Source: Methylacidimicrobium sp. AP8
Lineage (GTDB): Bacteria > Verrucomicrobiota > Verrucomicrobiia > Methylacidiphilales > Methylacidiphilaceae
DNA length: 64,000 bases
Direction of reading: 5' to 3'
Assembly (NCBI RefSeq): GCF_903064525.1
Contig: NZ_LR797830.1
Coordinates: forward strand, 1,364,001-1,428,000
Under the pieces are notes generated by a model. That model worked only from the letters and a program-made list of their open reading frames with translations, was not told where the DNA came from and made no database searches. The translations under genes were made by a program, and so were the position numbers. Of this stretch, positions 1 through 64,000 are shown in pieces (the first letter of the stretch is position 1; each line of letters opens with the position of its first letter).

Positions 1-139
1 GGTGCGCGGCCGCCTCCTCCCTCCACGCGACCAGACGCGGGCAGCGGCGGCAGGCGACCACCTCCTTTTCGATCTCCGCGATACACGAAGTGGGCGGAGC
101 CCCCTCCCCGAGCCGCCGCCGCTCCGCCTCTCCCCGCAC
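1..139 (-). CDS. Uracil-DNA glycosylase-like protein, N-terminal fragment (runs off window)
   Basis: This reading frame enters from the window edge. From a GTG at 139 it encodes about 46 residues ending in IEKEVVACRRCPRLVAWREE. The C-x-x-C-P-R-L-V-x-W-R-E pattern is the N-terminal iron-sulfur cysteine region typical of family 4/5 uracil-DNA glycosylases, base-excision enzymes that remove uracil from DNA. The GTG overlaps the end of the upstream cytosine deaminase gene, so the two are probably co-transcribed. Only the N-terminus is visible and the catalytic motifs lie outside the window, so the call rests on one motif. Confidence 0.55.
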   Translation of the reverse strand, partial: MRGEAERRRLGEGAPPTSCIAEIEKEVVACRRCPRLVAWREEAAAH

Positions 140-149
140 CCCCGCTTCC

Positions 150-635
150 TCACAAGCCGGAAATCAAGCCGCCCGCCCGCTCGTCCGCGACAAGCCCGAT
201 GTCCTCATCCCACGCGGCGGGCGACCGGCGGATGAATTCGGCGAGCAGCCCCCGGCACTCGGCGTCATCCCTCACCTCGATAATCACGCCATGCCGGCGC
301 AGCAGCTCTTCGGAGCCGGGGAAGGTGCGATTCTCTCCAATGACGACCCGCGGAATGCGGTAGAGGAGGATCGCCCCCGCGCACATCGGACATGGCGAGA
401 GAGTGGTGTAGAGGGTGCACGACCGATAGAAGGAGGCGGGCCGGCGCCCGAGATTTTCCAGCGCGTCCATCTCGCCGTGGCGGATGACACTTCCCCACTG
501 GATCCTTCGGTTCCTACCGCTCGCCAGGATTCGACCGCCATGGACGATGACGGCCCCGACGGGGATCCCGCCTTCCGCCAGCCCTGCGCGCGCCTCCGCG
601 ATCGCTGCCTCCAGAAACGGATCTGGCTCGGGCAT
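150..635 (-). CDS. Cytosine deaminase-like zinc nucleoside/base deaminase
   Basis: A 161-aa protein of the cytidine/deoxycytidylate deaminase superfamily. The zinc site is clear: HGEMDALEN supplies the His and catalytic Glu, and SPCPMC the two Cys ligands. GGIPVGAVIV, LYTTLSPC and the C-terminal pattern around W-x-E-D-I-G match fungal-type cytosine deaminase (FCY1) better than tRNA adenosine deaminase TadA. The likely reaction is cytosine to uracil plus ammonia in pyrimidine salvage. It is followed directly by a probable uracil-DNA glycosylase start. Substrate could also be another base such as isocytosine or guanine, which sequence alone cannot exclude. Confidence 0.8.
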   Translation of the reverse strand: MPEPDPFLEAAIAEARAGLAEGGIPVGAVIVHGGRILASGRNRRIQWGSVIRHGEMDALENLGRRPASFYRSCTLYTTLSPCPMCAGAILLYRIPRVVIGENRTFPGSEELLRRHGVIIEVRDDAECRGLLAEFIRRSPAAWDEDIGLVADERAGGLISGL

Positions 636-1028
636 GGTCCCTCTCCTGCCGACTTCTCCCTAACAGCGAAAGCTATGCCAAGAAGAGAGGCGATGAAAAT
701 CCTTTCGTCCTTTCGGCTGCCTTTCTCTTGCTTCGTGCGGTTTCGCCGGTCGTTTCCCTTAGCCGGACCGATCCGGCTCCCAAGCGATTGACCGGGCGCG
801 CTCGTTGACGATATGCTCCTGATCAAGCGACCTCGGCAAACCGGGGCGCCCGCTCGCTTCCACCCGATCCGCAGCATTCGGAACGCAAGGAGCATCTCTA
901 GTCTTGCTCCGGATCGCGTTCTTGTTTCTTTCCGGACCCCGGTGGGAACGTTCTGCGGTGGAGCCCCGAGCCTTTTCCGGCGACCGCGCCCCGGGTCGAG
1001 ACGAACCGATTCAGAGAGGGAGAAAGCC
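636..1028. other. Intergenic region between divergent genes
   Basis: About 390 bp separate the divergent deaminase (minus) and HAD phosphatase (plus) genes. I see no convincing ORF, RNA gene or inverted repeat. Promoters for both genes must lie here but I cannot place clear -35/-10 boxes. A purine-rich stretch (GAGAGGGAGAAAG) just before 1029 is a plausible ribosome-binding site for the HAD gene. Confidence 0.5.
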
Positions 1029-1754
1029 ATGAACGAAAAGGAACGACAGCAGACATCGGCGCAGGCGGACGGCTCGGCGACCGGAGCCCCCGGCAACCGG
1101 GACTGGGCGGCCATCTTCGACTGGGACGGCGTGCTGGTGAACTCGGCGGCCGCCCACTTGGAAAGCTGGCGCCGGCTCGCCCGGGAGGAGGGGAAACCGC
1201 TTCCTCCCGACTTTTTTCTTCCCTCCTTCGGCAAGAAGAACGATTGGGTCATTCCGCATCTGCTGCACTGGACGGAGGACCCTGCCGAAATTCGCCGAAT
1301 CAGCGAGCGGAAGGAAGAGCTCTATCGCGCGATCGTCGCGGAACGAGGCATCGATCTTTATCCCGGAGGGATGGCGCTGTGCGCATCCCTCGCGGAGCGA
1401 TCGGTCCCGATGGCCATCGCGTCGTCCACCGCCCGAGCCAATATCGAGCTCACCCTCCACCAGGCGAATCTCCGCCATCGCTTTCGGACGGTGATTTCCG
1501 CCGAGGACGTGCATCGGGGCAAGCCGGATCCGGAAGTCTTTCTTCTTGCCGCCCGCCGCCTAGGATTCCCACCCGAGCGATGCGTCGTTTTCGAGGACGC
1601 CCCCGTCGGCGTGGAAGCGGCCAAGCGGGCGGGAATGCGGGCGGTCGCCGTCACCACGACCAATCCCGCCGAGGCCTTGCAGCTGGCGGACCGGACGCTG
1701 CCAGATCTCGGGATGGCGACCCCCGAACGGATCGCGCAATGGTTTTTCTCCTGA
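1029..1754 (+). CDS. HAD-superfamily phosphatase / beta-phosphoglucomutase-like
   Basis: A 241-aa haloacid dehalogenase-type hydrolase. Motif I is FDWDGVLVNS (catalytic DxD), motif II ASSTARAN, the motif III lysine lies in HRGKPDPEVF, and motif IV is VVFEDAPVGVEAAKRAGM. The helical cap inserted after motif I is that of subfamily I, as in beta-phosphoglucomutase and phosphoglycolate phosphatase. It probably acts on a small phosphorylated sugar or acid in the cytoplasm, with unknown substrate. The ATG at 1029 was chosen because it follows a purine-rich RBS and begins just before the family start. An upstream in-frame extension is low-complexity and unlikely to be coding. Confidence 0.82.
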   Translation: MNEKERQQTSAQADGSATGAPGNRDWAAIFDWDGVLVNSAAAHLESWRRLAREEGKPLPPDFFLPSFGKKNDWVIPHLLHWTEDPAEIRRISERKEELYRAIVAERGIDLYPGGMALCASLAERSVPMAIASSTARANIELTLHQANLRHRFRTVISAEDVHRGKPDPEVFLLAARRLGFPPERCVVFEDAPVGVEAAKRAGMRAVAVTTTNPAEALQLADRTLPDLGMATPERIAQWFFS

Positions 1755-1849
1755 GCGGAAGCCAACCTCCGGGCATCCCGATCCGGTCTCCGGCCGAGCG
1801 GTTCCCGGGCACGGCGCCGGGCGCCCGGGCTCCTATTGGCGGCGCGGCT

Positions 1850-2995
1850 TACGCGGCGGCGTTCCCTTGGAACTTCCAGCCCGTCCCCCGAAGGAACTTC
1901 TCTTCCGGAATGGCTCCGCGATTCCTCTCGATCTCCTCGATCAAGTGCGGAGAGCGCTCCTTGACGAGCTGGTTGAGGAGGCGCATCCCGGTCGCATAGA
2001 TCGCCATAGCCCGAACCTCCTTGTTTATCCCTGCTCAGATGGAAGGGCATATCCGCGATGAAGTGGACCGCCTCGTTGAACCAGGAGAGCGTCGCCACGT
2101 CTTCCTGCTCCGCGTGCCGGGAGAGGATGCCTTCCAGAGTTTCTGCAATGCGGTCGTACTTCTCGCAGGCGGGGGTCGGCAGGAATTGGAGGTCGACATC
2201 GACTCTCTTCTGCGTGTTCGCCTCCTAGTCCAAGCGAAACTCTCCCCGGGGGATGAGGTCATGCTTGCCGCGAGCGGAGTGGTAGAGCTTTCCGGCGGCG
2301 TACCAGGGATCGCACAACTCGTAGCCGCGGGGATCGGCCGGGCCGAACGAGCCGGTGTTCCGATCCACCAGGATGGTATCGAAGTGGAGGTCTCCATGGG
2401 CGAAGGGAGAGACCCGCTTCGGCCTTAGCCGCCGGCGGAGCGGCTCATCCTTCTCGAGGGCCAGGAGGATCGCCGGCGCGTTGTAGCACTCCTCTCCTTG
2501 GATCGTAATTCGATCCGCGTAGATGACCCTTGCAAAAAGGGGCGCCTTCCGGATCCTTTCCGAGAAGCGCGCCCAGGCGCGCAGGAAGTGGAGCTGCTCC
2601 CAATCATCCTCCGGAGGCTGTGTTGCAGCCCGGTCGTACGCGTGCTCGAAAAGGAAATCGAGGATTCGCTGAAGCCATGCGATGGCCTCCTCGGCGCTGG
2701 CGTTCTCCTCGCCGAGGATCTTCCGCAAGGTCGGCATCGCGATGAACTCCTGCTCCATCGCGACCGCCGAGGACGATGCGTAATACCGAACCACCCTGGG
2801 GAATTTTTCCGCCAAGTCTGCGGGAAGCTGTTGCAGGAAACGGACTTCGTCCCGGAGCTTACGGGCGCCGTCCCCCTTGGCCTGCTTATGCAGGTACGAG
2901 ATGACCTTGGTCCCGGCATGCGACCCCCCAGATTCTCCCGATGCCTCCGTGGATCCGGTCCGCAAGCAGCTGCTTTTCTTCGAACACACCGTCAC
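1850..2995 (-). pseudogene. Decayed aminoglycoside-phosphotransferase-like kinase gene
   Basis: Reading on the minus strand, about 256 codons encode a kinase-like protein with the Brenner-type motif FAHGDLHFDTILVDRN and a later ADPRGYELCDPWYAAGKLYHS segment, as in phosphotransferases of the choline/aminoglycoside kinase fold found near sugar-nucleotide genes. An in-frame TAG at 2225 is followed in the same frame by about 60 sensible codons (VDVDLQFLPTPACEKYDRIAETLEG). A frameshift near 2030 then leads to a further coherent stretch ending at 1850 (RLLNQLVKERSPHLIEEIER). The N-terminus is also out of frame with sensible sequence upstream. Two or three lesions make a functional product unlikely. 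Confidence 0.6.
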
Positions 2996-3591
2996 CCACC
3001 TGGACTTTGATCATCGGATTCTCCGTCTTCTTCGGCTTGGTTGCCGAGATCCTTAAGTTTCCGAAACGGATGCCTTCTCTTTCCGGAATTCCTCCACGAC
3101 GCGAGCGATCGAGTCGCGCAAGGGACGGAACCGAACCGGCCGCAAATGGCCTGGAGGAACTTCTCGTTCGAAAGCCGCATCGAGGGCGGCCGAGGAGCCC
3201 GCGCGCCCCCGTGACCAGGATTGGCTCCGCGCTGCGCCGATGGCCTTCTTTGTCTCTTTTCATGCCGGCTTGCACTTCCTGCTGCGCTTTTCTTTCTTTT
3301 CGTCCGGGCTCGGCTCTCCCCGCCGCCGAGGAGCAGAACTTGCCGGTTCGGGTTTGTGCAAATCCGCTCTTTTGCATTGACCCCCGGCCAAGTGCGGATA
3401 TCGTTACGACGACTCTTATCGAGAGCGGCGGAGGGATCTGGCCCTGCGAAACCGCGGCAACCGGGGTGAGGCGAAAGCTGATCCCGTCAGGTGCCAATCC
3501 CAGCTCCGGGCGGCCTCGGAGAAGGATGAGAGGGATGAAAATCCCTACCTATCCTGGATTGTCGCATCGGTGAGAGCCAGAAAGGCAGCCG
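2996..3591. other. Gene-poor region, probably further decayed sequence
   Basis: No intact gene is recognisable. On the minus strand, short coherent peptides occur in alternating frames, including MIKVQVGDGVFEEKQLLADR near 3000 and an EPILVTGARGLLG start near 3220 that resembles the Rossmann beginning of an NDP-sugar epimerase. This suggests a degraded sugar-nucleotide gene block continuous with the kinase pseudogene. The promoter for thrC should lie near its 3' end. Confidence 0.35.
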
Positions 3592-4860
3592 ATGCAATCC
3601 GACTTGTTCACGAATCTCCGGTGCCGCGAATGCGGGCGGCTCTATCCCAAGGAGGCGATTCACGTCTGCGAATGGGATTTCGGGCCTCTTGAAGCGGTAT
3701 ACGACTACGATGCCATCCGCCGGCGGATCTCCCGCAGCCGGATCGAGTCCCGACCTCCCACGATGTGGCGCTACCGGGAGTTTCTCCCGCTCGACGGAGA
3801 ACCGAGCGTTGGGATCCAGGTCGGCTTTACCCCGCTCGTCCGTGCGGATCGCCTGGCAAGGGCGCTCGGCGTTCGGGAAGTCTACATCAAGAACGATACG
3901 GTCAACTATCCGACTCTCTCCTTCAAGGATCGGGTCGTGGCGGTCTCCCTCTCGCGAGCCAAGGAGATGGGGTTTTCGGTTGTCGCCTGCGCGTCGACGG
4001 GCAATCTCGCTAACAGCGTTGCCGCCAACGCGGCGAGCGCCGGCCTCGAAAGTTACGTTTTGATTCCGGCCGACCTCGAGGCCTCGAAGGTGTTGGGAAG
4101 CCTCGTGTACGGAAGCCGGGTGATCGGAATACGCGGGCCGTATGACAAGGTTAACCGCCTCTGCTCGGAGATCGCCGGAAAATACCGGTGGGCCTTCGTC
4201 AACGTCAACCTCAGGCCCTACTATGCCGAGGGATCCAAGACCATGGGCTTCGAAATCGCCGAGCAGCTCGGCTGGCGGCTGCCTGCGCATACCGTGATCC
4301 CCATGGCGAGCGGCTCCCTCTTAACGAAGATCGCCAAAGCCTACAGGGAGATGATCGATACCGAGCTGGTCGAGGAGATTCCCTTTGCCATCCACGGCGC
4401 GCAAGCTGCGGGGTGCAATCCGATCGCCGACGCCTTTCGGAAGGGAACGGAGCTGATTCGCCCGGTGCCGAAGCCGCAGACTATCGCCAAGTCGCTTGCG
4501 ATCGGCACTCCCGCCGACGGATACTATGCGATCCAGACGATCCGGAAAACCGGGGGGGCGGCGGAGGATGCCACGGATCCGGAAATTCTTGAAGGCATTC
4601 GGCTCTTGGCGGAGGCCACGGGAATCTTTGCGGAAACGGCCGGAGGGGTGACGGTGGCCTGCGCCCGCAAGCTCATCGCCTCCCGGAAGATTCCGGAAGA
4701 CTCTTCAGTGGTGCTCTGCATCACCGGACACGGGCTGAAGACGGCCGAGGCGCTTTCGGGGTTCTTGCCTTCTCCCCGCGTGATCGATCCCAGCTTGCGG
4801 GAATTTGATCGCCTGGTCTCCTCCGACATGACGCCTTCTCCCCTTCCCAAAACAACCTAG
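3592..4860 (+). CDS. thrC: Threonine synthase
   Basis: A 422-aa PLP-dependent enzyme of fold type II that converts O-phosphohomoserine to threonine and phosphate. The Schiff-base lysine sits in TLSFKDR (about K112). ASTGNLANSVAA is the phosphate/PLP-binding loop, and a glycine/serine-rich stretch MASGSLLTKI follows. The N-terminus has a small cysteine cluster (CRECGRLYP and a later Cys-26), as in many ThrC proteins. It is followed after 29 bp by a MoaD-like sulfur carrier and then a NIL-domain protein. That arrangement raises the possibility that the enzyme, or a partner, also uses carrier-bound sulfide. Threonine synthase is the safest call. Confidence 0.9.
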   Translation: MQSDLFTNLRCRECGRLYPKEAIHVCEWDFGPLEAVYDYDAIRRRISRSRIESRPPTMWRYREFLPLDGEPSVGIQVGFTPLVRADRLARALGVREVYIKNDTVNYPTLSFKDRVVAVSLSRAKEMGFSVVACASTGNLANSVAANAASAGLESYVLIPADLEASKVLGSLVYGSRVIGIRGPYDKVNRLCSEIAGKYRWAFVNVNLRPYYAEGSKTMGFEIAEQLGWRLPAHTVIPMASGSLLTKIAKAYREMIDTELVEEIPFAIHGAQAAGCNPIADAFRKGTELIRPVPKPQTIAKSLAIGTPADGYYAIQTIRKTGGAAEDATDPEILEGIRLLAEATGIFAETAGGVTVACARKLIASRKIPEDSSVVLCITGHGLKTAEALSGFLPSPRVIDPSLREFDRLVSSDMTPSPLPKTT

Positions 4861-4889
4861 TCGGTACATGAGAAAGGAAAAACAAAGCC

Positions 4890-5186
4890 ATGAGTGAAGC
4901 AACGACGCAGCGTACGATTCCCGTGAGGATTCCCACCCCCTTGCGGGGACTGACCGGCAACAAGGATCAGGTGAGCGGGCGGGGCAGCACAGTCGGAGAA
5001 CTCCTCAAGGATCTCCAAGCTCAGTTCCCGGGCATCGGCGAACGGCTCTTTGACCAGACGGGCGCGCTCCGCCGGTTCGTCGCGGTCTACGTCAACGGCG
5101 AGGACATCCGCTTCCTGCAAGACCAGCAGACTCCGGTCGGCCCGGAAGACGAGGTCAGCATCGTCCCGGCGGTGGCGGGAGGCTGA
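4890..5186 (+). CDS. MoaD/ThiS-family sulfur carrier protein
   Basis: A 98-aa ubiquitin-like beta-grasp protein ending in the di-glycine tail AVAGG, the hallmark of sulfur carriers such as MoaD, ThiS and CysO that are adenylated and converted to a C-terminal thiocarboxylate. The internal pattern TVGELLKDLQAQFPGI and VAVYVNGEDIRFL fits the family. It lies between thrC and a NIL-domain gene with short spacing, so a role in amino-acid sulfur metabolism (CysO-like) seems likelier than molybdopterin synthesis. No moaE or moeB partner is nearby. The cognate E1-like activating enzyme is not in the window. Confidence 0.82.
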   Translation: MSEATTQRTIPVRIPTPLRGLTGNKDQVSGRGSTVGELLKDLQAQFPGIGERLFDQTGALRRFVAVYVNGEDIRFLQDQQTPVGPEDEVSIVPAVAGG

Positions 5187-5191
5187 AAATC

Positions 5192-5440
5192 GTGGCAAAG
5201 GAAAAACAGCGACTCTGGCTGACCTTCGACGAGGCGCTCTGCCAAAGGCCGATCATCTGGGAGCTCGGCCGCTCGTTCGAGTTGGTCTTCAATATCCGAA
5301 GCGCGCAGGTTACCCAGACAACCGGCATCGTCGCGATCGAGCTCGAAGGAGAGCGGGAGGTCCTCAAGCGGGCGATTCAGTGGCTCGAAAATTTGGGGGT
5401 TATCGTCGAGCCGGTCGAGCTCAGCACGATCGAGGGATAG
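5192..5440 (+). CDS. NIL domain-containing protein
   Basis: An 82-aa single-domain protein. The pattern WLTFDEALCQRPIIWELGRSFELVFNIRSAQVTQTTGIV, followed by a second alpha-beta half ending EPVEL, is that of the NIL domain, a ferredoxin-like ACT-related fold found at the C-terminus of methionine ABC ATPases and in ferredoxin fusions linked to homocysteine biosynthesis. It begins 6 bp after the sulfur-carrier gene and is surely in the same operon. A likely role is binding methionine or acting as an accessory in sulfur transfer to an amino-acid skeleton. I cannot say which. Confidence 0.8.
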   Translation: MAKEKQRLWLTFDEALCQRPIIWELGRSFELVFNIRSAQVTQTTGIVAIELEGEREVLKRAIQWLENLGVIVEPVELSTIEG

Positions 5441-5527
5441 TCCGCCGATTTCCCGAGCCGGTCGGCCTATGCCGAACGGCTGACCGGCGGCTCGAGGAGA
5501 ATGGCTACAGCCGGACCGAGCCCGTGC

Positions 5528-5947
5528 TCATGTCTCGGCCTTTTCGGAAGAGGCCGTCTTCGACGGCTTTCCGCCTTCTTTCGCCGAAGCCATCGGCTCG
5601 GTCCACTCGATCACCGCCATTCGCGCCGCGTCGGAAAGGCGATGCCCGATCTTCGTCACGCGGGTATACCCGCCGGCGCGTCCGGCGAATCGCGGTCCGA
5701 TTTCCCGAAACAGCGTTTGCACCGCCTCCTTGCCATACAGGCGGGCGGCCGCCAGGCGCCTGTGATGGAGTGAACCCTTCTTGGCCAGGGTGACCAGCTT
5801 TTCCGCATAAGGCTGCAATGCCTTGGCTTTGCTCAGCGTAGTCTTCAGCCGGTTGTGCCGGATCAGGGCGGTCGCCAGATTAGCGAGAAGCGCCTCCCGA
5901 TGCTTCGAGAGTCTTCCCAGCTTGCCGCGTCGTTTTAAATGGCGCAT
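5528..5947 (-). CDS. rplQ: 50S ribosomal protein L17
   Basis: A 139-aa protein beginning MRHLKRRGKLGRLSKHREALLANLATALI, the highly conserved bL17 N-terminus. L17 assembles near the peptide exit region of the large subunit. It is the last gene of the alpha operon here and sits directly after rpoA, the usual bacterial order. The C-terminus carries a short extra lysine- and glutamate-containing tail beyond the conserved core. Confidence 0.97.
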   Translation of the reverse strand: MRHLKRRGKLGRLSKHREALLANLATALIRHNRLKTTLSKAKALQPYAEKLVTLAKKGSLHHRRLAAARLYGKEAVQTLFREIGPRFAGRAGGYTRVTKIGHRLSDAARMAVIEWTEPMASAKEGGKPSKTASSEKAET

Positions 5948-5963
5948 ACGTCGTCTCTCCGGG

Positions 5964-6992
5964 TTATTCCTCGCTTCTCGCTTCCGAAGACGAAGACGTA
6001 GGAGCTTCCGATAAAAGTCCCGGATCGAATTTCATTCCGAGCGATAGGCCAAGCTGGGCCAGCTTGCATTTGATCTCGTTCAGGGACTTCTTCCCGAAGT
6101 TCCGATATTTGAGCATCTCCGCCTCGGTCTTTTGCGCAAGTTGGCCCACCGTGGCAATATTGGCGTTATTGAGGCAGTTTGCGGCCCGAACCGAGAGCTC
6201 GATTTCATTCACGCTCATGTTCAATATCTTACGAAGCCGGCTCTCCGCTTCCTGAACGGGCGGCTTCGGTTTTTCGAACTCTACTGCTTCCTTGCCGTAG
6301 CTGACAAAAAGATCAAGGTGGTGGCGCAGGATCGCCGCGGCCTGCACGAGCGCGTCGTCCGCAGCGATACGACCGTCGGTCCAGACTTCCAAAATCAACC
6401 GGTCATAATCGGTCCGCTGACCGACGCGGGTGTTCTCCACCTCGTACTTGACGCGGCGCACCGGCGAGAAGAGGCAGTCGATCGGGATGACGCCGATAGC
6501 CTGATCCGCCTTCTTATTCTCGTCCGCGATCAGGAAGCCTCGGCCCACCTTGACTTCCAGCTCCATCCGCAACGCCTGCTTCTTGTCGAGGGTGCAGATG
6601 AGCTGCTGCGGGTTCACGATCTCCACGCCGGTCTGAAGCTGGATGTCCCCAGCGACTACCGGTCCCTCCTTGACCACCTCGAGCGTCAACGAACGAGGAT
6701 CCCGGGAAGCCATCCGGAACAGAATCTTTTTGAGATTCAACACGATCTCGGGAACGTCCTCTACGACACCCGGCAGGCTCGAAAACTCGTGGAGAGCCCC
6801 TTCAATCTTGACCGCCGATATAGCCGCACCTTCCAGCGAGGAAAGGAGGACCCGTCGCAGGGAGTTCCCGATCGTCTGCCCGTAGCCGGCCTCCAGCGGC
6901 TCAACGACATACCTTCCATACGTCTCCGTGGAAACTGCTTCATCCTTCGCCAAGGATTGGGGCATTTCAAAACGTCCTAAGCGCACTGCCAT
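5964..6992 (-). CDS. rpoA: DNA-directed RNA polymerase subunit alpha
   Basis: A 342-aa alpha subunit that dimerises to nucleate RNA polymerase assembly. The N-terminal domain shows EPLEAGYGQTIGNSLRRVLLSSLEGAAISAVKI. The C-terminal domain, which contacts UP elements and activators, contains SVRAANCLNNANIATVGQLAQKTEAEML and NFGKKSLNEIK. It lies between rpsD and rplQ in standard order. Length is normal for the family. Confidence 0.98.
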   Translation of the reverse strand: MAVRLGRFEMPQSLAKDEAVSTETYGRYVVEPLEAGYGQTIGNSLRRVLLSSLEGAAISAVKIEGALHEFSSLPGVVEDVPEIVLNLKKILFRMASRDPRSLTLEVVKEGPVVAGDIQLQTGVEIVNPQQLICTLDKKQALRMELEVKVGRGFLIADENKKADQAIGVIPIDCLFSPVRRVKYEVENTRVGQRTDYDRLILEVWTDGRIAADDALVQAAAILRHHLDLFVSYGKEAVEFEKPKPPVQEAESRLRKILNMSVNEIELSVRAANCLNNANIATVGQLAQKTEAEMLKYRNFGKKSLNEIKCKLAQLGLSLGMKFDPGLLSEAPTSSSSEARSEE

Positions 6993-7087
6993 AGAACCGA
7001 TTACCTCCTAGATCCAGCCGACTTCCTGCCCCGGCAACGTCGAAGAATCCCGTGCCGGCGGCGACCGGACTCCGATCTTTGCGAGCG

Positions 7088-7693
7088 TTACGAATAGAAC
7101 TCTACCACCAGCTGCTCGTTGGCGATCGGCCGCAACTCCTCCTTGCTGGGGAGTCGCTTCACCTCGCCGCGAAGCTTCTCCTTTTCCAGCACGAGCCAAT
7201 CCGGGACTCGAGCGGCCTGCATAGCCTCGAGGTTTCGCAAAGCCAGCTTTCGCGATTGCGGCTGATCGCGCACCTCGATCCGGTCGCCCGGGCGCGTCCC
7301 GAAGCTCGGCGTCGTCGTTCGGCGGCCGTTCACTTGCACATGACCGTGCACGATCATCTGGCGCGCACCGAACCGCGTGGTTGCAAAACCGAGCCGATGG
7401 ACGATGTTGTCCAGCCGGGATTCGAGTAGCTGGAGCAGCACTTCCCCGGTGACACCCCGTTTCTTCAAGGCGGCCGCGAAGTAGCGCCGGAACTGACGCT
7501 CCGTCACCCCGTACATGAGCCGCAGCTTCTGCTTTTCGGCCAGGGCGAGCGCGTAATCGGACTGCTTGCGGCGGCTCTTCTCCCCGTGAACGCCCGGCGG
7601 GTATGGCCGCTTCTCCAATGCCTTGCACGGCCCGAAAAGGGCGACGTTGTACCGGCGCGCCTTCTTCGCCCGGGGACCAAGATATCGTGCCAT
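7088..7693 (-). CDS. rpsD: 30S ribosomal protein S4
   Basis: A 201-aa S4 protein starting MARYLGPRAKKARR, with the S4 RNA-binding domain (SRLDNIVHRLGFATTRFGARQMIVHGHVQVNG) in the second half and the usual C-terminal QLVVEFYS. It binds 16S rRNA early in small-subunit assembly and in other bacteria autoregulates the alpha operon by binding its mRNA. It lies between rpsK and rpoA. Confidence 0.97.
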   Translation of the reverse strand: MARYLGPRAKKARRYNVALFGPCKALEKRPYPPGVHGEKSRRKQSDYALALAEKQKLRLMYGVTERQFRRYFAAALKKRGVTGEVLLQLLESRLDNIVHRLGFATTRFGARQMIVHGHVQVNGRRTTTPSFGTRPGDRIEVRDQPQSRKLALRNLEAMQAARVPDWLVLEKEKLRGEVKRLPSKEELRPIANEQLVVEFYS

Positions 7694-7729
7694 AGAAATT
7701 CTTCCGTTACGCTGGCCGAACGCTCCGCG

Positions 7730-8236
7730 CTAGACTCGTCGCGGTTTCCGCGGCCGGCATCCATTATGCGGCACCGGCGTAACGTCGAGGATCGCCGTCA
7801 CCTCGATCCCGACCACCTGCAAGGCCCGAATCGCCGACTCCCGACCCGTCCCCGGCCCCTTGACCTTGACGATCACTTCGCGCATCCCCTGCGCAACTGC
7901 TTGCCGCGCGGCGTCTTGAGCCGCCAGCTGTGCGACATAGGCGGTCGATTTCCTCGATCCGTGGAACCCGCACCGGCCGGCGCTCGACCAAGCGATCGTC
8001 CGCCCGTTGAGGTCGGTAATCGTGATCACCGTATTGTTGAAGGTGGCCAAAATGTGCGCGATGCCGGAATGAATCCCCTTGCCGCCCTTGCCCTTGTGTC
8101 TCCTTTCCTTTTCCTTATCCGCCGGCTCGGCCGTCGCCTTCTTGGCCTCCGCGTTTTTTACCGCAGCGTTGGCGGAGGGCTCCGCCGGTCGCCCCGCTTC
8201 TTCCGCAGCAGGCTTGGCCTGTTTTTCGTCCGCCAT
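7730..8236 (-). CDS. rpsK: 30S ribosomal protein S11 with charged N-terminal extension
   Basis: The S11 core ([21 protein letters not shown] through [17 protein letters not shown]) is complete. The ATG at 8236 gives 168 residues, about 40 more than usual, because of an alanine/lysine/glutamate-rich extension ([17 protein letters not shown] and on). The spacing from rpsM (41 bp) supports this start. S11 forms part of the platform of the small subunit near the E site. Such extensions occur on ribosomal proteins in some deep lineages and help the taxonomic guess here. Confidence 0.95.
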
Positions 8237-8277
8237 AAAATTTCTCCTCCGCAATCTACCGGCAGCAAGCCGAAGCC

Positions 8278-8673
8278 CTACACCTTGCCCTTCTTTGCTT
8301 CCTTCCTCCGCACCACTCCAACCGTCCGCCGCGGACCCTTGCGCGTCCGCGCGTTGGTCGAGGTCCGTTGTCCCCGAACCGGCAAGCCGCGGAGATGCCG
8401 GATCCCCCGATAACACTTGATCGCTTGCAAGCGTTTGATGTTCTGCTGGATCTCCCGGCGTAGATCGCCTTCGATCACGAAGTTGTTTTCCTGGATGATC
8501 TGCACGATCCGATTAATCTGCTGATCCGTCAAATCCTTGGCTCGTAAGCCCGGATCGATCTCGGCCAGCTCGCAGATCAACTTCGCGCGCGAAGGGCCTA
8601 TGCCATAAATATAGGGCAGAGCCGCGACGGTCCGCTTGGCCCCGGGGATTTCCACTCCAAGGATACGAGGCAT
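8278..8673 (-). CDS. rpsM: 30S ribosomal protein S13
   Basis: A 131-aa S13 protein with the conserved [13 protein letters not shown] helix-hairpin-helix region and the C-terminal [24 protein letters not shown] tail that reaches the P-site tRNA. It sits between rpmJ and rpsK in canonical order. Length is slightly above average because of a lysine-rich C-terminus. Confidence 0.97.
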
Positions 8674-8700
8674 GTTTCTATTCTCCCTGACGCCCGAATC

Positions 8701-8817
8701 TTATCCCTGCCGCTGCTTGAGCCGAGGGTTCTTCTTGTTGATGATGTAAATCCGCCCTTTGCGGCGTACGACTTGACAGTTGGCGGTGCGGCGGCGGACG
8801 GAAGCCCGAACCTTCAT
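8701..8817 (-). CDS. rpmJ: 50S ribosomal protein L36
   Basis: A 38-aa protein starting [21 protein letters not shown], the complete bL36 small basic protein. The ATG at 8817 was chosen from family length; the open frame continues upstream without homology. The zinc-ligand pattern is only partly kept (a single Cys in NCQVV), so this looks like a zinc-independent (C-minus) L36. The infA gene often found between map and rpmJ is absent here. Confidence 0.92.
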
Positions 8818-8913
8818 GAAGCTCCTGTTGTTGGCAACGTCGACTGGTTTCTCATCGCTAACACGATGAAGAGGTCGATTTAAATCGGAGCGCCGTGTGG
8901 TTGACAAGTCTTT

Positions 8914-9738
8914 TTATTTCCGAGCCGCCTCCGCACCCGCCCCCTCCTTCCGTCCGACGGCCGCCGTCCCTTTGCTTGTCACCGAGTCGCTCCCGCAATC
9001 GGTGAGGACTTCGGGCTCCCCGGCCGTGATGAGCACGGTGTGCTCGAAGTGGGCGGACCGCCGCCCGTCGCTCGTCACGACCGTCCAACCGTCTGCGAGG
9101 AGCCGGACCGCCGCCCCGCCGGCGTTCACCATCGGCTCGATGGCGAGGGTCATGCCCGCCCGCAAGCGGGCGCCGGCTCCCGCCCGACCATAGTTGGGCA
9201 CTTGCGGATCTTCGTGCAGCTTTCGACCCACGCCATGACCGACAAATTCCCGGACCACTTCGAACCCTTCCGCGCGGACGCAAGCCTCGATCGCCGCACC
9301 GATGTCCCCGATCCGATTGCCCGGATAGGCCTGCGCGATTCCTTCCCACAGCGCCCTCTTCGTAACCTCGATCAGCTTGAGGTCTCCGGGCTCCGCCATC
9401 CCGACCGGAAAGGTGACCGCGGTGTCGCCGACCCAACCGTCCTTGACCACACCCACGTCGAGCTTCACCAAATCCCCATACTGCAGTACCCGATCGCCGC
9501 CAATTCCATGGACGACTTCTTCATTGACCGATATGCAGATGCTTCCCGGAAATCCCCGATACCCCAGAAAGGCGCTCTTGGCGCCGCGCGCCGCGATCAA
9601 CTCCGCGGCGTAGCGATCGACCTCGCTCGTCCGGATGCCGGGGACGAGAATCGAGCGCAAGGCATTCACCACTTCGGCCACAAGGCGGCCGCTGCGGCGC
9701 ATTCCTTCGACCTCTTTCCCTCGCTTGATCGGGATCAT
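8914..9738 (-). CDS. map: Methionine aminopeptidase type I
   Basis: A 274-aa pita-bread metallopeptidase that removes the initiator methionine from nascent proteins. Metal ligands are visible in LDVGVVKDGWVGDTAVTF (two Asp), GHGVGRKLHEDP (His), IEPM (Glu) and FEHTVLI (Glu). The start MIPIKRGKEVEGMRRSGRLVAEV is typical. About 25 residues at the C-terminus, rich in Gly, Ala and Glu, extend beyond the catalytic domain. It heads this part of the alpha operon, upstream of rpmJ. Confidence 0.96.
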   Translation of the reverse strand: MIPIKRGKEVEGMRRSGRLVAEVVNALRSILVPGIRTSEVDRYAAELIAARGAKSAFLGYRGFPGSICISVNEEVVHGIGGDRVLQYGDLVKLDVGVVKDGWVGDTAVTFPVGMAEPGDLKLIEVTKRALWEGIAQAYPGNRIGDIGAAIEACVRAEGFEVVREFVGHGVGRKLHEDPQVPNYGRAGAGARLRAGMTLAIEPMVNAGGAAVRLLADGWTVVTSDGRRSAHFEHTVLITAGEPEVLTDCGSDSVTSKGTAAVGRKEGAGAEAARK

Positions 9739-9811
9739 AGCGACGATAACGAAAGCGAAACAGCCGGCCCCCCAGACGGAGCTGTAGGCGGAGTCCTCAC
9801 GGGAACGAAAC

Positions 9812-10105
9812 TTACTCCCCCGTCACGCTCTCCCCCCCGGAAGGGGCAGAAACGAAGAGTTTCCTGGCTACCCGCTGCTTCCGCCGGGCGGCCGCACGGG
9901 GCACGAGCCGTCCGCGCTTGACAAGCCGATCCAAGAGGGACTGGTACTGGGAAAAAAAGCCGATGGCATCCGCCTTGTCTCCGGAAGCCATCTTTTCGCG
10001 CATCTGGCGCGTGGCCTGCTGCAGCTCTCTTTTGGCCCTCAAGTTGTATGCTCGTTTGCGGAGGCTCTTCCGCGCTTGTTTTGCCGCTGACCGAGTGTTA
10101 GGCAT
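9812..10105 (-). CDS. rpsT: 30S ribosomal protein S20
   Basis: A 97-aa basic helical protein beginning MPNTRSAAKQARKSLRKRAYNLRAK, with the conserved DKADAIGFFSQYQSLLDRLVKRGRL and a short charged tail. S20 binds 16S rRNA at the bottom of the small subunit. It stands alone on the minus strand, divergent from the membrane protease gene, and has its own start 32 bp from that GTG. Confidence 0.93.
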   Translation of the reverse strand: MPNTRSAAKQARKSLRKRAYNLRAKRELQQATRQMREKMASGDKADAIGFFSQYQSLLDRLVKRGRLVPRAAARRKQRVARKLFVSAPSGGESVTGE

Positions 10106-10137
10106 AAGGGTGTTTTAATAAGAAGCTTCTATCGGCG

Positions 10138-10872
10138 GTGTCAAGCCTAGCGAAGATCTTTACCTTTTTCCTCGGCCTCTGCGCCTTACCCCTGATCGCG
10201 GCCGAGCTTCTTCTCCTCAAGGATATTCTCGAAAGCTATTTCCGGGAGGGACGGTGGACGTCCACGCCCGTAGCGAGCTTCGGCGGGGGTCTGCTCCTTT
10301 GGTCCGCCGTCTACTTCTTCGGAAGGCTTCCCAAGCGCCCGTACATCTTCGCCCACGAGCTGACCCACGCCCTCGCCGTTTTCCTCCACGGTGGCGACGT
10401 TTCCCGGTTCCGGGTCGGCAGTCGAAGCGGCAGCATCCGCTGCAACCGTTCGAACCTATGGATTGTTCTCTCCCCGTACTTCGTACCCTTCTATATGCTG
10501 CTCTGGCTCGGCTTGTGGACCATCGTTGACTTTTACCGGCCGATCCGATCCCATGAGTGGCTCCTGTACGCAGGAACTGGGTTCACATGGGGGTTCCATC
10601 TTTTCTTTACCGTAGAAGCCGTCCATCGGGAACAGCCGGATCTCCACGTGGCGGGATGGTTCTTCTCGCTTGTGGTAATCGCAGCGCTCAATTTCGGCAT
10701 CCTATCCCTCCTCCTAGGCTTCCTCTCGCCGACGTGGACTCTTCCCCGTCTTCTTACGCGTTTCGGGGATCATCTCTACTGCAGCTACCGGCTTTGCGGT
10801 CAGGGATTCGCGACCCTCTACTCCTGGGCAAGCCGCTCGACGCCGGTGTCCGCACCCGCAGGTCATCGCTGA
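10138..10872 (+). CDS. Predicted membrane zinc metalloprotease (M50-like)
   Basis: A 244-aa membrane protein with about five hydrophobic segments. The motif PYIFAHELTHALAVFLHG (H73-E-x-x-H77) is the zinc site of gluzincin-like membrane peptidases and resembles site-2 proteases. A second metal ligand Asp typical of M50 is not obvious. It starts at GTG 10138 just after the divergent rpsT start, and argS follows after 39 bp, so the two may share a transcript. Its substrate is unknown. It could also be a non-proteolytic DUF-type membrane protein that keeps the HExxH. Confidence 0.6.
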   Translation: MSSLAKIFTFFLGLCALPLIAAELLLLKDILESYFREGRWTSTPVASFGGGLLLWSAVYFFGRLPKRPYIFAHELTHALAVFLHGGDVSRFRVGSRSGSIRCNRSNLWIVLSPYFVPFYMLLWLGLWTIVDFYRPIRSHEWLLYAGTGFTWGFHLFFTVEAVHREQPDLHVAGWFFSLVVIAALNFGILSLLLGFLSPTWTLPRLLTRFGDHLYCSYRLCGQGFATLYSWASRSTPVSAPAGHR

Positions 10873-10911
10873 TCTTCCCGTAACGCGCGCCTCTTTCTCC
10901 TGGGTTTCACC

Positions 10912-12648
10912 ATGCAGTTTCCCGCCGACTTCCTACGAAATCAGCTGGTTTCCGTTCTCGAACGCCGCTTCGGCGAACGTCCGCCCGAGCCCCTCATCGA
11001 GCCTTGCGCGGATCCTCGATTCGGCGACCTGCAGAGCAACGCGGCCCTGGTTCTCGCCAAGCGCGTGGGGATCGAGCCGCGCGCGCTCGCCGCCGAGCTG
11101 GCCGCCGCCGTGGGCCAGACCGAATGGTCCCTGCCCCCCGAAGTCGCCGGTCCGGGGTTCCTCAACTTCCGCCTCAAGCCCGAGCGCTGCGCAAAGGCCT
11201 TCTTTTCTCTTCTTGGGGATCCCCGGCTCGGCATTGAAAAGGCGGACAAGCCGCAGACGGTGGTTGTCGACTACTCGAGCCCCAACATCGCCAAGGAGAT
11301 GCATGTCGGCCACTTGCGGAGCACGATCCTCGGCGAGGCCCTCGCCCGCGTCTATCGTTTCCTGGGGCATCGCGTGATCACCGTCAACCATCTAGGCGAC
11401 TGGGGCACCCAATTCGGGATGGTTCTCCTCGGCTTCAAGCGGCGCGGAGAGGAAACCGGACTAGAAAACGGCCCTCTCGAATACCTGGAAGAGATCTACC
11501 AGGAGATTCAGGCATCGGCCAAGGCGGATCCGACGATCCGCGAGCAGGCCAAGGCGGAGCTTCGCAAGCTCCAAAACGGAGATCCGGAGAATCTCGCGCT
11601 CTGGAGCCGGTTCGTCGAGGCTTCGAAGGCGGAGCTCGCCCGCATCTACGAGGAGCTCGGCGTCCGTTTCGACTTCACGATGGGAGAGAGCGCGTACCGC
11701 GACCAGCTCGCATCGGTCATCCGCGAGCTTTGTGCCGCCGGCATCGCCAAACCGAGCCAAGGAGCGATCTGTGTCTTCTTCCCGAACGATCCCGAGTTGC
11801 AGGACAAACCCTTCCTGATCCGGAAGAGCGACGGAGCCTATCTCTACGCGACGACCGACCTGGCGGCCCTCCGCTTCCGGGTCAAAGAATGGCGGGCCGA
11901 CCGCATCCTCTACGTCACCGACGGCCGGCAACGTCTCCACTTCCGGCAGCTGGCCGCAACGGCCAGGCAATGGGGCTTGCCCGTGGTGATCGAGCACGTC
12001 TGGTTCGGATCGGTGCTGGGCGAAGACAACAAGCCGCTCAAGACCCGGGAGGGGAAGCCGATCAAGCTGCGGGAGCTGCTCGCCGAAGCCGTGCGGCGCG
12101 CCTACGCGATCATCGCGGAAAAAAGGCCGGATCTGCCGGAAGCCCGAAAGATGCAGATCGCGCGCGCCGTCGGCATCGGGGCCCTCAAGTACGCAGACCT
12201 TTCCCAGAACCGCAATCTCGACTATGTGTTTCGATGGGAAAAGCTCCTCTCCTTCGAAGGGAATACTGCGCCCTACCTGCTCAACGCCTATGTCCGGATG
12301 CGGGCGATCCTCCGCAAGGCGGAGGCGGCGGGATTTTCCCCCGGTCCGGGTCCCCTCTCGTCGGAGCCCGAGATGCGGTTAGTCAAGCTCCTCCTCGACT
12401 TTTGCCCGACCCTGGAACGGGTCGAAAGCGAAGGGCGCCCGCACTTTCTCTGCACCTACCTCTATGAGGTCGCTCGCGCCTTCCACCGGTTCTACGAATG
12501 CTGCCCGGTCCTGCAACCGTCCCCGCAGGCGGGCGGGGAAGGGACGGAGAGCCTGCGCGCGGCGCGCCTGGCGCTCTGCCAAGGAGCGGCCGCCACCTTG
12601 GGCACGGGTCTCGACCTTTTGGGGATTGAGCGCTTGGAAGAAATGTAG
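10912..12648 (+). CDS. argS: Arginyl-tRNA synthetase
   Basis: A 578-aa class I synthetase charging tRNA-Arg. The N-terminal Add-1 domain is followed by the HIGH-like signature EMHVGHLRSTILGEAL near residue 130, then VNHLGDWGTQFGM. A KMSKS-equivalent region LKTREGKPIKLRELL lies near residue 377. The C-terminal anticodon-binding DALR domain contains LNAYVRMRAILRKAE and ends near LLGIERLEEM. Length is normal. Confidence 0.97.
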   Translation: MQFPADFLRNQLVSVLERRFGERPPEPLIEPCADPRFGDLQSNAALVLAKRVGIEPRALAAELAAAVGQTEWSLPPEVAGPGFLNFRLKPERCAKAFFSLLGDPRLGIEKADKPQTVVVDYSSPNIAKEMHVGHLRSTILGEALARVYRFLGHRVITVNHLGDWGTQFGMVLLGFKRRGEETGLENGPLEYLEEIYQEIQASAKADPTIREQAKAELRKLQNGDPENLALWSRFVEASKAELARIYEELGVRFDFTMGESAYRDQLASVIRELCAAGIAKPSQGAICVFFPNDPELQDKPFLIRKSDGAYLYATTDLAALRFRVKEWRADRILYVTDGRQRLHFRQLAATARQWGLPVVIEHVWFGSVLGEDNKPLKTREGKPIKLRELLAEAVRRAYAIIAEKRPDLPEARKMQIARAVGIGALKYADLSQNRNLDYVFRWEKLLSFEGNTAPYLLNAYVRMRAILRKAEAAGFSPGPGPLSSEPEMRLVKLLLDFCPTLERVESEGRPHFLCTYLYEVARAFHRFYECCPVLQPSPQAGGEGTESLRAARLALCQGAAATLGTGLDLLGIERLEEM

Positions 12649-12686
12649 GCCCGGCGCGAGGAAAATCTTGCGGCAGGCAACTTTGG

Positions 12687-13838
12687 GTGGAAACGATGGC
12701 TTCAGCAGCCATGGATGAGAACACGAGGCAATTCGGCGAGGAGAATTCGGGGCGTCGCCCTTGTCGTCTTTCGATCGCCAACTGCCTGGGCCCCAACCAC
12801 CTGCAAGGCTATTGCTCCATCGCCGGATGGATGCAGCAGATGCTCGACCAGATGCTCGAAGGGATGCTCGTTTTGGACACCGCGTTCTCGATCGAGATCG
12901 TCAACCGCGCAGCGGCGGACATCTTCGGCTATCTTCCGGGCGAGCTCTTCGGCCGTCCCCTGGCCACGCTCCTGCACACGCCGGATCAGATCGTCCCCTC
13001 GTTCGGCCTGCCGCATCGGCCAGACGGGCATGCCTCCTTCGCCAGGGGGCGCCACGAGGCTCTTGGACGGCGGAAGAACGGGGAGGTGTTTCCCCTCGAG
13101 CTATCGCTTAGCCAATCGGCCGTGGAAGGGGGCTCCGCGATCACCGTCCTCGTGCGGGACCTGAGCGAACGGAGAGCCTTGGAACGGGCTCTCTTCGAAG
13201 CGGAAACGAACGAACGGCTGCGGATCGGACAGGACATCCACGACAGCCTCTGCCAGATGCTGATCGGAATCCACTACCAGGCGGAGCTCCTGCAATCGCG
13301 GCTCCGGGACCGTTCCCTGCCGGAATCGGCCCTCGCCTTGCGGATCGGGGAACTGGTGCGGGAAGCCGGCGACTGTGCGCGAACCCTTTCGCAAGGGCTG
13401 ATGCCGCTGGCCATCTCGCCCGCCGAGTTGCCGCAGGCGCTCGCCGATTTCGCGCGAAAGAGCGAAGAGCGCTCGGGAATCCGCTGCCGTTTCGCGCTCC
13501 TCGGCCAGCCGTCGCTTCAGGATTCGGCCACCGCCGTCCACCTCTACCAGATTGCGCAGGAGGCGGTCCATAACGCCATCCGGCACGGAAGGCCCCGGCG
13601 GATCGAAATTGTCCTGGGCGAACGAGCCGATTCGACTTATCTTCTTGTGGCCGACGATGGGGAGGGGATGGGACCAAAAAGCGCGTCTCGCCCGGGCCTG
13701 GGTATGCGGTCGATGCGGTACCGAGCCGGACTCATCGGAGGCGTGATCCGCTTTGAATCGAAGCCGAAAGGAGGAGTTACCGTTCTCTGCACGGTTCCTG
13801 CCGGCAGGCGGAGGATGAAGAAAGGCAGCCGGAAATGA
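12687..13838 (+). CDS. PAS-domain sensor histidine kinase (NarL-type partner)
   Basis: A soluble 383-aa kinase with no membrane segment. Residues about 50-165 form a PAS sensor domain (MLEGMLVLDTAFSIEIVNRAAADIFGYLPGEL). A HisKA_3 dimerisation domain follows with phospho-acceptor H185 in IGQDIHDSLCQMLIG. The C-terminal HATPase_c domain has the N-box HEAVHNAIRHG-like QEAVHNAIRHGRP and the G-box DDGEGMG. It overlaps the response-regulator gene by 4 bp. The start may be GTG 12687 or ATG 12696. The input signal is unknown; redox or small-ligand sensing by the PAS domain is plausible. Confidence 0.88.
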   Translation: METMASAAMDENTRQFGEENSGRRPCRLSIANCLGPNHLQGYCSIAGWMQQMLDQMLEGMLVLDTAFSIEIVNRAAADIFGYLPGELFGRPLATLLHTPDQIVPSFGLPHRPDGHASFARGRHEALGRRKNGEVFPLELSLSQSAVEGGSAITVLVRDLSERRALERALFEAETNERLRIGQDIHDSLCQMLIGIHYQAELLQSRLRDRSLPESALALRIGELVREAGDCARTLSQGLMPLAISPAELPQALADFARKSEERSGIRCRFALLGQPSLQDSATAVHLYQIAQEAVHNAIRHGRPRRIEIVLGERADSTYLLVADDGEGMGPKSASRPGLGMRSMRYRAGLIGGVIRFESKPKGGVTVLCTVPAGRRRMKKGSRK

Positions 13839-14521
13839 ACGAGCCCAAGGGCAAGTCGGGACCGCCGAAAAAGGTGCTTATCGTGGACGACCATGCGCTG
13901 GTGAGCGAAGGGATCGCGCAGCTCATCGGCACGAAAGGAGGACTTACGGTCTGCGGAACCGCGGCGACCGCGCGCGAGGGATTCGATCTGGTCACAAAGA
14001 CGAAGCCCGACTTGGTCATCGTCGATCTCTCTCTACCGGGGAAAAGCGGCTTGGAACTCATTAAGGATATCCACGCGGCTTATCCCGAGGTGGCGATCCT
14101 CACCCTTTCGATGCACGAGGAATCGATGTATGCGGAGCGGGCCCTCCGGGCAGGAGCCAGAGGCTATCTTATGAAGAGCGAGGGGGGGCAAAGGCTCCTC
14201 GAAGGCATTCAGCGCGTGCTCGAAGGCGGAATCTTCGTCAGCGAATCGGTCGCCTCCCGAGTCCTCGAGCGGTTTTCCGGTCGGCGGGCCAAGCCCACGC
14301 TAAACCCGGTGGAAGCGCTCAGCGACCGCGAGTTCGAGGTCTTCCTGCTTATCGGACGGGGATTCGCCACCCGACAGATCGCCGAACAGCTCCACTTGAG
14401 CGTCAAAACCGTCGAAGCCTACCGGGGCAGCCTCAAGGAAAAGCTCAAGCTCGCTTCCGGACCCGAGCTCGTCCACTACGCGATTTCCTGGCAGCATTCC
14501 CAGGCCATCCCCTCCGCCTGA
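13835..14521 (+). CDS. LuxR/NarL-family response regulator
   Basis: A 228-aa two-domain regulator. The receiver domain shows IVDDH and the phospho-acceptor D64 in VIVDLSLPGKSG, with the conserved Lys in YLMKSEGG. The C-terminal LuxR-type helix-turn-helix contains ALSDREFEVFLLIGRGFATRQIAEQLHLSVKTVEAY. Its ATG overlaps the kinase stop (ATGA), so the pair is translationally coupled and forms a two-component system. Target genes are not evident from the window. Confidence 0.93.
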   Translation: MNEPKGKSGPPKKVLIVDDHALVSEGIAQLIGTKGGLTVCGTAATAREGFDLVTKTKPDLVIVDLSLPGKSGLELIKDIHAAYPEVAILTLSMHEESMYAERALRAGARGYLMKSEGGQRLLEGIQRVLEGGIFVSESVASRVLERFSGRRAKPTLNPVEALSDREFEVFLLIGRGFATRQIAEQLHLSVKTVEAYRGSLKEKLKLASGPELVHYAISWQHSQAIPSA

Positions 14522-14567
14522 CGCTTTCGCCGGTATTTTTCCCGCACGCGGTCGCAATCTTCCTCTC

Positions 14568-15737
14568 ATGGATGCGCCAAACTGGGTGAGCGAAGGCGTC
14601 CTCAAGTCCGCCCGCTCCCTCGGAGAAGCTTGCTGGCTGGCCGGCCTACTCGGACGGTTCACCTTTTGGGAGCCGATCGAACGGAGCTTCAGCAAACGGC
14701 TGCCCGCCAACGCCGCGCCCTTGACGGAGAGAGCCCTCGTCGCCTTCCTCGCCCTCGGGGCCATCCCGGTCTTGGCTTCCCTCATTCCCGCCTTCGGGAG
14801 AAGTCCCGCTCCGGCGACCTTCGGCGCCTTCCTTGGCGGGCTTTTCGGCTTCGGATTCCTCCTGTCCTTGCCCCTGCGGAAACCGACGGTTCCCTGGTCG
14901 GCCCTCCGATGGGCACTCTGGGGCTTGCTCGGGTGCACCCTCCTTCTTGATCCCGCCGGGAAGCCCGCCGCCCTCCCGGGGCCGGAAGCACCCCTGCTCT
15001 GGCGGGCGCTCCTGCGGCTTCTTCTCCTCTCCCTCTCCCTTTGGCTGGCTACCCTCCTTGCCGAGCTGCTGATCCTAACACCGGTCCTGGCGCGCACCGG
15101 CAGGCGCGATCCCTTCATTTTACTCCTCGGGACCGGATCGCTGGTGAACAGCTATGCGATCACCGTCTTCGGAGCGAGCGGGCTCGGGTTGGCCTGGCTG
15201 CTCGCCCTCCATCCCCTCTCTTCCTCTCTGGGCGCTTCGGGGTCGCTGGGGAAGGCGATCGGAGCTTTGGCGCTCTTCGCCCTCCTTCTTCGGTCTTTCC
15301 ACCAGGTCTTGGCCGAGCCGGCGGCGACAGCCGTGCTGATGCGCCCCCGGGCCTGCCGCTCCCCGGAAGCCGCCCCATCCGCGTGTCGCCTCCCGCTCAC
15401 CACCCATGCCCTCGAGCTCTTCGCCGTCGCCGGGACCCTGATCGCGGGCAACTTCCTGGCCGCGCAATCGGCGGCGAGCCCGCCTTCGGCCGTGGCGTTC
15501 CGGCGGATCGACCTTCTCTTCCTACCTCTGCTGGCTCTCCTCGCTGCCGGCGGCCATCGACTTTTCCGTTTCAGCCGGCAGCTTGTCGACGCCTGTCTCG
15601 ATCTGCCGCCCGCCGAGGACCCCCGCCGGGTGCCCCCGGTGCTGGTCCAGCTCGGATGGCGGCAATGGCTCTGGGCTGGAGGGGTCTTTTCCCTGACCGC
15701 GCTGGCAATCCTGCTGGTGACAGGCCTTCCGCATTGA
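14568..15737 (+). CDS. Polytopic membrane protein of unknown function
   Basis: A 389-aa leucine/alanine-rich protein with roughly eight hydrophobic segments, for example ALVAFLALGAIPVLASLIP and LLRLLLLSLSLWLATLLAEL. I do not recognise a family. No enzyme motif or transporter signature stands out. It follows the two-component genes by 46 bp and may be part of that transcript. tRNA-Glu lies about 100 bp downstream. Confidence 0.6.
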   Translation: MDAPNWVSEGVLKSARSLGEACWLAGLLGRFTFWEPIERSFSKRLPANAAPLTERALVAFLALGAIPVLASLIPAFGRSPAPATFGAFLGGLFGFGFLLSLPLRKPTVPWSALRWALWGLLGCTLLLDPAGKPAALPGPEAPLLWRALLRLLLLSLSLWLATLLAELLILTPVLARTGRRDPFILLLGTGSLVNSYAITVFGASGLGLAWLLALHPLSSSLGASGSLGKAIGALALFALLLRSFHQVLAEPAATAVLMRPRACRSPEAAPSACRLPLTTHALELFAVAGTLIAGNFLAAQSAASPPSAVAFRRIDLLFLPLLALLAAGGHRLFRFSRQLVDACLDLPPAEDPRRVPPVLVQLGWRQWLWAGGVFSLTALAILLVTGLPH

Positions 15738-15833
15738 AAGGGAAAGCATCCGGCCGCCGCCTTTCCCGCTTGCCGCTCCCGGCCCGATCTGCTTTGCTCC
15801 ATCCGTAGGCGTTCGCGCAAGCAGACCCGGACC

Positions 15834-15905
15834 GACCCCATTGTGTAGTGGTTAGCACACCACCCTTTCAAGGTGGTAGCACGGGTTCGAATCCCGTTGG
15901 GGTCG
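15834..15905 (+). tRNA. tRNA-Glu (UUC anticodon)
   Basis: A cloverleaf can be folded by eye. The acceptor stem is GACCCCA with TGGGGTC, the D arm lies around AGTGGTTAGC, and the anticodon stem CCACC/GGTGG encloses loop CTTTCAA with anticodon TTC. The T arm contains GGGTTCGAATCCC. The discriminator is G. CCA is not encoded. Confidence 0.95.
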
Positions 15906-16057
15906 CGAGCCCCGGCGATACGCCGGGTGCTTGGCCCCGCAGCCGTGGCATCGAGCTCCTTGCGTTTTCCGAACGCGGCCGGAGGTGCCGCCGCGGCTTC
16001 GCGGCGAATCCGGAACAAGGGCGTTTCGTCCGCTATCGGCTTGAAGGCGATCGTTCC

Positions 16058-16450
16058 TTAAAAAGTGAGCACCGTCGCGCCCTCGCCGATACATCGCCGA
16101 ATTTCCACGGCTCCTTTCACCAGCCTCGCCGGAAGCATCCGATCCGCCTCGACCCCGTAGGCTTCCAAGGAAACCTCGCAGGCCGTAATGTCGACTCCGC
16201 ATCGGCGCAGGTGATCCAGCGCCTCCGCAATGATCGGAGGCGATTTCTGGTTCGAACGCAGCAATTCGACTCCCGGACCCAGCAAGAGAAACTCGACCTG
16301 GGTGTTCGGCTGATTCGCCAAAACTCCCGCCATGTGCAAAAGCGAATTCGCCCGCGGAAAGGCCTCTTTCCCCGTTGTTACCACGATCAGTAGCGCCTGC
16401 TTCGAGCTGGCTGCCGCCGGCCCTCCTGGATCCACACCGCTCTTACTCAT
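16058..16450 (-). CDS. DsrE/DsrF-family protein
   Basis: A 130-aa protein with an N-terminal beta strand KQALLIVVTTGKEAFPRANSLLHMAGVLA and the pattern VEFLLLGPGVELL, then LRRCGVDITACEVSLEAYGV. This is the DsrE/DsrF/TusD-like fold, where a cysteine such as that in TACEVS can carry sulfur. It may act as a small sulfur-relay or unrelated metabolite-binding protein. The start codon lies only 9 bp from the end of the first IS607 element, so the insertion may have removed its native promoter. Confidence 0.75.
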   Translation of the reverse strand: MSKSGVDPGGPAAASSKQALLIVVTTGKEAFPRANSLLHMAGVLANQPNTQVEFLLLGPGVELLRSNQKSPPIIAEALDHLRRCGVDITACEVSLEAYGVEADRMLPARLVKGAVEIRRCIGEGATVLTF

Positions 16451-16489
16451 GATCGGGAACCGTTCCTAAAACCATAGACAACCGTTCCC

Positions 16490-18118
16490 CTACCAGGGAA
16501 GATCGTCCAGGACGTCGGCCGAACAGTGCTGCCGACGGTTCGCGTGCCGGGGTTTCGCCGGCAAAGCCCGCGTAGCGCCCAATGCCCGCGATTTCGGGAG
16601 CAGAGGCGCGGGAGGCAAGCGATTGCCTCCCGACCGGGCATGCGCTGCATGCGCCGCTTTGAGCCCCTTCCGAACGACCGCCCAGAACGACCATACATGC
16701 TTCGTCCGATTCCTCGCGGGTAGGGCGAAGGTGAGATGGCCGCCATTGCGGGTCGGCACGACCGCCTCCCGCACGGACGGGCGCTCGGATAGGCCCAATC
16801 CTCTCCGGGCGACGGCGTAGGCCGCGCCCTGGTGAGAACCGATGCCATGACGGCGCGCGTGGTTGACCGCGCCGATCACGGAAGTGTAGGCCGGGTCGAC
16901 TTCGATCCATTTGACTCCGGCACGAAAGGAAGCCGCCTTGAGCATGGAGATCGTCTTGGCGTAGGCGAAGGATGAGAGCGAGCGAGCCCGGACGCCATCG
17001 ACCGCCTCCAGCTCGGCCCTCCGCTTGCGAAGATCCAATCGCTCGATCACGAGCGGCTTGCCCGATTCGGCGCAGGCCCGGGCGATCTGCCGGCACGCAT
17101 CGCCGATCGCGGCTTTCGCTTGCTCCTCGCTCTTCCCATAGAGATGCAATCCGATCCGGCGGACTTCCACGAGGTTGCCGAAGCGGTCGGTTTCGGCTAC
17201 GGCCAGATGGTCCTCGTTCATGTCGATGCCAATCGCCCCAGCCAGATGGCTCGTCCTCAATAAGACCGGTTGCGCCTCGACGCTTGCGAACAGCCGCCAG
17301 CCCTTCCGGTCCCGCACGAAGCGGTAGCTTACGGCAGCTCCCTCCCGCTTGCGGAAGAGCTTCCCCGTCTTGGTTTGTGCGGTCACGACCCGGCCGGCGG
17401 AGAGGGCCTGGAGGATTTCCTCCTGGCCGTAGGCCAAGCGCACGCCCTCGAGCACCAGGTGTTTGCTCGTGCTTCCCCATCCGTACGGCAGCCGCAACCG
17501 CAGCCGCAGGCTGCCGTCCGGAGCGACTGCGGCTTGGCAGGACTGGTTGCCCGAGGCCTCGTCCTTCGATCCGAGCACGAAGAACTGGCTGCTCCGCTCC
17601 GCCTGCCAATCCTTCTTCCATGCGGCATGGTCCGCATAGCCGTTCTCTTCCCGGGAAAACTGCTTGCGGAAGAGGCGTCGGGAACCGAAACAGAGCCGGA
17701 CCCGGCCGGACTCCTGATCGGCCAGAAGCGCCTCGAGCTTCGCCCGCAGGACGGCAAGCCGCCGCTTTTTCTGGTGCACGACATTCGATCCCGGATGCTT
17801 CTTCTCCAGCCGGCCGACCGCCTCTTCCGCTTTCCGGATCCGCCATTTGGCTTCCTCGATCAACTCGGGCCGCCTTTCCCGGATCGAGGCGATCTTGCCC
17901 TCAAGCTCGACCCGAATGGCGTTGAGCTGCCGGGCGGTGAGGCCGAATCGGCGCAGGAACGACCGCTTGAGCTCGTTTAGGGGAACGCCCGCCCGCATCC
18001 TGGCCAAAAGAGTCCGCTGCGCCCGCCCGTAGAGCGCCGTATAGGCGTCAAGACACGAAGTCTGCTCATGCGTCAACCTCAACCGGGTCTGGTAGGTGAA
18101 AACAGGGCGCTTACTCAT
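16490..18118 (-). CDS. tnpB: TnpB-family RNA-guided endonuclease-like protein (intact)
   Basis: A 542-aa protein, longer than typical TnpB of about 400 residues. The ATG at 18118 overlaps the tnpA stop. RuvC-I is AIGIDMNEDHLAVAE (D299) and RuvC-II is PLVIERLDLRKR (E359). The usual CxxC zinc finger and the DxNAAxN RuvC-III motif are not seen. In their place is VDPAYTSVIGAVNHARRHGIGSHQGAAYAVARRGLG (residues about 408-440), a pattern of a divergent TnpB branch. Family members are nucleases guided by RNA from the element end that help retain the element. Whether this one cleaves DNA is unknown. Confidence 0.82.
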   Translation of the reverse strand: MSKRPVFTYQTRLRLTHEQTSCLDAYTALYGRAQRTLLARMRAGVPLNELKRSFLRRFGLTARQLNAIRVELEGKIASIRERRPELIEEAKWRIRKAEEAVGRLEKKHPGSNVVHQKKRRLAVLRAKLEALLADQESGRVRLCFGSRRLFRKQFSREENGYADHAAWKKDWQAERSSQFFVLGSKDEASGNQSCQAAVAPDGSLRLRLRLPYGWGSTSKHLVLEGVRLAYGQEEILQALSAGRVVTAQTKTGKLFRKREGAAVSYRFVRDRKGWRLFASVEAQPVLLRTSHLAGAIGIDMNEDHLAVAETDRFGNLVEVRRIGLHLYGKSEEQAKAAIGDACRQIARACAESGKPLVIERLDLRKRRAELEAVDGVRARSLSSFAYAKTISMLKAASFRAGVKWIEVDPAYTSVIGAVNHARRHGIGSHQGAAYAVARRGLGLSERPSVREAVVPTRNGGHLTFALPARNRTKHVWSFWAVVRKGLKAAHAAHARSGGNRLPPAPLLPKSRALGATRALPAKPRHANRRQHCSADVLDDLPW

Positions 18119-18672
18119 GGATCGCTTCAAGCGCCTTCTCGGCGCGGTCCTGAGCGGATCGCTTCCCGTAAAGCCTGGCACACATCGAAACGATGACCTC
18201 ATGCAGGTCGCCCACGATGTCATCAGTCCTGTCGTCCGACTCCACCACCAGGACCGATCGGCTCTGCGCGGCCAATGCCGCTTCCACGTACTCCAAGCCG
18301 AAGCGCATCAGCCGGTCGCGATGCTCGACCAGGATGACGCCGATATTGGGATCACGGAGCAGCTCGATCAGGCCCTTCCGATGGACGTTCATTCCGGAGC
18401 CGACCTCCTTGACGGCCTTGACGATCGGCAACCGTTTGCTTGAGCGCGAACTCGGTCAGCCGAGCCAATTGCCGGTCCAGATCCGCTTTCTGATCGGAGC
18501 TCGATACCCGTGCGTAAAGGGCGACCCCATTGGGTTGTGAGGGCTCCGCATGCACGATCACCGTTCCGGTCGGCAACTGCTCGGCCGGGACGGGCAAACG
18601 CCCTTCCTTCCACATCCGCCAAGCTGTCTTGTAGCAAATGCCCTGCCGCTTGGCCCAGACACTCAACTTCAC
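18111..18672 (-). pseudogene. tnpA: IS607-type serine recombinase, frameshifted
   Basis: The N-terminal half from ATG 18672 holds a MerR-like helix-turn-helix (MKLSVWAKRQGICYKTAWRMWKEGRLPVP) and the catalytic serine in ALYARVSSSDQ. Near 18425 the frame shifts by +1, after EFALKQ. The recombinase then continues in another frame as LPIVKAVKEVGSGMN and IGVILVEHRDRLMRFGLEYVEAAL, ending at 18111. The same shift occurs in copy 2, so it predates duplication. Either the family uses frameshifting, or the copies were moved in trans. Confidence 0.8.
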
Positions 18673-18888
18673 TCGGACATACTGCCATTAAACTTGCTAT
18701 GTGTCCATATATTTTTTAGCTGCTGGCAACCCCTTAGTGGATTGGTGGCGACAGGACCACTGCTCTCGCGGGATCTACTCAGCTTCGCTGCGGTGGCGCA
18801 TCGTTCCCGCCACCCTACCATTGCTAGCCTTGTTAGCCCGCGTATCTTATATATAAGCGCGAAACGCACCCTTCGGAGAAACGAAGCG

Positions 18889-19716
18889 ATGACACACAGC
18901 GCACCCCTCAAGACCTTGGGCGCCCAGTCGGCCAGGCTGGTAACTGAGCTCCACGAGCGGAGACGAATGATCTTCCGTCTGGACGATGTCCGGGAGATCA
19001 CGGGATTGTCCAGGAACTCCGCCAGAAGCCTTACGCACAAGCTCGTGGCTCGCGGCGTGGCCGATCGGCTCAGATCAGGCCTCTACATCCTGGCGCCGTC
19101 CGAGACCGGCGAGCATCATTATTTCGGAGATCCCTTCGTCGTCGCCCGCGAGCTCATGCGCGGGGAGGATTACTACATATCGCATGGCAGCGCTCTGGAA
19201 TTTCACAACATGACGACGCAGCCTCAACTGGTGATTACGGTCAGCATACCACATCCCAGACGGGCTATATGGATTTCCGGAGTGGAATTTCGCTTCGTGC
19301 GCTGCCCTCGCGAGCACTTCTTCGGAATCGTCGAGGATTGGTCAACCGCGGAGGAGAAGGTGCGCGTAAGCGATCTGGAGAAGACGGTCGTCGACGGGCT
19401 CAAGCAGCCACAGCACTGCGGCGGGCTGACGGAAGTGGCCAAGGGCCTCTGGATGCGGCGTGATGACATCAGCGTTGACCGCCTCATCCAGTACGCTCAA
19501 AGGCTCGGCGTCGGAGCCGTCGCGCGCCGGCTGGGGTATGTGCTGGAGACCTATGAGATGGCGTCGGAGACGGATCTGGCCCGCCTGCGCGCCGGCTTGA
19601 CCGAGACTTACGTGCTTGTCGATCCAATCCGCCCGCGCGAGGGGAGACGCCTGCATCGGTGGCGTCTCGTCTTGAACGTCGAGCCGGAAGAACTTGTCGC
19701 GGTTGTCAGCACGTAA
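18889..19716 (+). CDS. AbiEi-type antitoxin / transcriptional regulator
   Basis: A 275-aa protein with an N-terminal winged-helix region (IFRLDDVREITGLSRNSARSLTHKLVARGVADRLRSGLYIL) and the AbiEi C-terminal body (YYISHGSALEFHNMTTQPQLVITVSIPHPRRAI). AbiEi represses the operon and neutralises the AbiEii nucleotidyltransferase toxin in type IV toxin-antitoxin systems with phage-abortive roles. The ATG at 18889 follows GGAGAAACGAAGCG. The toxin gene next door is truncated, so this antitoxin is now an orphan. Confidence 0.82.
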   Translation: MTHSAPLKTLGAQSARLVTELHERRRMIFRLDDVREITGLSRNSARSLTHKLVARGVADRLRSGLYILAPSETGEHHYFGDPFVVARELMRGEDYYISHGSALEFHNMTTQPQLVITVSIPHPRRAIWISGVEFRFVRCPREHFFGIVEDWSTAEEKVRVSDLEKTVVDGLKQPQHCGGLTEVAKGLWMRRDDISVDRLIQYAQRLGVGAVARRLGYVLETYEMASETDLARLRAGLTETYVLVDPIRPREGRRLHRWRLVLNVEPEELVAVVST

Positions 19717-19718
19717 TC

Positions 19719-20043
19719 ATGATCACTTGTCGCGCTCTTTCGGAGATCTCAAAACGCATATCCAAGCAAGGCGGCCGGCAGATCGCGGAAGGCGTCTTGG
19801 AGCACGATTACTGCCTCGCGTGGATTCTCGTCGGGATTGCGCGCAGCCCGTTGCGCGACATCCTCGCGTTCAAGGGAGGGACGGCGCTTAAGAAGTGCTA
19901 CTTCGCGGACTACCGGTTTTCCGCGGATCTCGACTTCACCTTGCTTAAGGAAACGCCATGGGCGGAAATCCAGTCTCTCCTCGCGACAGTGGCTAACGAT
20001 GTGGAGCGCGCATCCGGCATGGAGATCCGCTTCGACCGTCTCG
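19719..20043 (+). pseudogene. AbiEii-type nucleotidyltransferase toxin, truncated by IS607
   Basis: Starting 2 bp after the antitoxin stop, about 108 codons encode the N-terminal part of an AbiEii/DUF1814 nucleotidyltransferase, with FKGGTALKKCYFADYRFSADLDFTLL, the metal-binding G-G-T and D-x-D signature. Native sequence stops at 20043 where IS607 copy 2 begins; a stop codon is met at 20052-20054 inside the element. The remaining half of the gene (roughly 150-200 codons by family length) is not found beyond the element at 22320, so a deletion accompanied or followed insertion. Confidence 0.85.
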
Positions 20044-20074
20044 ACCGTTCCTAAAACCATAGACAACCGTTCCC

Positions 20075-21704
20075 CTACCAGGGAAGATCGTCCAGGACGT
20101 CGGCCGAACAGTGCTGCCGACGGTTCGCGTGCCGGGGTTTCGCCGGCAAAGCCCGCGTAGCGCCCAATGCCCGCGATTTCGGGAGCAGAGGCGCGGGAGG
20201 CAAGCGATTGCCTCCCGACCGGGCATGCGCTGCATGCGCCGCTTTGAGCCTCTTCCGAACGACCGCCCAGAACGACCATACATGCTTCGTCCGATTCCTC
20301 GCGGGTAGGGCGAAGGTGAGATGGCCGCCATTGCGGGTCGGCACGACCGCCTCCCGCACGGACGGGCGCTCGGATAGGCCCAATCCTCTCCGGGCGACGG
20401 CGTAGGCCGCGCCCTGGTGAGAACCGATGCCATGACGGCGCGCGTGGTTGACCGCGCCGATCACGGAAGTGTAGGCCGGGTTGATCTCGACCACTTCAAC
20501 ACCAGCGCGAAAAGAGGCCGCCTTGAGCATCGCGATCGTCTTGGCGTAGGCGAAAGAAGAGAGCGAGCGAGCCCGAACGCAATCGACCGCCTCCAGCTCG
20601 GCCCTCCGCTTGCGAAGATCCAATCGCTCGATCACGAGCGGCTTGCCTGCTTCAACGCAGGACTGTGCGATGTCCCGGCACGCATCGCCGATCGCGGCTT
20701 TCGCCTGCTCCTCGCTCTTGCCATAGAGGGATAATCCGATCCGGCGGACTTCCACGAGGTTGCCGAAGCGGTCGGTTTCGGCTACGGCCAGATGGTCCTC
20801 GTTCATGTCGATGCCAATCGCCCCAGCCAGATGGCTCGTCCTCAATAAGACCGGTTGCGCCTCGACGCTTGCGAACAGCCGCCAGCCCTTCCGGTCCCGC
20901 ACGAAGCGGTAGCCCACGGCAGCTCCCTCCCGCTTGCGGAAGAGCTTCCCCGTCTTGGTTTGTGCGATCACGACCCGGCCGGCGGAGAGGGTCTGGAGGA
21001 TTTCCTCCTGGCCGTAGGCCAAGCGCACGCCCTCGAGCACCAGGTGTTTGCTCGTGCTTCCCCATCCGTACGGCAGCCGCAACCGCAGCCGCAGGCTGCC
21101 GTCCGGAGCGACTGCGGCTTGGCAGGACTGGTTGCCCGAGGCCTCGTCCTTCGATCCGAGCACGAAGAACTGGCTGCTCCGCTCCGCCTGCCAATCCTTC
21201 TTCCATGCGGCATGGTCCGCATAGCCGTTCTCTTCCCGGGAAAACTGCTTGCGGAAGAGGCGTCGGGAACCGAAACAGAGCCGGACCCGGCCGGACTCCT
21301 GATCGGCCAGAAGCGCCTCGAGCTTCGCCCGCAGGACGGCAAGCCGCCGCTTTTTTCTGGTGCACGACATCCGATCCCGGATGCTTCTTCTCCAGCCGGC
21401 CGACCGCCTCTTCCGCTTTCCGGATCCGCCATTTGGCTTCCTCGATCAACTCGGGCCGCCTTTCCCGGATCGAGGCGATCTTGCCTTCGAGCTCGACCCG
21501 AATGGCGTTGAACTGCCGGGCGGTGAGGCCGAACCGGCGCAGAAACGACCGCTTGAGCTCGTTTATGGAAACGCCCGCCCGCATCCTGGCCAAAAGAGTC
21601 CGCTGCGCCCGCCCGTAGAGCGCCGCATAGGCGTCAAGACACGAAGTCTGCTCATGCGTTAACCTCAACCGGGTCTGGTAGGTGAAAACAGGAAGCTTAC
21701 TCCT
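20075..21704 (-). pseudogene. tnpB: TnpB, frameshifted and without its start codon
   Basis: Same protein as the copy-1 TnpB. The start codon position reads AGG instead of ATG at 21704. A run of six A on the coding strand near 21352-21357 (five in copy 1) shifts the frame after HPGSDVVHQKK. The part from about residue 118 onward is open to 20075 and retains AIGIDMNEDH and VIERLDLRKR. Substitutions cluster in the region 20485-20560 (VEVVEINPAYTSV versus VKWIEVDPAYTSV). It is unlikely to give a full-length nuclease. Confidence 0.85.
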
Positions 21705-22258
21705 GGATCGCTTTGAGCGCCTTCTCGGCGCGGTCCTGAGCGGATCGCTTCCCGTAAAGCCTGGCACACATCGAAACGATGACCTCATGCAGGTCGCCCA
21801 CGATGTCATCAGTCCTGTCGTCCGACTCCACCACCAGGACCGATCGGCTCTGCGCGGCCAATGCCGCTTCCAGGTACTCCAAGCCGAAGCGCATCAGCCG
21901 GTCGCGATGCTCGACCAGGATGACGCCGATATTGGGATCACGGAGCAGCTCGATCAGGCCCTTCCGATGGCCGTTCATTCCGGAGCCGACCTCCTTGACG
22001 GCCTTGACGATCGGCAACCGTTTGCTTGAGCGCGAACTCGGTCAGCCGAGCCAATTGCCGGTCCAGATCCGCTTTCTGATCGGAGCTCGATACCCGTGCG
22101 TAAAGGGCGACCCCATTGGGTTGTGAGGGCTCCGCATGCACGATCACCGTTCCGGTCGGCAACTGCTCGGCCGGGACGGGCAAACGCCCTTCCTTCCACA
22201 TCCGCCAAGCCGTCTTGTAGCAAATGCCCTGCCGCTTGGCCCAGACACTCAACTTCAC
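21697..22258 (-). pseudogene. tnpA: IS607-type serine recombinase, frameshifted (copy 2)
   Basis: Same two-frame structure as in copy 1: N-terminal DNA-binding domain and catalytic ALYARVSSSDQ from ATG 22258, then a +1 shift after EFALKQ. The C-terminal catalytic core continues as LPIVKAVKEVGSGMNGHRKGLIELL and ends at 21697. The lesion site is identical in the two copies. Confidence 0.8.
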
Positions 22259-22319
22259 TCGGACACACTGCCATTAAACTTGCTATGTGTCCATATATTT
22301 TTTTAGCTGCTGGCAACCC

Positions 22320-23434
22320 TCATGCCCCGATCTCATCGAGGGTCGGATAGTCGGTATATCCCTTTTCTCCGCCGCCGTAGAAAGTCGACGGATCCGGAAC
22401 ATTGAGCGGCGCGCCGCGCCGGAATCGCTCCGGCAAATCCGGGTTGGCGAGAAAGAGCTTGCCGAAGGCGATCGCATCAGCGATCCCGGCCGCGATCGCC
22501 GCCTCGGCCCGCTCGGCCGTATACCCGCCGCAAAAGACCAGGACGGAAGAAAAGGTGCACCGCAAGGAGCGCCGTTCCTCCTCGGTCAACGGCGGGCCTC
22601 CCGCCCAATCGGGCTCTTCGATATGAAGATAGGCGATCTTCCGCTTATCGAGCTCGGCCGCCACGTAGAGCGCGGCTTCCCAACTCCCTTCGACCTCCAT
22701 GTCGTTGAACACCCCTTGGGAGAGAGCCGGACGCCCACCCTCTCCCGCCCGATGGCTTCGGCGACCGCATCGACGACTTCGAGCAATAGCCGCGCCCGAT
22801 TCGGGAGCGAGCCCCCATATTCGTCGCGCCGTCGATTGGCCCGCAGGTCGAGGAACTGGTTGAGAAGGTAGCCGTTGGCCGCGTGGACCTCCACCAGGTC
22901 GAATCCCGCACGCCGGGCTCGGAGGGCTGCGGCGGCATATTCCCGAACGATCCTATGGATTTCGGGAATCTCGAGCTCCCGCGGTGTGTCCACCGGGACG
23001 CGCGCGGGAGTTCCATCCGGGAGCACGACGAAGCATTCGGTCTTCTCGGCCCGGACCGCCGAGGGCCCGACCGGCGGCCGCCCCCCCTCCTGAAGAAGGT
23101 GGTGGGAGACTCGGCCCACATGCCAGAGCTGAAGGGCCATGCGTCCCCCGGCGCGGTGGACCGCTTCGACGACCTGCCGCCAGCCCGCTTCTTGGGCATC
23201 GGTGTAGATTCCCGGCGTCCAAGCATACCCCTGCCCTTCCCGGCTGATCTGGGTCGCTTCGCTGATAATGAGGCCCGCCGAAGCCCGCTGCGCATAGTAG
23301 CGGGCGTTCATCTCCGTCGGAACGTCTCCAGGCTGCCCCGCCCGGGATCGGGTCAAAGGAGCCATCCAGATTCGGTTGGGGGTAACCAGAGGGCCGACGG
23401 TGAGGGGAGAAAAGAGATGGACTAGAGATGACAT
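22320..23434 (-). pseudogene. Old yellow enzyme-type flavin oxidoreductase (NemA-like), frameshifted
   Basis: From ATG 23434 the protein begins MSSLVHLFSPLTVGPLVTPNRIWMAPLTRSRA and carries the OYE hallmarks LQLWHVGRVSHH, FDLVEVHAANGYLLNQFLDLRANRR and GVRLSPKG. At about 22714 one G appears to be missing from a G-run. The rest (FNDMEVEGSWEAALYVAAELD to YPTLDEIGA) is in another frame. OYE enzymes are FMN-dependent reductases of activated alkenes, nitro compounds and quinones. The lesion may be a real mutation or a homopolymer sequencing error. Its stop codon directly abuts IS607 copy 2. Confidence 0.85.
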
Positions 23435-23544
23435 GATGAGAATCTCCCTGGTTGGATCACCAACCATCGGAAATTGTTCTAACGACTTTACCCGGTCGGA
23501 GGCAAGCGCCGAGCGGCAGGACGTTCAGAGGATCTGCTTCCCCT

Positions 23545-23816
23545 GTGCCTCCCGCATTCCTCGACCGCTACTTCGCCCGCATCGGCTATGGCGTTCCGGC
23601 AAGCGCTACTCTGGATACCCTGAGCCGGCTTCACGCTCTTCACCCCCAGGCCATCCCGTTTGAAAACCTCGATCCGCTGCTCGGCCGGCCGGTCCGCCTC
23701 GACCTCGACTCGATCGAGCGAAAGCTCGTTCTCGCAGGCCGCAGGGCTACTACTTCGAGCACAATTTTCTTTTCGCCGAAGGCTTGCGCACGCTCGGCTT
23801 TCCGGTCACCGGCCTA
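23545..23816 (+). pseudogene. Arylamine N-acetyltransferase, 5' fragment
   Basis: The frame from GTG 23545 reads [60 protein letters not shown], a clear arylamine/hydroxycinnamoyl N-acetyltransferase N-terminus. Just before the catalytic cysteine region the frame breaks. The continuation [22 protein letters not shown] is in another frame, and the gene ends at a MITE insertion at 23817. The rest is lost. It is divergent to the old yellow enzyme gene. Confidence 0.78.
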
Positions 23817-23996
23817 GCGGCCATTTCTCACAAGCTTTCTCCTACGGCTTGCAAAACGGGCTCGTCTGCTTCGCTCCCGCTTGGTTTTCCATCCTCGCAG
23901 TATGTCTTCATACAGCTCCGGTGGAAAACCTGCGCCCGCCTCGCACCCAAGCCCATTTGCGGCGCCTCGGCTACGAAATTTGTGAGAAATGGCCGT
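23817..23996. mobile_element. MITE copy A (180 bp, TA target duplication)
   Basis: A 180-bp element with 17-bp terminal inverted repeats, GCGGCCATTTCTCACAA at one end and TTGTGAGAAATGGCCGT at the other, flanked by TA on both sides. Nearly identical copies lie at 29592-29771 and, inverted, at 36921-37099. It has no coding capacity. The TA duplication and size suggest a non-autonomous relative of IS630/Tc1-mariner elements. Confidence 0.85.
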
Positions 23997-23998
23997 TA

Positions 23999-24418
23999 GC
24001 GGAGGGCAAAAAATCCGACAAAAGGGCATAGGAAAGGCCGTCTTTCCCTAGTATAAGTGCGTTAACGACACGTTATTACAACCAGAAAAAAGAAACGGCC
24101 TTCCCTGGCAGGGTGTAGCCAAGAGACCTTTGTTGCGTTTACAGCGCATGTTTCGCGACGGGTGGAAGCGGGATGTACCGCGGGTCGGATCTCCAGCGAT
24201 GGGGGCGCGATCCTGTTGCGGGAAGCCGATCGGAAGATCGGTTGGTGAAGACGGCTGGAGGGCTGCTTTCGGGATCGACGCCATCCGAAACGCATTGTGC
24301 ATCGGCTACGGGAGATGCTTGCCCAGCGCGTCTTCGGGATTGCGCTGGGCTACGAAGACCTCAACGATCATGAGCAGTTACGGACCGATCCGCTGGTTGC
24401 TCTCCTGAGCGGGAAAAG
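23999..24418 (+). mobile_element. IS1380-type element, 5' remnant
   Basis: This stretch matches the upstream end and the first about 85 transposase codons of the element at 45899-47360, in the opposite orientation, with several indels. The match covers the AGGAAAGGCCGTCTTTCCC end region and coding text equivalent to EDLNDHEQLRTDPLVALLSGK, then stops abruptly at about 24418. It begins directly after the TA flank of MITE copy A. The following 205 bp to the next gene show no recognisable feature. Confidence 0.8.
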
Positions 24419-24623
24419 GTCGTACGGAAGTTCGTATCCGAGAAGCCGCCGGCGAGCCTGGATGCCAGGGCCAATTCGAGTTCCCCGCGGAGCTGTCTCC
24501 AGATAGGGCGAGAAGAACCCTCGGCCGCGTCCATGGCGCGAGCCGCAAAAACAGGATGGTTCAGCGCGGCTGGAGCCGGTTTTTTGGATCGGCACCGGCG
24601 CGGGGCTTTGTTAAGCGGGTTGG

Positions 24624-26843
24624 ATGCAGCCACCGGAGGCACGAGCAGGACAGGACGAGACGCTCGATGCCCACGGGCGCCTTCGCGACGTGTGGAGGCC
24701 GGTGATGGCGGCAGTCCACCGGCTGGGGCCGGAGGAGCTCGCTCGGCGCGCTACGGCACTCAACCGGATGACCGGCCTGGCGGGACCGTTCGGCGATGCG
24801 CCGCGCCTCATTTATGACCCGCTGCCGGTTCTGCTGACCGCCGGCGAGTTTGCCGAACTGGAGGGCGCGATCCGGCAGCGCGCCCGCTTGCTGGGCGCGG
24901 TGTTGGAAGACCTCTACGGCCCCCAGAGGTTGCTTCGAGAGCGGTGGATCCCTCCCGCGCTTGTGCTCGGAGACCGCCGTTTCTTGCGCGGCCTCCACAC
25001 TTCGGCCCCGTTGGCCTACCCGCGCCTGGCGCTCTACGCCGCCGACCTGATCCGCACCCCGGATGGATCCTTCCGGCTGCTCCGTGAGCATGCCGGCGCG
25101 ATTTCCGGTCTGGGCCACGCGCTGAGCCTCCGCCGCTTGGCCGCCGCCACCCTTCCGGAGATCTTTCCCGCCGGCGGCTTGCGTTCTTTGCGCCCGGCAC
25201 GCGAGATGCTGGTCGACCGGCTCTACCGAGGAGCCGAAGGAAGGCTCGTGGCGGTCCTTTCGGCCAGCACCGCTTCCTCCCGCCCGAGCCCGGCAGCGGT
25301 CGACGAGGCCCTGCTCGCCCGCTCCCTCGGTCTGCTGCGGATCGGGCCCAGCGACATCGCCACGCGCAAGGGCGCCTTGCACATGAAGACGCTAAGCGGC
25401 CTCCTTCCGATCGCAACCTTGATCCGCGGGATCTCCGGCATCGACCTCGATCCGCTGGAGCAGACCGGCCGCCTGGCCCTGGGCGTTCCCGGCGCCTTCG
25501 GCGCGCTGCGCGCCGGAGTCCTCTCCATGTGGAACGCCCCCGGGACGGCCCTGGTGGAGGCGGCCGAACTCCTCCCCTTCCTCGACCGGCTCTGCGAGCC
25601 GTTGCTGGGCGAGGATCCGCTGCTCCGGCGGGCCACCGAAGAGGATCGGGCGCTGGCTTCCCGAGCGGCCTTCGCAGGCGGCCCGCAGCTCGTTTCGCTT
25701 CCGATCGCCTTTCGGTTCTTCGCTTGGAATGACGGAGAGCAATGGCGGGTGTTGCCCGGCGGGCTCGGCCTGCCGCTCGAGGCTTCCGCAAGCGATTCTC
25801 CGTCCTTCGGCTGCAAGGACATCTGGGTGCTCGAACCGGAGGAGGAGGAGGATTACCGCATCGTCGGTCCCCCTCCGGTGGAACCGCCGAACCTCGGCTT
25901 CTTCCTAGCGGCCGCTCACCTCCCCTCGCGGTTGGCCGACAATCTCTTCTGGCTCGGACGTTCGGTCGAGCGGCTGGAGGCCGCCTGCCGGCTGCTGATG
26001 CTCGCTCTGCCCCGGCTCGAATCGGGCACCTCGCTGCCGCGCGATATCGCCGAGCGCACCCTCCTCATCCATTGTCTGGCCCGGGCCGGGCTCATATCCT
26101 CGGAGATCGCCGGCGGCACCGTCTCCGGCCGCCTGCTGCGGCAGACCTTGGCGCGCGGCCAGCGGATCGGCGGACTGGTCGCGGAGGTCGACCGGCTGGT
26201 CGATGCCTCCTCCGAGCGGCTTTCGCCCTCGATGCTGGCGACGGTCCGCTTCGCCCTCCGCCAGGCGACCGAGAGCCTCCCCAAGGAGGAGATGGCGCTC
26301 CCCGTGCTGTTGAGCTTCACCGCCACCTTCGCGGGCATCGCGGCGGAGAACATGTCCCGAGACGGCGGCTGGCTCTTTCTAGAAATAGGTCGCCGGCTCG
26401 AGCGGGGAGTAACCATGGCCGAGAGCTTCGCCATCCTGCTCGACGCGCCGCCCGAGCGGCTCGAGCCGGGCATGGCGCTCAGCATCGAGCTTGCGGATTC
26501 GGTGCTTAGCTACGATCTGCGCTACGCGGGCATCCTCTCCCCCGGCCCTGTCCTCTCGATGGTCCTGGCCGACCTCTTCAACCCGCGGTCGCTCGCCTTC
26601 CAGTGCGCCGCGCTGCGCGCTTGCCTCGAGCGGTTGGCCGCCGAGGACGAAGCCGAGTCCGCCTACCGGCTGCAGCGCGAGGTCACCAACCTGGTCGGAG
26701 CCGCCTCGAATCTGGGGGAGCCTCTCCGGGAGGTCGCCGCCAAGCTCCGCCTCCTCTCCGATCGGATGCACCGGCGCTTCTTTGCCCTGCTCCCCGAGCC
26801 GCGCTCCCTGGAGGAAGACGAAGTGGCCAATTCCGCGCCATGA
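24624..26843 (+). CDS. Circularly permuted ATP-grasp / alpha-E fusion protein
   Basis: A 739-aa two-domain protein. The N-terminal about 400 residues resemble circularly permuted type 2 ATP-grasp enzymes (DUF404/407): FGDAPRLIYDPLPVLLTAGEFAELEGAIRQRARLL, then VLGDRRFLRGL and NAPGTALVEAAELLPFL. The C-terminal about 300 residues are an alpha-E helical domain (DUF403) starting LPSRLADNLFWLGRSVERLEA. Such fusions are predicted amide-bond ligases acting with transglutaminase-like peptidases. The protein is about 100 residues shorter than many fused relatives, so part of the ATP-grasp region may be missing. The next gene overlaps by 4 bp. Confidence 0.82.
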   Translation: MQPPEARAGQDETLDAHGRLRDVWRPVMAAVHRLGPEELARRATALNRMTGLAGPFGDAPRLIYDPLPVLLTAGEFAELEGAIRQRARLLGAVLEDLYGPQRLLRERWIPPALVLGDRRFLRGLHTSAPLAYPRLALYAADLIRTPDGSFRLLREHAGAISGLGHALSLRRLAAATLPEIFPAGGLRSLRPAREMLVDRLYRGAEGRLVAVLSASTASSRPSPAAVDEALLARSLGLLRIGPSDIATRKGALHMKTLSGLLPIATLIRGISGIDLDPLEQTGRLALGVPGAFGALRAGVLSMWNAPGTALVEAAELLPFLDRLCEPLLGEDPLLRRATEEDRALASRAAFAGGPQLVSLPIAFRFFAWNDGEQWRVLPGGLGLPLEASASDSPSFGCKDIWVLEPEEEEDYRIVGPPPVEPPNLGFFLAAAHLPSRLADNLFWLGRSVERLEAACRLLMLALPRLESGTSLPRDIAERTLLIHCLARAGLISSEIAGGTVSGRLLRQTLARGQRIGGLVAEVDRLVDASSERLSPSMLATVRFALRQATESLPKEEMALPVLLSFTATFAGIAAENMSRDGGWLFLEIGRRLERGVTMAESFAILLDAPPERLEPGMALSIELADSVLSYDLRYAGILSPGPVLSMVLADLFNPRSLAFQCAALRACLERLAAEDEAESAYRLQREVTNLVGAASNLGEPLREVAAKLRLLSDRMHRRFFALLPEPRSLEEDEVANSAP

Positions 26844-27709
26844 CGTGCTACCGGCTCCACCATGTGACCGTCTACGAGTACAGCGAAGCGGTGGTCCTGG
26901 GGACGCATTTCCTCCATCTCCTGCCGCGCGAACGACCTGGCCAGAGGGTCCTCGCCGCCCGGCTCGAGATCTCGCCGGCTCCCGACACCCGCCGGGACGA
27001 GATCGATCATTTCGGGAACTTGACCACTACGGTCTCGATTACCGGAGAGCACCGGGAGTTCCGGGTGGCGATGAGCGCCACGGTCGAAGTCGAGCTGCCG
27101 CCCCTTCCCGCCACGACCCCGGCCTGGGAGGAGATCGCCGCCTGCGGCTTGGACGATGTGGACCTAGTGGAGTTCTGCTTGCCCAGCCCGCTGGCCGCAC
27201 CCGACGGGGAGATCGCAGCCTATGCCGCCGCCAGCTTTCCGGCGGGCCGACCGATCTTGGAGGCGCTCCTCGACCTGGGCGGGCGCCTCTACGCCGACAT
27301 GAGCTATGTGCCCGGGGCCACCGGCAGCGCCACCACCGCTTCGGAGGCCTTCGCCGGCCGCCGGGGCGTCTGCCAGGATTACGCCCACCTCATGATCGCC
27401 TGCCTCCGCGCCCTCCGGCTGCCGGCGCGCTACGTCTCCGGCTACCTGCGCACCCAGCCGCCGCCCGGACAGGAGAAGCTTCGCGGGGCCGATCAGTCGC
27501 ACGCGTGGGTTTCCGCATGGGCCGGACCGGAGGCGGGCTGGATCGACTTCGACCCGACCAACCGCCTCCTGGTCCGGGACGAGCATGTCACCCTCGCCTG
27601 GGGGCGCGACTTCCAGGACGTCTCTCCCCTGCGCGGCGTCATCGTGGGCGGCGGCTGCCACACGGTGCGGGTCGCCGTCGACCTCGATCCGCTGCCGCTC
27701 CCTCTTTAA
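26840..27709 (+). CDS. Transglutaminase-like cysteine peptidase
   Basis: A 289-aa protein. The bacterial transglutaminase N-terminal beta domain (HHVTVYEYSEAVVLGTHFLHLLPR) is followed by the transglutaminase core with catalytic Cys in GRRGVCQDYAHL, His in DQSHAWVSAW and Asp in WIDFDPTN. It overlaps the ATP-grasp/alpha-E gene (ATGA). This pairing recurs in many bacteria and is thought to make and process small peptides or protein tags, but no substrate is established. It has no signal peptide, so it probably acts in the cytoplasm. Confidence 0.88.
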   Translation: MTCYRLHHVTVYEYSEAVVLGTHFLHLLPRERPGQRVLAARLEISPAPDTRRDEIDHFGNLTTTVSITGEHREFRVAMSATVEVELPPLPATTPAWEEIAACGLDDVDLVEFCLPSPLAAPDGEIAAYAAASFPAGRPILEALLDLGGRLYADMSYVPGATGSATTASEAFAGRRGVCQDYAHLMIACLRALRLPARYVSGYLRTQPPPGQEKLRGADQSHAWVSAWAGPEAGWIDFDPTNRLLVRDEHVTLAWGRDFQDVSPLRGVIVGGGCHTVRVAVDLDPLPLPL

Positions 27710-27963
27710 TCGATGAAGAAAGCCCCCTTCCGAAGCGATCCCGCCCGGCCGACTCTCTTCCGGAAAACCCGGATTCCCCTGGAGACCCACGCCGCGCGCA
27801 CCCAGGGCGGACTTCCTCAGCCGGGCTCTCTTTCCGGAACGAGTGCCCCACTTCGGGGCTCCCCGGCCGTGGGGAGGATCCGGGGCCGTCCCGGGTTGCC
27901 TTTCGTCCGGTCCGCAAGCAAGATCGCTCCCGCATGCGCCTTGACGGCAGAGCGAGTGAAAGG

Positions 27964-28416
27964 ATGGAGTCGGCAGAAAGCCCGCTGCTTAGCCAGATCA
28001 ACCTGATCGTCCGGGAGATGGACGCCTCTATTGCCTTCTACCGGCGGCTGGGGCTGGACATCCGGAGGGCGAGCGCGCCCGATTGGGCACCTCACCATGC
28101 CGAGGCCGTTCTGCCGGGCGGGGTGCGGCTCGAGATCGACACCGTCGCCGGAGCGCGCCGGTGGAATCCCGGCGGGCGGCCGACGCCCGGCGGAGGGAAC
28201 CTCCTCTTCTTCCGCGTTCGGTCCCGCAGGGCCGTCGACGACCTCTTTGCTTCCCTGACCGGGGCGGGCTACCGGGCGCAGAAGGAGCCCGAAGACGGAT
28301 TCTGGGGAGCCCGCTACGCGATCCTCGAGGACCCCGACGGCAACCCGGTCGGCATCATGAGCCCGGTCGATCCCGCCCTTCGGCGGCCGCCCCCTCCCGC
28401 CCCGCCGACCGGTTAG
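27964..28416 (+). CDS. VOC-family (glyoxalase/bleomycin resistance-like) protein
   Basis: A 150-aa single-chain vicinal oxygen chelate protein with two beta-alpha-beta-beta-beta halves: INLIVREMDASIAFYRRLGLDI, and later ARYAILEDPDGNPVGIMSPV, where the conserved E-D-P-D-G-N-x-V-G motif is clear. It may be a metalloenzyme or a ligand-binding protein; the substrate is unknown. The start at ATG 27964 is set by the family. The gene converges with the DUF6607 gene, sharing 4 bp at the 3' end. Confidence 0.78.
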   Translation: MESAESPLLSQINLIVREMDASIAFYRRLGLDIRRASAPDWAPHHAEAVLPGGVRLEIDTVAGARRWNPGGRPTPGGGNLLFFRVRSRRAVDDLFASLTGAGYRAQKEPEDGFWGARYAILEDPDGNPVGIMSPVDPALRRPPPPAPPTG

Positions 28417-29411
28417 GGGGGGGTCGATTCGGATTTCTCCTTGGGCAGGAGGAAGCAGTGCTCCCGGATGCACCCGAGGATTTCGCTTTCGGCCTGCTCC
28501 CGGCTTTCCCGGGCCGGATCGAACCGAGCCGCTGCCGCGCGGAGGCTTTCCGCCAGCTCCCTGGCGTCCTCCTTTCCCTTGTAGCCGACCTCCCGGTTCT
28601 CCTCGAGAATCCGGTCCCAAGCGGCACGGACCGCCCCCCAAAACGGACCGGTCTTTTCGAGGTACCGCTCGGCGGCCCGAAAGTCGGCTCCGCCTCCCTT
28701 GCGGTAGGAAATCACCCCGATCTCCCGCGCGAGCATCGTTTCCCGGCCTCCGCTCCCGCTCACCTTGTCGTTCTCCTCTTCCAGGATCCAACCGTCCCCG
28801 AAGACGATCTGATGCATCACCGACCGGAGCCAATCGTAATCCCTTCTCCGGCCCAGCTCGCGCTGGGGCAGCGGACGCCGCAAAGGGCGGGAGACCCATT
28901 CCGAAACCCCTTCTTCATGGCGCCACCGCCCGTACCCCGCGTACCGCGGAGCGTCATCGACGTTCCAGACCGTCTGGGTCCAGCATCCGGCGACCTCCTT
29001 GGGGTCGACCGCGAAAAAACGCCATCTCCCCCGCCCGGCATACTCCCAGAAGGAACTCCTCTGGTAGTCCCAATCCTGCCGCCAGTGCTTGACCACCTCT
29101 CCCTTTGCACCCACCAGCAGGTGCTGGAGGCCGATATGCCCGCCCTTATCCTCGAGGACGCACACCGCTTCCCATCCCCGGATCGTGTAGGGAGGACGGA
29201 GGCGATAGCCGGGTCGCCAAGAGAGGATTTCCTCGAACCGGTAGACGACCCGCCATTTGCCGGCCATCGAGAGAATGGCCCGGCGATCCGCGGCAAACGA
29301 CGCGTCTTCGGATGCCGAGGCCGCGGGAGGAGGCGGTTCCGCGGCGCCCGGTTCCGGCGCGAGAGTTCCGAGGAGAAGAAGCCAGCCGAGAGCCGAAGCA
29401 GAACAGCCCAC
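28413..29411 (-). CDS. DUF6607-type secreted protein of unknown function
   Basis: From GTG 29411 the protein is about 332 residues with a hydrophobic signal-like segment (ALGWLLLLGTLAPEPGAAEP) and a mature part beginning near ASFAADRRAILSMAGKWRVVYRFEEILSW. The patterns RPPYTIRGWEAVCVLEDKGG, VKHWRQDWDYQ and TQTVWNVDDAPRYAGYGRW match a conserved bacterial family annotated only as DUF6607. It is probably periplasmic or lipid-binding, with no known role. The open frame runs upstream of the GTG but is poor in character there. Confidence 0.72.
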   Translation of the reverse strand: MGCSASALGWLLLLGTLAPEPGAAEPPPPAASASEDASFAADRRAILSMAGKWRVVYRFEEILSWRPGYRLRPPYTIRGWEAVCVLEDKGGHIGLQHLLVGAKGEVVKHWRQDWDYQRSSFWEYAGRGRWRFFAVDPKEVAGCWTQTVWNVDDAPRYAGYGRWRHEEGVSEWVSRPLRRPLPQRELGRRRDYDWLRSVMHQIVFGDGWILEEENDKVSGSGGRETMLAREIGVISYRKGGGADFRAAERYLEKTGPFWGAVRAAWDRILEENREVGYKGKEDARELAESLRAAAARFDPARESREQAESEILGCIREHCFLLPKEKSESTPP

Positions 29412-29591
29412 CCCTCCATCATACGTTGCGGGGGCCGGCCGACGCCAAAAATTCCCGATCGCGGCCTTTTCTCGCCGCGCTCCGGTTTCGAACCGGCCCT
29501 TCCTCGAGCCGCAGCCGCCGGCACCCGGAACCGACAGGCTCTTCACGGGCGACCGCCACTTTCGCCTCGCCCGGGAGAGAGCGATCCTTTA

Positions 29592-29771
29592 ACGGCCATT
29601 TCTCACAAGCTTTCTCCTACGGCTTGCAAAACGGGCTCGTCTGCTTCGCTCCCGCTTGGTTTTCCATCCTCGCAGTATGTCTTCATACAGCTCCGGTGGA
29701 AAACCTGCGCCCGCCTCGCACCCAAGCCCATTTGCGGCGCCTCGGCTACGAAATTTGTGAGAAATGGCCGT
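29592..29771. mobile_element. MITE copy B (180 bp)
   Basis: Same element as copy A, same orientation. The ends are ACGGCCATTTCTCACAA and TTGTGAGAAATGGCCGT, flanked by TA at 29590-29591 and 29772-29773. It cuts the cytochrome bd subunit I gene, of which only the 3' part survives downstream. No cydA sequence is seen on the upstream side. Confidence 0.88.
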
Positions 29772-30322
29772 TAAAACCGCAAAGGGAGCTCCCCTGATCC
29801 TGATCGGCCAGCCCAACTTGGAGTCCGAGTCGTTGGACAACCCGATCCTGGTGCCGAAGCTCCTGAGCTTCCTCACCTACCACCGCTTCGCGGCCGACGT
29901 CAAAGGGCTCGACGCCTTTCCGCGGAGCGACTGGCCCGACAACATCCCGCTGGTCTACTACGCCTACCTATATCATGGTCGGGCTCGGGACGGTCTTTGT
30001 CGCCGTCATGCTCGCGGCCGGAATCGCGCTGGCGGCGGGGCGGCTTGGAGAGAGCCGCTGGCTTTTGTGGACGCTCCTGCTTTGCGCCCCCTTTCCCTAT
30101 ATCGCCACGACGGCCGGCTGGATCACCGCCGAGGCGGGGCACCAGCCCTGGCTCGTCTACTCCCTCTTCCGGACGGCGCACGGCGCCTCCCCGGGGGTCA
30201 ACGCGGGAAACGCCCTCTTTACCTTTTTGGGGTTCCTCGGGCTCTATCTTTTCCTGGGACTCCTCTTCGCCTTCCTGATCGGGAAGCGGATCGTCGAGGG
30301 ACCGCCGGACCGATCGGCATAG
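29772..30322 (+). pseudogene. cydA: Cytochrome bd oxidase subunit I, 3' fragment
   Basis: The sequence directly after the MITE reads KTAKGAPLILIGQPNLESESLDNPILVPKLLSFL, a mid-protein part of CydA. About 60 codons later the frame shifts near 29970 and continues as MVGLGTVFVAVMLAAGIAL through PFPYIATTAGWITAEAGHQPWLVY to a stop at 30322. The quinol-binding and heme-ligand parts of the N-terminal half are missing. CydA with CydB would form a high-affinity quinol oxidase; this copy cannot. Confidence 0.9.
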
Positions 30323-30325
30323 GCG

Positions 30326-31367
30326 ATGGAGACCCTCTGGTTCGTTTTCCTGGTCTTCCTGGTGGGCGGCTACGTCATCCTCGACGGGTTTGACTTCGGC
30401 ACGGGAATCCTCCTTCCCCGGCTGGCGCGGACGGAGGAAGAGAAGCGGACCTGCTATCGGGCCGTCGGCCCGGTTTGGGACGGCAACGAGGTCTGGCTGA
30501 TCGCGGCCGGCGGCCTTCTCTTCTTCGCCTTTCCGAAGGCCTACGCCTCGGCCGCCAGCGGCTTTTACCTGGCGATCATGATCTTCCTCTGGCTGCTGAT
30601 CCTGCGGGGGATCTCGCTCGAGATCCGCTCCCAGCTCGCCCATCCGCTCTGGCGGAGCTTTTGGGACGGGGTCTTCTTCCTGGCCAGCCTGTCGGCCGCG
30701 CTCCTTCTCGGCGGCTTTCTCGGAAACCTGGTGACAGGCGTTCCGATCGACGCGAGCCCGGACTGGTTCCTCCCGCTGTGGACCTACTTCCTCCCCTCCT
30801 CCCGCCACGGGATCTTCGACGCGCTCACCCTCCTCTTCAGCCTGCTGGCCGCGGTGAGCCTCGGCCGGCACGGAGCCGCCTTCCTGCTCGTGAAAACCGA
30901 CGGCGCGATCCGGACGAGGAGCCGGCGGATCGCGCTCCGGCTCTGGCAAGGGGAGGCCGCCCTCCTCCTCCTCTCGGTGGTCGTCATGGTTTGGACCCGC
31001 CACCCGGTCCTCGCCCGCTGCGCGCAGCGGCCGCTCGGGATCGGCGTTCTCGCGTTGGCCGCGCTCTCCTTCCTCCTGATCCCCTTCTTTCTCCGGACCG
31101 AAAAGGGGCTCTCCTCCTCCCTCTGCTCCTCGCTCTTCCTGCTTTCCGCCCTCGGAGCGACCGCAACCGGCCTCTATCCCTACCTCTTGCTCTCTTCCGT
31201 GAACCCGGGACAAGAGCCTGACCGTCTTCAACGCGGCGGCCGGCTCGCCCACGCTCCGCATGGGGCTTCTCTGGTTCGGGATCGGCGCCCTGCTGCTCCT
31301 CGCCTACACCTCCCTTTCCTATTGGAGCTTCCGCGGCAAGGTGCGGAGCCAGGCGGAGGGATATTGA
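30326..31367 (+). pseudogene. cydB: Cytochrome bd oxidase subunit II, frameshifted near the 3' end
   Basis: The protein starts METLWFVFLVFLVGGYVILDGFDFGTGILLP and keeps CydB features (VGPVWDGNEVWLIAAGGLLFFAFPKAYA) over about 295 residues. After LLLSSVNPG, at about 31212, an extra base shifts the frame. The expected C-terminus (KSLTVFNAAAGSPTLRMGLLWFGIG, then YWSFRGKVRSQAEGY) is intact in another frame to a TGA at 31367. It begins 3 bp after cydA, as in an operon. With cydA broken, it is presumably non-functional. Confidence 0.88.
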
Positions 31368-31591
31368 GGCTGCCGCCCGCCGAAACACGCCGGATCGGAA
31401 ATCCGGGAGGACTTCCCGGATCGCCCTCCGGGCCCGGCAGCAAGGCTTCCGGAGCTCCCCGCGGAGGCTTCCTTTCTTGAGGCGTTTATGCGTGATAGAT
31501 TCTTTTAAAAAACCGGAACCGCGGCCCGCCTCCGGAGAGCGAACGATCCCGGCCCCGCCGGCCGCGCGAGGGACCCGGCACGGAGAACCCG

Positions 31592-32527
31592 ATGAACGCC
31601 CAAGAGACGCAGGAACCGCTCTCCGAGGAGAGGCTCGAAACGGATTCGCTTCTTCTCGAGTACAGCCGGGCGGCCGATCCGATCGGCTCGGGCGCGACGC
31701 CGAACGTTCCGGTGAAGCAGTTTCTTCCCGAGGCCTACTTCCTCGGAAAGACCGGTCTGGCTTCCTTGGATCTTTCCGGCGAGCTCGGGGTTTCCTATCC
31801 GGCGACAAGCCCGAGCCTGCTCGCGGGCTTTGCCGAGATTCGCGGCGGGGAGCGGCTGGCGACCTCCCCCGAGGCCACCAGCCAGCTCTTCTATGTCATC
31901 GACGGCTCGGGAGCCACCGAAACCGAGCGGGGAAGCCTTCCCTGGAGGAAGGGGGATATCTTCGTCCTTCCGAGCGCTCCGGCCGTCCATCGCGCGGAGA
32001 GCGACGCCCGCTTGTATGTCGTCGACGACAGCCCGCTGCTAGCCTACTTGGGCGTGACCCGGAGCAAAAGCCGCTTCGCTCCCCTCCGCTTCCGCGCCGA
32101 AGCGATCCGCCAGGCGCTGGCCGAGGCGGAGGCCGACCCCGAAGCGGCGCGGAGGAGCCGGGTGAGCGTGCTCCTGGCCAACCGGCGGTTCCCGCAGACC
32201 CTCACCGTGACGCACTCGTTGTGGGCCATGTTCGGGATCATCCGGCCCGGGACGCGGCAGAAGCCCCACCGCCACCAGTCGGTGGCGCTCGACTTCGTGG
32301 TCGAGGGGAGGCCGGGAGTCTACACCCGCGTCGGCCGCGAGCTCCAAGCCGACGGATCGATCCGCGACCCGGTCCGCGTCGACTGGGTGAGCCACTCCGC
32401 CTTCGTGACCCCTCCGGGCTACTGGCATGAGCATGGGAACGCGTCGGATGGGCCCGCCTACATCCTGCCCATCCAGGATGCGGGACTTCACACCTACCTC
32501 CGGACGCTCGACATCCGGTTTAGCTGA
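31592..32527 (+). CDS. Bicupin protein, gentisate 1,2-dioxygenase-like
   Basis: A 311-aa protein with two cupin barrels. The first spans about residues 75-145 (LFYVIDGSGATETERGSLPWRKGDIFVLPSAPAVHRAES). The second starts MFGIIRPGTRQKPHRHQSVALDFVVEG with a His-x-His-type metal site (KPHRHQS), and ends FVTPPGYWHEHGN. The layout resembles gentisate/1-hydroxy-2-naphthoate dioxygenases but the first cupin lacks the full metal motif. It could be a dioxygenase for an aromatic acid or a regulator-like bicupin. The 224 bp upstream hold no gene. Confidence 0.65.
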   Translation: MNAQETQEPLSEERLETDSLLLEYSRAADPIGSGATPNVPVKQFLPEAYFLGKTGLASLDLSGELGVSYPATSPSLLAGFAEIRGGERLATSPEATSQLFYVIDGSGATETERGSLPWRKGDIFVLPSAPAVHRAESDARLYVVDDSPLLAYLGVTRSKSRFAPLRFRAEAIRQALAEAEADPEAARRSRVSVLLANRRFPQTLTVTHSLWAMFGIIRPGTRQKPHRHQSVALDFVVEGRPGVYTRVGRELQADGSIRDPVRVDWVSHSAFVTPPGYWHEHGNASDGPAYILPIQDAGLHTYLRTLDIRFS

Positions 32528-32602
32528 CGGCCGGAGCGGAGAAGCTCGGCGAAGAAAGGCTTGCCACCCCCGGGCGGGCTGCGCTAGCGGGATTTCCATC
32601 CG

Positions 32603-33352
32603 ATGAACCGATCCGGGAGGAAAGTATCCGGGCGGAAGCCGGTCTCCGGCTCCGACGAGCGGACGCGCATCCTGGAAGCGCTCCGGAAGGCCGGGAGCGG
32701 CGGTCTTTCCCGAAGCCGGCTCGGACCGGCCCGAAAGCGGGAGATCGACCGGATCCTCGAGGCTCTCCTCTTGGAAGGAAGGATCGTCCGGCTGGGGCCC
32801 CTTTCGCAGGCTCTCTACTTCCCGGCGGGCTCCGCCCCCACACCCGCGGCAGCCGCCGAAGCGATCGACCGGGGTGCGGCCCAATATCCCGCTCGGCTCT
32901 TCCTCGGCAAGGAGCTCGCCCGGTTCTGCCCGCGCGCGCAACGGTTCTTCTGCGAAGAAGCGATCGAGCAGCTGGTCCGGGAAGGGGTCCTCCTTCGACT
33001 GACGCGGGGCAAAAGCTTGTACTACACCCATCGGGAGGGGTGTGCGCCCGGGGTCGGGCGCGACGGGGAACCCCGCTTCGACCCCAAGAAGGTCCGGGAG
33101 GCCTACGCGGTGCTGGTCCACACCCGCGGATTCCTCGACGTCCAGATCGCCGCGCTCGCTTCCGAGGCGCGGGTTCCCCTTGCCGATCTGCACGCTTGGC
33201 TAAAGGAAGAGAGCGCCGCCGGCCGGGCGCACCTCTCCCGCGGGGATTGGTCGCTGTCCACCGAAGAGGAGCGAAAGGCGGCGATCCTCCTCGACGGCGA
33301 GCCCCATCTGCGAGTTCGGATCGATAGCCAGGCAGCGGGCGCATCCCGATGA
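32603..33352 (+). CDS. Winged-helix domain protein, partner of the NTPase-nuclease-FtsK fusion
   Basis: A 249-aa basic, arginine-rich protein made of repeated winged-helix-like segments: ILEALRKAGSGGLSRSRLGPARKREIDRILEALLLEGRIVRLG (about residues 23-66), then FFCEEAIEQLVREGVLLRLTRGKSLYYTHR, and a third around IAALASEARVPLADLHAWLKEE. No catalytic motif is visible. Its stop overlaps the start of the 1190-aa gene by 4 bp (ATGA), indicating translational coupling. It may be the DNA-binding or loading subunit for the translocase. I do not recognise a named family. Confidence 0.65.
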   Translation: MNRSGRKVSGRKPVSGSDERTRILEALRKAGSGGLSRSRLGPARKREIDRILEALLLEGRIVRLGPLSQALYFPAGSAPTPAAAAEAIDRGAAQYPARLFLGKELARFCPRAQRFFCEEAIEQLVREGVLLRLTRGKSLYYTHREGCAPGVGRDGEPRFDPKKVREAYAVLVHTRGFLDVQIAALASEARVPLADLHAWLKEESAAGRAHLSRGDWSLSTEEERKAAILLDGEPHLRVRIDSQAAGASR

Positions 33353-36300
33353 ACCCCTTTTCGGCGCAACGGATCCGTGACCCTTGGGAAGATGAGCCGG
33401 CCGTTGCCGACCTCAACGACCGTCCGCTCGAGGCCCTCCTCTCCTTTTTCGAGCAGCTGGAGCGGCAGGGCCGCTTGGAACATGCCCTTGTCGTTCTCTC
33501 TCCGGAACCCGGCTACGGGAAAACCCACCTGCTTGGCCGCCTCTTCCGGAAGCTCCAAGGAAGAGCGACCCGGATCTATCTCCAGCCCTTCGAGGCGGTC
33601 GACCGGTGCTGGGAACGGATCCTCGGCCAGATCCTCCGCGAACTGGATCGGAGCGATGCGCCCGCGCCCGACCCCGGCCGGACCCAGCTCGCCCAGCTTG
33701 CGGCGCTGGCCATCGGCCACTTGACCGCCGACCTCTTCGACCGGGGCCTTGTGTCGGAAGCCGAGCTTCCCTGCCGATGGCGGAACGGTTCGGACGAACT
33801 GCGGCGGCTGCTCCGCGCCGACCCCCTCAGCCTTTGGGAGGGGCCGGATGCGGCCTCCTGGATCGAATGGATCCGCCGGCCGACGACCTTCACCTGCCTC
33901 GACCAATGTCTGTGGAGCCGCCGTATCGAGCTCGGCTCGGTTTGCAATCCTCACTCCTGGCTCAAGGTGCTCCTGGGCTATCTCGCCCACCGGCTCGATC
34001 CCGATCGGCGACGCCTCTGCCTCGACTGGATGCGGGCGACGAGCCTCGATCCGGAAGAGGCGGCGTTTCTCGGACTTCCCCGAGCCGACATCCCCGCCGC
34101 GGACAGCGATCCCGAAGACGCCAACGAGCTCGCCAAGGAGCGGATCCTCGACTTCTGCCGGCTCGCCCGCTTCGCGCGTCCCTTTCTCTTTTGCTTCGAC
34201 CAGACGGAGGCTTTCGCCCAGGACTCCCGGTGGGCCGCGCGATTCGGCTATGTCGTGGCCACGCTTGTCGACCGCGCGCCCAACCAGATGCTAGTGGTCA
34301 CCGCCAATCTCGAGCCGTGGGAGAAGCGGATCCTGCCGGCGATCGAAGAAGCGTACCGCGACCGGATGCGCTACAAGGATCCCGCCCTCCACCTTTCGGG
34401 ATTGAACGAGAGCCAGGCACGCCTCCTCGCGGAAAGCCGGCTCCGCCGCGCAGGGGTCGAGCCGGAAAAGGCGAAAGGCTTTCTTTCCGGTGCTTGGCTT
34501 CCGGACTTCTTCCGCTCGGCCAAGACTCGGGGCGTCCGCCGTTTCCTCATGCAAGCCGAAGAGCAGTGGGAGCGGCGCGTCAACCGATCGCGGCCCGAGC
34601 CGACCTCCCTCCGGCAATGCTACGAAGAAATCCTTACCCGCATGCGCCAGGGGCCGCCCCCGTTCGCTCCCGACACGCTCCAGTGGCTCCTGCGGGAAGC
34701 GGGGCGCTCCCTTCCGGGTTGGGAGCCCGAAGAGCCCTACCTCGGGCGCAAGAAGCATCTTTTGCTCCGGTGGCTGGGAAACGGCTGGAGCGTCGGCTTC
34801 GGCCGGGAGGCGAGCTCGAATTGGAAGCGGTGGGAGGCGATCGCCCGGGAAGCGGTCGAAGAAGCCAAGCGACCCCGCGGCTGCCGCCGCTCGATCTTCC
34901 TCCGGTCCTGGGACGACCCCCCGATCCCGGGCCCTCGATGGAAGGCGGCGGAGGCGATCCGGGAGGCTTGCGGCGGTCCGCTGCGCATCCTCGTCCTCGA
35001 CCCGGAAACCTGGATCCCGCTGGCCGCCCTCTACGAGCTCCACGCAAAGGTGCTCGAGGGAGATCTCGAGTTCCCCCGGGAGGAGGCGCTCGCCTTCGCC
35101 CGGGAGCGGCTGCGGCCGTGGGCGGAGCAGCTGGTCCGGGAAACGCCCGCACAGCCCACGGACACGCGCGAATCGCGCCTCACCGTCGGCGAGCTCGTGA
35201 AATTATGCCTCCAAAACGACTCCCCTCCTCCTGCCGAGCCCGTCGAGCTCGGCACGGTCTTCCACCGGATCGTCGCGGCATTTGCCGGGGAGCTCCTCCG
35301 GACGCCGCACAGCCGCCGGACCCCGGAGGAGTATGGGAAGGCGCTGCAGGATCTGGCCGAGCCCGAGATCGCGGCGCGGCGGGCCCGGGGCGCGACCGGG
35401 GAGGCCGAACGGCTCGCGGCGGCGCTGCGCGCCTTCCACGAAAACCTCGAGAGGATCGCCGCCTCGGGCCCGGTCTCCTCCTGGGCCGATCTCTTCGAGG
35501 GGAGTGAACTCCCGGTCGCCGGCGTCTTTGCTGGCGAGGGAGGCCGCGCCGTTCGGATCGAAGGGCGCGTGGACGCCCTGCGCCGTCATCCGACGGAGGG
35601 GCGGCAGCTGGTCGACTACAAGCTTTCCGAGCCTTCCGATGCGCCGCAGGACCTCCTGCAGCTGGCGATCTACGCCGAGCTGCTCCGCCGGGATCCGACG
35701 GCCTCCCCCGTTTCCGGGGTCCTGGAATACTACGGCCCTTCCCTGACCGCGCGCACGGTCTCGGAAGGGGAGCTCCGGGCGATCTTCTCGCGCCAGATCC
35801 GTCCGGTGCTCGAAGAAAGAATCCTCCGGCAAAGCGCAAGCGGTCCGGAGAGTCCTCTGGAGCCCGGAACCGGCTCGGAGGATCCCCGGATCCGGGAGAC
35901 GGCGCGCAAGCTCGAAGAGTTCTTCGCCTCCCACGGCTTCCCGCTCCGATCCGCGGGTGCGGTGCGCTCCCACCAGCTGCTTCGCTTCCGCTTCCGGTTT
36001 CCGCAGGGGATGCGGATCGAAAGGGTCCTCTCGCTCGCCCCGACCCTCCGCGTCCACCTCGGCCTCGACTGCGAGCCCTCGATCCTCGGGATCCCGGGCT
36101 TTATCGCCGTCGACCTCCCCAACCCGGAGCCGTTTTGGCTTCCGTGGGAAGAGGCCTACCGGGGCATGCCCGCAGGGCTGACGCTGCCCCTGCTGGTCGG
36201 AGAGGCCGTGGAGGGACAGATCCTGGCCCGGGACCTGGCCGATGCCAACTATCCCCACGTGCTCGTCGCGGGGACCTCCGGGAGCGGGAAGAGCATGCTG

Positions 36301-36921
36301 CTGATCTCCATCCTGGCGACGCTCTGCCGCGCCCTCTCCCCGGAGCACCTCGAGCTGCTCCTCATCGATCCGAAGATTCTCACCTTCGGGCCCTGGAAGG
36401 AGATCCCGCAGCTGCGCGGCCGGGGGCTGCTCACCGAGCCGGAAGAAGCGCTGGCGGCCCTCGAGGAGAGCGTCGAAGAGATGGGGCGGCGCTACCGGAT
36501 CCTCGCGCGCGAAGGTTTCGACTCCCTGAGCCGGCGGATCGCCGCCGGAAAGACCGAAATCCCCTACCGGGTGATCTTCTTCGATGAATTCGCCGACTGG
36601 CTGCTCGGGGACCGGCAGACCCGGCGCCGCTTCGAGCGGAGCATCGAGCGGCTGGCCCAGAAGGGACGGGCCGCCGGCATCCACCTCATCCTGGCCACCC
36701 AGCGGCCGGAACGGCGGGTGGTCACAGGCCTCATCCACGCCAACCTCCCCGTCCACCTCTGCCTGCGGGTCTCCAGCGCGATCGACTCCCGGATGGTGCT
36801 GGGAGAGAGCGGCGCGGAAAAGCTCTTGGGCAAAGGGGATCTTTTAGGCAACCTCGGGCCGGGAGGCGCTCTCCTCCGCGCGCAGGCCCCCTTTCGGGCA
36901 GGCCCGCTCCCGGCCGCTTAA
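33349..36921 (+). CDS. P-loop NTPase / RecB-like nuclease / FtsK-HerA translocase fusion
   Basis: A 1190-aa multidomain protein. Residues about 1-430 are an AAA/STAND-like NTPase (Walker A PGYGKTHLLG near 54-63, Walker B LFCFDQTE near 281-288). Residues about 640-830 contain a RecB/Cas4-type PD-(D/E)XK nuclease: GTVFHRIVAAF, then IEGRVDALRR (D near 742), LVDYKLSE (D756, K758) and a QLAIYAELL tail. Residues about 880-1185 are an FtsK/SpoIIIE-type motor: VAGTSGSGKSMLL (Walker A 975-982), LLLIDPKILTF, VIFFDEFADWL (Walker B near 1079) and ILATQRPERRVVTGLIHANLPVHLCLRVSS. One polypeptide thus joins switch, nuclease and DNA pump. It may be a defence or DNA-processing machine. The stop codon is formed at a MITE junction. 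Confidence 0.8.
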   Translation: MNPFSAQRIRDPWEDEPAVADLNDRPLEALLSFFEQLERQGRLEHALVVLSPEPGYGKTHLLGRLFRKLQGRATRIYLQPFEAVDRCWERILGQILRELDRSDAPAPDPGRTQLAQLAALAIGHLTADLFDRGLVSEAELPCRWRNGSDELRRLLRADPLSLWEGPDAASWIEWIRRPTTFTCLDQCLWSRRIELGSVCNPHSWLKVLLGYLAHRLDPDRRRLCLDWMRATSLDPEEAAFLGLPRADIPAADSDPEDANELAKERILDFCRLARFARPFLFCFDQTEAFAQDSRWAARFGYVVATLVDRAPNQMLVVTANLEPWEKRILPAIEEAYRDRMRYKDPALHLSGLNESQARLLAESRLRRAGVEPEKAKGFLSGAWLPDFFRSAKTRGVRRFLMQAEEQWERRVNRSRPEPTSLRQCYEEILTRMRQGPPPFAPDTLQWLLREAGRSLPGWEPEEPYLGRKKHLLLRWLGNGWSVGFGREASSNWKRWEAIAREAVEEAKRPRGCRRSIFLRSWDDPPIPGPRWKAAEAIREACGGPLRILVLDPETWIPLAALYELHAKVLEGDLEFPREEALAFARERLRPWAEQLVRETPAQPTDTRESRLTVGELVKLCLQNDSPPPAEPVELGTVFHRIVAAFAGELLRTPHSRRTPEEYGKALQDLAEPEIAARRARGATGEAERLAAALRAFHENLERIAASGPVSSWADLFEGSELPVAGVFAGEGGRAVRIEGRVDALRRHPTEGRQLVDYKLSEPSDAPQDLLQLAIYAELLRRDPTASPVSGVLEYYGPSLTARTVSEGELRAIFSRQIRPVLEERILRQSASGPESPLEPGTGSEDPRIRETARKLEEFFASHGFPLRSAGAVRSHQLLRFRFRFPQGMRIERVLSLAPTLRVHLGLDCEPSILGIPGFIAVDLPNPEPFWLPWEEAYRGMPAGLTLPLLVGEAVEGQILARDLADANYPHVLVAGTSGSGKSMLLISILATLCRALSPEHLELLLIDPKILTFGPWKEIPQLRGRGLLTEPEEALAALEESVEEMGRRYRILAREGFDSLSRRIAAGKTEIPYRVIFFDEFADWLLGDRQTRRRFERSIERLAQKGRAAGIHLILATQRPERRVVTGLIHANLPVHLCLRVSSAIDSRMVLGESGAEKLLGKGDLLGNLGPGGALLRAQAPFRAGPLPAA

Positions 36922-37099
36922 CGGCCATTTCTCACAAATTTCGTAGCCGAGGGCCGCAAATGGGCTTGGGTGCGAGGCGGGCGCAGGTTTTCCACCGGAG
37001 CTGTATGAAGACATACTGCGAGGATGGAAAACCAAGCGGGAGCGAAGCAGACGAGCCCGTTTTGCAAGCCGTAGGAGAAAGCTTGTGAGAAATGGCCGT
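36921..37099. mobile_element. MITE copy C (179 bp, inverted relative to A and B)
   Basis: The element runs from ACGGCCATTTCTCACAA to TTGTGAGAAATGGCCGT, flanked by TA at 36919-36920 and 37100-37101. It lies exactly between two convergent genes. Each TAA stop codon is made of the flanking TA plus the first A of the element. Internally it is in the reverse orientation to copies A and B and has a small change near 36950. Confidence 0.88.
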
Positions 37100-37938
37100 T
37101 AAGAACTCCTCCCTCCGCCGGGAGGCTCCGATCCGCCCTCGGGCGCAGCGGCGCCGATCCGCCCGCCGATGTATCCGAGCAGGGCGGTCGAGGTCGGCTG
37201 CCCCCCGTCGACGCCGATCACCTGGCCGGTGATCCACGAAGCGCGCTCCGAGCAGAGAAAGGCCACGACTTCGGCGATCCACTCCGGCTCTCCCAAGCCG
37301 CCCAGCGGGGTCGCGGCAGCGCACCAGGCGAGCAGAGGCGGCGGGAAGACCGTAGCCGCCATCTCCGTCCGGGTGGTGCCGGGAGCGACCGCGTTGACCG
37401 TGATCCCGCGGCCGCCCAGCTCGACCGCGTGGCTCCGGGTCAGCGACTCGACGGCGGCCTTGGATGCGGCGTAGACCGATCCTCCGGGAGCGGGCAGCCG
37501 TCCCGCAATGGAGCCCAGATTGATGATCCGCCCGCTCCGGCTCCGGGTCAGGCGGACGAACTCGCTCGTAGTGAAGAGGACGGCGGCCACGTTGACCGCG
37601 AGCAGGCGGCCGACGGCCTCCCCGGCAAGGTCTTCGACGGCTCCGCCGTCGCCGACGGCCGCATTGTTGACGAGGATATCCAACGCTCCGAACCGGGAGA
37701 AGGCGGCCCGGACCACGCTCCGGGCGCCTGCCTCCGTGGAAAGATCGCCGCGGACCGCGGCGGCCTCCCCGCCCCTTCGTCCAATCTCCCGGGCGATCTC
37801 TTCTGCCCGTCCGGCCGTCCGGTTCGCATGGAGGACGACCCGCGCTCCCGCCTCGGCCAGCCGGCGCGCGATCGCGGCCCCGATGCCCCGCGAGGAACCG
37901 GTGACCAGCGCAACCTTCCCCGCCAACGCATCGCTCAT
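37099..37938 (-). CDS. Short-chain dehydrogenase/reductase
   Basis: A 279-aa NAD(P)-dependent oxidoreductase with the cofactor motif GKVALVTGSSRGIGAAIARRLAEAGA, NNAAV, the catalytic Ser in NLGSIAG and YAASKAAVESL (Tyr-x-x-x-Lys), and the C-terminal VDGGQP. It resembles 3-oxoacyl-ACP reductase-type SDRs. Its 3' end reaches the MITE, which supplies the last base of the stop codon. The substrate is unknown. It is divergent from the MarR-wrbA pair. Confidence 0.88.
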   Translation of the reverse strand: MSDALAGKVALVTGSSRGIGAAIARRLAEAGARVVLHANRTAGRAEEIAREIGRRGGEAAAVRGDLSTEAGARSVVRAAFSRFGALDILVNNAAVGDGGAVEDLAGEAVGRLLAVNVAAVLFTTSEFVRLTRSRSGRIINLGSIAGRLPAPGGSVYAASKAAVESLTRSHAVELGGRGITVNAVAPGTTRTEMAATVFPPPLLAWCAAATPLGGLGEPEWIAEVVAFLCSERASWITGQVIGVDGGQPTSTALLGYIGGRIGAAAPEGGSEPPGGGRSS

Positions 37939-38065
37939 GCGGCGATTCTATCGCCCAATCCCCCCTTTCGGAACCTCCGAAAACCCGAGAAGCCCGGAGG
38001 AAGGAGTTCCGCAGTTCGGCTGGACACCCCGCCCGGCCTCCGGCCATATTTTAAACCCAAATCAT

Positions 38066-38076
38066 TTGAATTTCAA
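38066..38076. promoter_or_regulatory. Candidate MarR operator
   Basis: TTGAA-T-TTCAA is an 11-bp perfect palindrome in an AT-rich stretch just before the MarR-family start at 38082, within the divergent promoter region shared with the SDR gene. MarR regulators commonly bind such palindromes next to their own gene. No experimental or genome-wide support is available. Confidence 0.45.
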
Positions 38077-38081
38077 TTATC

Positions 38082-38582
38082 ATGCCGACCCGATACCAAG
38101 GAACGCCTTCCGAGATCCGAGCGCTGGACTGCTTCATCAAGCTCACCCGGGCTTCGGAGACCCTGGTCGCGGCCCTCCGCGGTCCCCTGGCCCGCGCGGG
38201 GCTGACGACCGCGCAGCTCGGCGTCCTGGAAGCCCTCTACCATCTGGGCCCGATGAACGAGCGGCTGCTCGGCCGGAAGCTCCTCCGGAGCGGGGGTAAC
38301 ATCACGGTCGTCGTCGACAACTTGGAGCGGAGGAGCCTGGTAGGGCGCCAAAGAAACCCGAGGGACCGGCGCTCGATCACGGTCAGGCTCACCCCGGAGG
38401 GTCTCCGGTTGATCCGCCGGGTCTTTCCGGGCCACGCGGCCAGGATCACGGCGTTGCTCGCCGTGCTCAGCCCGGAGGAGCAGGCGGAGCTGGGGCGGCT
38501 CTGCCGCAAGCTCGGGCGGGGAGCGGCCGAGCAAGCAGGCACGGAATCGGCCGGGTCCGTGCCGAATCTCGAAAAGCGGTAA
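38082..38582 (+). CDS. MarR-family transcriptional regulator
   Basis: A 166-aa winged-helix regulator with [66 protein letters not shown], the MarR recognition helix and wing. It lies 16 bp before wrbA and is likely its autoregulated repressor, possibly responding to quinones or oxidative stress as the wrbA link suggests. A palindrome sits just upstream. Confidence 0.88.
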
Positions 38583-38598
38583 CCAAAGAAGGGGTGTT

Positions 38599-39216
38599 AT
38601 GGCTACGAAAGTACTCATCGTGTTCTACAGCATGTATGGACATGTCTACACGCTGGCCGAGGCGGTCGCCGCGGGGGCGCGGGAGGTGCCGGAAACGGAG
38701 GTCGCCCTCCGGCAGGTCGCCGAGCTCGTGCCGGAGGAGATCCTCGAAAAGACCGGGGCCAAGGCGGCGCGCGCGGCCTTTGCGCATGTCCCCTTCGCCC
38801 GGGTCGAAGAGCTGGCCGAGGCGGATGCGATCCTTTTCGGCACCCCGACCCGCTTCGGCAACATGGCCGCCCAGATGCGCAACTTCCTCGACCAGACGGG
38901 AAGCCTCTGGGCGCGCGGGGCGCTCGTCGGAAAAGTGGGAAGCGTCTTCACCAGCACCGCAAGCCAGCACGGCGGCCAGGAGACGACGATCACCAGCTTC
39001 CACTCCACCCTGCTCCACCATGGAATGGTGATCGTCGGGGTCCCCTACACGATCGCCGGCCTCACTAATATGGCGGAAATCACGGGGGGGACCCCGTACG
39101 GGGCTTCCACCCTGGCGGGCCCGGACGGCTCCCGGCAGCCGTCGGCCAACGAAAAGGAGATCGCCCGCTTCCAGGGACGCCACGTTGCGGAGATCGCCAA
39201 GCGGCTGCGGGGCTGA
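38599..39216 (+). CDS. wrbA: NAD(P)H:quinone oxidoreductase, WrbA type
   Basis: A 205-aa flavodoxin-fold protein: [23 protein letters not shown] (FMN phosphate loop), then [25 protein letters not shown] and [33 protein letters not shown], all diagnostic of WrbA. It reduces quinones by two electrons and so limits redox cycling. It is probably co-transcribed with the MarR regulator. Confidence 0.95.
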
Positions 39217-39283
39217 ACGCCGAGCGGGGAGCGCGGGCGAGCGGGGAGCGGTGGGAGCAAGCCGGCCCGAGGGAGCGCCGCGG

Positions 39284-39937
39284 CTATGCGTTGAGCCGCC
39301 GCTGCCGCTCCCGCCAGTCGGGCAGGAAACGGTCGAGGATCGCCCGGAAGCGGCGGTCGTGCCGGGGGACCAGAAGATGGGCCAGCTCGTGGACCACCAC
39401 GTACTCGAAGCAGTCGAACGGTTTTTTCGCCAGCTCGCTGTTGAGGCGGATCCGCCGGTCGCGGGTGTTGCAGCTCCCCCAGCGCCTCCGCATCTTCTGG
39501 ACAAAGAGGCGATCGACACGGACGCCCAGGCGCGGCTCCCACTCCTCGATCAGGGCGAGGGCCGCCTCCCGGACCCGGTCCCGGTACCAGCGGGCGAGCA
39601 GAGCCTCTTTCCGCTCCCGCGGCGCCCCCGGCGGAACGTGGAGGAGGATCACCCCCGCCGAGAACTCCACCCGGGCCCAACCCGATCCCGCAACCACCCG
39701 GAGCGGATACCGCTCCCCCCAAAGCTCGTGGCCTTCCCCCTCCTCGTAGGAAAAGGGGAGCGCGGGAGGCCGCGCGCGGACCTCCGCCTGCTTCCGGCGG
39801 ATCCAGTCGAGCTTGGACGACACGAAGGCCCGAAGGGCTGCGAGCGGGACCCCGCAAGGGGCCGAGAGGATCGCCCTCCCATCCGGCGGGGAGACCCGCA
39901 GGCGGAGGTTCCGGATCCGCTTGCGCAGAAGGACCAC
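39284..39937 (-). CDS. YgjP-like (DUF45) metal-dependent hydrolase
   Basis: A 217-aa protein with the C-terminal zinc motif EYVVVHELAHLLVPRHDRRF and the preceding RRWGSCNTRDRRIRLNSELAKKP block, hallmarks of the YgjP/WLM family (M48-like). Homologues include a reported UTP pyrophosphatase, but the general role is uncertain. The start at 39937 is an alternative codon. Sensible sequence (RLRFEEIEVVLLRK) continues upstream, so the true N-terminus may be longer. Confidence 0.82.
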   Translation of the reverse strand: MVLLRKRIRNLRLRVSPPDGRAILSAPCGVPLAALRAFVSSKLDWIRRKQAEVRARPPALPFSYEEGEGHELWGERYPLRVVAGSGWARVEFSAGVILLHVPPGAPRERKEALLARWYRDRVREAALALIEEWEPRLGVRVDRLFVQKMRRRWGSCNTRDRRIRLNSELAKKPFDCFEYVVVHELAHLLVPRHDRRFRAILDRFLPDWRERQRRLNA

Positions 39938-40036
39938 CTCGATCTCCTCGAACCGGAGCCGGGCCGGCGGCTCCCCGGCGGTCCGTACCCCGGGGAGAAA
40001 GCCCTTCCCTCCTCCCCGCGTTCCCCGACGCCCGCC

Positions 40037-41230
40037 TCACCCGTTCCTCCCTTTCCCCCGGGCGGCATAGACCGCGCTCTCGAAATCCAGATAGCCGCCG
40101 GAGGCGGCGGCGTCGCCGAAGGGGAGGACCTGGGTCGCCCAGTAGCCGCCGATCCCGTTCCGGCGATCGATCCAGAAGAAGGTGTTGGCAAGCCCCACCC
40201 AACTGAGGGAGACGGCCGGGCGGCCCGTCGAGAGATCTTCTCCGTCGATCAGGAAGCCCAGCCCCCAGGATTTGGACGGCCCCGGCAGATGCTCCGCGAG
40301 GCGCGGCCGGCGGGATCCCGCGCCGGGAAACGGGGGGATGTTTCCGGGCCCGATCCGGCTCTGCTCGGCCGTCCGGACCGTTGCCGGCCGGAGAACCCGA
40401 CCCCGGTCGCCCATTCCGTCGTTGAGCCACATCCGGATCAGCCGCAGAAAGTCGCCGACCGTCCCGTAGAGGCCGTGGCCGCCCATCTCGACCTCCGGGT
40501 CGGCGGGCAGCGCGAAGTCGGTCGGCTGGAGCGATCCGTCCGGAGCCCGCTTGTGGAGCGCGGCCAGCCTCGCCCGCAGGGAAGGCGTCAAGGAGAAGCC
40601 GCTGCTCTCGATGCCGAGAGGCGCAAAGAGCTCGGTCCGGAAGACCTCCCCGAGCCGCCGGCCCGCGACCCTCTCGATGACTTGGCCGCACCAGTCCATG
40701 CTCGTCCCGTACTCCCACCGCTCCCCGGGGTCGAAGAGGTGCGGGGTCAGGAGGCTCGCCTTGCGTCCGGTCACGCTCGCCGGCTGGCCGCGAGCCCGGT
40801 GGAGCCGGGCGTAGACCGGGTTGAAGAACTCGTAGCCGAACCCTGCGGTATGGGTGAGGAGCATGCGGACGGTGATCGGCCGCTTCGGAGGGCGGAGGAT
40901 CGGATCGCCGCCGGGAGCAAATCCCTCGATCACCGGCAGCTCCCCGATCTGCGGGGCGTACCGCGCCGCCGGCGCATCCGGATCCAGGCAGCCCTCCTCC
41001 ATGAGCCGCAAGGCGGCAGTGGCCGTGAACGCCTTGGTCGTCGAATAGAAGGCGAAGACCGTGTCGGCCGTCATCGCTTCCGGACGGTCGATCCGGCGCC
41101 TCCCCGCCGCCCCTTCGTACAAGCTCCCCCCGCGATCCGTAACCATCGCGACCACGCCGGGTACGCCCGGCCGGGCGGCGACGGCCCGCTCCAGGATCGG
41201 ATCGAGCGCGCATCGGAAATCGGGAGTCAT
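40037..41230 (-). CDS. Serine hydrolase, beta-lactamase class C / esterase family
   Basis: A 397-aa protein from ATG 41230. The S-x-x-K nucleophile motif is FAFYSTTKAFTATAAL, the second motif is the Tyr in WEYGTSMDW, and MLLTHTAGFGYEF is the conserved HTAG region. A late GLANTFFWID carries the third element. Such proteins include esterases, D-aminopeptidases and EstB-like enzymes; few are true beta-lactamases. No signal peptide is evident with this start, so it is probably cytoplasmic. An upstream in-frame extension is possible but lacks conserved text. Confidence 0.82.
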   Translation of the reverse strand: MTPDFRCALDPILERAVAARPGVPGVVAMVTDRGGSLYEGAAGRRRIDRPEAMTADTVFAFYSTTKAFTATAALRLMEEGCLDPDAPAARYAPQIGELPVIEGFAPGGDPILRPPKRPITVRMLLTHTAGFGYEFFNPVYARLHRARGQPASVTGRKASLLTPHLFDPGERWEYGTSMDWCGQVIERVAGRRLGEVFRTELFAPLGIESSGFSLTPSLRARLAALHKRAPDGSLQPTDFALPADPEVEMGGHGLYGTVGDFLRLIRMWLNDGMGDRGRVLRPATVRTAEQSRIGPGNIPPFPGAGSRRPRLAEHLPGPSKSWGLGFLIDGEDLSTGRPAVSLSWVGLANTFFWIDRRNGIGGYWATQVLPFGDAAASGGYLDFESAVYAARGKGRNG

Positions 41231-41345
41231 CGAACCTTGCGGCGGGATTCTGGCCGCCGGGAAGAGAGCGGGCGAACAAAAACCGGGGCTTCGCCAAAGA
41301 ATCCGCCGGCGCCCCGGCACCGGAGCGCCCTTCGGCAGACCCACC

Positions 41346-42353
41346 CTAAATCTCGAGGCAGATCTTCCCGAAATGCCTGCCGGCTTCCTGATAGCGGAAG
41401 GCGTCGGCGATCTCGGCCAGCGGGAACGTCCGGTCGACGATCGGCCGAAGGCCCGTCGCCTCCACCGCCCGCACCAGGTCGACCTGGTGGCTGCGGCTGC
41501 CGACGACGATCCCTTGGAGCCGGATCTGCCGCTGCATGAGAAGGGCCGTCCGGACCGATCCCTCGATGCCGGTCAAGACGCCGATCAGAGCGATCCGGCC
41601 GCCGACCCGGCAGGCGCGGATCGACTGGCCCAAGGTTCCCGGCCCGCCGACTTCCACCACGTGGTCGACTCCCCGCCCTCCGGTCCAGCGCAAAACCTCC
41701 TCCGCCCACCGCGGCTCCCGCCGATAGTCGATCGCCCGCTCGGCTCCGAGCGCAAGAACCCTCTCGATCTTTGCCTTGGAGGAGGAGGTCGCGATCACGC
41801 GCGCCCCCATCGCCTTGGCGATCTGCAGGGCATAGATCGAGACGCCCCCAGTGCCGAGCACGAGCACCGTATCGCCGGCCTTGAGCCGACCTTCGACCAC
41901 CAGCGCCCGCCACGCGGTGAGGCCCGCCGTCGGCAGCGTCGCCGCTTCGACAAAGCTCCAGCCTGCCGGCGCGCGGGTGAACCAGGAAGCCGGAGCCCTC
42001 ACCGCCTCCCGGGCGTAGCCGTCGATGCCGTCGCCGGGCACCTGCGCGAAGTCGCCGGCGACCGGCCCTCCGTCCTGCCAGAGCGGGAAAAAGCAGGAGA
42101 CCACGCGATCCCCGGTCGCAAACTCCGAAACCCCGTCCCCGACGGCCTCGACAATCCCCGCACCGTCCGAGAGCGGGATGCGGTTCTCGGCAATCGGGAG
42201 CTTTCCCGTAACCACTAAATAGTCGTGGAAGTTGAGGGAGCTGGCATGGAGGCGGACACGAATCTCTCCCGGTCCCGGGGCCCCCGGGTCCTCCCGTTCG
42301 ACCGTCCGCAGCCTGTCCAGCCCGCCGGGGCGTTCGAGAACCACCGCTTTCAT
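41346..42353 (-). CDS. Zinc-independent alcohol dehydrogenase/quinone reductase-like MDR protein
   Basis: A 335-aa medium-chain dehydrogenase/reductase. The GroES-like N-terminus MKAVVLERPGGLDRLRTVE is followed by RLHASSLNFHDYLVVTGKLP, where catalytic zinc ligands are lacking, and the cofactor loop VLVLGTGGVSIYALQIAKAMGARVI. It resembles NAD(P)-dependent quinone reductases and alcohol dehydrogenases of uncertain substrate. ATG 42353 was preferred to upstream starts because MKAVV is the family start and a purine-rich RBS lies close by. Confidence 0.85.
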   Translation of the reverse strand: MKAVVLERPGGLDRLRTVEREDPGAPGPGEIRVRLHASSLNFHDYLVVTGKLPIAENRIPLSDGAGIVEAVGDGVSEFATGDRVVSCFFPLWQDGGPVAGDFAQVPGDGIDGYAREAVRAPASWFTRAPAGWSFVEAATLPTAGLTAWRALVVEGRLKAGDTVLVLGTGGVSIYALQIAKAMGARVIATSSSKAKIERVLALGAERAIDYRREPRWAEEVLRWTGGRGVDHVVEVGGPGTLGQSIRACRVGGRIALIGVLTGIEGSVRTALLMQRQIRLQGIVVGSRSHQVDLVRAVEATGLRPIVDRTFPLAEIADAFRYQEAGRHFGKICLEI

Positions 42354-42503
42354 AGGCACAGCGAGTTTCTCCCTACCCATGGCCGATTCCCGGGCCGGGC
42401 GCAAGCGCCGATGCGCCCCGCGGGAAGGCTCGGCCGACGGGCGGCGGCCGGGCCGCCGCGCCCTTTTGCCTTCGCCCCTCTGGTTTCGCCGGCATCCCTC
42501 CGC

Positions 42504-42520
42504 GCGGACCGACCTCGGCC
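42504..42520. repeat. 17-bp target-site duplication, left
   Basis: GCGGACCGACCTCGGCC directly precedes the IS1202-type element and is repeated exactly at 43918-43934 directly after it. The next base on both sides is T, so it could be read as 18 bp. Confidence 0.9.
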
Positions 42521-43917
42521 TGTTGAAGACATGTCAAACTGACCGCTTTGGTAACAAGTGATCTGACCGCTCGGGGTATTGGATTGTTCTTTCCTTTGGG
42601 GTTCTTGCCCTTGCCCCGGGCCAAGGGCAAAGTTCTGCTCTTCTTTTAAGCCGCCTTGGTTTGCTGTAGCTCCAGCGGCTTGCCCTCCGAGTCGTACCAG
42701 CCGACGATCCGGTGGCCGTACCGGACGCTGAGGTTGCCGTCGAGATGCTCACAGACCCGGACGCGGCATTTGGCCAAGCCGCTGCGCCAGCTTTGGGGCA
42801 AGATCTGGAGCTTCTTCCGCCCCCAGTGGACCGTGTTGTCGTTGCCGACGATTCGGTCGTCCTGAACGCAGAGGATCCCATCCAGGTCGGCTCCTCCGGC
42901 CGGGATAAAGGCGCTCTCCTCTTCCTTGGGCTTTACGGCCAGGGTGCGGTTATGCCAGGGAAGAAACTTCTTCCGGATGTACTCGTTGGCCGCTTCCAGG
43001 GTCTGAATGCCCGCGGCCTGGATCTCCCGCGGCAACCGCCCCTGCCAGGTGCCGAAGAAGCGCTCCATCCGTCCTCGGCCCTGTGGACAGTAGCTGGGAA
43101 TGTGCTCGATGCCCAACTGCGCCAGCGCCCGGCCGACCTGCGTCAACTGCTCTCGGTCTACCCCTTTTCCCGCCTCGGGCGTGTGGAAAAAATGGCTGCC
43201 CCGGTCGGTGTAGAGGCTGCAAAAAAGCCCCTCTTTCTCAATGACGCTCCGTAAGCCCGAAAGGATCGCTTTGGTCCCTTCCTCCTCGCACAAAAAGGCC
43301 TCGTAGACTTCGCTGGTCGCATCGTCCACAAAGGCGATCAGATCCGGCTGCCATCCCAACCCCGGAATCCAATCATGAGTGCTCCCGTCCACATGCAATA
43401 ACATCCCCCGCATCGGCCTCCGCTCTCGCTCCAGCCGATGAACCCGCCCCCGCTTCCGCTTCGGCAGCAACCCAGCCGTCTGCAACGCACACTTGACCCA
43501 GGAATAGCTCAACTCAATCCCATGCTCCTCCCGAAGCTTCTCGTGAAAATGCCGCCCGTTCCATCCCTCGTAGCGCTCCCGATAGAGCCCAAGAACCTTC
43601 TCCACCGTCTCCATCGGCACCCTCCGCGGACTCGGCCTCCGCTTCCTCCGATCAAAAAGCCCGTCGTATCCCCAAATCCGGTACCGAGCGCGCCACCGCC
43701 GAAGGGTCCGAGGACTCCATCCCAAAATCTCCGCCGCATCCAACCAACTGATCCGCTTGGCCATCGCCCGCATGATCACCTCCTGAACTTTCATGACCCG
43801 CCATCCTTCCGCTTCGCCAAAGCCGTCCATGCCCCCATCTCATGGACACTCCAGCCCCCAATACCCAAGCGGTCACTTCATCTGTCCTCGCGGCGGTCAC
43901 TTCACTTGCTTACGACA
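42521..43917 (-). mobile_element. IS1202-type insertion sequence (1397 bp)
   Basis: Bounded by imperfect terminal repeats, TGTTGAAGACATGTCAAACT at the left and, read inward from the right, TGTCGTAAGCAAGTGAAGTG. The motif TGACCGC recurs inside each end. Exact 17-bp flanking duplications mark a clean insertion between the MDR gene and the phosphate transporter. It contains a single transposase gene. A 9-bp perfect stem (TTGCCCTTG / CAAGGGCAA, 42605-42630) downstream of the transposase stop may act as a terminator. The long duplication is consistent with the IS1202 group. Confidence 0.88.
42646..43794 (-). CDS. IS1202-type DDE transposase
   Basis: A 382-aa protein from ATG 43794 (MKVQEVIMRAMAKRISWLDAAEILGWSPRTLRRWRARYR), with an N-terminal helix-turn-helix and a second one, then an integrase-like DDE core. 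LLHVDGSTHDWIPG carries the first Asp, SLYTDRGSHFFHTP the second, and GRGRMERFFGTWQGRLPRE the Glu. The open frame extends 12 codons upstream but the family start is at MKVQE. The sequence is intact, so the element may be active. Confidence 0.9.
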   Translation of the reverse strand: MKVQEVIMRAMAKRISWLDAAEILGWSPRTLRRWRARYRIWGYDGLFDRRKRRPSPRRVPMETVEKVLGLYRERYEGWNGRHFHEKLREEHGIELSYSWVKCALQTAGLLPKRKRGRVHRLERERRPMRGMLLHVDGSTHDWIPGLGWQPDLIAFVDDATSEVYEAFLCEEEGTKAILSGLRSVIEKEGLFCSLYTDRGSHFFHTPEAGKGVDREQLTQVGRALAQLGIEHIPSYCPQGRGRMERFFGTWQGRLPREIQAAGIQTLEAANEYIRKKFLPWHNRTLAVKPKEEESAFIPAGGADLDGILCVQDDRIVGNDNTVHWGRKKLQILPQSWRSGLAKCRVRVCEHLDGNLSVRYGHRIVGWYDSEGKPLELQQTKAA

Positions 43918-43934
43918 GCGGACCGACCTCGGCC
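43918..43934. repeat. 17-bp target-site duplication, right
   Basis: Exact copy of 42504-42520, directly after the right end TTACGACA of the IS1202-type element. Confidence 0.9.
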
Positions 43935-43995
43935 TTGACCAAGCCGCACATCGTGATAGGCTGAGCCCGAACGCACTGCGCGCTCCGGGGGGTGG

Positions 43996-45603
43996 ATGGC
44001 TCAGCTTTCGACGCAATACGATCCCCTGCCCAAGCCGACGAATCGGACGATCCCCTGCGGAGGAAAGGGGGGCTTCGCCCTGTTCGGCTTCGCGGTCCTC
44101 CTCGGAATTCTCTACACGGCGGTCCACTTTTTCCGGGACCTCTCCGGCTCCCGGCCTCTGGCCTTCCTGCCGTTCGTCCTGCTGGCGGTGGCCCTGCTCA
44201 CCGCTCTCTTGTTCGAGTTCGTCAACGGCTTCCACGACACGGCCAATGCGGTGGCGACCGTCATCTACACCCGCACCCTCCGCCCCGGGACCGCCGTCAT
44301 CTGGTCGGGGAGCTGGAACCTGCTCGGAGTCCTCGCCTCTTCGGGAGCCGTCGCATTCAACATCGTCGCTCTCCTGCCCCCCGAGCTCGTCCTCCACGTC
44401 AGCAGCCAGACCGGATTCGCCATGATCTTCGCCCTGCTCTCCTCGGCGATCCTCTGGAACCTCGGGACTTGGTACCTCGGGCTTCCCTCTTCGAGCTCGC
44501 ATACGCTGATCGGCTCGGTGATCGGCGTAGGGCTGGCCAGCCGGCTCTTCTCGGGCCGCGGGAGCCTGTCGGGCATCGACTGGGCGCAGGCGGTCAACGT
44601 GGGGAAGGCGCTATTGCTCTCGCCGTTGATCGGATTCGGCATCGCCTGGCTTCTTCTCGTCGCCGCCAAGGCGCTGGTTCGCGACCCGCGGCTCTACCGC
44701 CCGCCGCAAGGCGACGAGCCGCCTCCTCTCTGGATCCGCTCCCTCCTGCTCTTGACCTGCACCGGAGTCAGCTTCGCGCACGGCTCCAACGACGGGCAGA
44801 AAGGCATGGGGCTCATCATGCTCATCTTGATAGGAGTCGTCCCCACCGTCTATGCCCTTAACCATGCCATTCCGGAACATGAGACCAGGCAGATGCTGAC
44901 CCAGACCGAGGAATGCATCCGGATCCTCGACCGCTACGCGCCGCCCGCAGCCGTTTCCGAACCGGATCCCGCGAACCGAGCGAGGGCCTTTATCCGGAGC
45001 CGGAAGCTCGAGCCGGAGACCATCCCCGCGATCCGGCAGCTTCTCCGCGATGTTGCCGTCCAGCTCCGCTCCTCCAAGTCGTTTGCGGAAGTGCCCGCCG
45101 GCCAGGTCGCCAACATCCGGAACAAGCTTTTCGTCCTGGACCAGTCGCTGCATGCGCTCACGACATCGCGCCAGGTCGGCCTGGGCGTCGGCGACCGGGA
45201 GGCTCTGACGGCCTATTGCCAAAGGATGAGTCGAGCCATCCAGTTCATCCCGCCCTGGGTCAAGGTGGCGGTCGCCCTCGCCCTTGGCCTAGGCACGATG
45301 GTGGGCTGGAAACGGATCGTTGTCACGGTGGGGGAGAAGATCGGAAAGGAGCACCTCACCTACGCCCAAGGAGCCGCCGCCGAGGTGACGGCGATGAGCA
45401 CGATCGGTTTTGCCGACCTCTTCGGCCTCCCTGTGAGCACGACTCACGTCCTCTCCTCGGGGGTAGCGGGAACGATGACCGCCAACGGCTCCGGGCTCCA
45501 GTGGGGCACCGTCAGAAGCTTGGCGGCGGCCTGGCTTCTCACCCTGCCGGCATCGATCCTGCTTTCCGGTCTGCTCTTCAGCCTCCTGCGCTGGTGGGGC
45601 TGA
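43996..45603 (+). CDS. PiT-family inorganic phosphate transporter
   Basis: A 535-aa integral membrane protein with the duplicated PiT signatures: FEFVNGFHDTANAVATVIYTRTL in the first half with GLPSSSSHTLIGSVIGVGLA, and VSFAHGSNDGQKGMGLIMLILIG with LPVSTTHVLSSGVAGTM in the second half. A central soluble loop of about 140 residues (about 295-425) separates the halves. It takes up phosphate, usually as a metal-phosphate complex driven by the proton gradient. The IS1202 insertion lies 78 bp upstream and may affect its expression. Confidence 0.93.
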   Translation: MAQLSTQYDPLPKPTNRTIPCGGKGGFALFGFAVLLGILYTAVHFFRDLSGSRPLAFLPFVLLAVALLTALLFEFVNGFHDTANAVATVIYTRTLRPGTAVIWSGSWNLLGVLASSGAVAFNIVALLPPELVLHVSSQTGFAMIFALLSSAILWNLGTWYLGLPSSSSHTLIGSVIGVGLASRLFSGRGSLSGIDWAQAVNVGKALLLSPLIGFGIAWLLLVAAKALVRDPRLYRPPQGDEPPPLWIRSLLLLTCTGVSFAHGSNDGQKGMGLIMLILIGVVPTVYALNHAIPEHETRQMLTQTEECIRILDRYAPPAAVSEPDPANRARAFIRSRKLEPETIPAIRQLLRDVAVQLRSSKSFAEVPAGQVANIRNKLFVLDQSLHALTTSRQVGLGVGDREALTAYCQRMSRAIQFIPPWVKVAVALALGLGTMVGWKRIVVTVGEKIGKEHLTYAQGAAAEVTAMSTIGFADLFGLPVSTTHVLSSGVAGTMTANGSGLQWGTVRSLAAAWLLTLPASILLSGLLFSLLRWWG

Positions 45604-45606
45604 ACC

Positions 45607-45645
45607 CGAAAGGGGGATCCGCCCGGGCGGGCGTTCCCCCTTTCG
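45607..45645 (+). terminator. Candidate hairpin terminator after the PiT gene
   Basis: CGAAAGGGGG and CCCCCTTTCG form a perfect 10-bp stem around a GC-rich loop, 4 bp after the transporter stop. There is no clear T-run, so it could also be only an mRNA-stabilising hairpin. Confidence 0.55.
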
Positions 45646-45671
45646 CGTCCGGGCGGGAAACACCGGGCTTA

Positions 45672-47383
45672 GCCCCCATTTCTCACCAGTACGAGCTTTC
45701 GGGCGAGAGAGGTGCCGATCGAGTCGCTTGCGAGCAGTTCCGGCCGCGCAGAGCTCTTCGTGAGGCAGGATCGAGCAAGATTTTCATTCGATTTGCCTTA
45801 ACGCGAGCGCTGCAAAGCGCAAAAAGCCGGTTGTGGAGCAAGGCTCCGCCCGATCGTAGGCTTTGCGGAAGGAGAAGAGGTGGGGTTTTGATACCTGCTC
45901 AACAACGCAGCACTCGGAAGACGTGGGTAAAGAGGCTCTTCCAAGGATAGGCGCTGCTCATCGAGAGGAAGACGCGGCGGACGCTGACTCGGACCAGCGT
46001 GCCGATCTTAAAGAGCTTGAGCCGGAGGGTGTCGACCTGGGCCTCGGCCCAGTCCGTTCCTCGCAGAGCCAGCCGTCGCAGCGCTTCGACCAGGGTGTAA
46101 GCGAGAGCCGAGAAGTAGAGGCGAAGTTGGTTGCTGGCCATTTGCGCGGTCGAGAGCCGGTCGGCAAAGAGGTGGAGTTGTTCCTTGATCCGATTCTCCA
46201 TGTCGCCACGAGCACAGTAGAGCTTCTCGTAAAGGTTTTGGGCGGGCCACTCCTCGGTGGAGAGAGAGGTCACGACAAAGCGCGGATTCTCCCCTCTTTC
46301 CAGGCACTCGGCTTTGGCGACCACCCGGCGCTCCCTCGACCAGCTGCTCAAGGTGCGGTAGGCAAACTCGGTAAAGAAGCGGGCCGGCTTGCCGCTCGAC
46401 TCGTGCAGACGACGGGCTTGCTCCATCGACCCCTGAATGGTCCGGCACAAGCGCTCGTTGCGGGCCAAGCCGAAGAGGTAGTCGACTTGATGGGCTTCGC
46501 ACCAAGCCATGATCTCTTCCCGGCAGAAGCCCGAATCGGCCCGGAGCACGATCCGGACTCCGGGCCAACGGGTACGGAGTTGTTCCACGATCCGGCTCAC
46601 CTCCGTAAGGGAGCCCGCCGACGCATCCTGGTTCGATGGCCGAAGCCGGACGCCAAGGAGTTGATCGCCAGCAAAGATGTAGAGCGGCAAATAGCAGTAG
46701 GAGTCGTAGTAACCATGGAAGAAGCGCTCCGGCTGATGTCCGTAAAGGGGGATGTCGGTCGCATCCAGATCGAGCACCACCTCCTCAGGGGGCTGGGGAT
46801 GCGATTGGAGGTAGAGATCGACCAGAAGACGGTCGATCGCTTCGGCCGAGTAGTCGATCTTTTGGTAGCGCTCGCTTCGACCCACCAGTTCCAGCCGGTT
46901 GAGCGTGCTCTTGCCCGCCAGATCCTCTTCCAGATCGCTTTTCCCGCTCAGGAGAGCAACCAACGGATCGGTCCGCAACTGCTCATGGTCGTTGAGGTCT
47001 TCGTAGCCCATCGCAATCCCGAAAATGCGCTGGGCAAGCATCTCCCGTACCCGATGCACAATGCGTTTCGGATGGCGTCGATCCACGAAGCAACCCTCTA
47101 ACCGTCTTAACAAACCGATCTTCCGATCCGCTTCCCGCAACAGAATTGCGCCCCCATCGCTGGAGATCCGACCCGCGGTAAATCCCGCTTCCACCCGTCG
47201 CGAAAAATGATCTGTAAACGCAAAAGTCTCTTGGCTACACTCTGTCAGGGAAGGCCGTTTCTTTTTCCTGGTTGTAGTAACGTCTTCTTAACGCACTTAT
47301 ACCAGGGAAAGACGGCCTTTCCTATGCCCTTTTGCCGGATTTTTTGCCTTCCGCTATGCCTGCCATTGGTGAGAAATCGGGGT
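45672..47383. mobile_element. MITE-like ends enclosing an IS1380-type element
   Basis: The outer ends are GCCCCCATTTCTCACCA (45672-45688) and TGGTGAGAAATCGGGGT (47367-47383), inverted repeats matching at 15 of 17 positions and flanked by TA on both sides. They resemble the ends of MITE copies A-C (ATTTCTCACAA). An IS1380-type transposase fills the interior. The simplest reading is an IS1380 element inserted in a related MITE, but the inner IS boundaries (roughly 45.8 and 47.36 kb) could not be fixed. Confidence 0.6.
45899..47194 (-). CDS. IS1380-family DDE transposase
   Basis: A 431-aa transposase. EVVLDLDATDIPLYGHQ carries the first Asp and IVLRADSGFCREEIMAWCE the second, and NPRFVVTSLS and YCARGDMENRIKEQLHLFADR the later Y/E region with the catalytic Glu, as in the IS1380 group. 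The GTG at 47194 is used, but conserved frame text (ETFAFTDHFSRR) continues upstream without an obvious start, so the N-terminus may be about 20-30 residues longer. The sequence is otherwise intact. A 5' remnant of a second copy is at 23999-24418. Confidence 0.9.
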   Translation of the reverse strand: MEAGFTAGRISSDGGAILLREADRKIGLLRRLEGCFVDRRHPKRIVHRVREMLAQRIFGIAMGYEDLNDHEQLRTDPLVALLSGKSDLEEDLAGKSTLNRLELVGRSERYQKIDYSAEAIDRLLVDLYLQSHPQPPEEVVLDLDATDIPLYGHQPERFFHGYYDSYCYLPLYIFAGDQLLGVRLRPSNQDASAGSLTEVSRIVEQLRTRWPGVRIVLRADSGFCREEIMAWCEAHQVDYLFGLARNERLCRTIQGSMEQARRLHESSGKPARFFTEFAYRTLSSWSRERRVVAKAECLERGENPRFVVTSLSTEEWPAQNLYEKLYCARGDMENRIKEQLHLFADRLSTAQMASNQLRLYFSALAYTLVEALRRLALRGTDWAEAQVDTLRLKLFKIGTLVRVSVRRVFLSMSSAYPWKSLFTHVFRVLRC

Positions 47384-47712
47384 TAGAGGCCCAAGTCTTT
47401 TTCCGCCTTCCTCAGAGAGCTCCTCTCCTTCTTGCCCTTGTTGTGGAGATGCTTCTTGGCGTTCTTCTCTTCCTTCCTGGCGGCGTGCTCCGACTTCTTC
47501 TCCTGTTTCTTGACGTCGTTTTGCGCCTTCTTCTCCTCCCCCTTCCCTTCGTTTTCCGCCTTCTTTTCCTCTTTCCGGGCCTGGCTTTCGGCCTGCTGCT
47601 CGAGTCCGGACGCCGAGGGCATTCCCTGCGCCCACGCCCTTCCCGAGATCCCGCACCCGAGACCCAGCAACGCGCCACCGATCACGAACCGCGACAGTAC
47701 GTTCGCTTTCAT
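47383..47712 (-). CDS. Small secreted lysine/glutamate-rich protein
   Basis: A 109-aa protein with an N-terminal signal peptide (MKANVLSRFVIGGALLGLGCGISGRAWA, cleavage after AWA likely; the Cys may instead suggest a lipoprotein) and a mature part of repeated charged helices such as ARKEEKKAENEGKGEEKKAQNDVKK. It is probably a periplasmic coiled-coil or helical protein of unknown role. Its TAA stop is formed by TA plus the first A of the MITE-like element at 47383, as for two other genes in the window. Confidence 0.68.
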   Translation of the reverse strand: MKANVLSRFVIGGALLGLGCGISGRAWAQGMPSASGLEQQAESQARKEEKKAENEGKGEEKKAQNDVKKQEKKSEHAARKEEKNAKKHLHNKGKKERSSLRKAEKDLGL

Positions 47713-47961
47713 TCTGCTCCTGCCGCTCCGGAAGGGTTGATTCTCGGATTCTTCTCCCGAAGAACCCGCTGCTCGGCACCTCGCCCTCCTCGGCGGAAGC
47801 GCTTTCCCGGAACGGCTTTCCTTCGTATGAACTCTGTCCTACCCGTTGTCAAACCATCCCCCGTTCCGCTCCTTCCTTGACGAAGGGGAGAGAAACCTGT
47901 TTGCTTGATAGCCTATCCTTGGTTCGGGCCGGTTCTGCGCGGAATCGGCCGGCGGAAGCAA

Positions 47962-48044
47962 GCCGGCGTGGCGGAATGGCAGACGCGCCAGACTCAAAAT
48001 CTGGTCTCGGCAACGGGGTGTGGGTTCGAGTCCCTCCGCCGGCA
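47962..48044 (+). tRNA. tRNA-Leu (CAA anticodon)
   Basis: The acceptor stem is GCCGGCG with CGCCGGC. The anticodon stem CCAGA/TCTGG carries loop CTCAAAA with anticodon CAA. A variable arm of class II length (TCTCGGCAACGGGG region) and a T arm with GGTTCGAGTCC follow. The discriminator is A. CCA is not encoded. It sits at the edge of the CRISPR region. Confidence 0.93.
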
Positions 48045-48768
48045 CCCCTGGAACTGGGCAGGTTCTCCCTGGGGGCCTTTCCCTTCCCTCACACCCGCTG
48101 AACGCACGTTCAGGCAAGGAAGAACAACTCCATGAACCGTTAAGCGGGTTTTGTAGGGGTCTCCCGGATTAACCGGGTTTCCAGCAGAATTCCGATTCCA
48201 TTTTTCCTCTGGTAATCTCGATAGATTCCTTAGATCCTTCCCGAACTGGCGCGTCGCTTCCCTTCCCTGCGCCAACCGGCGCATAGGAACTCCGGGAAAA
48301 CGACCAAGCACAAAGAGGAATCTCGGCCGGAAATCGAGGAGTTCCCGGCCGTGATGACCAAGCGGATGCACGCGGAAATCCTCCGCGTCTCGATCGGAAC
48401 GATCGACAACTGGACGGCGGGAGGCTCCTCAGAGCTTTCCGGCCGACGCGGCGCCCGGTTCATCTACCCCCGCTCTTCCTGTCCTTGCTCGGAGCCGAAA
48501 AACAAGACCCAGGTTCTGAATGGCCGCCGATACAACCCGGGGCCCTTTTTCCGCCGACGCGAAGGACATTTACCTGGTCGATGACGCCTTAGCTCTTGGA
48601 CCGTACCCGCATGAGCGGATGGCGCCGCGAGAACCTGGGCCGACATTACGCTGAACAGATCGTTTGCATCACGCAACCGGAGGGAAGACTACATCCGCCC
48701 TCCGGTATTTGGCACAGAACTCCACAGCCGGAAGCCGATAGGCCTGGCACAAACTGACCTCATGCGAT
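48045..48768. other. Region between tRNA-Leu and the distal CRISPR end, no clear gene
   Basis: About 720 bp. A short plus-strand frame near 48351-48584 (MMTKRMHAEILRVSIGTIDNWTAGG and on) looks superficially like a helix-turn-helix start but has no conserved continuation. I see no tRNA 3'-end duplication that would mark an integration site, and no terminator. Confidence 0.45.
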
Positions 48769-50798
48769 GTGCCAATCGATCAGGCCTGCGCCGACCCGAA
48801 CCGCCTCGATCCGCAGATTCATACGCATTTGGTTGTGGGTGTCCGTCGATCAGGCCTGCGCCGACCCGAACCGCGGGTCATCGCCGCGCTCAAGTCGGCA
48901 GCCCTGCTGTGTCCGTCGATCAGGCCTGCGCCGACCCGAACCGCGGCCACCGGTGACCGGCTTCACCCTGGCCTGCAGGTGTGTCCGTCGATCAGGCCTG
49001 CGCCGACCCGAACCGCAAACGCTGCTGGTCAAAGACTTAAGCGCCTTTATGTGTCCGTCGATCAGGCCTGCGCCGACCCGAACCGCGCAAGCAGTCCACC
49101 GACGGCTCCTGGCGCTCACGACGTGTCCGTCGATCAGGCCTGCGCCGACCCGAACCGCACACCTGGGCCGAGAGGCCATTGGGCGCATCGACGTGTCCGT
49201 CGATCAGGCCTGCGCCGACCCGAACCGCGGGTCATTGCCGCGCTCAAGTCGGCAGCCCTGCTGTGTCCGTCGATCAGGCCTGCGCCGACCCGAACCGCCG
49301 AAGAGACGAAGGAGAAGGAATGTGTCCAGCAAGCGTGTCCGTCGATCAGGCCTGCGCCGACCCGAACCGCCACGTGCCGTCCCTAACCGGATATTGCCAT
49401 ATGCGGTGTCCGTCGATCAGGCCTGCGCCGACCCGAACCACAGCCTGTACGCCTGCGGGTTTGAGAAAGCGTTTGTAGTGTCCGTCGATCAGGCCTGCGC
49501 CGACCCGAACCGCTGGTGAGCTTCCGCGCGAATCGCTCGCGGGGCCGATGTGTCCGTCGATCAGGCCTGCGCCGACCCGAACCGCCCGCGCGCCCGTGAT
49601 TTCCACGTGCCAGCCGCCGAAGTGTCCGTCGATCAGGCCTGCGCCGACCCGAACCGCACCCGCCCCCAAGACAGAAGAACCGCCCACGAAACGGTGTCCG
49701 TCGATCAGGCCTGCGCCGACCCGAACCGCGCGATGTCCCTGTACGCGATGGTCCCGCACATGTGTGTCCGTCGATCAGGCCTGCGCCGACCCGAACCGCG
49801 TATCGGACGACGAGATGCATACCGCCCGACCCTCGTGTCCGTCGATCAGGCCTGCGCCGACCCGAACCGCAGACGGTCTGACTATCGGGCGGTACCTCGT
49901 CAACTGGGGTGTCCGTCGATCAGGCCTGCGCCGACCCGAACCGCATCCTACGGGGAAACCGCTTAGAGGTCCTCTCGAGTGTCCGTCGATCAGGCCTGCG
50001 CCGACCCGAACCGCTCCCGGCGTACCGTCCGGCCCTCGATACAATACCGAGTGTCCGTCGATCAGGCCTGCGCCGACCCGAACCGCACGGAACCTGCGGC
50101 GGAATATACCACGGGCACGAGTGTCCGTCGATCAGGCCTGCGCCGACCCGAACCGCCTGGAGCGATCGGAATAACATTGAGAAGCTCCCAGTGTCCGTCG
50201 ATCAGGCCTGCGCCGACCCGAACCGCCCCGGCGTACCGTCCGGCCCTCGATACAGTACCGAGTGTCCGTCGATCAGGCCTGCGCCGACCCGAACCGCTAA
50301 AGGCTGAACAAGAACGCGCGCAAAAGTGGTATGTGTCCGTCGATCAGGCCTGCGCCGACCCGAACCGCTCGTCACGTTCTTCATCTTACTTCGTCTCCGT
50401 CCAGTGTCCGTCGATCAGGCCTGCGCCGACCCGAACCGCCCGCAGGGACCTGTATAAACGCCCCGCTGCTGGAAAGTGTCCGTCGATCAGGCCTGCGCCG
50501 ACCCGAACCGCGGACTCCATAAGGCGCAGTTGATCCGAGATTATCTCGTGTCCGTCGATCAGGCCTGCGCCGACCCGAACCGCGCGACGGGGAAATGGTA
50601 AGGAATCATGAATACAGGTGTCCGTCGATCAGGCCTGCGCCGACCCGAACCGCGCTGGTAGCGCGGTTTCAAAACATCGTTCCGTTCAAGGTGTCCGTCG
50701 ATCAGGCCTGCGCCGACCCGAACCGCACCAGGTCGGGCGCGTCGATGACCCCCGTCAGCCTAGTGTCCGTCGATCAGGCCTGCGCCGACCCGAACCGC
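48769..50798 (-). CRISPR. CRISPR array, type V-B, 29 repeats and 28 spacers
   Basis: 36-bp repeats that read on the plus strand from GTGTCCGTCGATCAGG to CCCGAACCGC, spaced every 70-74 bp with spacers of 34-38 bp. The first unit (48769) is degenerate (GTGCCAATCGATC) and the one at 49406 has one change in its last bases. Transcription is inferred to be on the minus strand, so the crRNA repeat ends in GACGGACAC next to its spacer. The degenerate end is then leader-distal, with the leader between cas2 and 50799. Two pairs of spacers are nearly identical: 48875 with 49229, and 50015 with 50227. Confidence 0.97.
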
Positions 50799-50984
50799 CG
50801 CCGCTTTGTAAGCATTTGCAATACAACCGCTCCTAGGACAGATGCGAGTGCGGATCTTCGCGGCGCACCTGTCTCGTTTGACGTTGCTCTTCCGGAAACA
50901 ACATGTTTCTCATAGTCAGCGCGTTGTAAGGATGCGAGCATCTCTTGGGGCCCTCTCCGCCACCTCCACGCTCGCCTCCCGATT
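50799..50984 (-). promoter_or_regulatory. CRISPR leader region
   Basis: About 185 bp between the predicted tracrRNA and the first leader-proximal repeat. It is less GC-rich than the array and should contain the array promoter and adaptation signals. I could not place confident -35/-10 boxes for the array. No ORF with conserved features is present. Confidence 0.55.
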
Positions 50985-51089
50985 TCAAAGAACTTGCGCG
51001 GTTCGGCGCAAAACTGATCGACGCCAGGTGCTATACCCATCGAAGGGAGAGACACGTACCTGGCGTTCCGGCCCCCTCTAGGGGCCAAA
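50985..51089 (-). ncRNA. Predicted type V-B tracrRNA
   Basis: Read 5' to 3' on the minus strand. A 5' hairpin (GGCCCC/GGGGCC) comes first. The stem CGCCAGGU (51066-51059) pairs with ACCUGGCG (51030-51023). Inside the stem, GUGUC (51056-51052) can pair with the crRNA 3' end GACAC. Directly after the stem, UCGAUCAG (51022-51015) pairs with the crRNA repeat CUGAUCGA. Then UUGCGC-CGAACC-GCGCAA followed by GUUCUUU resembles a terminator and also contains the complement of the repeat 5' part (CGAACCGC). This order (stem, inner and outer anti-repeats) matches the known Cas12b tracrRNA plan. It lies between cas2 and the leader, in the cas direction. Confidence 0.85.
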
Positions 51090-51095
51090 CTCCAT

Positions 51096-51123
51096 CTTTA
51101 CACAGATCCGCCCCGCTGTCAAA
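51096..51123 (-). promoter_or_regulatory. Candidate promoter of the tracrRNA
   Basis: On the minus strand, TTGACA (51123-51118) and TAAAGA (51101-51096) are separated by 16 bp, placing a start near 51089 just before the first tracrRNA hairpin. The -35 box overlaps the end of cas2. Confidence 0.65.
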
Positions 51124-51409
51124 CAACTACCACACCACCATACTGCTCCGGGAGCGAGTGTCCGATCACCGTCGCCGCCTTCCGTGCCTCTTGCTCGCTT
51201 GCCCCGAGGTCCAAGATCACCGCCTGATCTTCGCTCAGATTCATCTGCTCCTCGAGCTCCGACTGCAGTCGGACACGATCGATGTCCTGCAGGACGCAAA
51301 AGAACACCGAGAGCTGCCAAGCTTCGCCATATCCTTTGAGAACCTTATGGACGCGCCGCAGACGCTTTGGATCCCGAATGTCATAACAGACTAGGTAGCA
51401 GCGACGCAT
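51119..51409 (-). CDS. cas2: CRISPR-associated endonuclease Cas2
   Basis: A 96-aa Cas2 protein: [40 protein letters not shown], with the conserved YDI-x-D strand and the ferredoxin-like fold. It forms the structural dimer of the Cas1-Cas2 integrase that inserts new spacers. It lies 16 bp after cas4-cas1, in the usual order of V-B loci. Confidence 0.95.
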
Positions 51410-51425
51410 CGATTCCTCAGCACCG

Positions 51426-53144
51426 TCAGCGAGTGGTCAAGAAAGCCGGAGTCGGAATCTCCCCGACGAACCAAGCGGCTATCATTCGCGCGTGAAGGAC
51501 GATCATCCGCCGATAGCTGAGGCGATACTCGAACACCGGATGAGTAACCTCCGTGTCCATCCTGCGTCCGTATGCATCAAAAAAAGCTCTGCGCCCCGCG
51601 TCTGTAAAAGAGCAACCGGCTGCCGTGCGCAGGAAGTGTCCCTCCGTCAACTCCCTTCGGTTGAAAGCCGCGATAGCCACGGAGTCGGCGATCAAGGGCC
51701 GGAACGGCTCCATCACGTCCAGGGCAAGAGCGGGTCGGCCCGGCTTTGAGGTGTGAAAGCCACCAATCGATGGCTCGAGTCGAGCAACCCGAAGCGCCGC
51801 GACACACTCATGCGTGAGCATCGCGTAGCCCATCGAGAGGCAGGCGTTTATCGGGTCGGGTGGCGGGCGGCGTCGCCGCCCGTTTGCTTGGAAGTCGGTC
51901 GCAAGCGGCGTTTTTAGCATCCCCGCGAAATGGGCAAAGTAGATAGCGGCCGCCTGCCCTTCATGCCCGCGGAGCGCATCGAGAGAGCCGGCGGAGGACG
52001 CGCCCTCGGCTTCTCGCAGCAAGCCCATCGAAACGGTCGACGGCAGTGAAGAATGGTTCCGCATGAGCAGCGTTCGCTGGTTCAGGATCTTGGCAGCCAC
52101 AAGCGAGCGCGAGAGATCGAGGCAGGCATCCGGCCGGTCGAGCTTTCGAATCTGCGCCCGCCGAACCTCGGCGCTAACGGAGTCGAGCGGGTCGATCATC
52201 GCGACCATCCGACCCGCAGCGGAGAGAAAGGCAACCGGGATTCCCCGGTCGGCCAAAACATGGACCGCCTGGGTGCTCATCTGCACCGAACCGAGTAGAG
52301 AGAGACTCTCGACATTCGCCAGAGGGAGGGTCTTGATCGTTACGCCGTTCTTGTCCGTGACCGTCAGCGTCATCCCATTCACGCCGATCTTCGTACCCTT
52401 TTGCTGGGCAACGACCTGAATGCCTTCATGGCGCGGCGGCCAGATTTTCCTCGGCGGCAGCTTCTCCGGCACGGCCGGCAAACGTTGGTGATTCACCTCA
52501 TCCGGCAGGCAGATGGGTTGCAGGGAACATCGGAGGCAACGCGGGTCGTTCACCAGAGGCAGGGGCCTTGGCCCCCTAGCGCACTCCTTCGCCGCCTCCA
52601 GGACTGCCAGGGCCTCAGCCTTGAGATTCGCGTCAACGGCCAGCTTCAGACGAAGCTTCTCCTCTGCGTAGTAGAGGACAGCCTCCGAAACCCTGTAGCC
52701 GTTTTCCTCAAGAAGCACAGCCTGGAGTCCGACTTGAATCCGATCGGTCGGCCAAGCCTCCTTGACCGAAAGAGGAGGATTGTCGGCCTCTCCTGGATCG
52801 TCCGGCGGCGGGGCCATGGTCGTCCGCTTCGGCCGGCCTTTGCGGTATTCAACAGGAACGGCAACCTCTCCTGCGATCTCTGCGATGTCCAGCGTCGCGG
52901 TAAAGCCGAGCTTCAAGCTTGTGAGGGCAAGGCTTCGCACCACTCGGGGCCGATCGGGGTCGGCGGTCGACCCGTCCTGATCGTCCCGTGCCGCGCTGGG
53001 CTTATCCACCCTGCGATGAAGCGCGACGCCCTTCTCGGTGTCGCTGCTCGGCAGGAAGACGCCCTCGACCTGCATGTAGTAAAAAAGGCGCGGGCAATAA
53101 GCATATTCGGCGACGTTTCGCGCCGACCAAAGGCTCTCGTCCAC
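51426..53144 (-). CDS. cas4-cas1: Cas4-Cas1 fusion, spacer acquisition
   Basis: A 572-aa fusion. Residues 1-215 are Cas4, a RecB-like nuclease with an iron-sulfur cluster: C17 in [10 protein letters not shown], the PD-(D/E)XK set near D86 and E99-Y-R-K102, and the C-terminal cysteines C203, C206, C212 in [11 protein letters not shown]. From about 240 on is Cas1 ([19 protein letters not shown]), with catalytic E395 in [15 protein letters not shown]464 in [11 protein letters not shown] and acidic residues in [13 protein letters not shown]. Cas4 trims and selects PAM-bearing prespacers and Cas1 integrates them. The same fusion is known from type V-B and type I-G. It ends 16 bp before cas2. Confidence 0.95.
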
Positions 53145-53222
53145 AACGCCGCTCCGCTTCTCCGTCGCTTATCGGCGTCCTCCCCGAAAGGGGGGCGCAT
53201 CCTCCTTACGAACAACTGCAAA

Positions 53223-56200
53223 TCAACTATCGAGACCGTAACTCCGTAGGAGCAACCGGACCACCCGCGACTGAACAGCGTTCCAGTATGCCCGGGTAGG
53301 CCTCCAGATACCCTTATCCAAGCCATCGGCTGAAGGATCCCGCCAGAGGTTCTCGACTTCTCGAGTGCCCGTGCGGCCTTTATCGGCGGGCGGAGAGGAA
53401 GCGCCGCCGTCGACCGGAAGCTTCCTCTGTATGCCCGCAAAAGCCGCAGATCCCTTGATCTTATCCATTATAGGCTCCGACGTGCCGCCCCTACAGGGCA
53501 CATACCACCATCGCCCGGCCCAATCCGGGTCAAGCAACGCCCGAAGGCCGATGTTGGCGGCAGCATTCAAGTCGGCCTGGAGCGCTGGTTCGGAGACGCC
53601 GGCGAGATCCGCGTCCTGCGGGGGCGCTGCGAGGAAGAGATCGCCGCCTTGTTGAGGAACGAGCACGGTGGATGGGAAGAGGAAGAGCTTTTGATCCGCT
53701 GCAAGCTTCTTCAGCCGATCGGCAAGTTTGATAAGGAAACGGTCCCTGGGATCAATTCCGTTCTTGGCCAGCCTCTTCCGCGCCGCCTCGACCTCCCGCT
53801 GCCACCGGCGGGCATGGAGAAATTGGTCCGCGGAAACCCCAACGCATCGCATTCCAGGGAGTCCGGTGCGGCTACACTGACGGCTTGTGTAGTTAGCGGG
53901 AACCTCCAGGAAACAAAGGCCGTAAAGCTGGCATTCCTCGGAAAGGTACTTCTGCACTTTGGCGCTGGACCATTCCATCAGGAGACGGTTCTCCCGCCGC
54001 AGGCGCAGGTCATCGGGACGGTAATGCCGGAGCGACTCGACGACGACCGCATGACAGGGGGCATCCACCGGATTGCGCGGGCGTTCCGGCAGACGGGGAC
54101 GTTTTGCCGCGCAGCCTCGCTTCGGGATCTTGATGCGTCCCGCACCCAGCGCGGCCTCGACAATTCGGCTGGCCAATTGCTTAACCCTTTGTTCGCGGAG
54201 GCGGTCGCGCACATCCAGCAGGCGTCGATGGAAATTTGCGAGGGCATCGTCGCCCTTCTCCGGAATGTTCTTGCGCAAGTTCTGCGGCTCGGGCCGCATC
54301 TTGAAGGCCTTGAGGATCTCATAGAGTTCCGAGATCCTGTTGATGCGGGTGAGCGAAAGCCCGCCGACATATCGGGCGGCGGCGCGCGCCTCCTTCTTGC
54401 GTTTCAGACAGCGCGGGGCGATCCATCGCTTCAGCTCCTTGAGCCGGTCGACCCATTCCGCGTCATCCTTCTTCCAGCGATCAGACCAGGATCTGGACCA
54501 GTCAGCGAGATCGGTGCTGGCCAATCGTTCCGCATACGGTTTGAAAGCGTCCTCCAGTTGTTTCCGCAGCCCTCGCCGTGCCGCCGGACTTGCGTCCTTT
54601 TCTTCCGGGATCGGCACCTCCGATAATCCTCGCTTCTGCCACTCGTGGGCCGCCCACTGATCCTTCCAGCCCTTGGCTGTGAACAGGTCGTGCCAAAGGA
54701 TGAGGGTTTGCGTAAGGAGTTCAACACGACCAGCCTGGTCGAGCTTCTCCGTGGCCCCGCCCGGCAGAAGCTTCTCGGTCGAGGCGAGGTTGAAGGCGAT
54801 GCGCGCCCTATCGGCATGGCGGCGCAAAGCTTGCCTGAATGTCCTGACCGCTTCGGACATCAGCTCGTCGACCCGATGAGGCAGGGCGTCCTGCGGATCG
54901 GTGCGGTCACGGCCAAGGTCCTGTTCCCATCGAAGGACCTTGTCCGTTTCCTGGCGAGCCGCCCAACGGGCGGGTTCCTCCTCCCCTTGCAGCTTGAGTA
55001 AAAATTGCCGCTGCAAACGGGCCCAGGGGGCTGGATGCTCGGATCCATCAGGGAGCTTATCGGGTCCGATGCGGCGGTAGACGTGCGTCCTGGGTTTGCC
55101 GTCGCTTCCGGTCTGTTTGACATGGAGGTACATATCGTCAGCACCGGTTCCCCTGGCGCCGAGCCTGCGGATCTGCTCCGCAAACGCATCGGGCGAAAGG
55201 GCTTCCCATACGGCACAGGCGGCGGCGAACCGATGGCCGAGATCCACCGCCAGAAGGCGAAGTCCCGGGAGCCGCGAAAGCATCAGCTTGGCGAGCTGCT
55301 TGCGGCCCTTGTTTGCGGCGGCGTTGGGGTCACACTTTCCTCTCGGGTTCAGGGCAAACCCGAGGGACCGCGCATACGAGATGAACGGTCCCTTCGGAAG
55401 CAACCGCGCCGAGAACGAGAGGAACCAGGGCAGACGGCTTCGCGCGGCTTGAGCGCGCTCTCTATCGCCCTTTTCCTCGAGCTTGGCAATCCGTTCCAAG
55501 CCCGCGCGCGGCGCTTGCAACCGCCCATTCCAGTCTTTCTCCTGGAAGACGTTCATGACGACCACCGGGCCGACCGCTTTCGATGCCGCCTTCCCCAGCC
55601 GATCCGCGCGCGACACCTTCGGAGCGTTTGCGTCAGGCTCGTGGTTGAGCCCTAGATCCGCCGCGAAACGCTTGGAGGACCAGCGCAGATCCACGTCGTC
55701 CGCACTTCTTCCGTCCCACAGGCGCATCTGGAGGCCATGGAGGTTCGGATGGCCGCCCTTCTTCCGCCTAGCGGCCCTGCCTTCCTGCTCCGCCTGGCGT
55801 GTTTCCTCCTTGCGGTTTTCATGGATGGCAAATTTGATCCTCCACCGGGACTTCCCGAATTCGCAGAAGACCGGATGTCGGAGAGCGTCGGGATGTCGAT
55901 ACGCCGGCACCCTGAATCGCTTCCGGTCGTGCTCCGCCGTGCTGCCCTCCACGTAATCCACTAGGATCGATGGATCGGGCTTCCCGTCGCGCCCGCGCCA
56001 CACACAGGAGGCTTCGTCCGCTGCAAGATCCTCGAAGAGTTGGATGTCGCCGAACTTTTCCCCCTTCAGCTCATCCTGCATCTGCCGAGCGGCGATGATC
56101 CGCTCCTCCTCCGTGCCGCTGCGCGTCCCCGCCCATGCTTTGACGACAGGCTCCCAGCCCGCGATCGCCCGCCTTCGAATTCGGTAGCCGGAGTCGACGC

Positions 56201-57527
56201 CCGCTCCGGTCGCCGCCGCTCGGTCGGCACAGTACCGATCGAGCCACGCCTTTGCTTGCGGTGCTCGATCCTGCAATCGTACGAGAATTCTGGCGGCCTT
56301 TTCAAACTCCCGTCGCCGTTGTTCGGCTTTTTTGATCCACGAATGCGCCGCCGACACCCGCCGGGCGGCGTGATCGAGCATGACCGAGTACTCATCGGTG
56401 TGATCGCGATCGGTCCGGAAAGGCATCCCGCAGCATTCCTCAACCCATTGGCGCAGATCCTGCATCCATTGCGGCTTTCCGAGCCCTGCCGACTTCCCCT
56501 CCTTCTTTCCGGCTTCTTCGCAAAGCGTCTTCTGCATCCTCTCGATGTCGGTCCGACTCGGATGTTCCGGTAGGCTCTTGATGGCGATGTACCCCTTGGA
56601 AGGCCGACCCGTAGACCAGCCGATGCCTCTAACTAGACCGTCGAAATCCACGGTTGTTCCGCAGACCAATTTCGCCATCTCCTCGACCAGTTCGGCTTTG
56701 GGACGGCTGCCGAACCGGCTCAGATCGGCCTTCGCCAACAGGCGCAGGTGCCGGCCGATCTTTCCGCAGTCGCTTTTTCTTCCTGCTCCGAAATTGGTGC
56801 TGATCCACCGGCGAGCGCGGACACTAAATTCCGTTTCCTCACCGAATACAGCGGCGTCGTCGGATTCGTCGCCGACAGAGAGAGACGGGGTCTCCCTATC
56901 TTGATCTTGGACGGGTAGGGTGAGGTACTCTGCTTCCGGCCCGAAGAAGTCCATAATGGTGGACTGAGCGTAATGCCGATCCAGGCCTGCCAGTTCTTTG
57001 CTCCGTTTATCGAAGACCTCGCTCCGATTGACCCAGACCGCACCCTCTCGGAGGCGCGCTCCGAGGGACGGCTTGCAATCGCGCAACCACTCTTCGATCT
57101 CGTCCTTCGGGACACCCCGCTTTTCCAGAATTGTGCGGAGCGCTTTTTCGACCGCTTGCGCCCGCCGGTTGTCCTCTTCGGTTGCTCTGGCGACTATGTT
57201 GGGCGCCCCTCGCTCATCCTCGACGGTCAGCCACGATAGCGCCAGCAAGATCCGCCTGTTGCTCCGCTCCCGGTCTGTGGGTCGCCGCGCCGGCCTCCCC
57301 CCCTTCCCCGGCACATCAATATCGATGAGCGTATGGCAGAGACCTCCGCGGAGCGTCAGGAGCCACTCGCCGAACGCCTTGGCTCCCTTGTTGACCGCTT
57401 CGTGAGTCTTCCAGAGCCGGTCACGCCAGTCATCGCAAACGCTCCTATGACACGAAGGGCTCTCCGCGGCCCCGCGGCCGAGCCGAAGGGTGTAAGCCCG
57501 CTGGACCGGCGGTATGTCCTGCTTCAT
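53223..57527 (-). CDS. cas12b: Cas12b effector nuclease (type V-B), unusually long
   Basis: A 1434-aa single-protein effector; characterised Cas12b proteins are about 1100-1300. The N-terminus (QRAYTLRL, then DDWRDRLWKTHEAVNKGAKAFGEWLLTLRGGL) is Cas12b-like. RuvC-I is LLAVDLGHRFAAACAV (D762), RuvC-II VVVESLRHYRPDD (E1164) and RuvC-III ALQADLNAAANIGLRAL (D1319), all intact. YTSRQCSRTGLPGMRC (near 1213-1228) is the typical region after RuvC-II. Extra length is spread through the REC region and the C-terminus after about 1345. It would use crRNA plus tracrRNA to cleave DNA next to a T-rich PAM, if it is like its family. The 107-aa ORF upstream overlaps its ATG. Confidence 0.93.
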   Translation of the reverse strand: MKQDIPPVQRAYTLRLGRGAAESPSCHRSVCDDWRDRLWKTHEAVNKGAKAFGEWLLTLRGGLCHTLIDIDVPGKGGRPARRPTDRERSNRRILLALSWLTVEDERGAPNIVARATEEDNRRAQAVEKALRTILEKRGVPKDEIEEWLRDCKPSLGARLREGAVWVNRSEVFDKRSKELAGLDRHYAQSTIMDFFGPEAEYLTLPVQDQDRETPSLSVGDESDDAAVFGEETEFSVRARRWISTNFGAGRKSDCGKIGRHLRLLAKADLSRFGSRPKAELVEEMAKLVCGTTVDFDGLVRGIGWSTGRPSKGYIAIKSLPEHPSRTDIERMQKTLCEEAGKKEGKSAGLGKPQWMQDLRQWVEECCGMPFRTDRDHTDEYSVMLDHAARRVSAAHSWIKKAEQRRREFEKAARILVRLQDRAPQAKAWLDRYCADRAAATGAGVDSGYRIRRRAIAGWEPVVKAWAGTRSGTEEERIIAARQMQDELKGEKFGDIQLFEDLAADEASCVWRGRDGKPDPSILVDYVEGSTAEHDRKRFRVPAYRHPDALRHPVFCEFGKSRWRIKFAIHENRKEETRQAEQEGRAARRKKGGHPNLHGLQMRLWDGRSADDVDLRWSSKRFAADLGLNHEPDANAPKVSRADRLGKAASKAVGPVVVMNVFQEKDWNGRLQAPRAGLERIAKLEEKGDRERAQAARSRLPWFLSFSARLLPKGPFISYARSLGFALNPRGKCDPNAAANKGRKQLAKLMLSRLPGLRLLAVDLGHRFAAACAVWEALSPDAFAEQIRRLGARGTGADDMYLHVKQTGSDGKPRTHVYRRIGPDKLPDGSEHPAPWARLQRQFLLKLQGEEEPARWAARQETDKVLRWEQDLGRDRTDPQDALPHRVDELMSEAVRTFRQALRRHADRARIAFNLASTEKLLPGGATEKLDQAGRVELLTQTLILWHDLFTAKGWKDQWAAHEWQKRGLSEVPIPEEKDASPAARRGLRKQLEDAFKPYAERLASTDLADWSRSWSDRWKKDDAEWVDRLKELKRWIAPRCLKRKKEARAAARYVGGLSLTRINRISELYEILKAFKMRPEPQNLRKNIPEKGDDALANFHRRLLDVRDRLREQRVKQLASRIVEAALGAGRIKIPKRGCAAKRPRLPERPRNPVDAPCHAVVVESLRHYRPDDLRLRRENRLLMEWSSAKVQKYLSEECQLYGLCFLEVPANYTSRQCSRTGLPGMRCVGVSADQFLHARRWQREVEAARKRLAKNGIDPRDRFLIKLADRLKKLAADQKLFLFPSTVLVPQQGGDLFLAAPPQDADLAGVSEPALQADLNAAANIGLRALLDPDWAGRWWYVPCRGGTSEPIMDKIKGSAAFAGIQRKLPVDGGASSPPADKGRTGTREVENLWRDPSADGLDKGIWRPTRAYWNAVQSRVVRLLLRSYGLDS

Positions 57528-57847
57528 CTAGCCTGCTCCGCAGTTCCAGCGGCGGTCTTTTCCCTCCACCCTTCGGCTATCTCTTCCCCCAAAAGGAGCG
57601 CTCCACCTGCACGAGCGGCGCATACGTCGCGATCGAAGTTCGACGGCAGCAGCTCTGCCTGGACGGAGAAGGTGGCGCACAATCGGAGGAGGAGCCGGGT
57701 GTTAAAAAACGCGCCATCAACCAAGGCGCTGCCGGTGCGGCCCGGGACCATGTCTTCGAGCATAAGTTGCCGTATTCCGTGGCGGAATGAAGGCGCTCCC
57801 AGCACGGCCGACCGATGGAAGCGGTTTATAGATTGATTTTTGATCAC
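57524..57847 (-). CDS. Hypothetical 107-aa protein coupled to cas12b
   Basis: The frame runs from GTG 57847, preceded by GGGAAGAG, to a TGA overlapping the cas12b ATG by 4 bp. The protein (MLEDMVPGRTGSALVDGAFFNTRLLLRLCATFSVQAELLPSNFDRDVCAARAGGALLLGEEIAEGW) has no motif I recognise and no membrane segment. Overlap implies translational coupling, so it could be a new accessory of the locus, or a leader ORF tuning effector levels. IS481 copy 1 begins just 20 bp upstream, so an N-terminal part could also have been lost to insertion. Confidence 0.55.
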   Translation of the reverse strand: MIKNQSINRFHRSAVLGAPSFRHGIRQLMLEDMVPGRTGSALVDGAFFNTRLLLRLCATFSVQAELLPSNFDRDVCAARAGGALLLGEEIAEGWREKTAAGTAEQAR

Positions 57848-57866
57848 CTCTTCCCTCCCTATTAGG

Positions 57867-58933
57867 TGTTGGGGTTCGCATGATTACCTTCTAGAAAATC
57901 GCCGTCCGTTGCTGATCGGGCGTGCGGTGCTTCGGGAGGTTGTGGCAAGCTGGAAAGCCGAGGTAAAGATATGAGAGTCACCCTGCACAAAAATGCGACG
58001 ACTACGCCGGCGATCCGCACGGCGATTCTGGCGGGCGAAGGGCAGCGATTACGAGTTGGCGAGGCAGTTTCGCGTGACTCGGGAGACGATTCGTCGGTGG
58101 CGGAAGCGGGATTTTGTCGAGGATGCCAGCCACACCCCGCATCATCTTCCGACGACACTCAATCCGGGACAGGAAGAGCTGGTGATCTACTTGCGCACGC
58201 AGCTCCGGCTGCCGCTGGACGATCTGCTGGCCGTCATCCGCGAATTTATCGAACCCTCCATGACCCGCTCGGCCTTGGGCCGGCTCCTGCGGCGCCGAGG
58301 CCACTCCCGGCTGCCTCAACCGGAAAAACCGGCCAATCCCACTCAACCCTTTAAAGTTTACCTGCCGGGCTACTTTCATGTGGACCTCAAATACCTGCCC
58401 CAGATGGCCGACGAGACGTCTCGCCGTTATGTCTTCGTCGCCAAGGACCCGAGCCACCCGTTGGGTCTTCTTGGCGGTCAAGCGTGCAAAGACCCCAGCG
58501 GCCGCCCGCAGCTTTCTCCAGGCGCTGGCCAAGGCGGCACCCGTGAAAATCCGAACCATCCTCACCGATAACGGCAAGGAGTTCACCGATCGCGTCTTCG
58601 GCCAAGCAGCCAAGGATGCTACCGGAGCCCATGAGTTCGACGCGCTCTGCCAAGCATTGGGAATCGAGCACCGCCTGACCAAGCCAAAGTCGCCTCGCAT
58701 CAATGGCATGGTGGAGCGCTTCACCGGAAGACTGGCGCAGATCCTCCGTACTCATCACTTCCAAAGCTCCCTCGACCTGAAAACCACGCTCCACCGCTAC
58801 GCCTGGCTCTACAACGAACACCACCCTCAAAAATCGCTCAATCACCAAACCCCACTTCAGGCCCTAAAAACATGGCAACAATCCCATCCGCATCTCTTCC
58901 AAAAAGCAGTACGCAATCATGCGGGACCTGACA
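57867..58933 (+). mobile_element. IS481-type element, copy 1 (defective)
   Basis: Ends are TGTTGGGGTTCGCATGATTA and, inverted, TGTCAGGTCCCGCATGATTG, with a 6-bp target duplication ATTAGG at 57861-57866 and 58934-58939. It is nearly identical to the intact copy at 60404-61468 but inverted relative to it. It lies directly upstream of the cas operon's first ORF. Confidence 0.9.
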
Positions 58934-58938
58934 ATTAG
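57971..58938 (+). pseudogene. IS481-type transposase, two frameshifts
   Basis: Compared with the intact 321-aa copy, the frame breaks early (after PAIRTAI, where a G-rich insertion occurs near 58027). It breaks again near 58445, where VFVAIDRATRWVFLAVK is replaced by a shifted reading. The remainder (ILTDNGKEFTDRVFG, SPRINGMVERFTGRLAQIL) is in frame to TAG 58936-58938. That stop is contributed by the target duplication rather than by the element. Confidence 0.88.
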
Positions 58939-59052
58939 GAATCGAAAGGGCTTGGAAGCAATGGGCCGCTGCCAGCCCCCCCCGGTTCTCTTTTGGGGTT
59001 TCTTCCATTACCCTTCAGTGGACCCCGATGGCAAGACAGATTTCCTCTGAAT

Positions 59053-60030
59053 TTAAGCTGCATCTATTCCTTCAGTCGCAGCGGAACAGCGCTGCCCTGT
59101 TGTTGCGCGGGGAGAATCTCCTGCGCAGCGTAGCGGAGCAGGGCGTTCTCCCCGCGTTCCGCCGAAATGATCCGGGATGCTGGCCCCTCCTCCATTGCCA
59201 TCCGCATAAACGGCGTTCGGTGTTCGGTAGCCCAGCGACTGGTGCGGACGCTCGCCGTTGTAGAAGGCAAAATACTCCTCCAGCCCGAGCGTCAACTCGG
59301 CCACCGTGCCGTACCCCTTCAGATACACATCCTCATGCTTGAGGCTGCGCCAGAGCCGTTCGACAAAAATATTGTCCAACGCTCGACCCCGTCCATCCAT
59401 GCTAATCGCAATGCCTGCGCCCTTGAGCATGCCCGTGAACGTAGCGCTGGTGAACTGGGAGCCCTGATCGCTATTGAAGATCTCCGGCTTCCCGTACAGA
59501 GCCAGCGCATCCTCCAGGCAGTCGACGCAGAACGAGCTGTCCAGGCTGTTGCTGATCCGCCAGCCCAGTACCCGCCGCGAGTACCAGTCGATGATCGCCA
59601 CCAGATAAACAAAACCTCGCAGGAGTTGAATGTACGTAATGTCGGAGCTCCAAACCTGATCGGGTCGGCTGACCTCCACGCCGCGCAGCAGGTAGGGATA
59701 AACAGCCTGCTCGGGATGTCCCACGCTCGTCGAAGGCCCCGGCGCCATCCCAGCCAACCCCATATGGCGCATCAACCGCTGCACCCGCTTGCGGTTTGCG
59801 ACATATCCCAGTCGCCCCAGAAAAACCACCATCCGCCGGCTGCCGTAAAACGGCCGCCGCGTGTATTCCTCATCCATCAGCCGGCACAGCAGCAAATCCT
59901 CCTCGCTTTGCTCGCCAGACGCCCCCCGCCCGTAGAACGTAGCCCGCGCCACCCCTGCCAGTTCGCATTGCCGCACCACCGCCAGTTCCGCCTCTCGCTC
60001 TATCCAGCCTATCCGTGCCTCGCTGCTCAT
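59053..60030 (-). CDS. IS3-family transposase OrfB
   Basis: A 325-aa integrase-type DDE transposase: DQVWSSDITYIQLLRGFVYLVAIIDWYSRRVLGW (first Asp), PEIFNSDQGSQFTSATF (second Asp) and NIFVERLWRSLKHEDVYLKG (Glu). In IS3 elements OrfB is usually made as an OrfAB fusion by -1 frameshifting at the overlap with orfA. The C-terminus after NAVYADGN runs to the element end. Confidence 0.92.
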   Translation of the reverse strand: MSSEARIGWIEREAELAVVRQCELAGVARATFYGRGASGEQSEEDLLLCRLMDEEYTRRPFYGSRRMVVFLGRLGYVANRKRVQRLMRHMGLAGMAPGPSTSVGHPEQAVYPYLLRGVEVSRPDQVWSSDITYIQLLRGFVYLVAIIDWYSRRVLGWRISNSLDSSFCVDCLEDALALYGKPEIFNSDQGSQFTSATFTGMLKGAGIAISMDGRGRALDNIFVERLWRSLKHEDVYLKGYGTVAELTLGLEEYFAFYNGERPHQSLGYRTPNAVYADGNGGGASIPDHFGGTRGERPAPLRCAGDSPRATTGQRCSAATEGIDAA

Positions 60031-60314
60031 AGTCCGGACTTTTTTTTAAGCCAGTCCAGCTCCATCTTCAGCCGACCAATCTCCCCATACAGCCGATCTT
60101 CATCCGCATGCGCAGCCGGCTTCGGCCCTCGCTTCCCTTCAAAAATCGTCGCCGCCCGCTCCAGGAGCTCTTTCTTCCAATGCCCGACCACGACTGGATG
60201 CACCCCGTACTGCTGCCCAATCTCGTTGAGCGTCTTCAACCCCCGGATCGCTTCCATTCCCACCTTCGCCTTGAACTCCGCGCTATGTGCCTTGCGCTTC
60301 CTGCCTTCGCTCAT
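60027..60314 (-). CDS. IS3-family transposase OrfA
   Basis: A 95-aa protein from ATG 60314 (MSEGRKRKAHSAEFKAKVGMEAIRGLKTLNEIGQQYGVHPVVVGHWKKELLE), a helix-turn-helix DNA-binding domain followed by a leucine-zipper-like helix (IGRLKMELDWLKKK). It ends in an A-rich KKKSGL stretch (run of As) suited to programmed slippage into orfB. Confidence 0.9.
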   Translation of the reverse strand: MSEGRKRKAHSAEFKAKVGMEAIRGLKTLNEIGQQYGVHPVVVGHWKKELLERAATIFEGKRGPKPAAHADEDRLYGEIGRLKMELDWLKKKSGL

Positions 60315-60398
60315 GCCATCACCCTCCCAAGATGGCAGCTTAAATCCCTGTCTCAAAATCGGGGTCCACTATAATCAAGCCCCTGATGCAGCCGTTCT

Positions 60399-61364
60399 CT
60401 ATTTGTCAGGTCCCGCATGATTGCGTACTGCTTTTTGGAAGAGATGCGGATGGGATTGTTGCCATGTTTTTAGGGCCTGAAGTGGGGTTTGGTGATTGAG
60501 CGATTTTTGAGGGTGGTGTTCGTTGTAGAGCCAGGCGTAGCGGTGGAGCGTGGTTTTCAGGTCGAGGGAGCTTTGGAAGTGATGAGTACGGAGGATCTGC
60601 GCCAGTCTTCCGTTGAAGCGCTCCACCATGCCATTGGTGCGAGGCGACTTTGGCTTGGTCAGGCGGTGCTCGATTCCCAATGCTTGGCAGAGCGCGTCGA
60701 ACTCATGGGCTCCGGTAGCATCCTTGGCTGCTTGGCCGAAGACGCGATCGGTGAACTCCTTGCCGTTATCGGTGAGGATGGTTCGGATTTTCACGGGTGC
60801 CGCCTTGGCCAGCGCCTGGAGAAAGCTGCGGGCGGCCGCTGGGGTCTTTGCACGCTTGACCGCCAAGAAGACCCAACGGGTGGCTCGATCGATGGCGACG
60901 AAGACATAACGGCGAGACGTCTCGTCGGCCATCTGGGGCAGGTATTTGAGGTCCACATGAAAGTAGCCCGGCAGGTAAACTTTAAAGGGTTGAGTGGGAT
61001 TGGCCGGTTTTTCCGGTTGAGGCAGCCGGGAGTGGCCTCGGCGCCGCAGGAGCCGGCCCAAGGCCGAGCGGGTCATGGAGGGTTCGATAAATTCGCGGAT
61101 GACGGCCAGCAGATCGTCCAGCGGCAGCCGGAGCTGCGTGCGCAAGTAGATCACCAGCTCTTCCTGTCCCGGATTGAGTGTCGTCGGAAGATGATGCGGG
61201 GTGTGGCTGGCATCCTCGACAAAATCCCGCTTGCGCCACCGACGAATCGTCTCCCGAGTCACGCGAAACTGCCTCGCCAACTCGTAATCGCTGCCCTTCG
61301 CCCGTTGAATCGCCGTGCGGATCGCCGGCGTAGTCGTCGCATTTTTGTGCAGGGTGATTCTCAT
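60399..61364 (-). CDS. IS481-family transposase
   Basis: A 321-aa protein with an N-terminal helix-turn-helix (ELARQFRVTRETIRRWRKR), a winged helix, and an integrase core: YFHVDLKYLPQ (Asp), IRTILTDNGKEFTDRVF (Asp) and RTNGMVERFNGRLAQIL (Glu). The last codons run past the element end. The stop TAG (60401-60399) is taken from the duplicated target bases, as in copy 1. Confidence 0.92.
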   Translation of the reverse strand: MRITLHKNATTTPAIRTAIQRAKGSDYELARQFRVTRETIRRWRKRDFVEDASHTPHHLPTTLNPGQEELVIYLRTQLRLPLDDLLAVIREFIEPSMTRSALGRLLRRRGHSRLPQPEKPANPTQPFKVYLPGYFHVDLKYLPQMADETSRRYVFVAIDRATRWVFLAVKRAKTPAAARSFLQALAKAAPVKIRTILTDNGKEFTDRVFGQAAKDATGAHEFDALCQALGIEHRLTKPKSPRTNGMVERFNGRLAQILRTHHFQSSLDLKTTLHRYAWLYNEHHPQKSLNHQTPLQALKTWQQSHPHLFQKAVRNHAGPDK

Positions 61365-61468
61365 ATCTTTACCTCGGCTTTCCAGCTTGCCACAACCTCC
61401 CGAAGCACCGCACGCCCGATCAGCAACGGACGGCGATTTTCTAGAAGGTAATCATGCGAACCCCAACA
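60404..61468 (-). mobile_element. IS481-type element, copy 2 (intact)
   Basis: Ends TGTCAGGTCCCGCATGATTG and, inverted, TGTTGGGGTTCGCATGATTA. A 6-bp duplication TCTATT lies on both sides (60398-60403 and 61469-61474). It has one intact transposase on the minus strand. Confidence 0.92.
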
Positions 61469-61474
61469 TCTATT

Positions 61475-62027
61475 GTTGTATTGTAGAACCGGAGGCAGGC
61501 GTCGAGCGGCGCTACTCGGAACGCGAAGCCGCCACGCAGCCGCACATGCGTTTTCTATCGATGGCCCAACCGGATGCGGCCGCCCGATCGCTAGCCGACG
61601 CAGTAAACACGGAAAGAGGCTTTCCCCGAATCCCGGCAGGCTCAATCGCGGCTTCGGATAGACCACCATTCCGCCGGCGGTTCTCCACCTCCACCAGCCG
61701 CCCGATCCGCTCGAAGCGCGCCCGCTCCCACGACGCGACGGCTCGGCTCTCGCCTTCCGGCCGCCAGCCGAAAAATCCGGGCAAATCGTTTCCCCGGGAG
61801 GCTTTGGTCCACTACGCCACGCGATGGCGGATCGCGTCAATCTCGATCGGCGATCGACCGCATCTCCCGCCGGGCCGGAAGGCTGCCCGGCCGGCGCAAA
61901 CCGGAGGCGGGCGCGGAGACCGCCCTCCGGCCCCCGGTTCTCTCCCGAGCGGCGCAGGACCGCGCGCTCTACTTCCTCTTTAGTTCTAAGAAAAAGAGCC
62001 GACGCGCGTTTGTCCTATCAAGGGATT
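61475..62027. other. Intergenic region upstream of the sigma factor, no clear gene
   Basis: About 550 bp. Several short frames exist on both strands but none has conserved features. The promoter for the sigma-factor operon should lie close to 62028. AAAAAGAGCC and an AGGGATT stretch precede the ATG. Confidence 0.45.
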
Positions 62028-62612
62028 ATGAATCCGGACACGACGGATGCGATCCTCTTTCAGGAGCTCTTTTCCACATGGGAGAGCAAGCTCCTTCTCT
62101 ACACGAAATCCCTCGTCGACGATACGGAGTCCGCCCGCGACATCGTCCAAGAGAGCTTCCTCAAATTAGCAAAAGCCCTGCGCCAGCGGGAGCACCCGCC
62201 GGCGGGCGACGCCGACGGCGAGGGAGGAGAACATCGGCGACGCTGGACCGCCTGGCTGTTCACGGTCGCGCGCAACGGGGCTTTGGATCATCTGCGGAAA
62301 CGCAAGCCGCTGATCCGGGAAGAGGCGTTGATGAGCCTACCATCGGTCGGGCCGACGCCCCGAAGAGCGCTCGAGCGGGCGGAGCTGGTCGACCGGGTGC
62401 TCCAGTGCCAGAAGCGGCTGACGCGGTCGCAACGGGAGGCGATCCGGCTGCGGTTTCAGGACGAGCTCTCCTACAAAGAGATCGCTCAAGTCATGAATAT
62501 TTCGGTCACCAACGTCGGCTTTCTGCTCCATGTGGGGCTCAAGCGGCTGCGGGAGCTGCTGAAGGAGGAGCTTCAGGCGGTTCCCTTCGGCAACGACGGA
62601 GGAAATCTATGA
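62028..62612 (+). CDS. ECF-type RNA polymerase sigma factor
   Basis: A 194-aa sigma-70 family protein. Region 2 is YTKSLVDDTESARDIVQESFLKLAKAL with WLFTVARNGALDHLRKRK, and region 4 is LTRSQREAIRLRFQDELSYKEIAQVMNISVTNVGFLLHVGLKRLRELL. It would direct RNA polymerase to a specific regulon. Its stop overlaps the start of the VWA-domain gene (ATGA), so the membrane protein downstream may act as its anti-sigma or effector. Confidence 0.93.
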   Translation: MNPDTTDAILFQELFSTWESKLLLYTKSLVDDTESARDIVQESFLKLAKALRQREHPPAGDADGEGGEHRRRWTAWLFTVARNGALDHLRKRKPLIREEALMSLPSVGPTPRRALERAELVDRVLQCQKRLTRSQREAIRLRFQDELSYKEIAQVMNISVTNVGFLLHVGLKRLRELLKEELQAVPFGNDGGNL

Positions 62613-64000
62613 ACGCGGACGATCCGAGAATCACGGCCTTTCTTTTAGGAGAAAGGGAAATCTTCACGCCGGAAGAGATCGAGGCGTTGGAAGGCATCCT
62701 TGCCGGCGATCCCGAAGAGAAGGAAATCCGCAAAGCGGTTCGGCTGCTTCGCGAAGGGTTCTCCCGAGAGGAGATCCTCCTGCGGGAGGAGCAGGAACGC
62801 AGGCAAGAAACCGCGCGGAGCCGCTTCCGTTTGGATCAGGGCAAAAGGCTGCGGTTCGGCCGATGGATTCCCTCGCTCCCGTGGCGCCTGCCGGGCCCGT
62901 TTCCTATACCCGCGCTGGCGGGTCTTTTCTTCTGCGTGCTTGTCGCCGGCCTCCTCCTCGGCCTTCTCGGCTCCTTCCCTCCCTCGCTTTCCCAACGAAG
63001 GGAGGATCCGGCGCATACACCGCACGTGCCGGCCGCGGCGGCGGAAACGGAGAGGAGTCCGAGCGGCTCGGTTTCTTCCCCGTCCCGGGCGACGGCGGCA
63101 ATCACCGGTCCGCCGGCGCCGGCTGTCCGGGCGCGGTCCGGGATAGCCGCGGCTTCCGCGACCTCGCCCCCGCAGGCGGCGGACTCCGGGAGGGGCCGGA
63201 ACCGGCGGGCGCGGCAGCCGGACGAAGGGAAAGTCGCCGAGGCAGAAGGGTTCGCCGGCGCGACCACCGAAGGAGCAATGACATCGTCCATGGTGCCTTT
63301 TGTTGCGGGCGTTCTAGGAAGCGCCAGGGCCTTGCCTGGGCATCTCGGTGCGGGTCAAGCTCCCGTTCCCCGCGCGCGTCCCGGCGTGCTTGCGGCCGGG
63401 CAGGAGTCCGACCATGGGGAGGGGGTGAATCGGAATGCCTTCGACGCGATTGCGGAGAACCGGTTCCTGCAGGTCTACGACCACCCGCTGTCGACCTTCA
63501 GCGCCGATGTCGACACGGCCAGCTACTCGATCGTCCGGCGCTATCTGCTCGACCGGAAGCATTGGCCGCCGAAAGGAGCGGTTCGGATCGAGGAGCTGAT
63601 CAACTATTTTCCTTATGATTATCCCGGCCCCAAAGGAGACGAGCCTTTCTCGGTCAACGTCGAGTCCGCCTCCTGCCCCTGGGCCCCGGATCACCGGCTC
63701 GTCCGGATCGGGATCAAGGCCAGGGAGCTACCTCGGGAATCGGTTCCGCCCAGCAACCTCGTTTTCCTGATCGACGTCTCCGGCTCGATGGCCATGCCCA
63801 ACAAGCTTCCCCTTCTGCGGCAAAGCCTCGACTACCTGGTCGATCAGCTCGGGGAGAAGGACCGGGTAGGGATCGTGGTCTACGCGGGGGCCGCCGGCTG
63901 CGTCCTCCTGCCCACCGGCGACAAGGAGAAGATCCGGCGAGCGCTCGGCACCCTGGAAGCGGGGGGCTCGACCAACGGGGCTTCGGGCATCGAGATGGCC
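62609..64000 (+). CDS. Membrane protein with von Willebrand factor A domain (YfbK-like), partial
   Basis: From ATG 62609 the frame stays open to the window end (464 codons). An acidic cytoplasmic N-terminus (ITAFLLGEREIFTPEEIEALEGILAGD, similar to anti-sigma N-termini) is followed by a membrane segment near residues 100-125 (PALAGLFFCVLVAGLLLGLLGS). A Pro/Ala/Ser/Arg-rich linker comes next. A VWA-N region (YDHPLSTFSADVDTASYSIVRRYL) and a VWA domain with an intact MIDAS motif (VFLIDVSGSM) follow. It is likely to sense or organise envelope proteins and to regulate the coupled sigma factor. Confidence 0.85.
   Translation, partial: MNADDPRITAFLLGEREIFTPEEIEALEGILAGDPEEKEIRKAVRLLREGFSREEILLREEQERRQETARSRFRLDQGKRLRFGRWIPSLPWRLPGPFPIPALAGLFFCVLVAGLLLGLLGSFPPSLSQRREDPAHTPHVPAAAAETERSPSGSVSSPSRATAAITGPPAPAVRARSGIAAASATSPPQAADSGRGRNRRARQPDEGKVAEAEGFAGATTEGAMTSSMVPFVAGVLGSARALPGHLGAGQAPVPRARPGVLAAGQESDHGEGVNRNAFDAIAENRFLQVYDHPLSTFSADVDTASYSIVRRYLLDRKHWPPKGAVRIEELINYFPYDYPGPKGDEPFSVNVESASCPWAPDHRLVRIGIKARELPRESVPPSNLVFLIDVSGSMAMPNKLPLLRQSLDYLVDQLGEKDRVGIVVYAGAAGCVLLPTGDKEKIRRALGTLEAGGSTNGASGIEMA

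Follow-up and report, generated by a model that had tools for sequence, protein, structure and literature searches.

Read along the minus strand, the window (the whole stretch of 64,000 nucleotides of Methylacidimicrobium sp. AP8 DNA analysed here) carries cas12b, a cas4-cas1 fusion, cas2, a predicted tracrRNA gene and, after a leader, an array of 29 repeats, in that order, which together form a complete type V-B locus in a genome composed of one contig of 2.30 Mb. The cas12b gene (53223..57527, minus strand) encodes a protein of 1434 aa that matches NF033949 with 941.6 bits (cut-off 150) and the PADLOC Cas12b profile with 774.9 bits. The protein has a RuvC domain (PF22126, 67 bits), whose acidic residues were found by motif at D762 (VDLGHR), E1164 (VVESL) and D1319 (QADLNAAAN). 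The cas4-cas1 fusion (51426..53144, minus strand) matches Cas4g/Cas1g (NF049935) with 623.5 bits (cut-off 560), and cas2 (51119..51409, minus strand) is a clear match to PF09827 and to Cas2g. The features examined for type V-B, namely a Cas12b effector, the D/E/D residues of RuvC and cas4-cas1 with cas2, were all found. An identity as a scoutRNA, known from types V-C and V-D, was considered and rejected, as the effector matches Cas12b profiles and no Cas12c or Cas12d profile is among the matches listed. Judged from its sequence, the element between cas2 and the leader almost certainly encodes the tracrRNA of a seemingly intact type V-B CRISPR-Cas system, which is a known type and no new kind of system.

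Regarding the distribution of the effector, one scan of bacterial genomes identified Cas12b relatives in Nitrospira, Deltaproteobacteria, Kiritimatiellae, Phycisphaerae and others, and the window's branch is also present in genome G223, which belongs to the same phylum; searches of viruses, plasmids and phages found none. Two genomes of the same genus (L033 and L034) carry the other of the two V-B branches compared here, with a Cas12b approximately 18% identical, and for this reason V-B loci may move horizontally within this group of genomes.

The CRISPR array (48769..50798, with the minus strand in crRNA sense) consists of 29 repeats, each 36 nt long, separated by 28 spacers. The repeats are nearly identical, and the terminal one (48769-48804) is degenerate. 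The repeat was sought in the other genomes of the family and is absent from them. Two pairs of spacers are near-identical (50015-50050 with 50227-50261, and 48875-48908 with 49229-49262), each as if drawn from variants of one target. Two scans of viral contigs found no target of either pair, and a search of the rest of the genome with the first pair gave nothing either.

The tracrRNA gene and its relatives

The tracrRNA gene is placed at 50985..51089 on the minus strand, with its 5' end taken from the promoter and its 3' limit, which is approximate, from a hairpin. This is where the original prediction had put a type V-B tracrRNA, between cas2 and the array, and both the covariance model (E 1.2e-15) and the cognate pairing described below bear it out. 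The RNA, all of whose parts lie on the minus strand, begins with a 5' hairpin, stem-loop 1 (GGCCCCUAGAGGGGGCC, 51070..51086), which was absent from that prediction and shows compensatory changes in four of its five pairs. It is followed by stem-loop 2, with the 5' arm ACGCCAGGU at 51058..51066 and the 3' arm ACCUGGCGU at 51021..51029, as given by the fold and by compensatory changes in helix 2. This stem had been described as 8 bp long (51066-51059/51030-51023); it is real, and has 9 bp (51066-51058/51029-51021). The other elements first described are likewise all present, with coordinates that had slipped by 1-2 bases, those of the 3' arm included. Stem-loop 2 contains the short, first anti-repeat GUGUC (51051..51055), which is complementary to the 3' end of the crRNA repeat, GACAC, as had been proposed, and an inner hairpin, CCC-UUCGAU-GGG (51036..51047), which forms helix 3 with 100% of cells paired and compensatory changes in two of three pairs. 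The second anti-repeat has a proximal part, GUCGAUCAG (51014..51022), that pairs with the repeat segment CUGAUCGAC and includes UCGAUCAG (51021-51014), and a distal part, UGCGCCGAACCGC (50998..51010), that pairs with the 5' half of the repeat. The last element is a weak terminator-like 3' hairpin (50993..51012, with the sequence TTGCGC-CGAACC-GCGCAA at 51011-50994), the formation of which excludes pairing of the distal anti-repeat. When 51089-50985 was folded, its structure was more stable than those of all 200 dinucleotide shuffles (z -3.3).

By duplex energy alone, the anti-repeat site ranks 8th among 4944 tiles of 50 nt in a GC-rich window, and this is unremarkable. A reading of the sequence by itself therefore could not decide, and we relied on a comparative model, which does. 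The covariance model was built from eight relatives in other genomes, with the window copy left out. With this model the window copy is located at 51087-51012 of the minus strand and scores 69.9 bits (E 1.2e-15, over a 78-position match), and this is the single match in the whole genome of 2.3 Mb. Chance complementarity in GC-rich DNA, to which the other seven 50-nt tiles that equal or beat the site by duplex energy might point, is already refuted by such a match to a conserved RNA family in the expected place, and its probability is negligible.

Apart from the window, all nine members of the branch with readable repeats and locus ends carry a similar RNA. Eight of the nine were recognised by eye and the ninth, L044, by the covariance model alone; the L044 copy, unused in training, was found with an E of 3.6e-7, and of the repeats compared, its own divergent one is the best fit for its anti-repeat. 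Over 11 copies, compensatory changes on both sides occur in 10 of the 14 stem pairs, and pairing is seen in 96% of cells, as compared with 26-60% if the structure is slid, with shuffles nowhere near either figure; the alignment was fitted to the model's own structure, so these covariation counts are biased in its favour. The locus, its complementarity, the conservation and the covariation are in this way established by sequence. Comparison with covariance models had been suggested as a check, and the model of relatives supplied it; Rfam 15 gave nothing relevant in a search of 44000-56000. The alignment and the model provide a working RNA family that Rfam lacks.

As the window copy scores lower than most of its relatives in the covariance model, and a decayed copy is known in another genus of the family (L053) that lacks cas12b, it can be asked whether the element is a decayed remnant of a tracrRNA that no longer works. 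Against this stand two anti-repeats that both match the local repeat, intact stems, open cas genes, the residues of the RuvC motifs and 29 near-identical repeats, and we consider a remnant very unlikely. The window tracrRNA is real and evolutionarily conserved, a further V-B tracrRNA that is ordinary in kind.

Pairing with the repeat and ends of the transcript

In order to measure pairing, the duplex energy of each anti-repeat with each repeat was calculated for 10 loci and evaluated by permutation, with row and column effects removed. Cognate pairs are stronger than non-cognate ones for the whole duplex (p 3e-5), for the proximal part (p 9e-5), for the distal half downstream of the proximal part (p 1.2e-4) and for the first 12 bases of the repeat (p 0.003), each over the 10 loci. 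By raw energy, the cognate repeat ranks first in five loci (the window included) and second in three, fourth for L040 and sixth for L042. The claim that the stem is followed at once by an anti-repeat complementary to the repeat is confirmed by the proximal result for GUCGAUCAG. In the window the duplex takes in nearly all of the repeat, interrupted by a 4x4 bulge region and a gap of 5 nt. To call the third match, with the 5' part of the repeat, unusual, as had been done, is not supported: this match is the distal end of a single long repeat:anti-repeat duplex, an ordinary feature, since Bacillus hisashii Cas12b has been described with a long bulged duplex (PMC11246509), and the distal cognate pairing is significant as given above.

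That the third match falls within the 3' hairpin is true of the window, but the overlap is not conserved among the relatives. Co-folding, which had been proposed as a check, was run: the full repeat pairs along the anti-repeat and opens the 3' hairpin, whereas the last 18 bases of the repeat leave the hairpin shut. A switch between the 3' hairpin and the distal anti-repeat was considered as a conserved mechanism and rejected; it holds in co-folding of the window, but the 3' structures of the relatives differ widely, and the exclusion is therefore treated as a local property of the window.

The predicted 5' end of the RNA follows a -35 box, TTGACA (51117..51122, minus strand), which overlaps the cas2 stop codon, and a -10-like TAAAGA (51095..51100, minus strand) at a 16-nt spacer, with three of six consensus bases. 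The promoter originally proposed is thus present and plausible and its place is kept in most relatives, but the -10 is poor and a promoter scan did not report a promoter for the tracrRNA. Most relatives have a TTGAC(A)-like -35, on or near the cas2 stop where the RNA comes after cas2, and a -10 that ends 4-7 bases ahead of the first hairpin. The terminator-like hairpin is also present, but it is a weak candidate terminator, with a stem of 7 bp, of which four are GC pairs, followed by TTCTTTG. Because of the poor -10 and the weak terminator, the tracrRNA may be longer than drawn or may be read through into the array.

Possible read-through of this kind is also what could be expected if the element belonged to the array, as a structured leader or as its 5' untranslated RNA, with the working tracrRNA encoded elsewhere. 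This reading is highly improbable, more so than that of a remnant, as the complete genome has one match to the covariance model and the element's anti-repeats track the repeat across loci. In L044, moreover, the tracrRNA sits between cas12b and cas4-cas1, apart from the leader, and the two are therefore separable. A tracrRNA in its own right is the reading retained here.

In several relatives a TCTTTGACA-like motif lies just 3' of the tracrRNA 3' hairpin, and the window has TTCTTTGAAAT at this place (50992-50982, minus strand). The motif might act as a second element of a promoter, or it might belong to the 3' end of the RNA.

The second V-B branch and the leader boxes

GUGUC is invariant in the nine of nine aligned members of the window's branch, whose repeats end in GACAC, and therefore no covariation can be counted there. 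In contrast, the other V-B branch (L023-L030, of the same phylum), in which Cas12b is approximately 20% identical and which is missed by the covariance model of the window's branch, has repeats that end in GGCGG and CCGCC as the short anti-repeat. The arrangement is otherwise like that of the window, with a hairpin downstream of cas2, on the strand of the cas genes, a short anti-repeat in its loop and then a long anti-repeat. That GUGUC:GACAC in one branch is replaced by CCGCC:GGCGG in the other is evidence from nature for the importance of the short duplex. A third anti-repeat in the loop of a 3' hairpin was considered for the other branch and rejected: when this branch is read along the cas strand, the long anti-repeat comes after the hairpin, whose loop holds the short anti-repeat CCGCC.

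Repeated copies occur in this other branch. L025 (1283-1524) has three tandem tracrRNA-like units with a period of 95 bp, each with the CCGCC hairpin and a long anti-repeat, and L030 may hold two. The decayed tracrRNA and leader of L053 (10051-10127, minus strand; genome G042, of the same family as the window) have GTATC for GTGTC and CTATTAG for CGATCAG. They adjoin genes resembling another CRISPR type (possibly I-G, by eye), and a search of G042 for cas12b gave no match; this copy is evidently a fossil of a lost V-B locus.

Comparison of leaders revealed three GCTCGC-type boxes in the leader of the window (50799..50992, minus strand), at 50975-50970 (inverted, GCGAGC), 50939-50934 and 50849-50844 (ACTCGC), all on the minus strand. 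The box approximately 53 bp before the first repeat is conserved across both V-B branches. Most leaders have a second box at about -135 to -145 from the first repeat and the inverted third box 35-36 bp beyond it, at -170 to -181. Leaders with these boxes are those of L023-L048 as well as that of the window, and come from several phyla and from Cas12b branches that are approximately 20% identical. In 13 of 16 leaders, from both branches, CTCG lies no more than 1 bp from the common offset (the window's copy is 2 bp off), which none of 2000 rotations reached; there are close relatives among the 16 leaders, and the count therefore overstates their independence. In E. coli, V-B Cas4/1 and Cas2 were shown to insert spacers with a leader-repeat array, and the passages of that study consulted here mention no such leader box (PMC9419969). 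The boxes are a possible spacer-insertion or regulatory signal; more specifically, and with some doubt, we suggest that they might be an array-recognition signal for the V-B Cas4-Cas1/Cas2 complex or for a host factor in spacer insertion. If so, they would be a signal without description in the parts of the literature consulted. They offer a testable lead on V-B spacer insertion.

Proposed function and known systems

By analogy with characterised Cas12b systems, the following course can be proposed for transcription of the RNA, its processing by RNase III, the formation of a pseudoknot and the cleavage of DNA. The promoter overlapping the cas2 stop codon would start the tracrRNA, the two hairpins of which would be the scaffold gripped by Cas12b. 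The long anti-repeat (GUCGAUCAG, the 4x4 bulge and UGCGCCGAACCGC) would anneal along the repeat of the pre-crRNA, giving a long duplex that is probably a substrate of RNase III and would be trimmed. GUGUC of stem-loop 2 would then pair with the last five bases of the repeat, GACAC, closing a pseudoknot and positioning the spacer, and Cas12b with this dual RNA would cut matching invader DNA. With the tracrRNA and its repeat in hand, a matching guide RNA could be written and tested directly, and the tracrRNA is now confirmed by comparison for a branch of large Cas12b proteins touched by few studies.

The plan of a split anti-repeat, which the original prediction rightly ascribed to Cas12b guide RNAs, is published for type V-B and appears to include members of the window's Cas12b branch (PMC11423069). 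In that screen, 11 of 15 Cas12b orthologs have the order cas12b, cas1, cas2, tracrRNA and array, and the RNA has three stem-loops, with a bulge in stem-loop 2 that can pair with the 3' end of the repeat. For NiCas12b, removal of the bulge in stem-loop 2 sharply reduced editing, whereas truncation of stem-loop 3 did not (PMC11423069). Like the effector of the window, NiCas12b (Nitrospira sp., 1440 aa) and PhyCas12b (Phycisphaera, 1459 aa) are large Cas12b proteins (PMC11423069); the sequences of repeat and stem in their systems differ from those of the window. Judging by organism label and ORF length, two of the loci compared here are probably these systems or near-identical ones: L040 (Nitrospira, 1440-aa ORF) for NiCas12b and L048 (Phycisphaerae, 1459-aa ORF) for PhyCas12b. 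The stem of stem-loop 2 has 9 bp in the window and 6 in L040, and in L048, unlike in the window, cas2 precedes cas12b, and the tracrRNA is flanked by cas12b and the array.

The closest solved relative of the effector is the Cas12b of 1496 aa in PDB 9kln-9klq, 9kln being the best structure match with 970 bits. The Bacillus and Alicyclobacillus effectors are distant in comparison, with 75 bits to the 5wti chain. The dual RNA of BhCas12b, BthCas12b and AacCas12b nevertheless resembles that of the window in having a long bulged duplex and a short duplex of 5 bp within a pseudoknot; in Bacillus hisashii Cas12b the long one is a bulged LR/AR duplex of 30 bp and the short one has 5 bp (PMC11246509).
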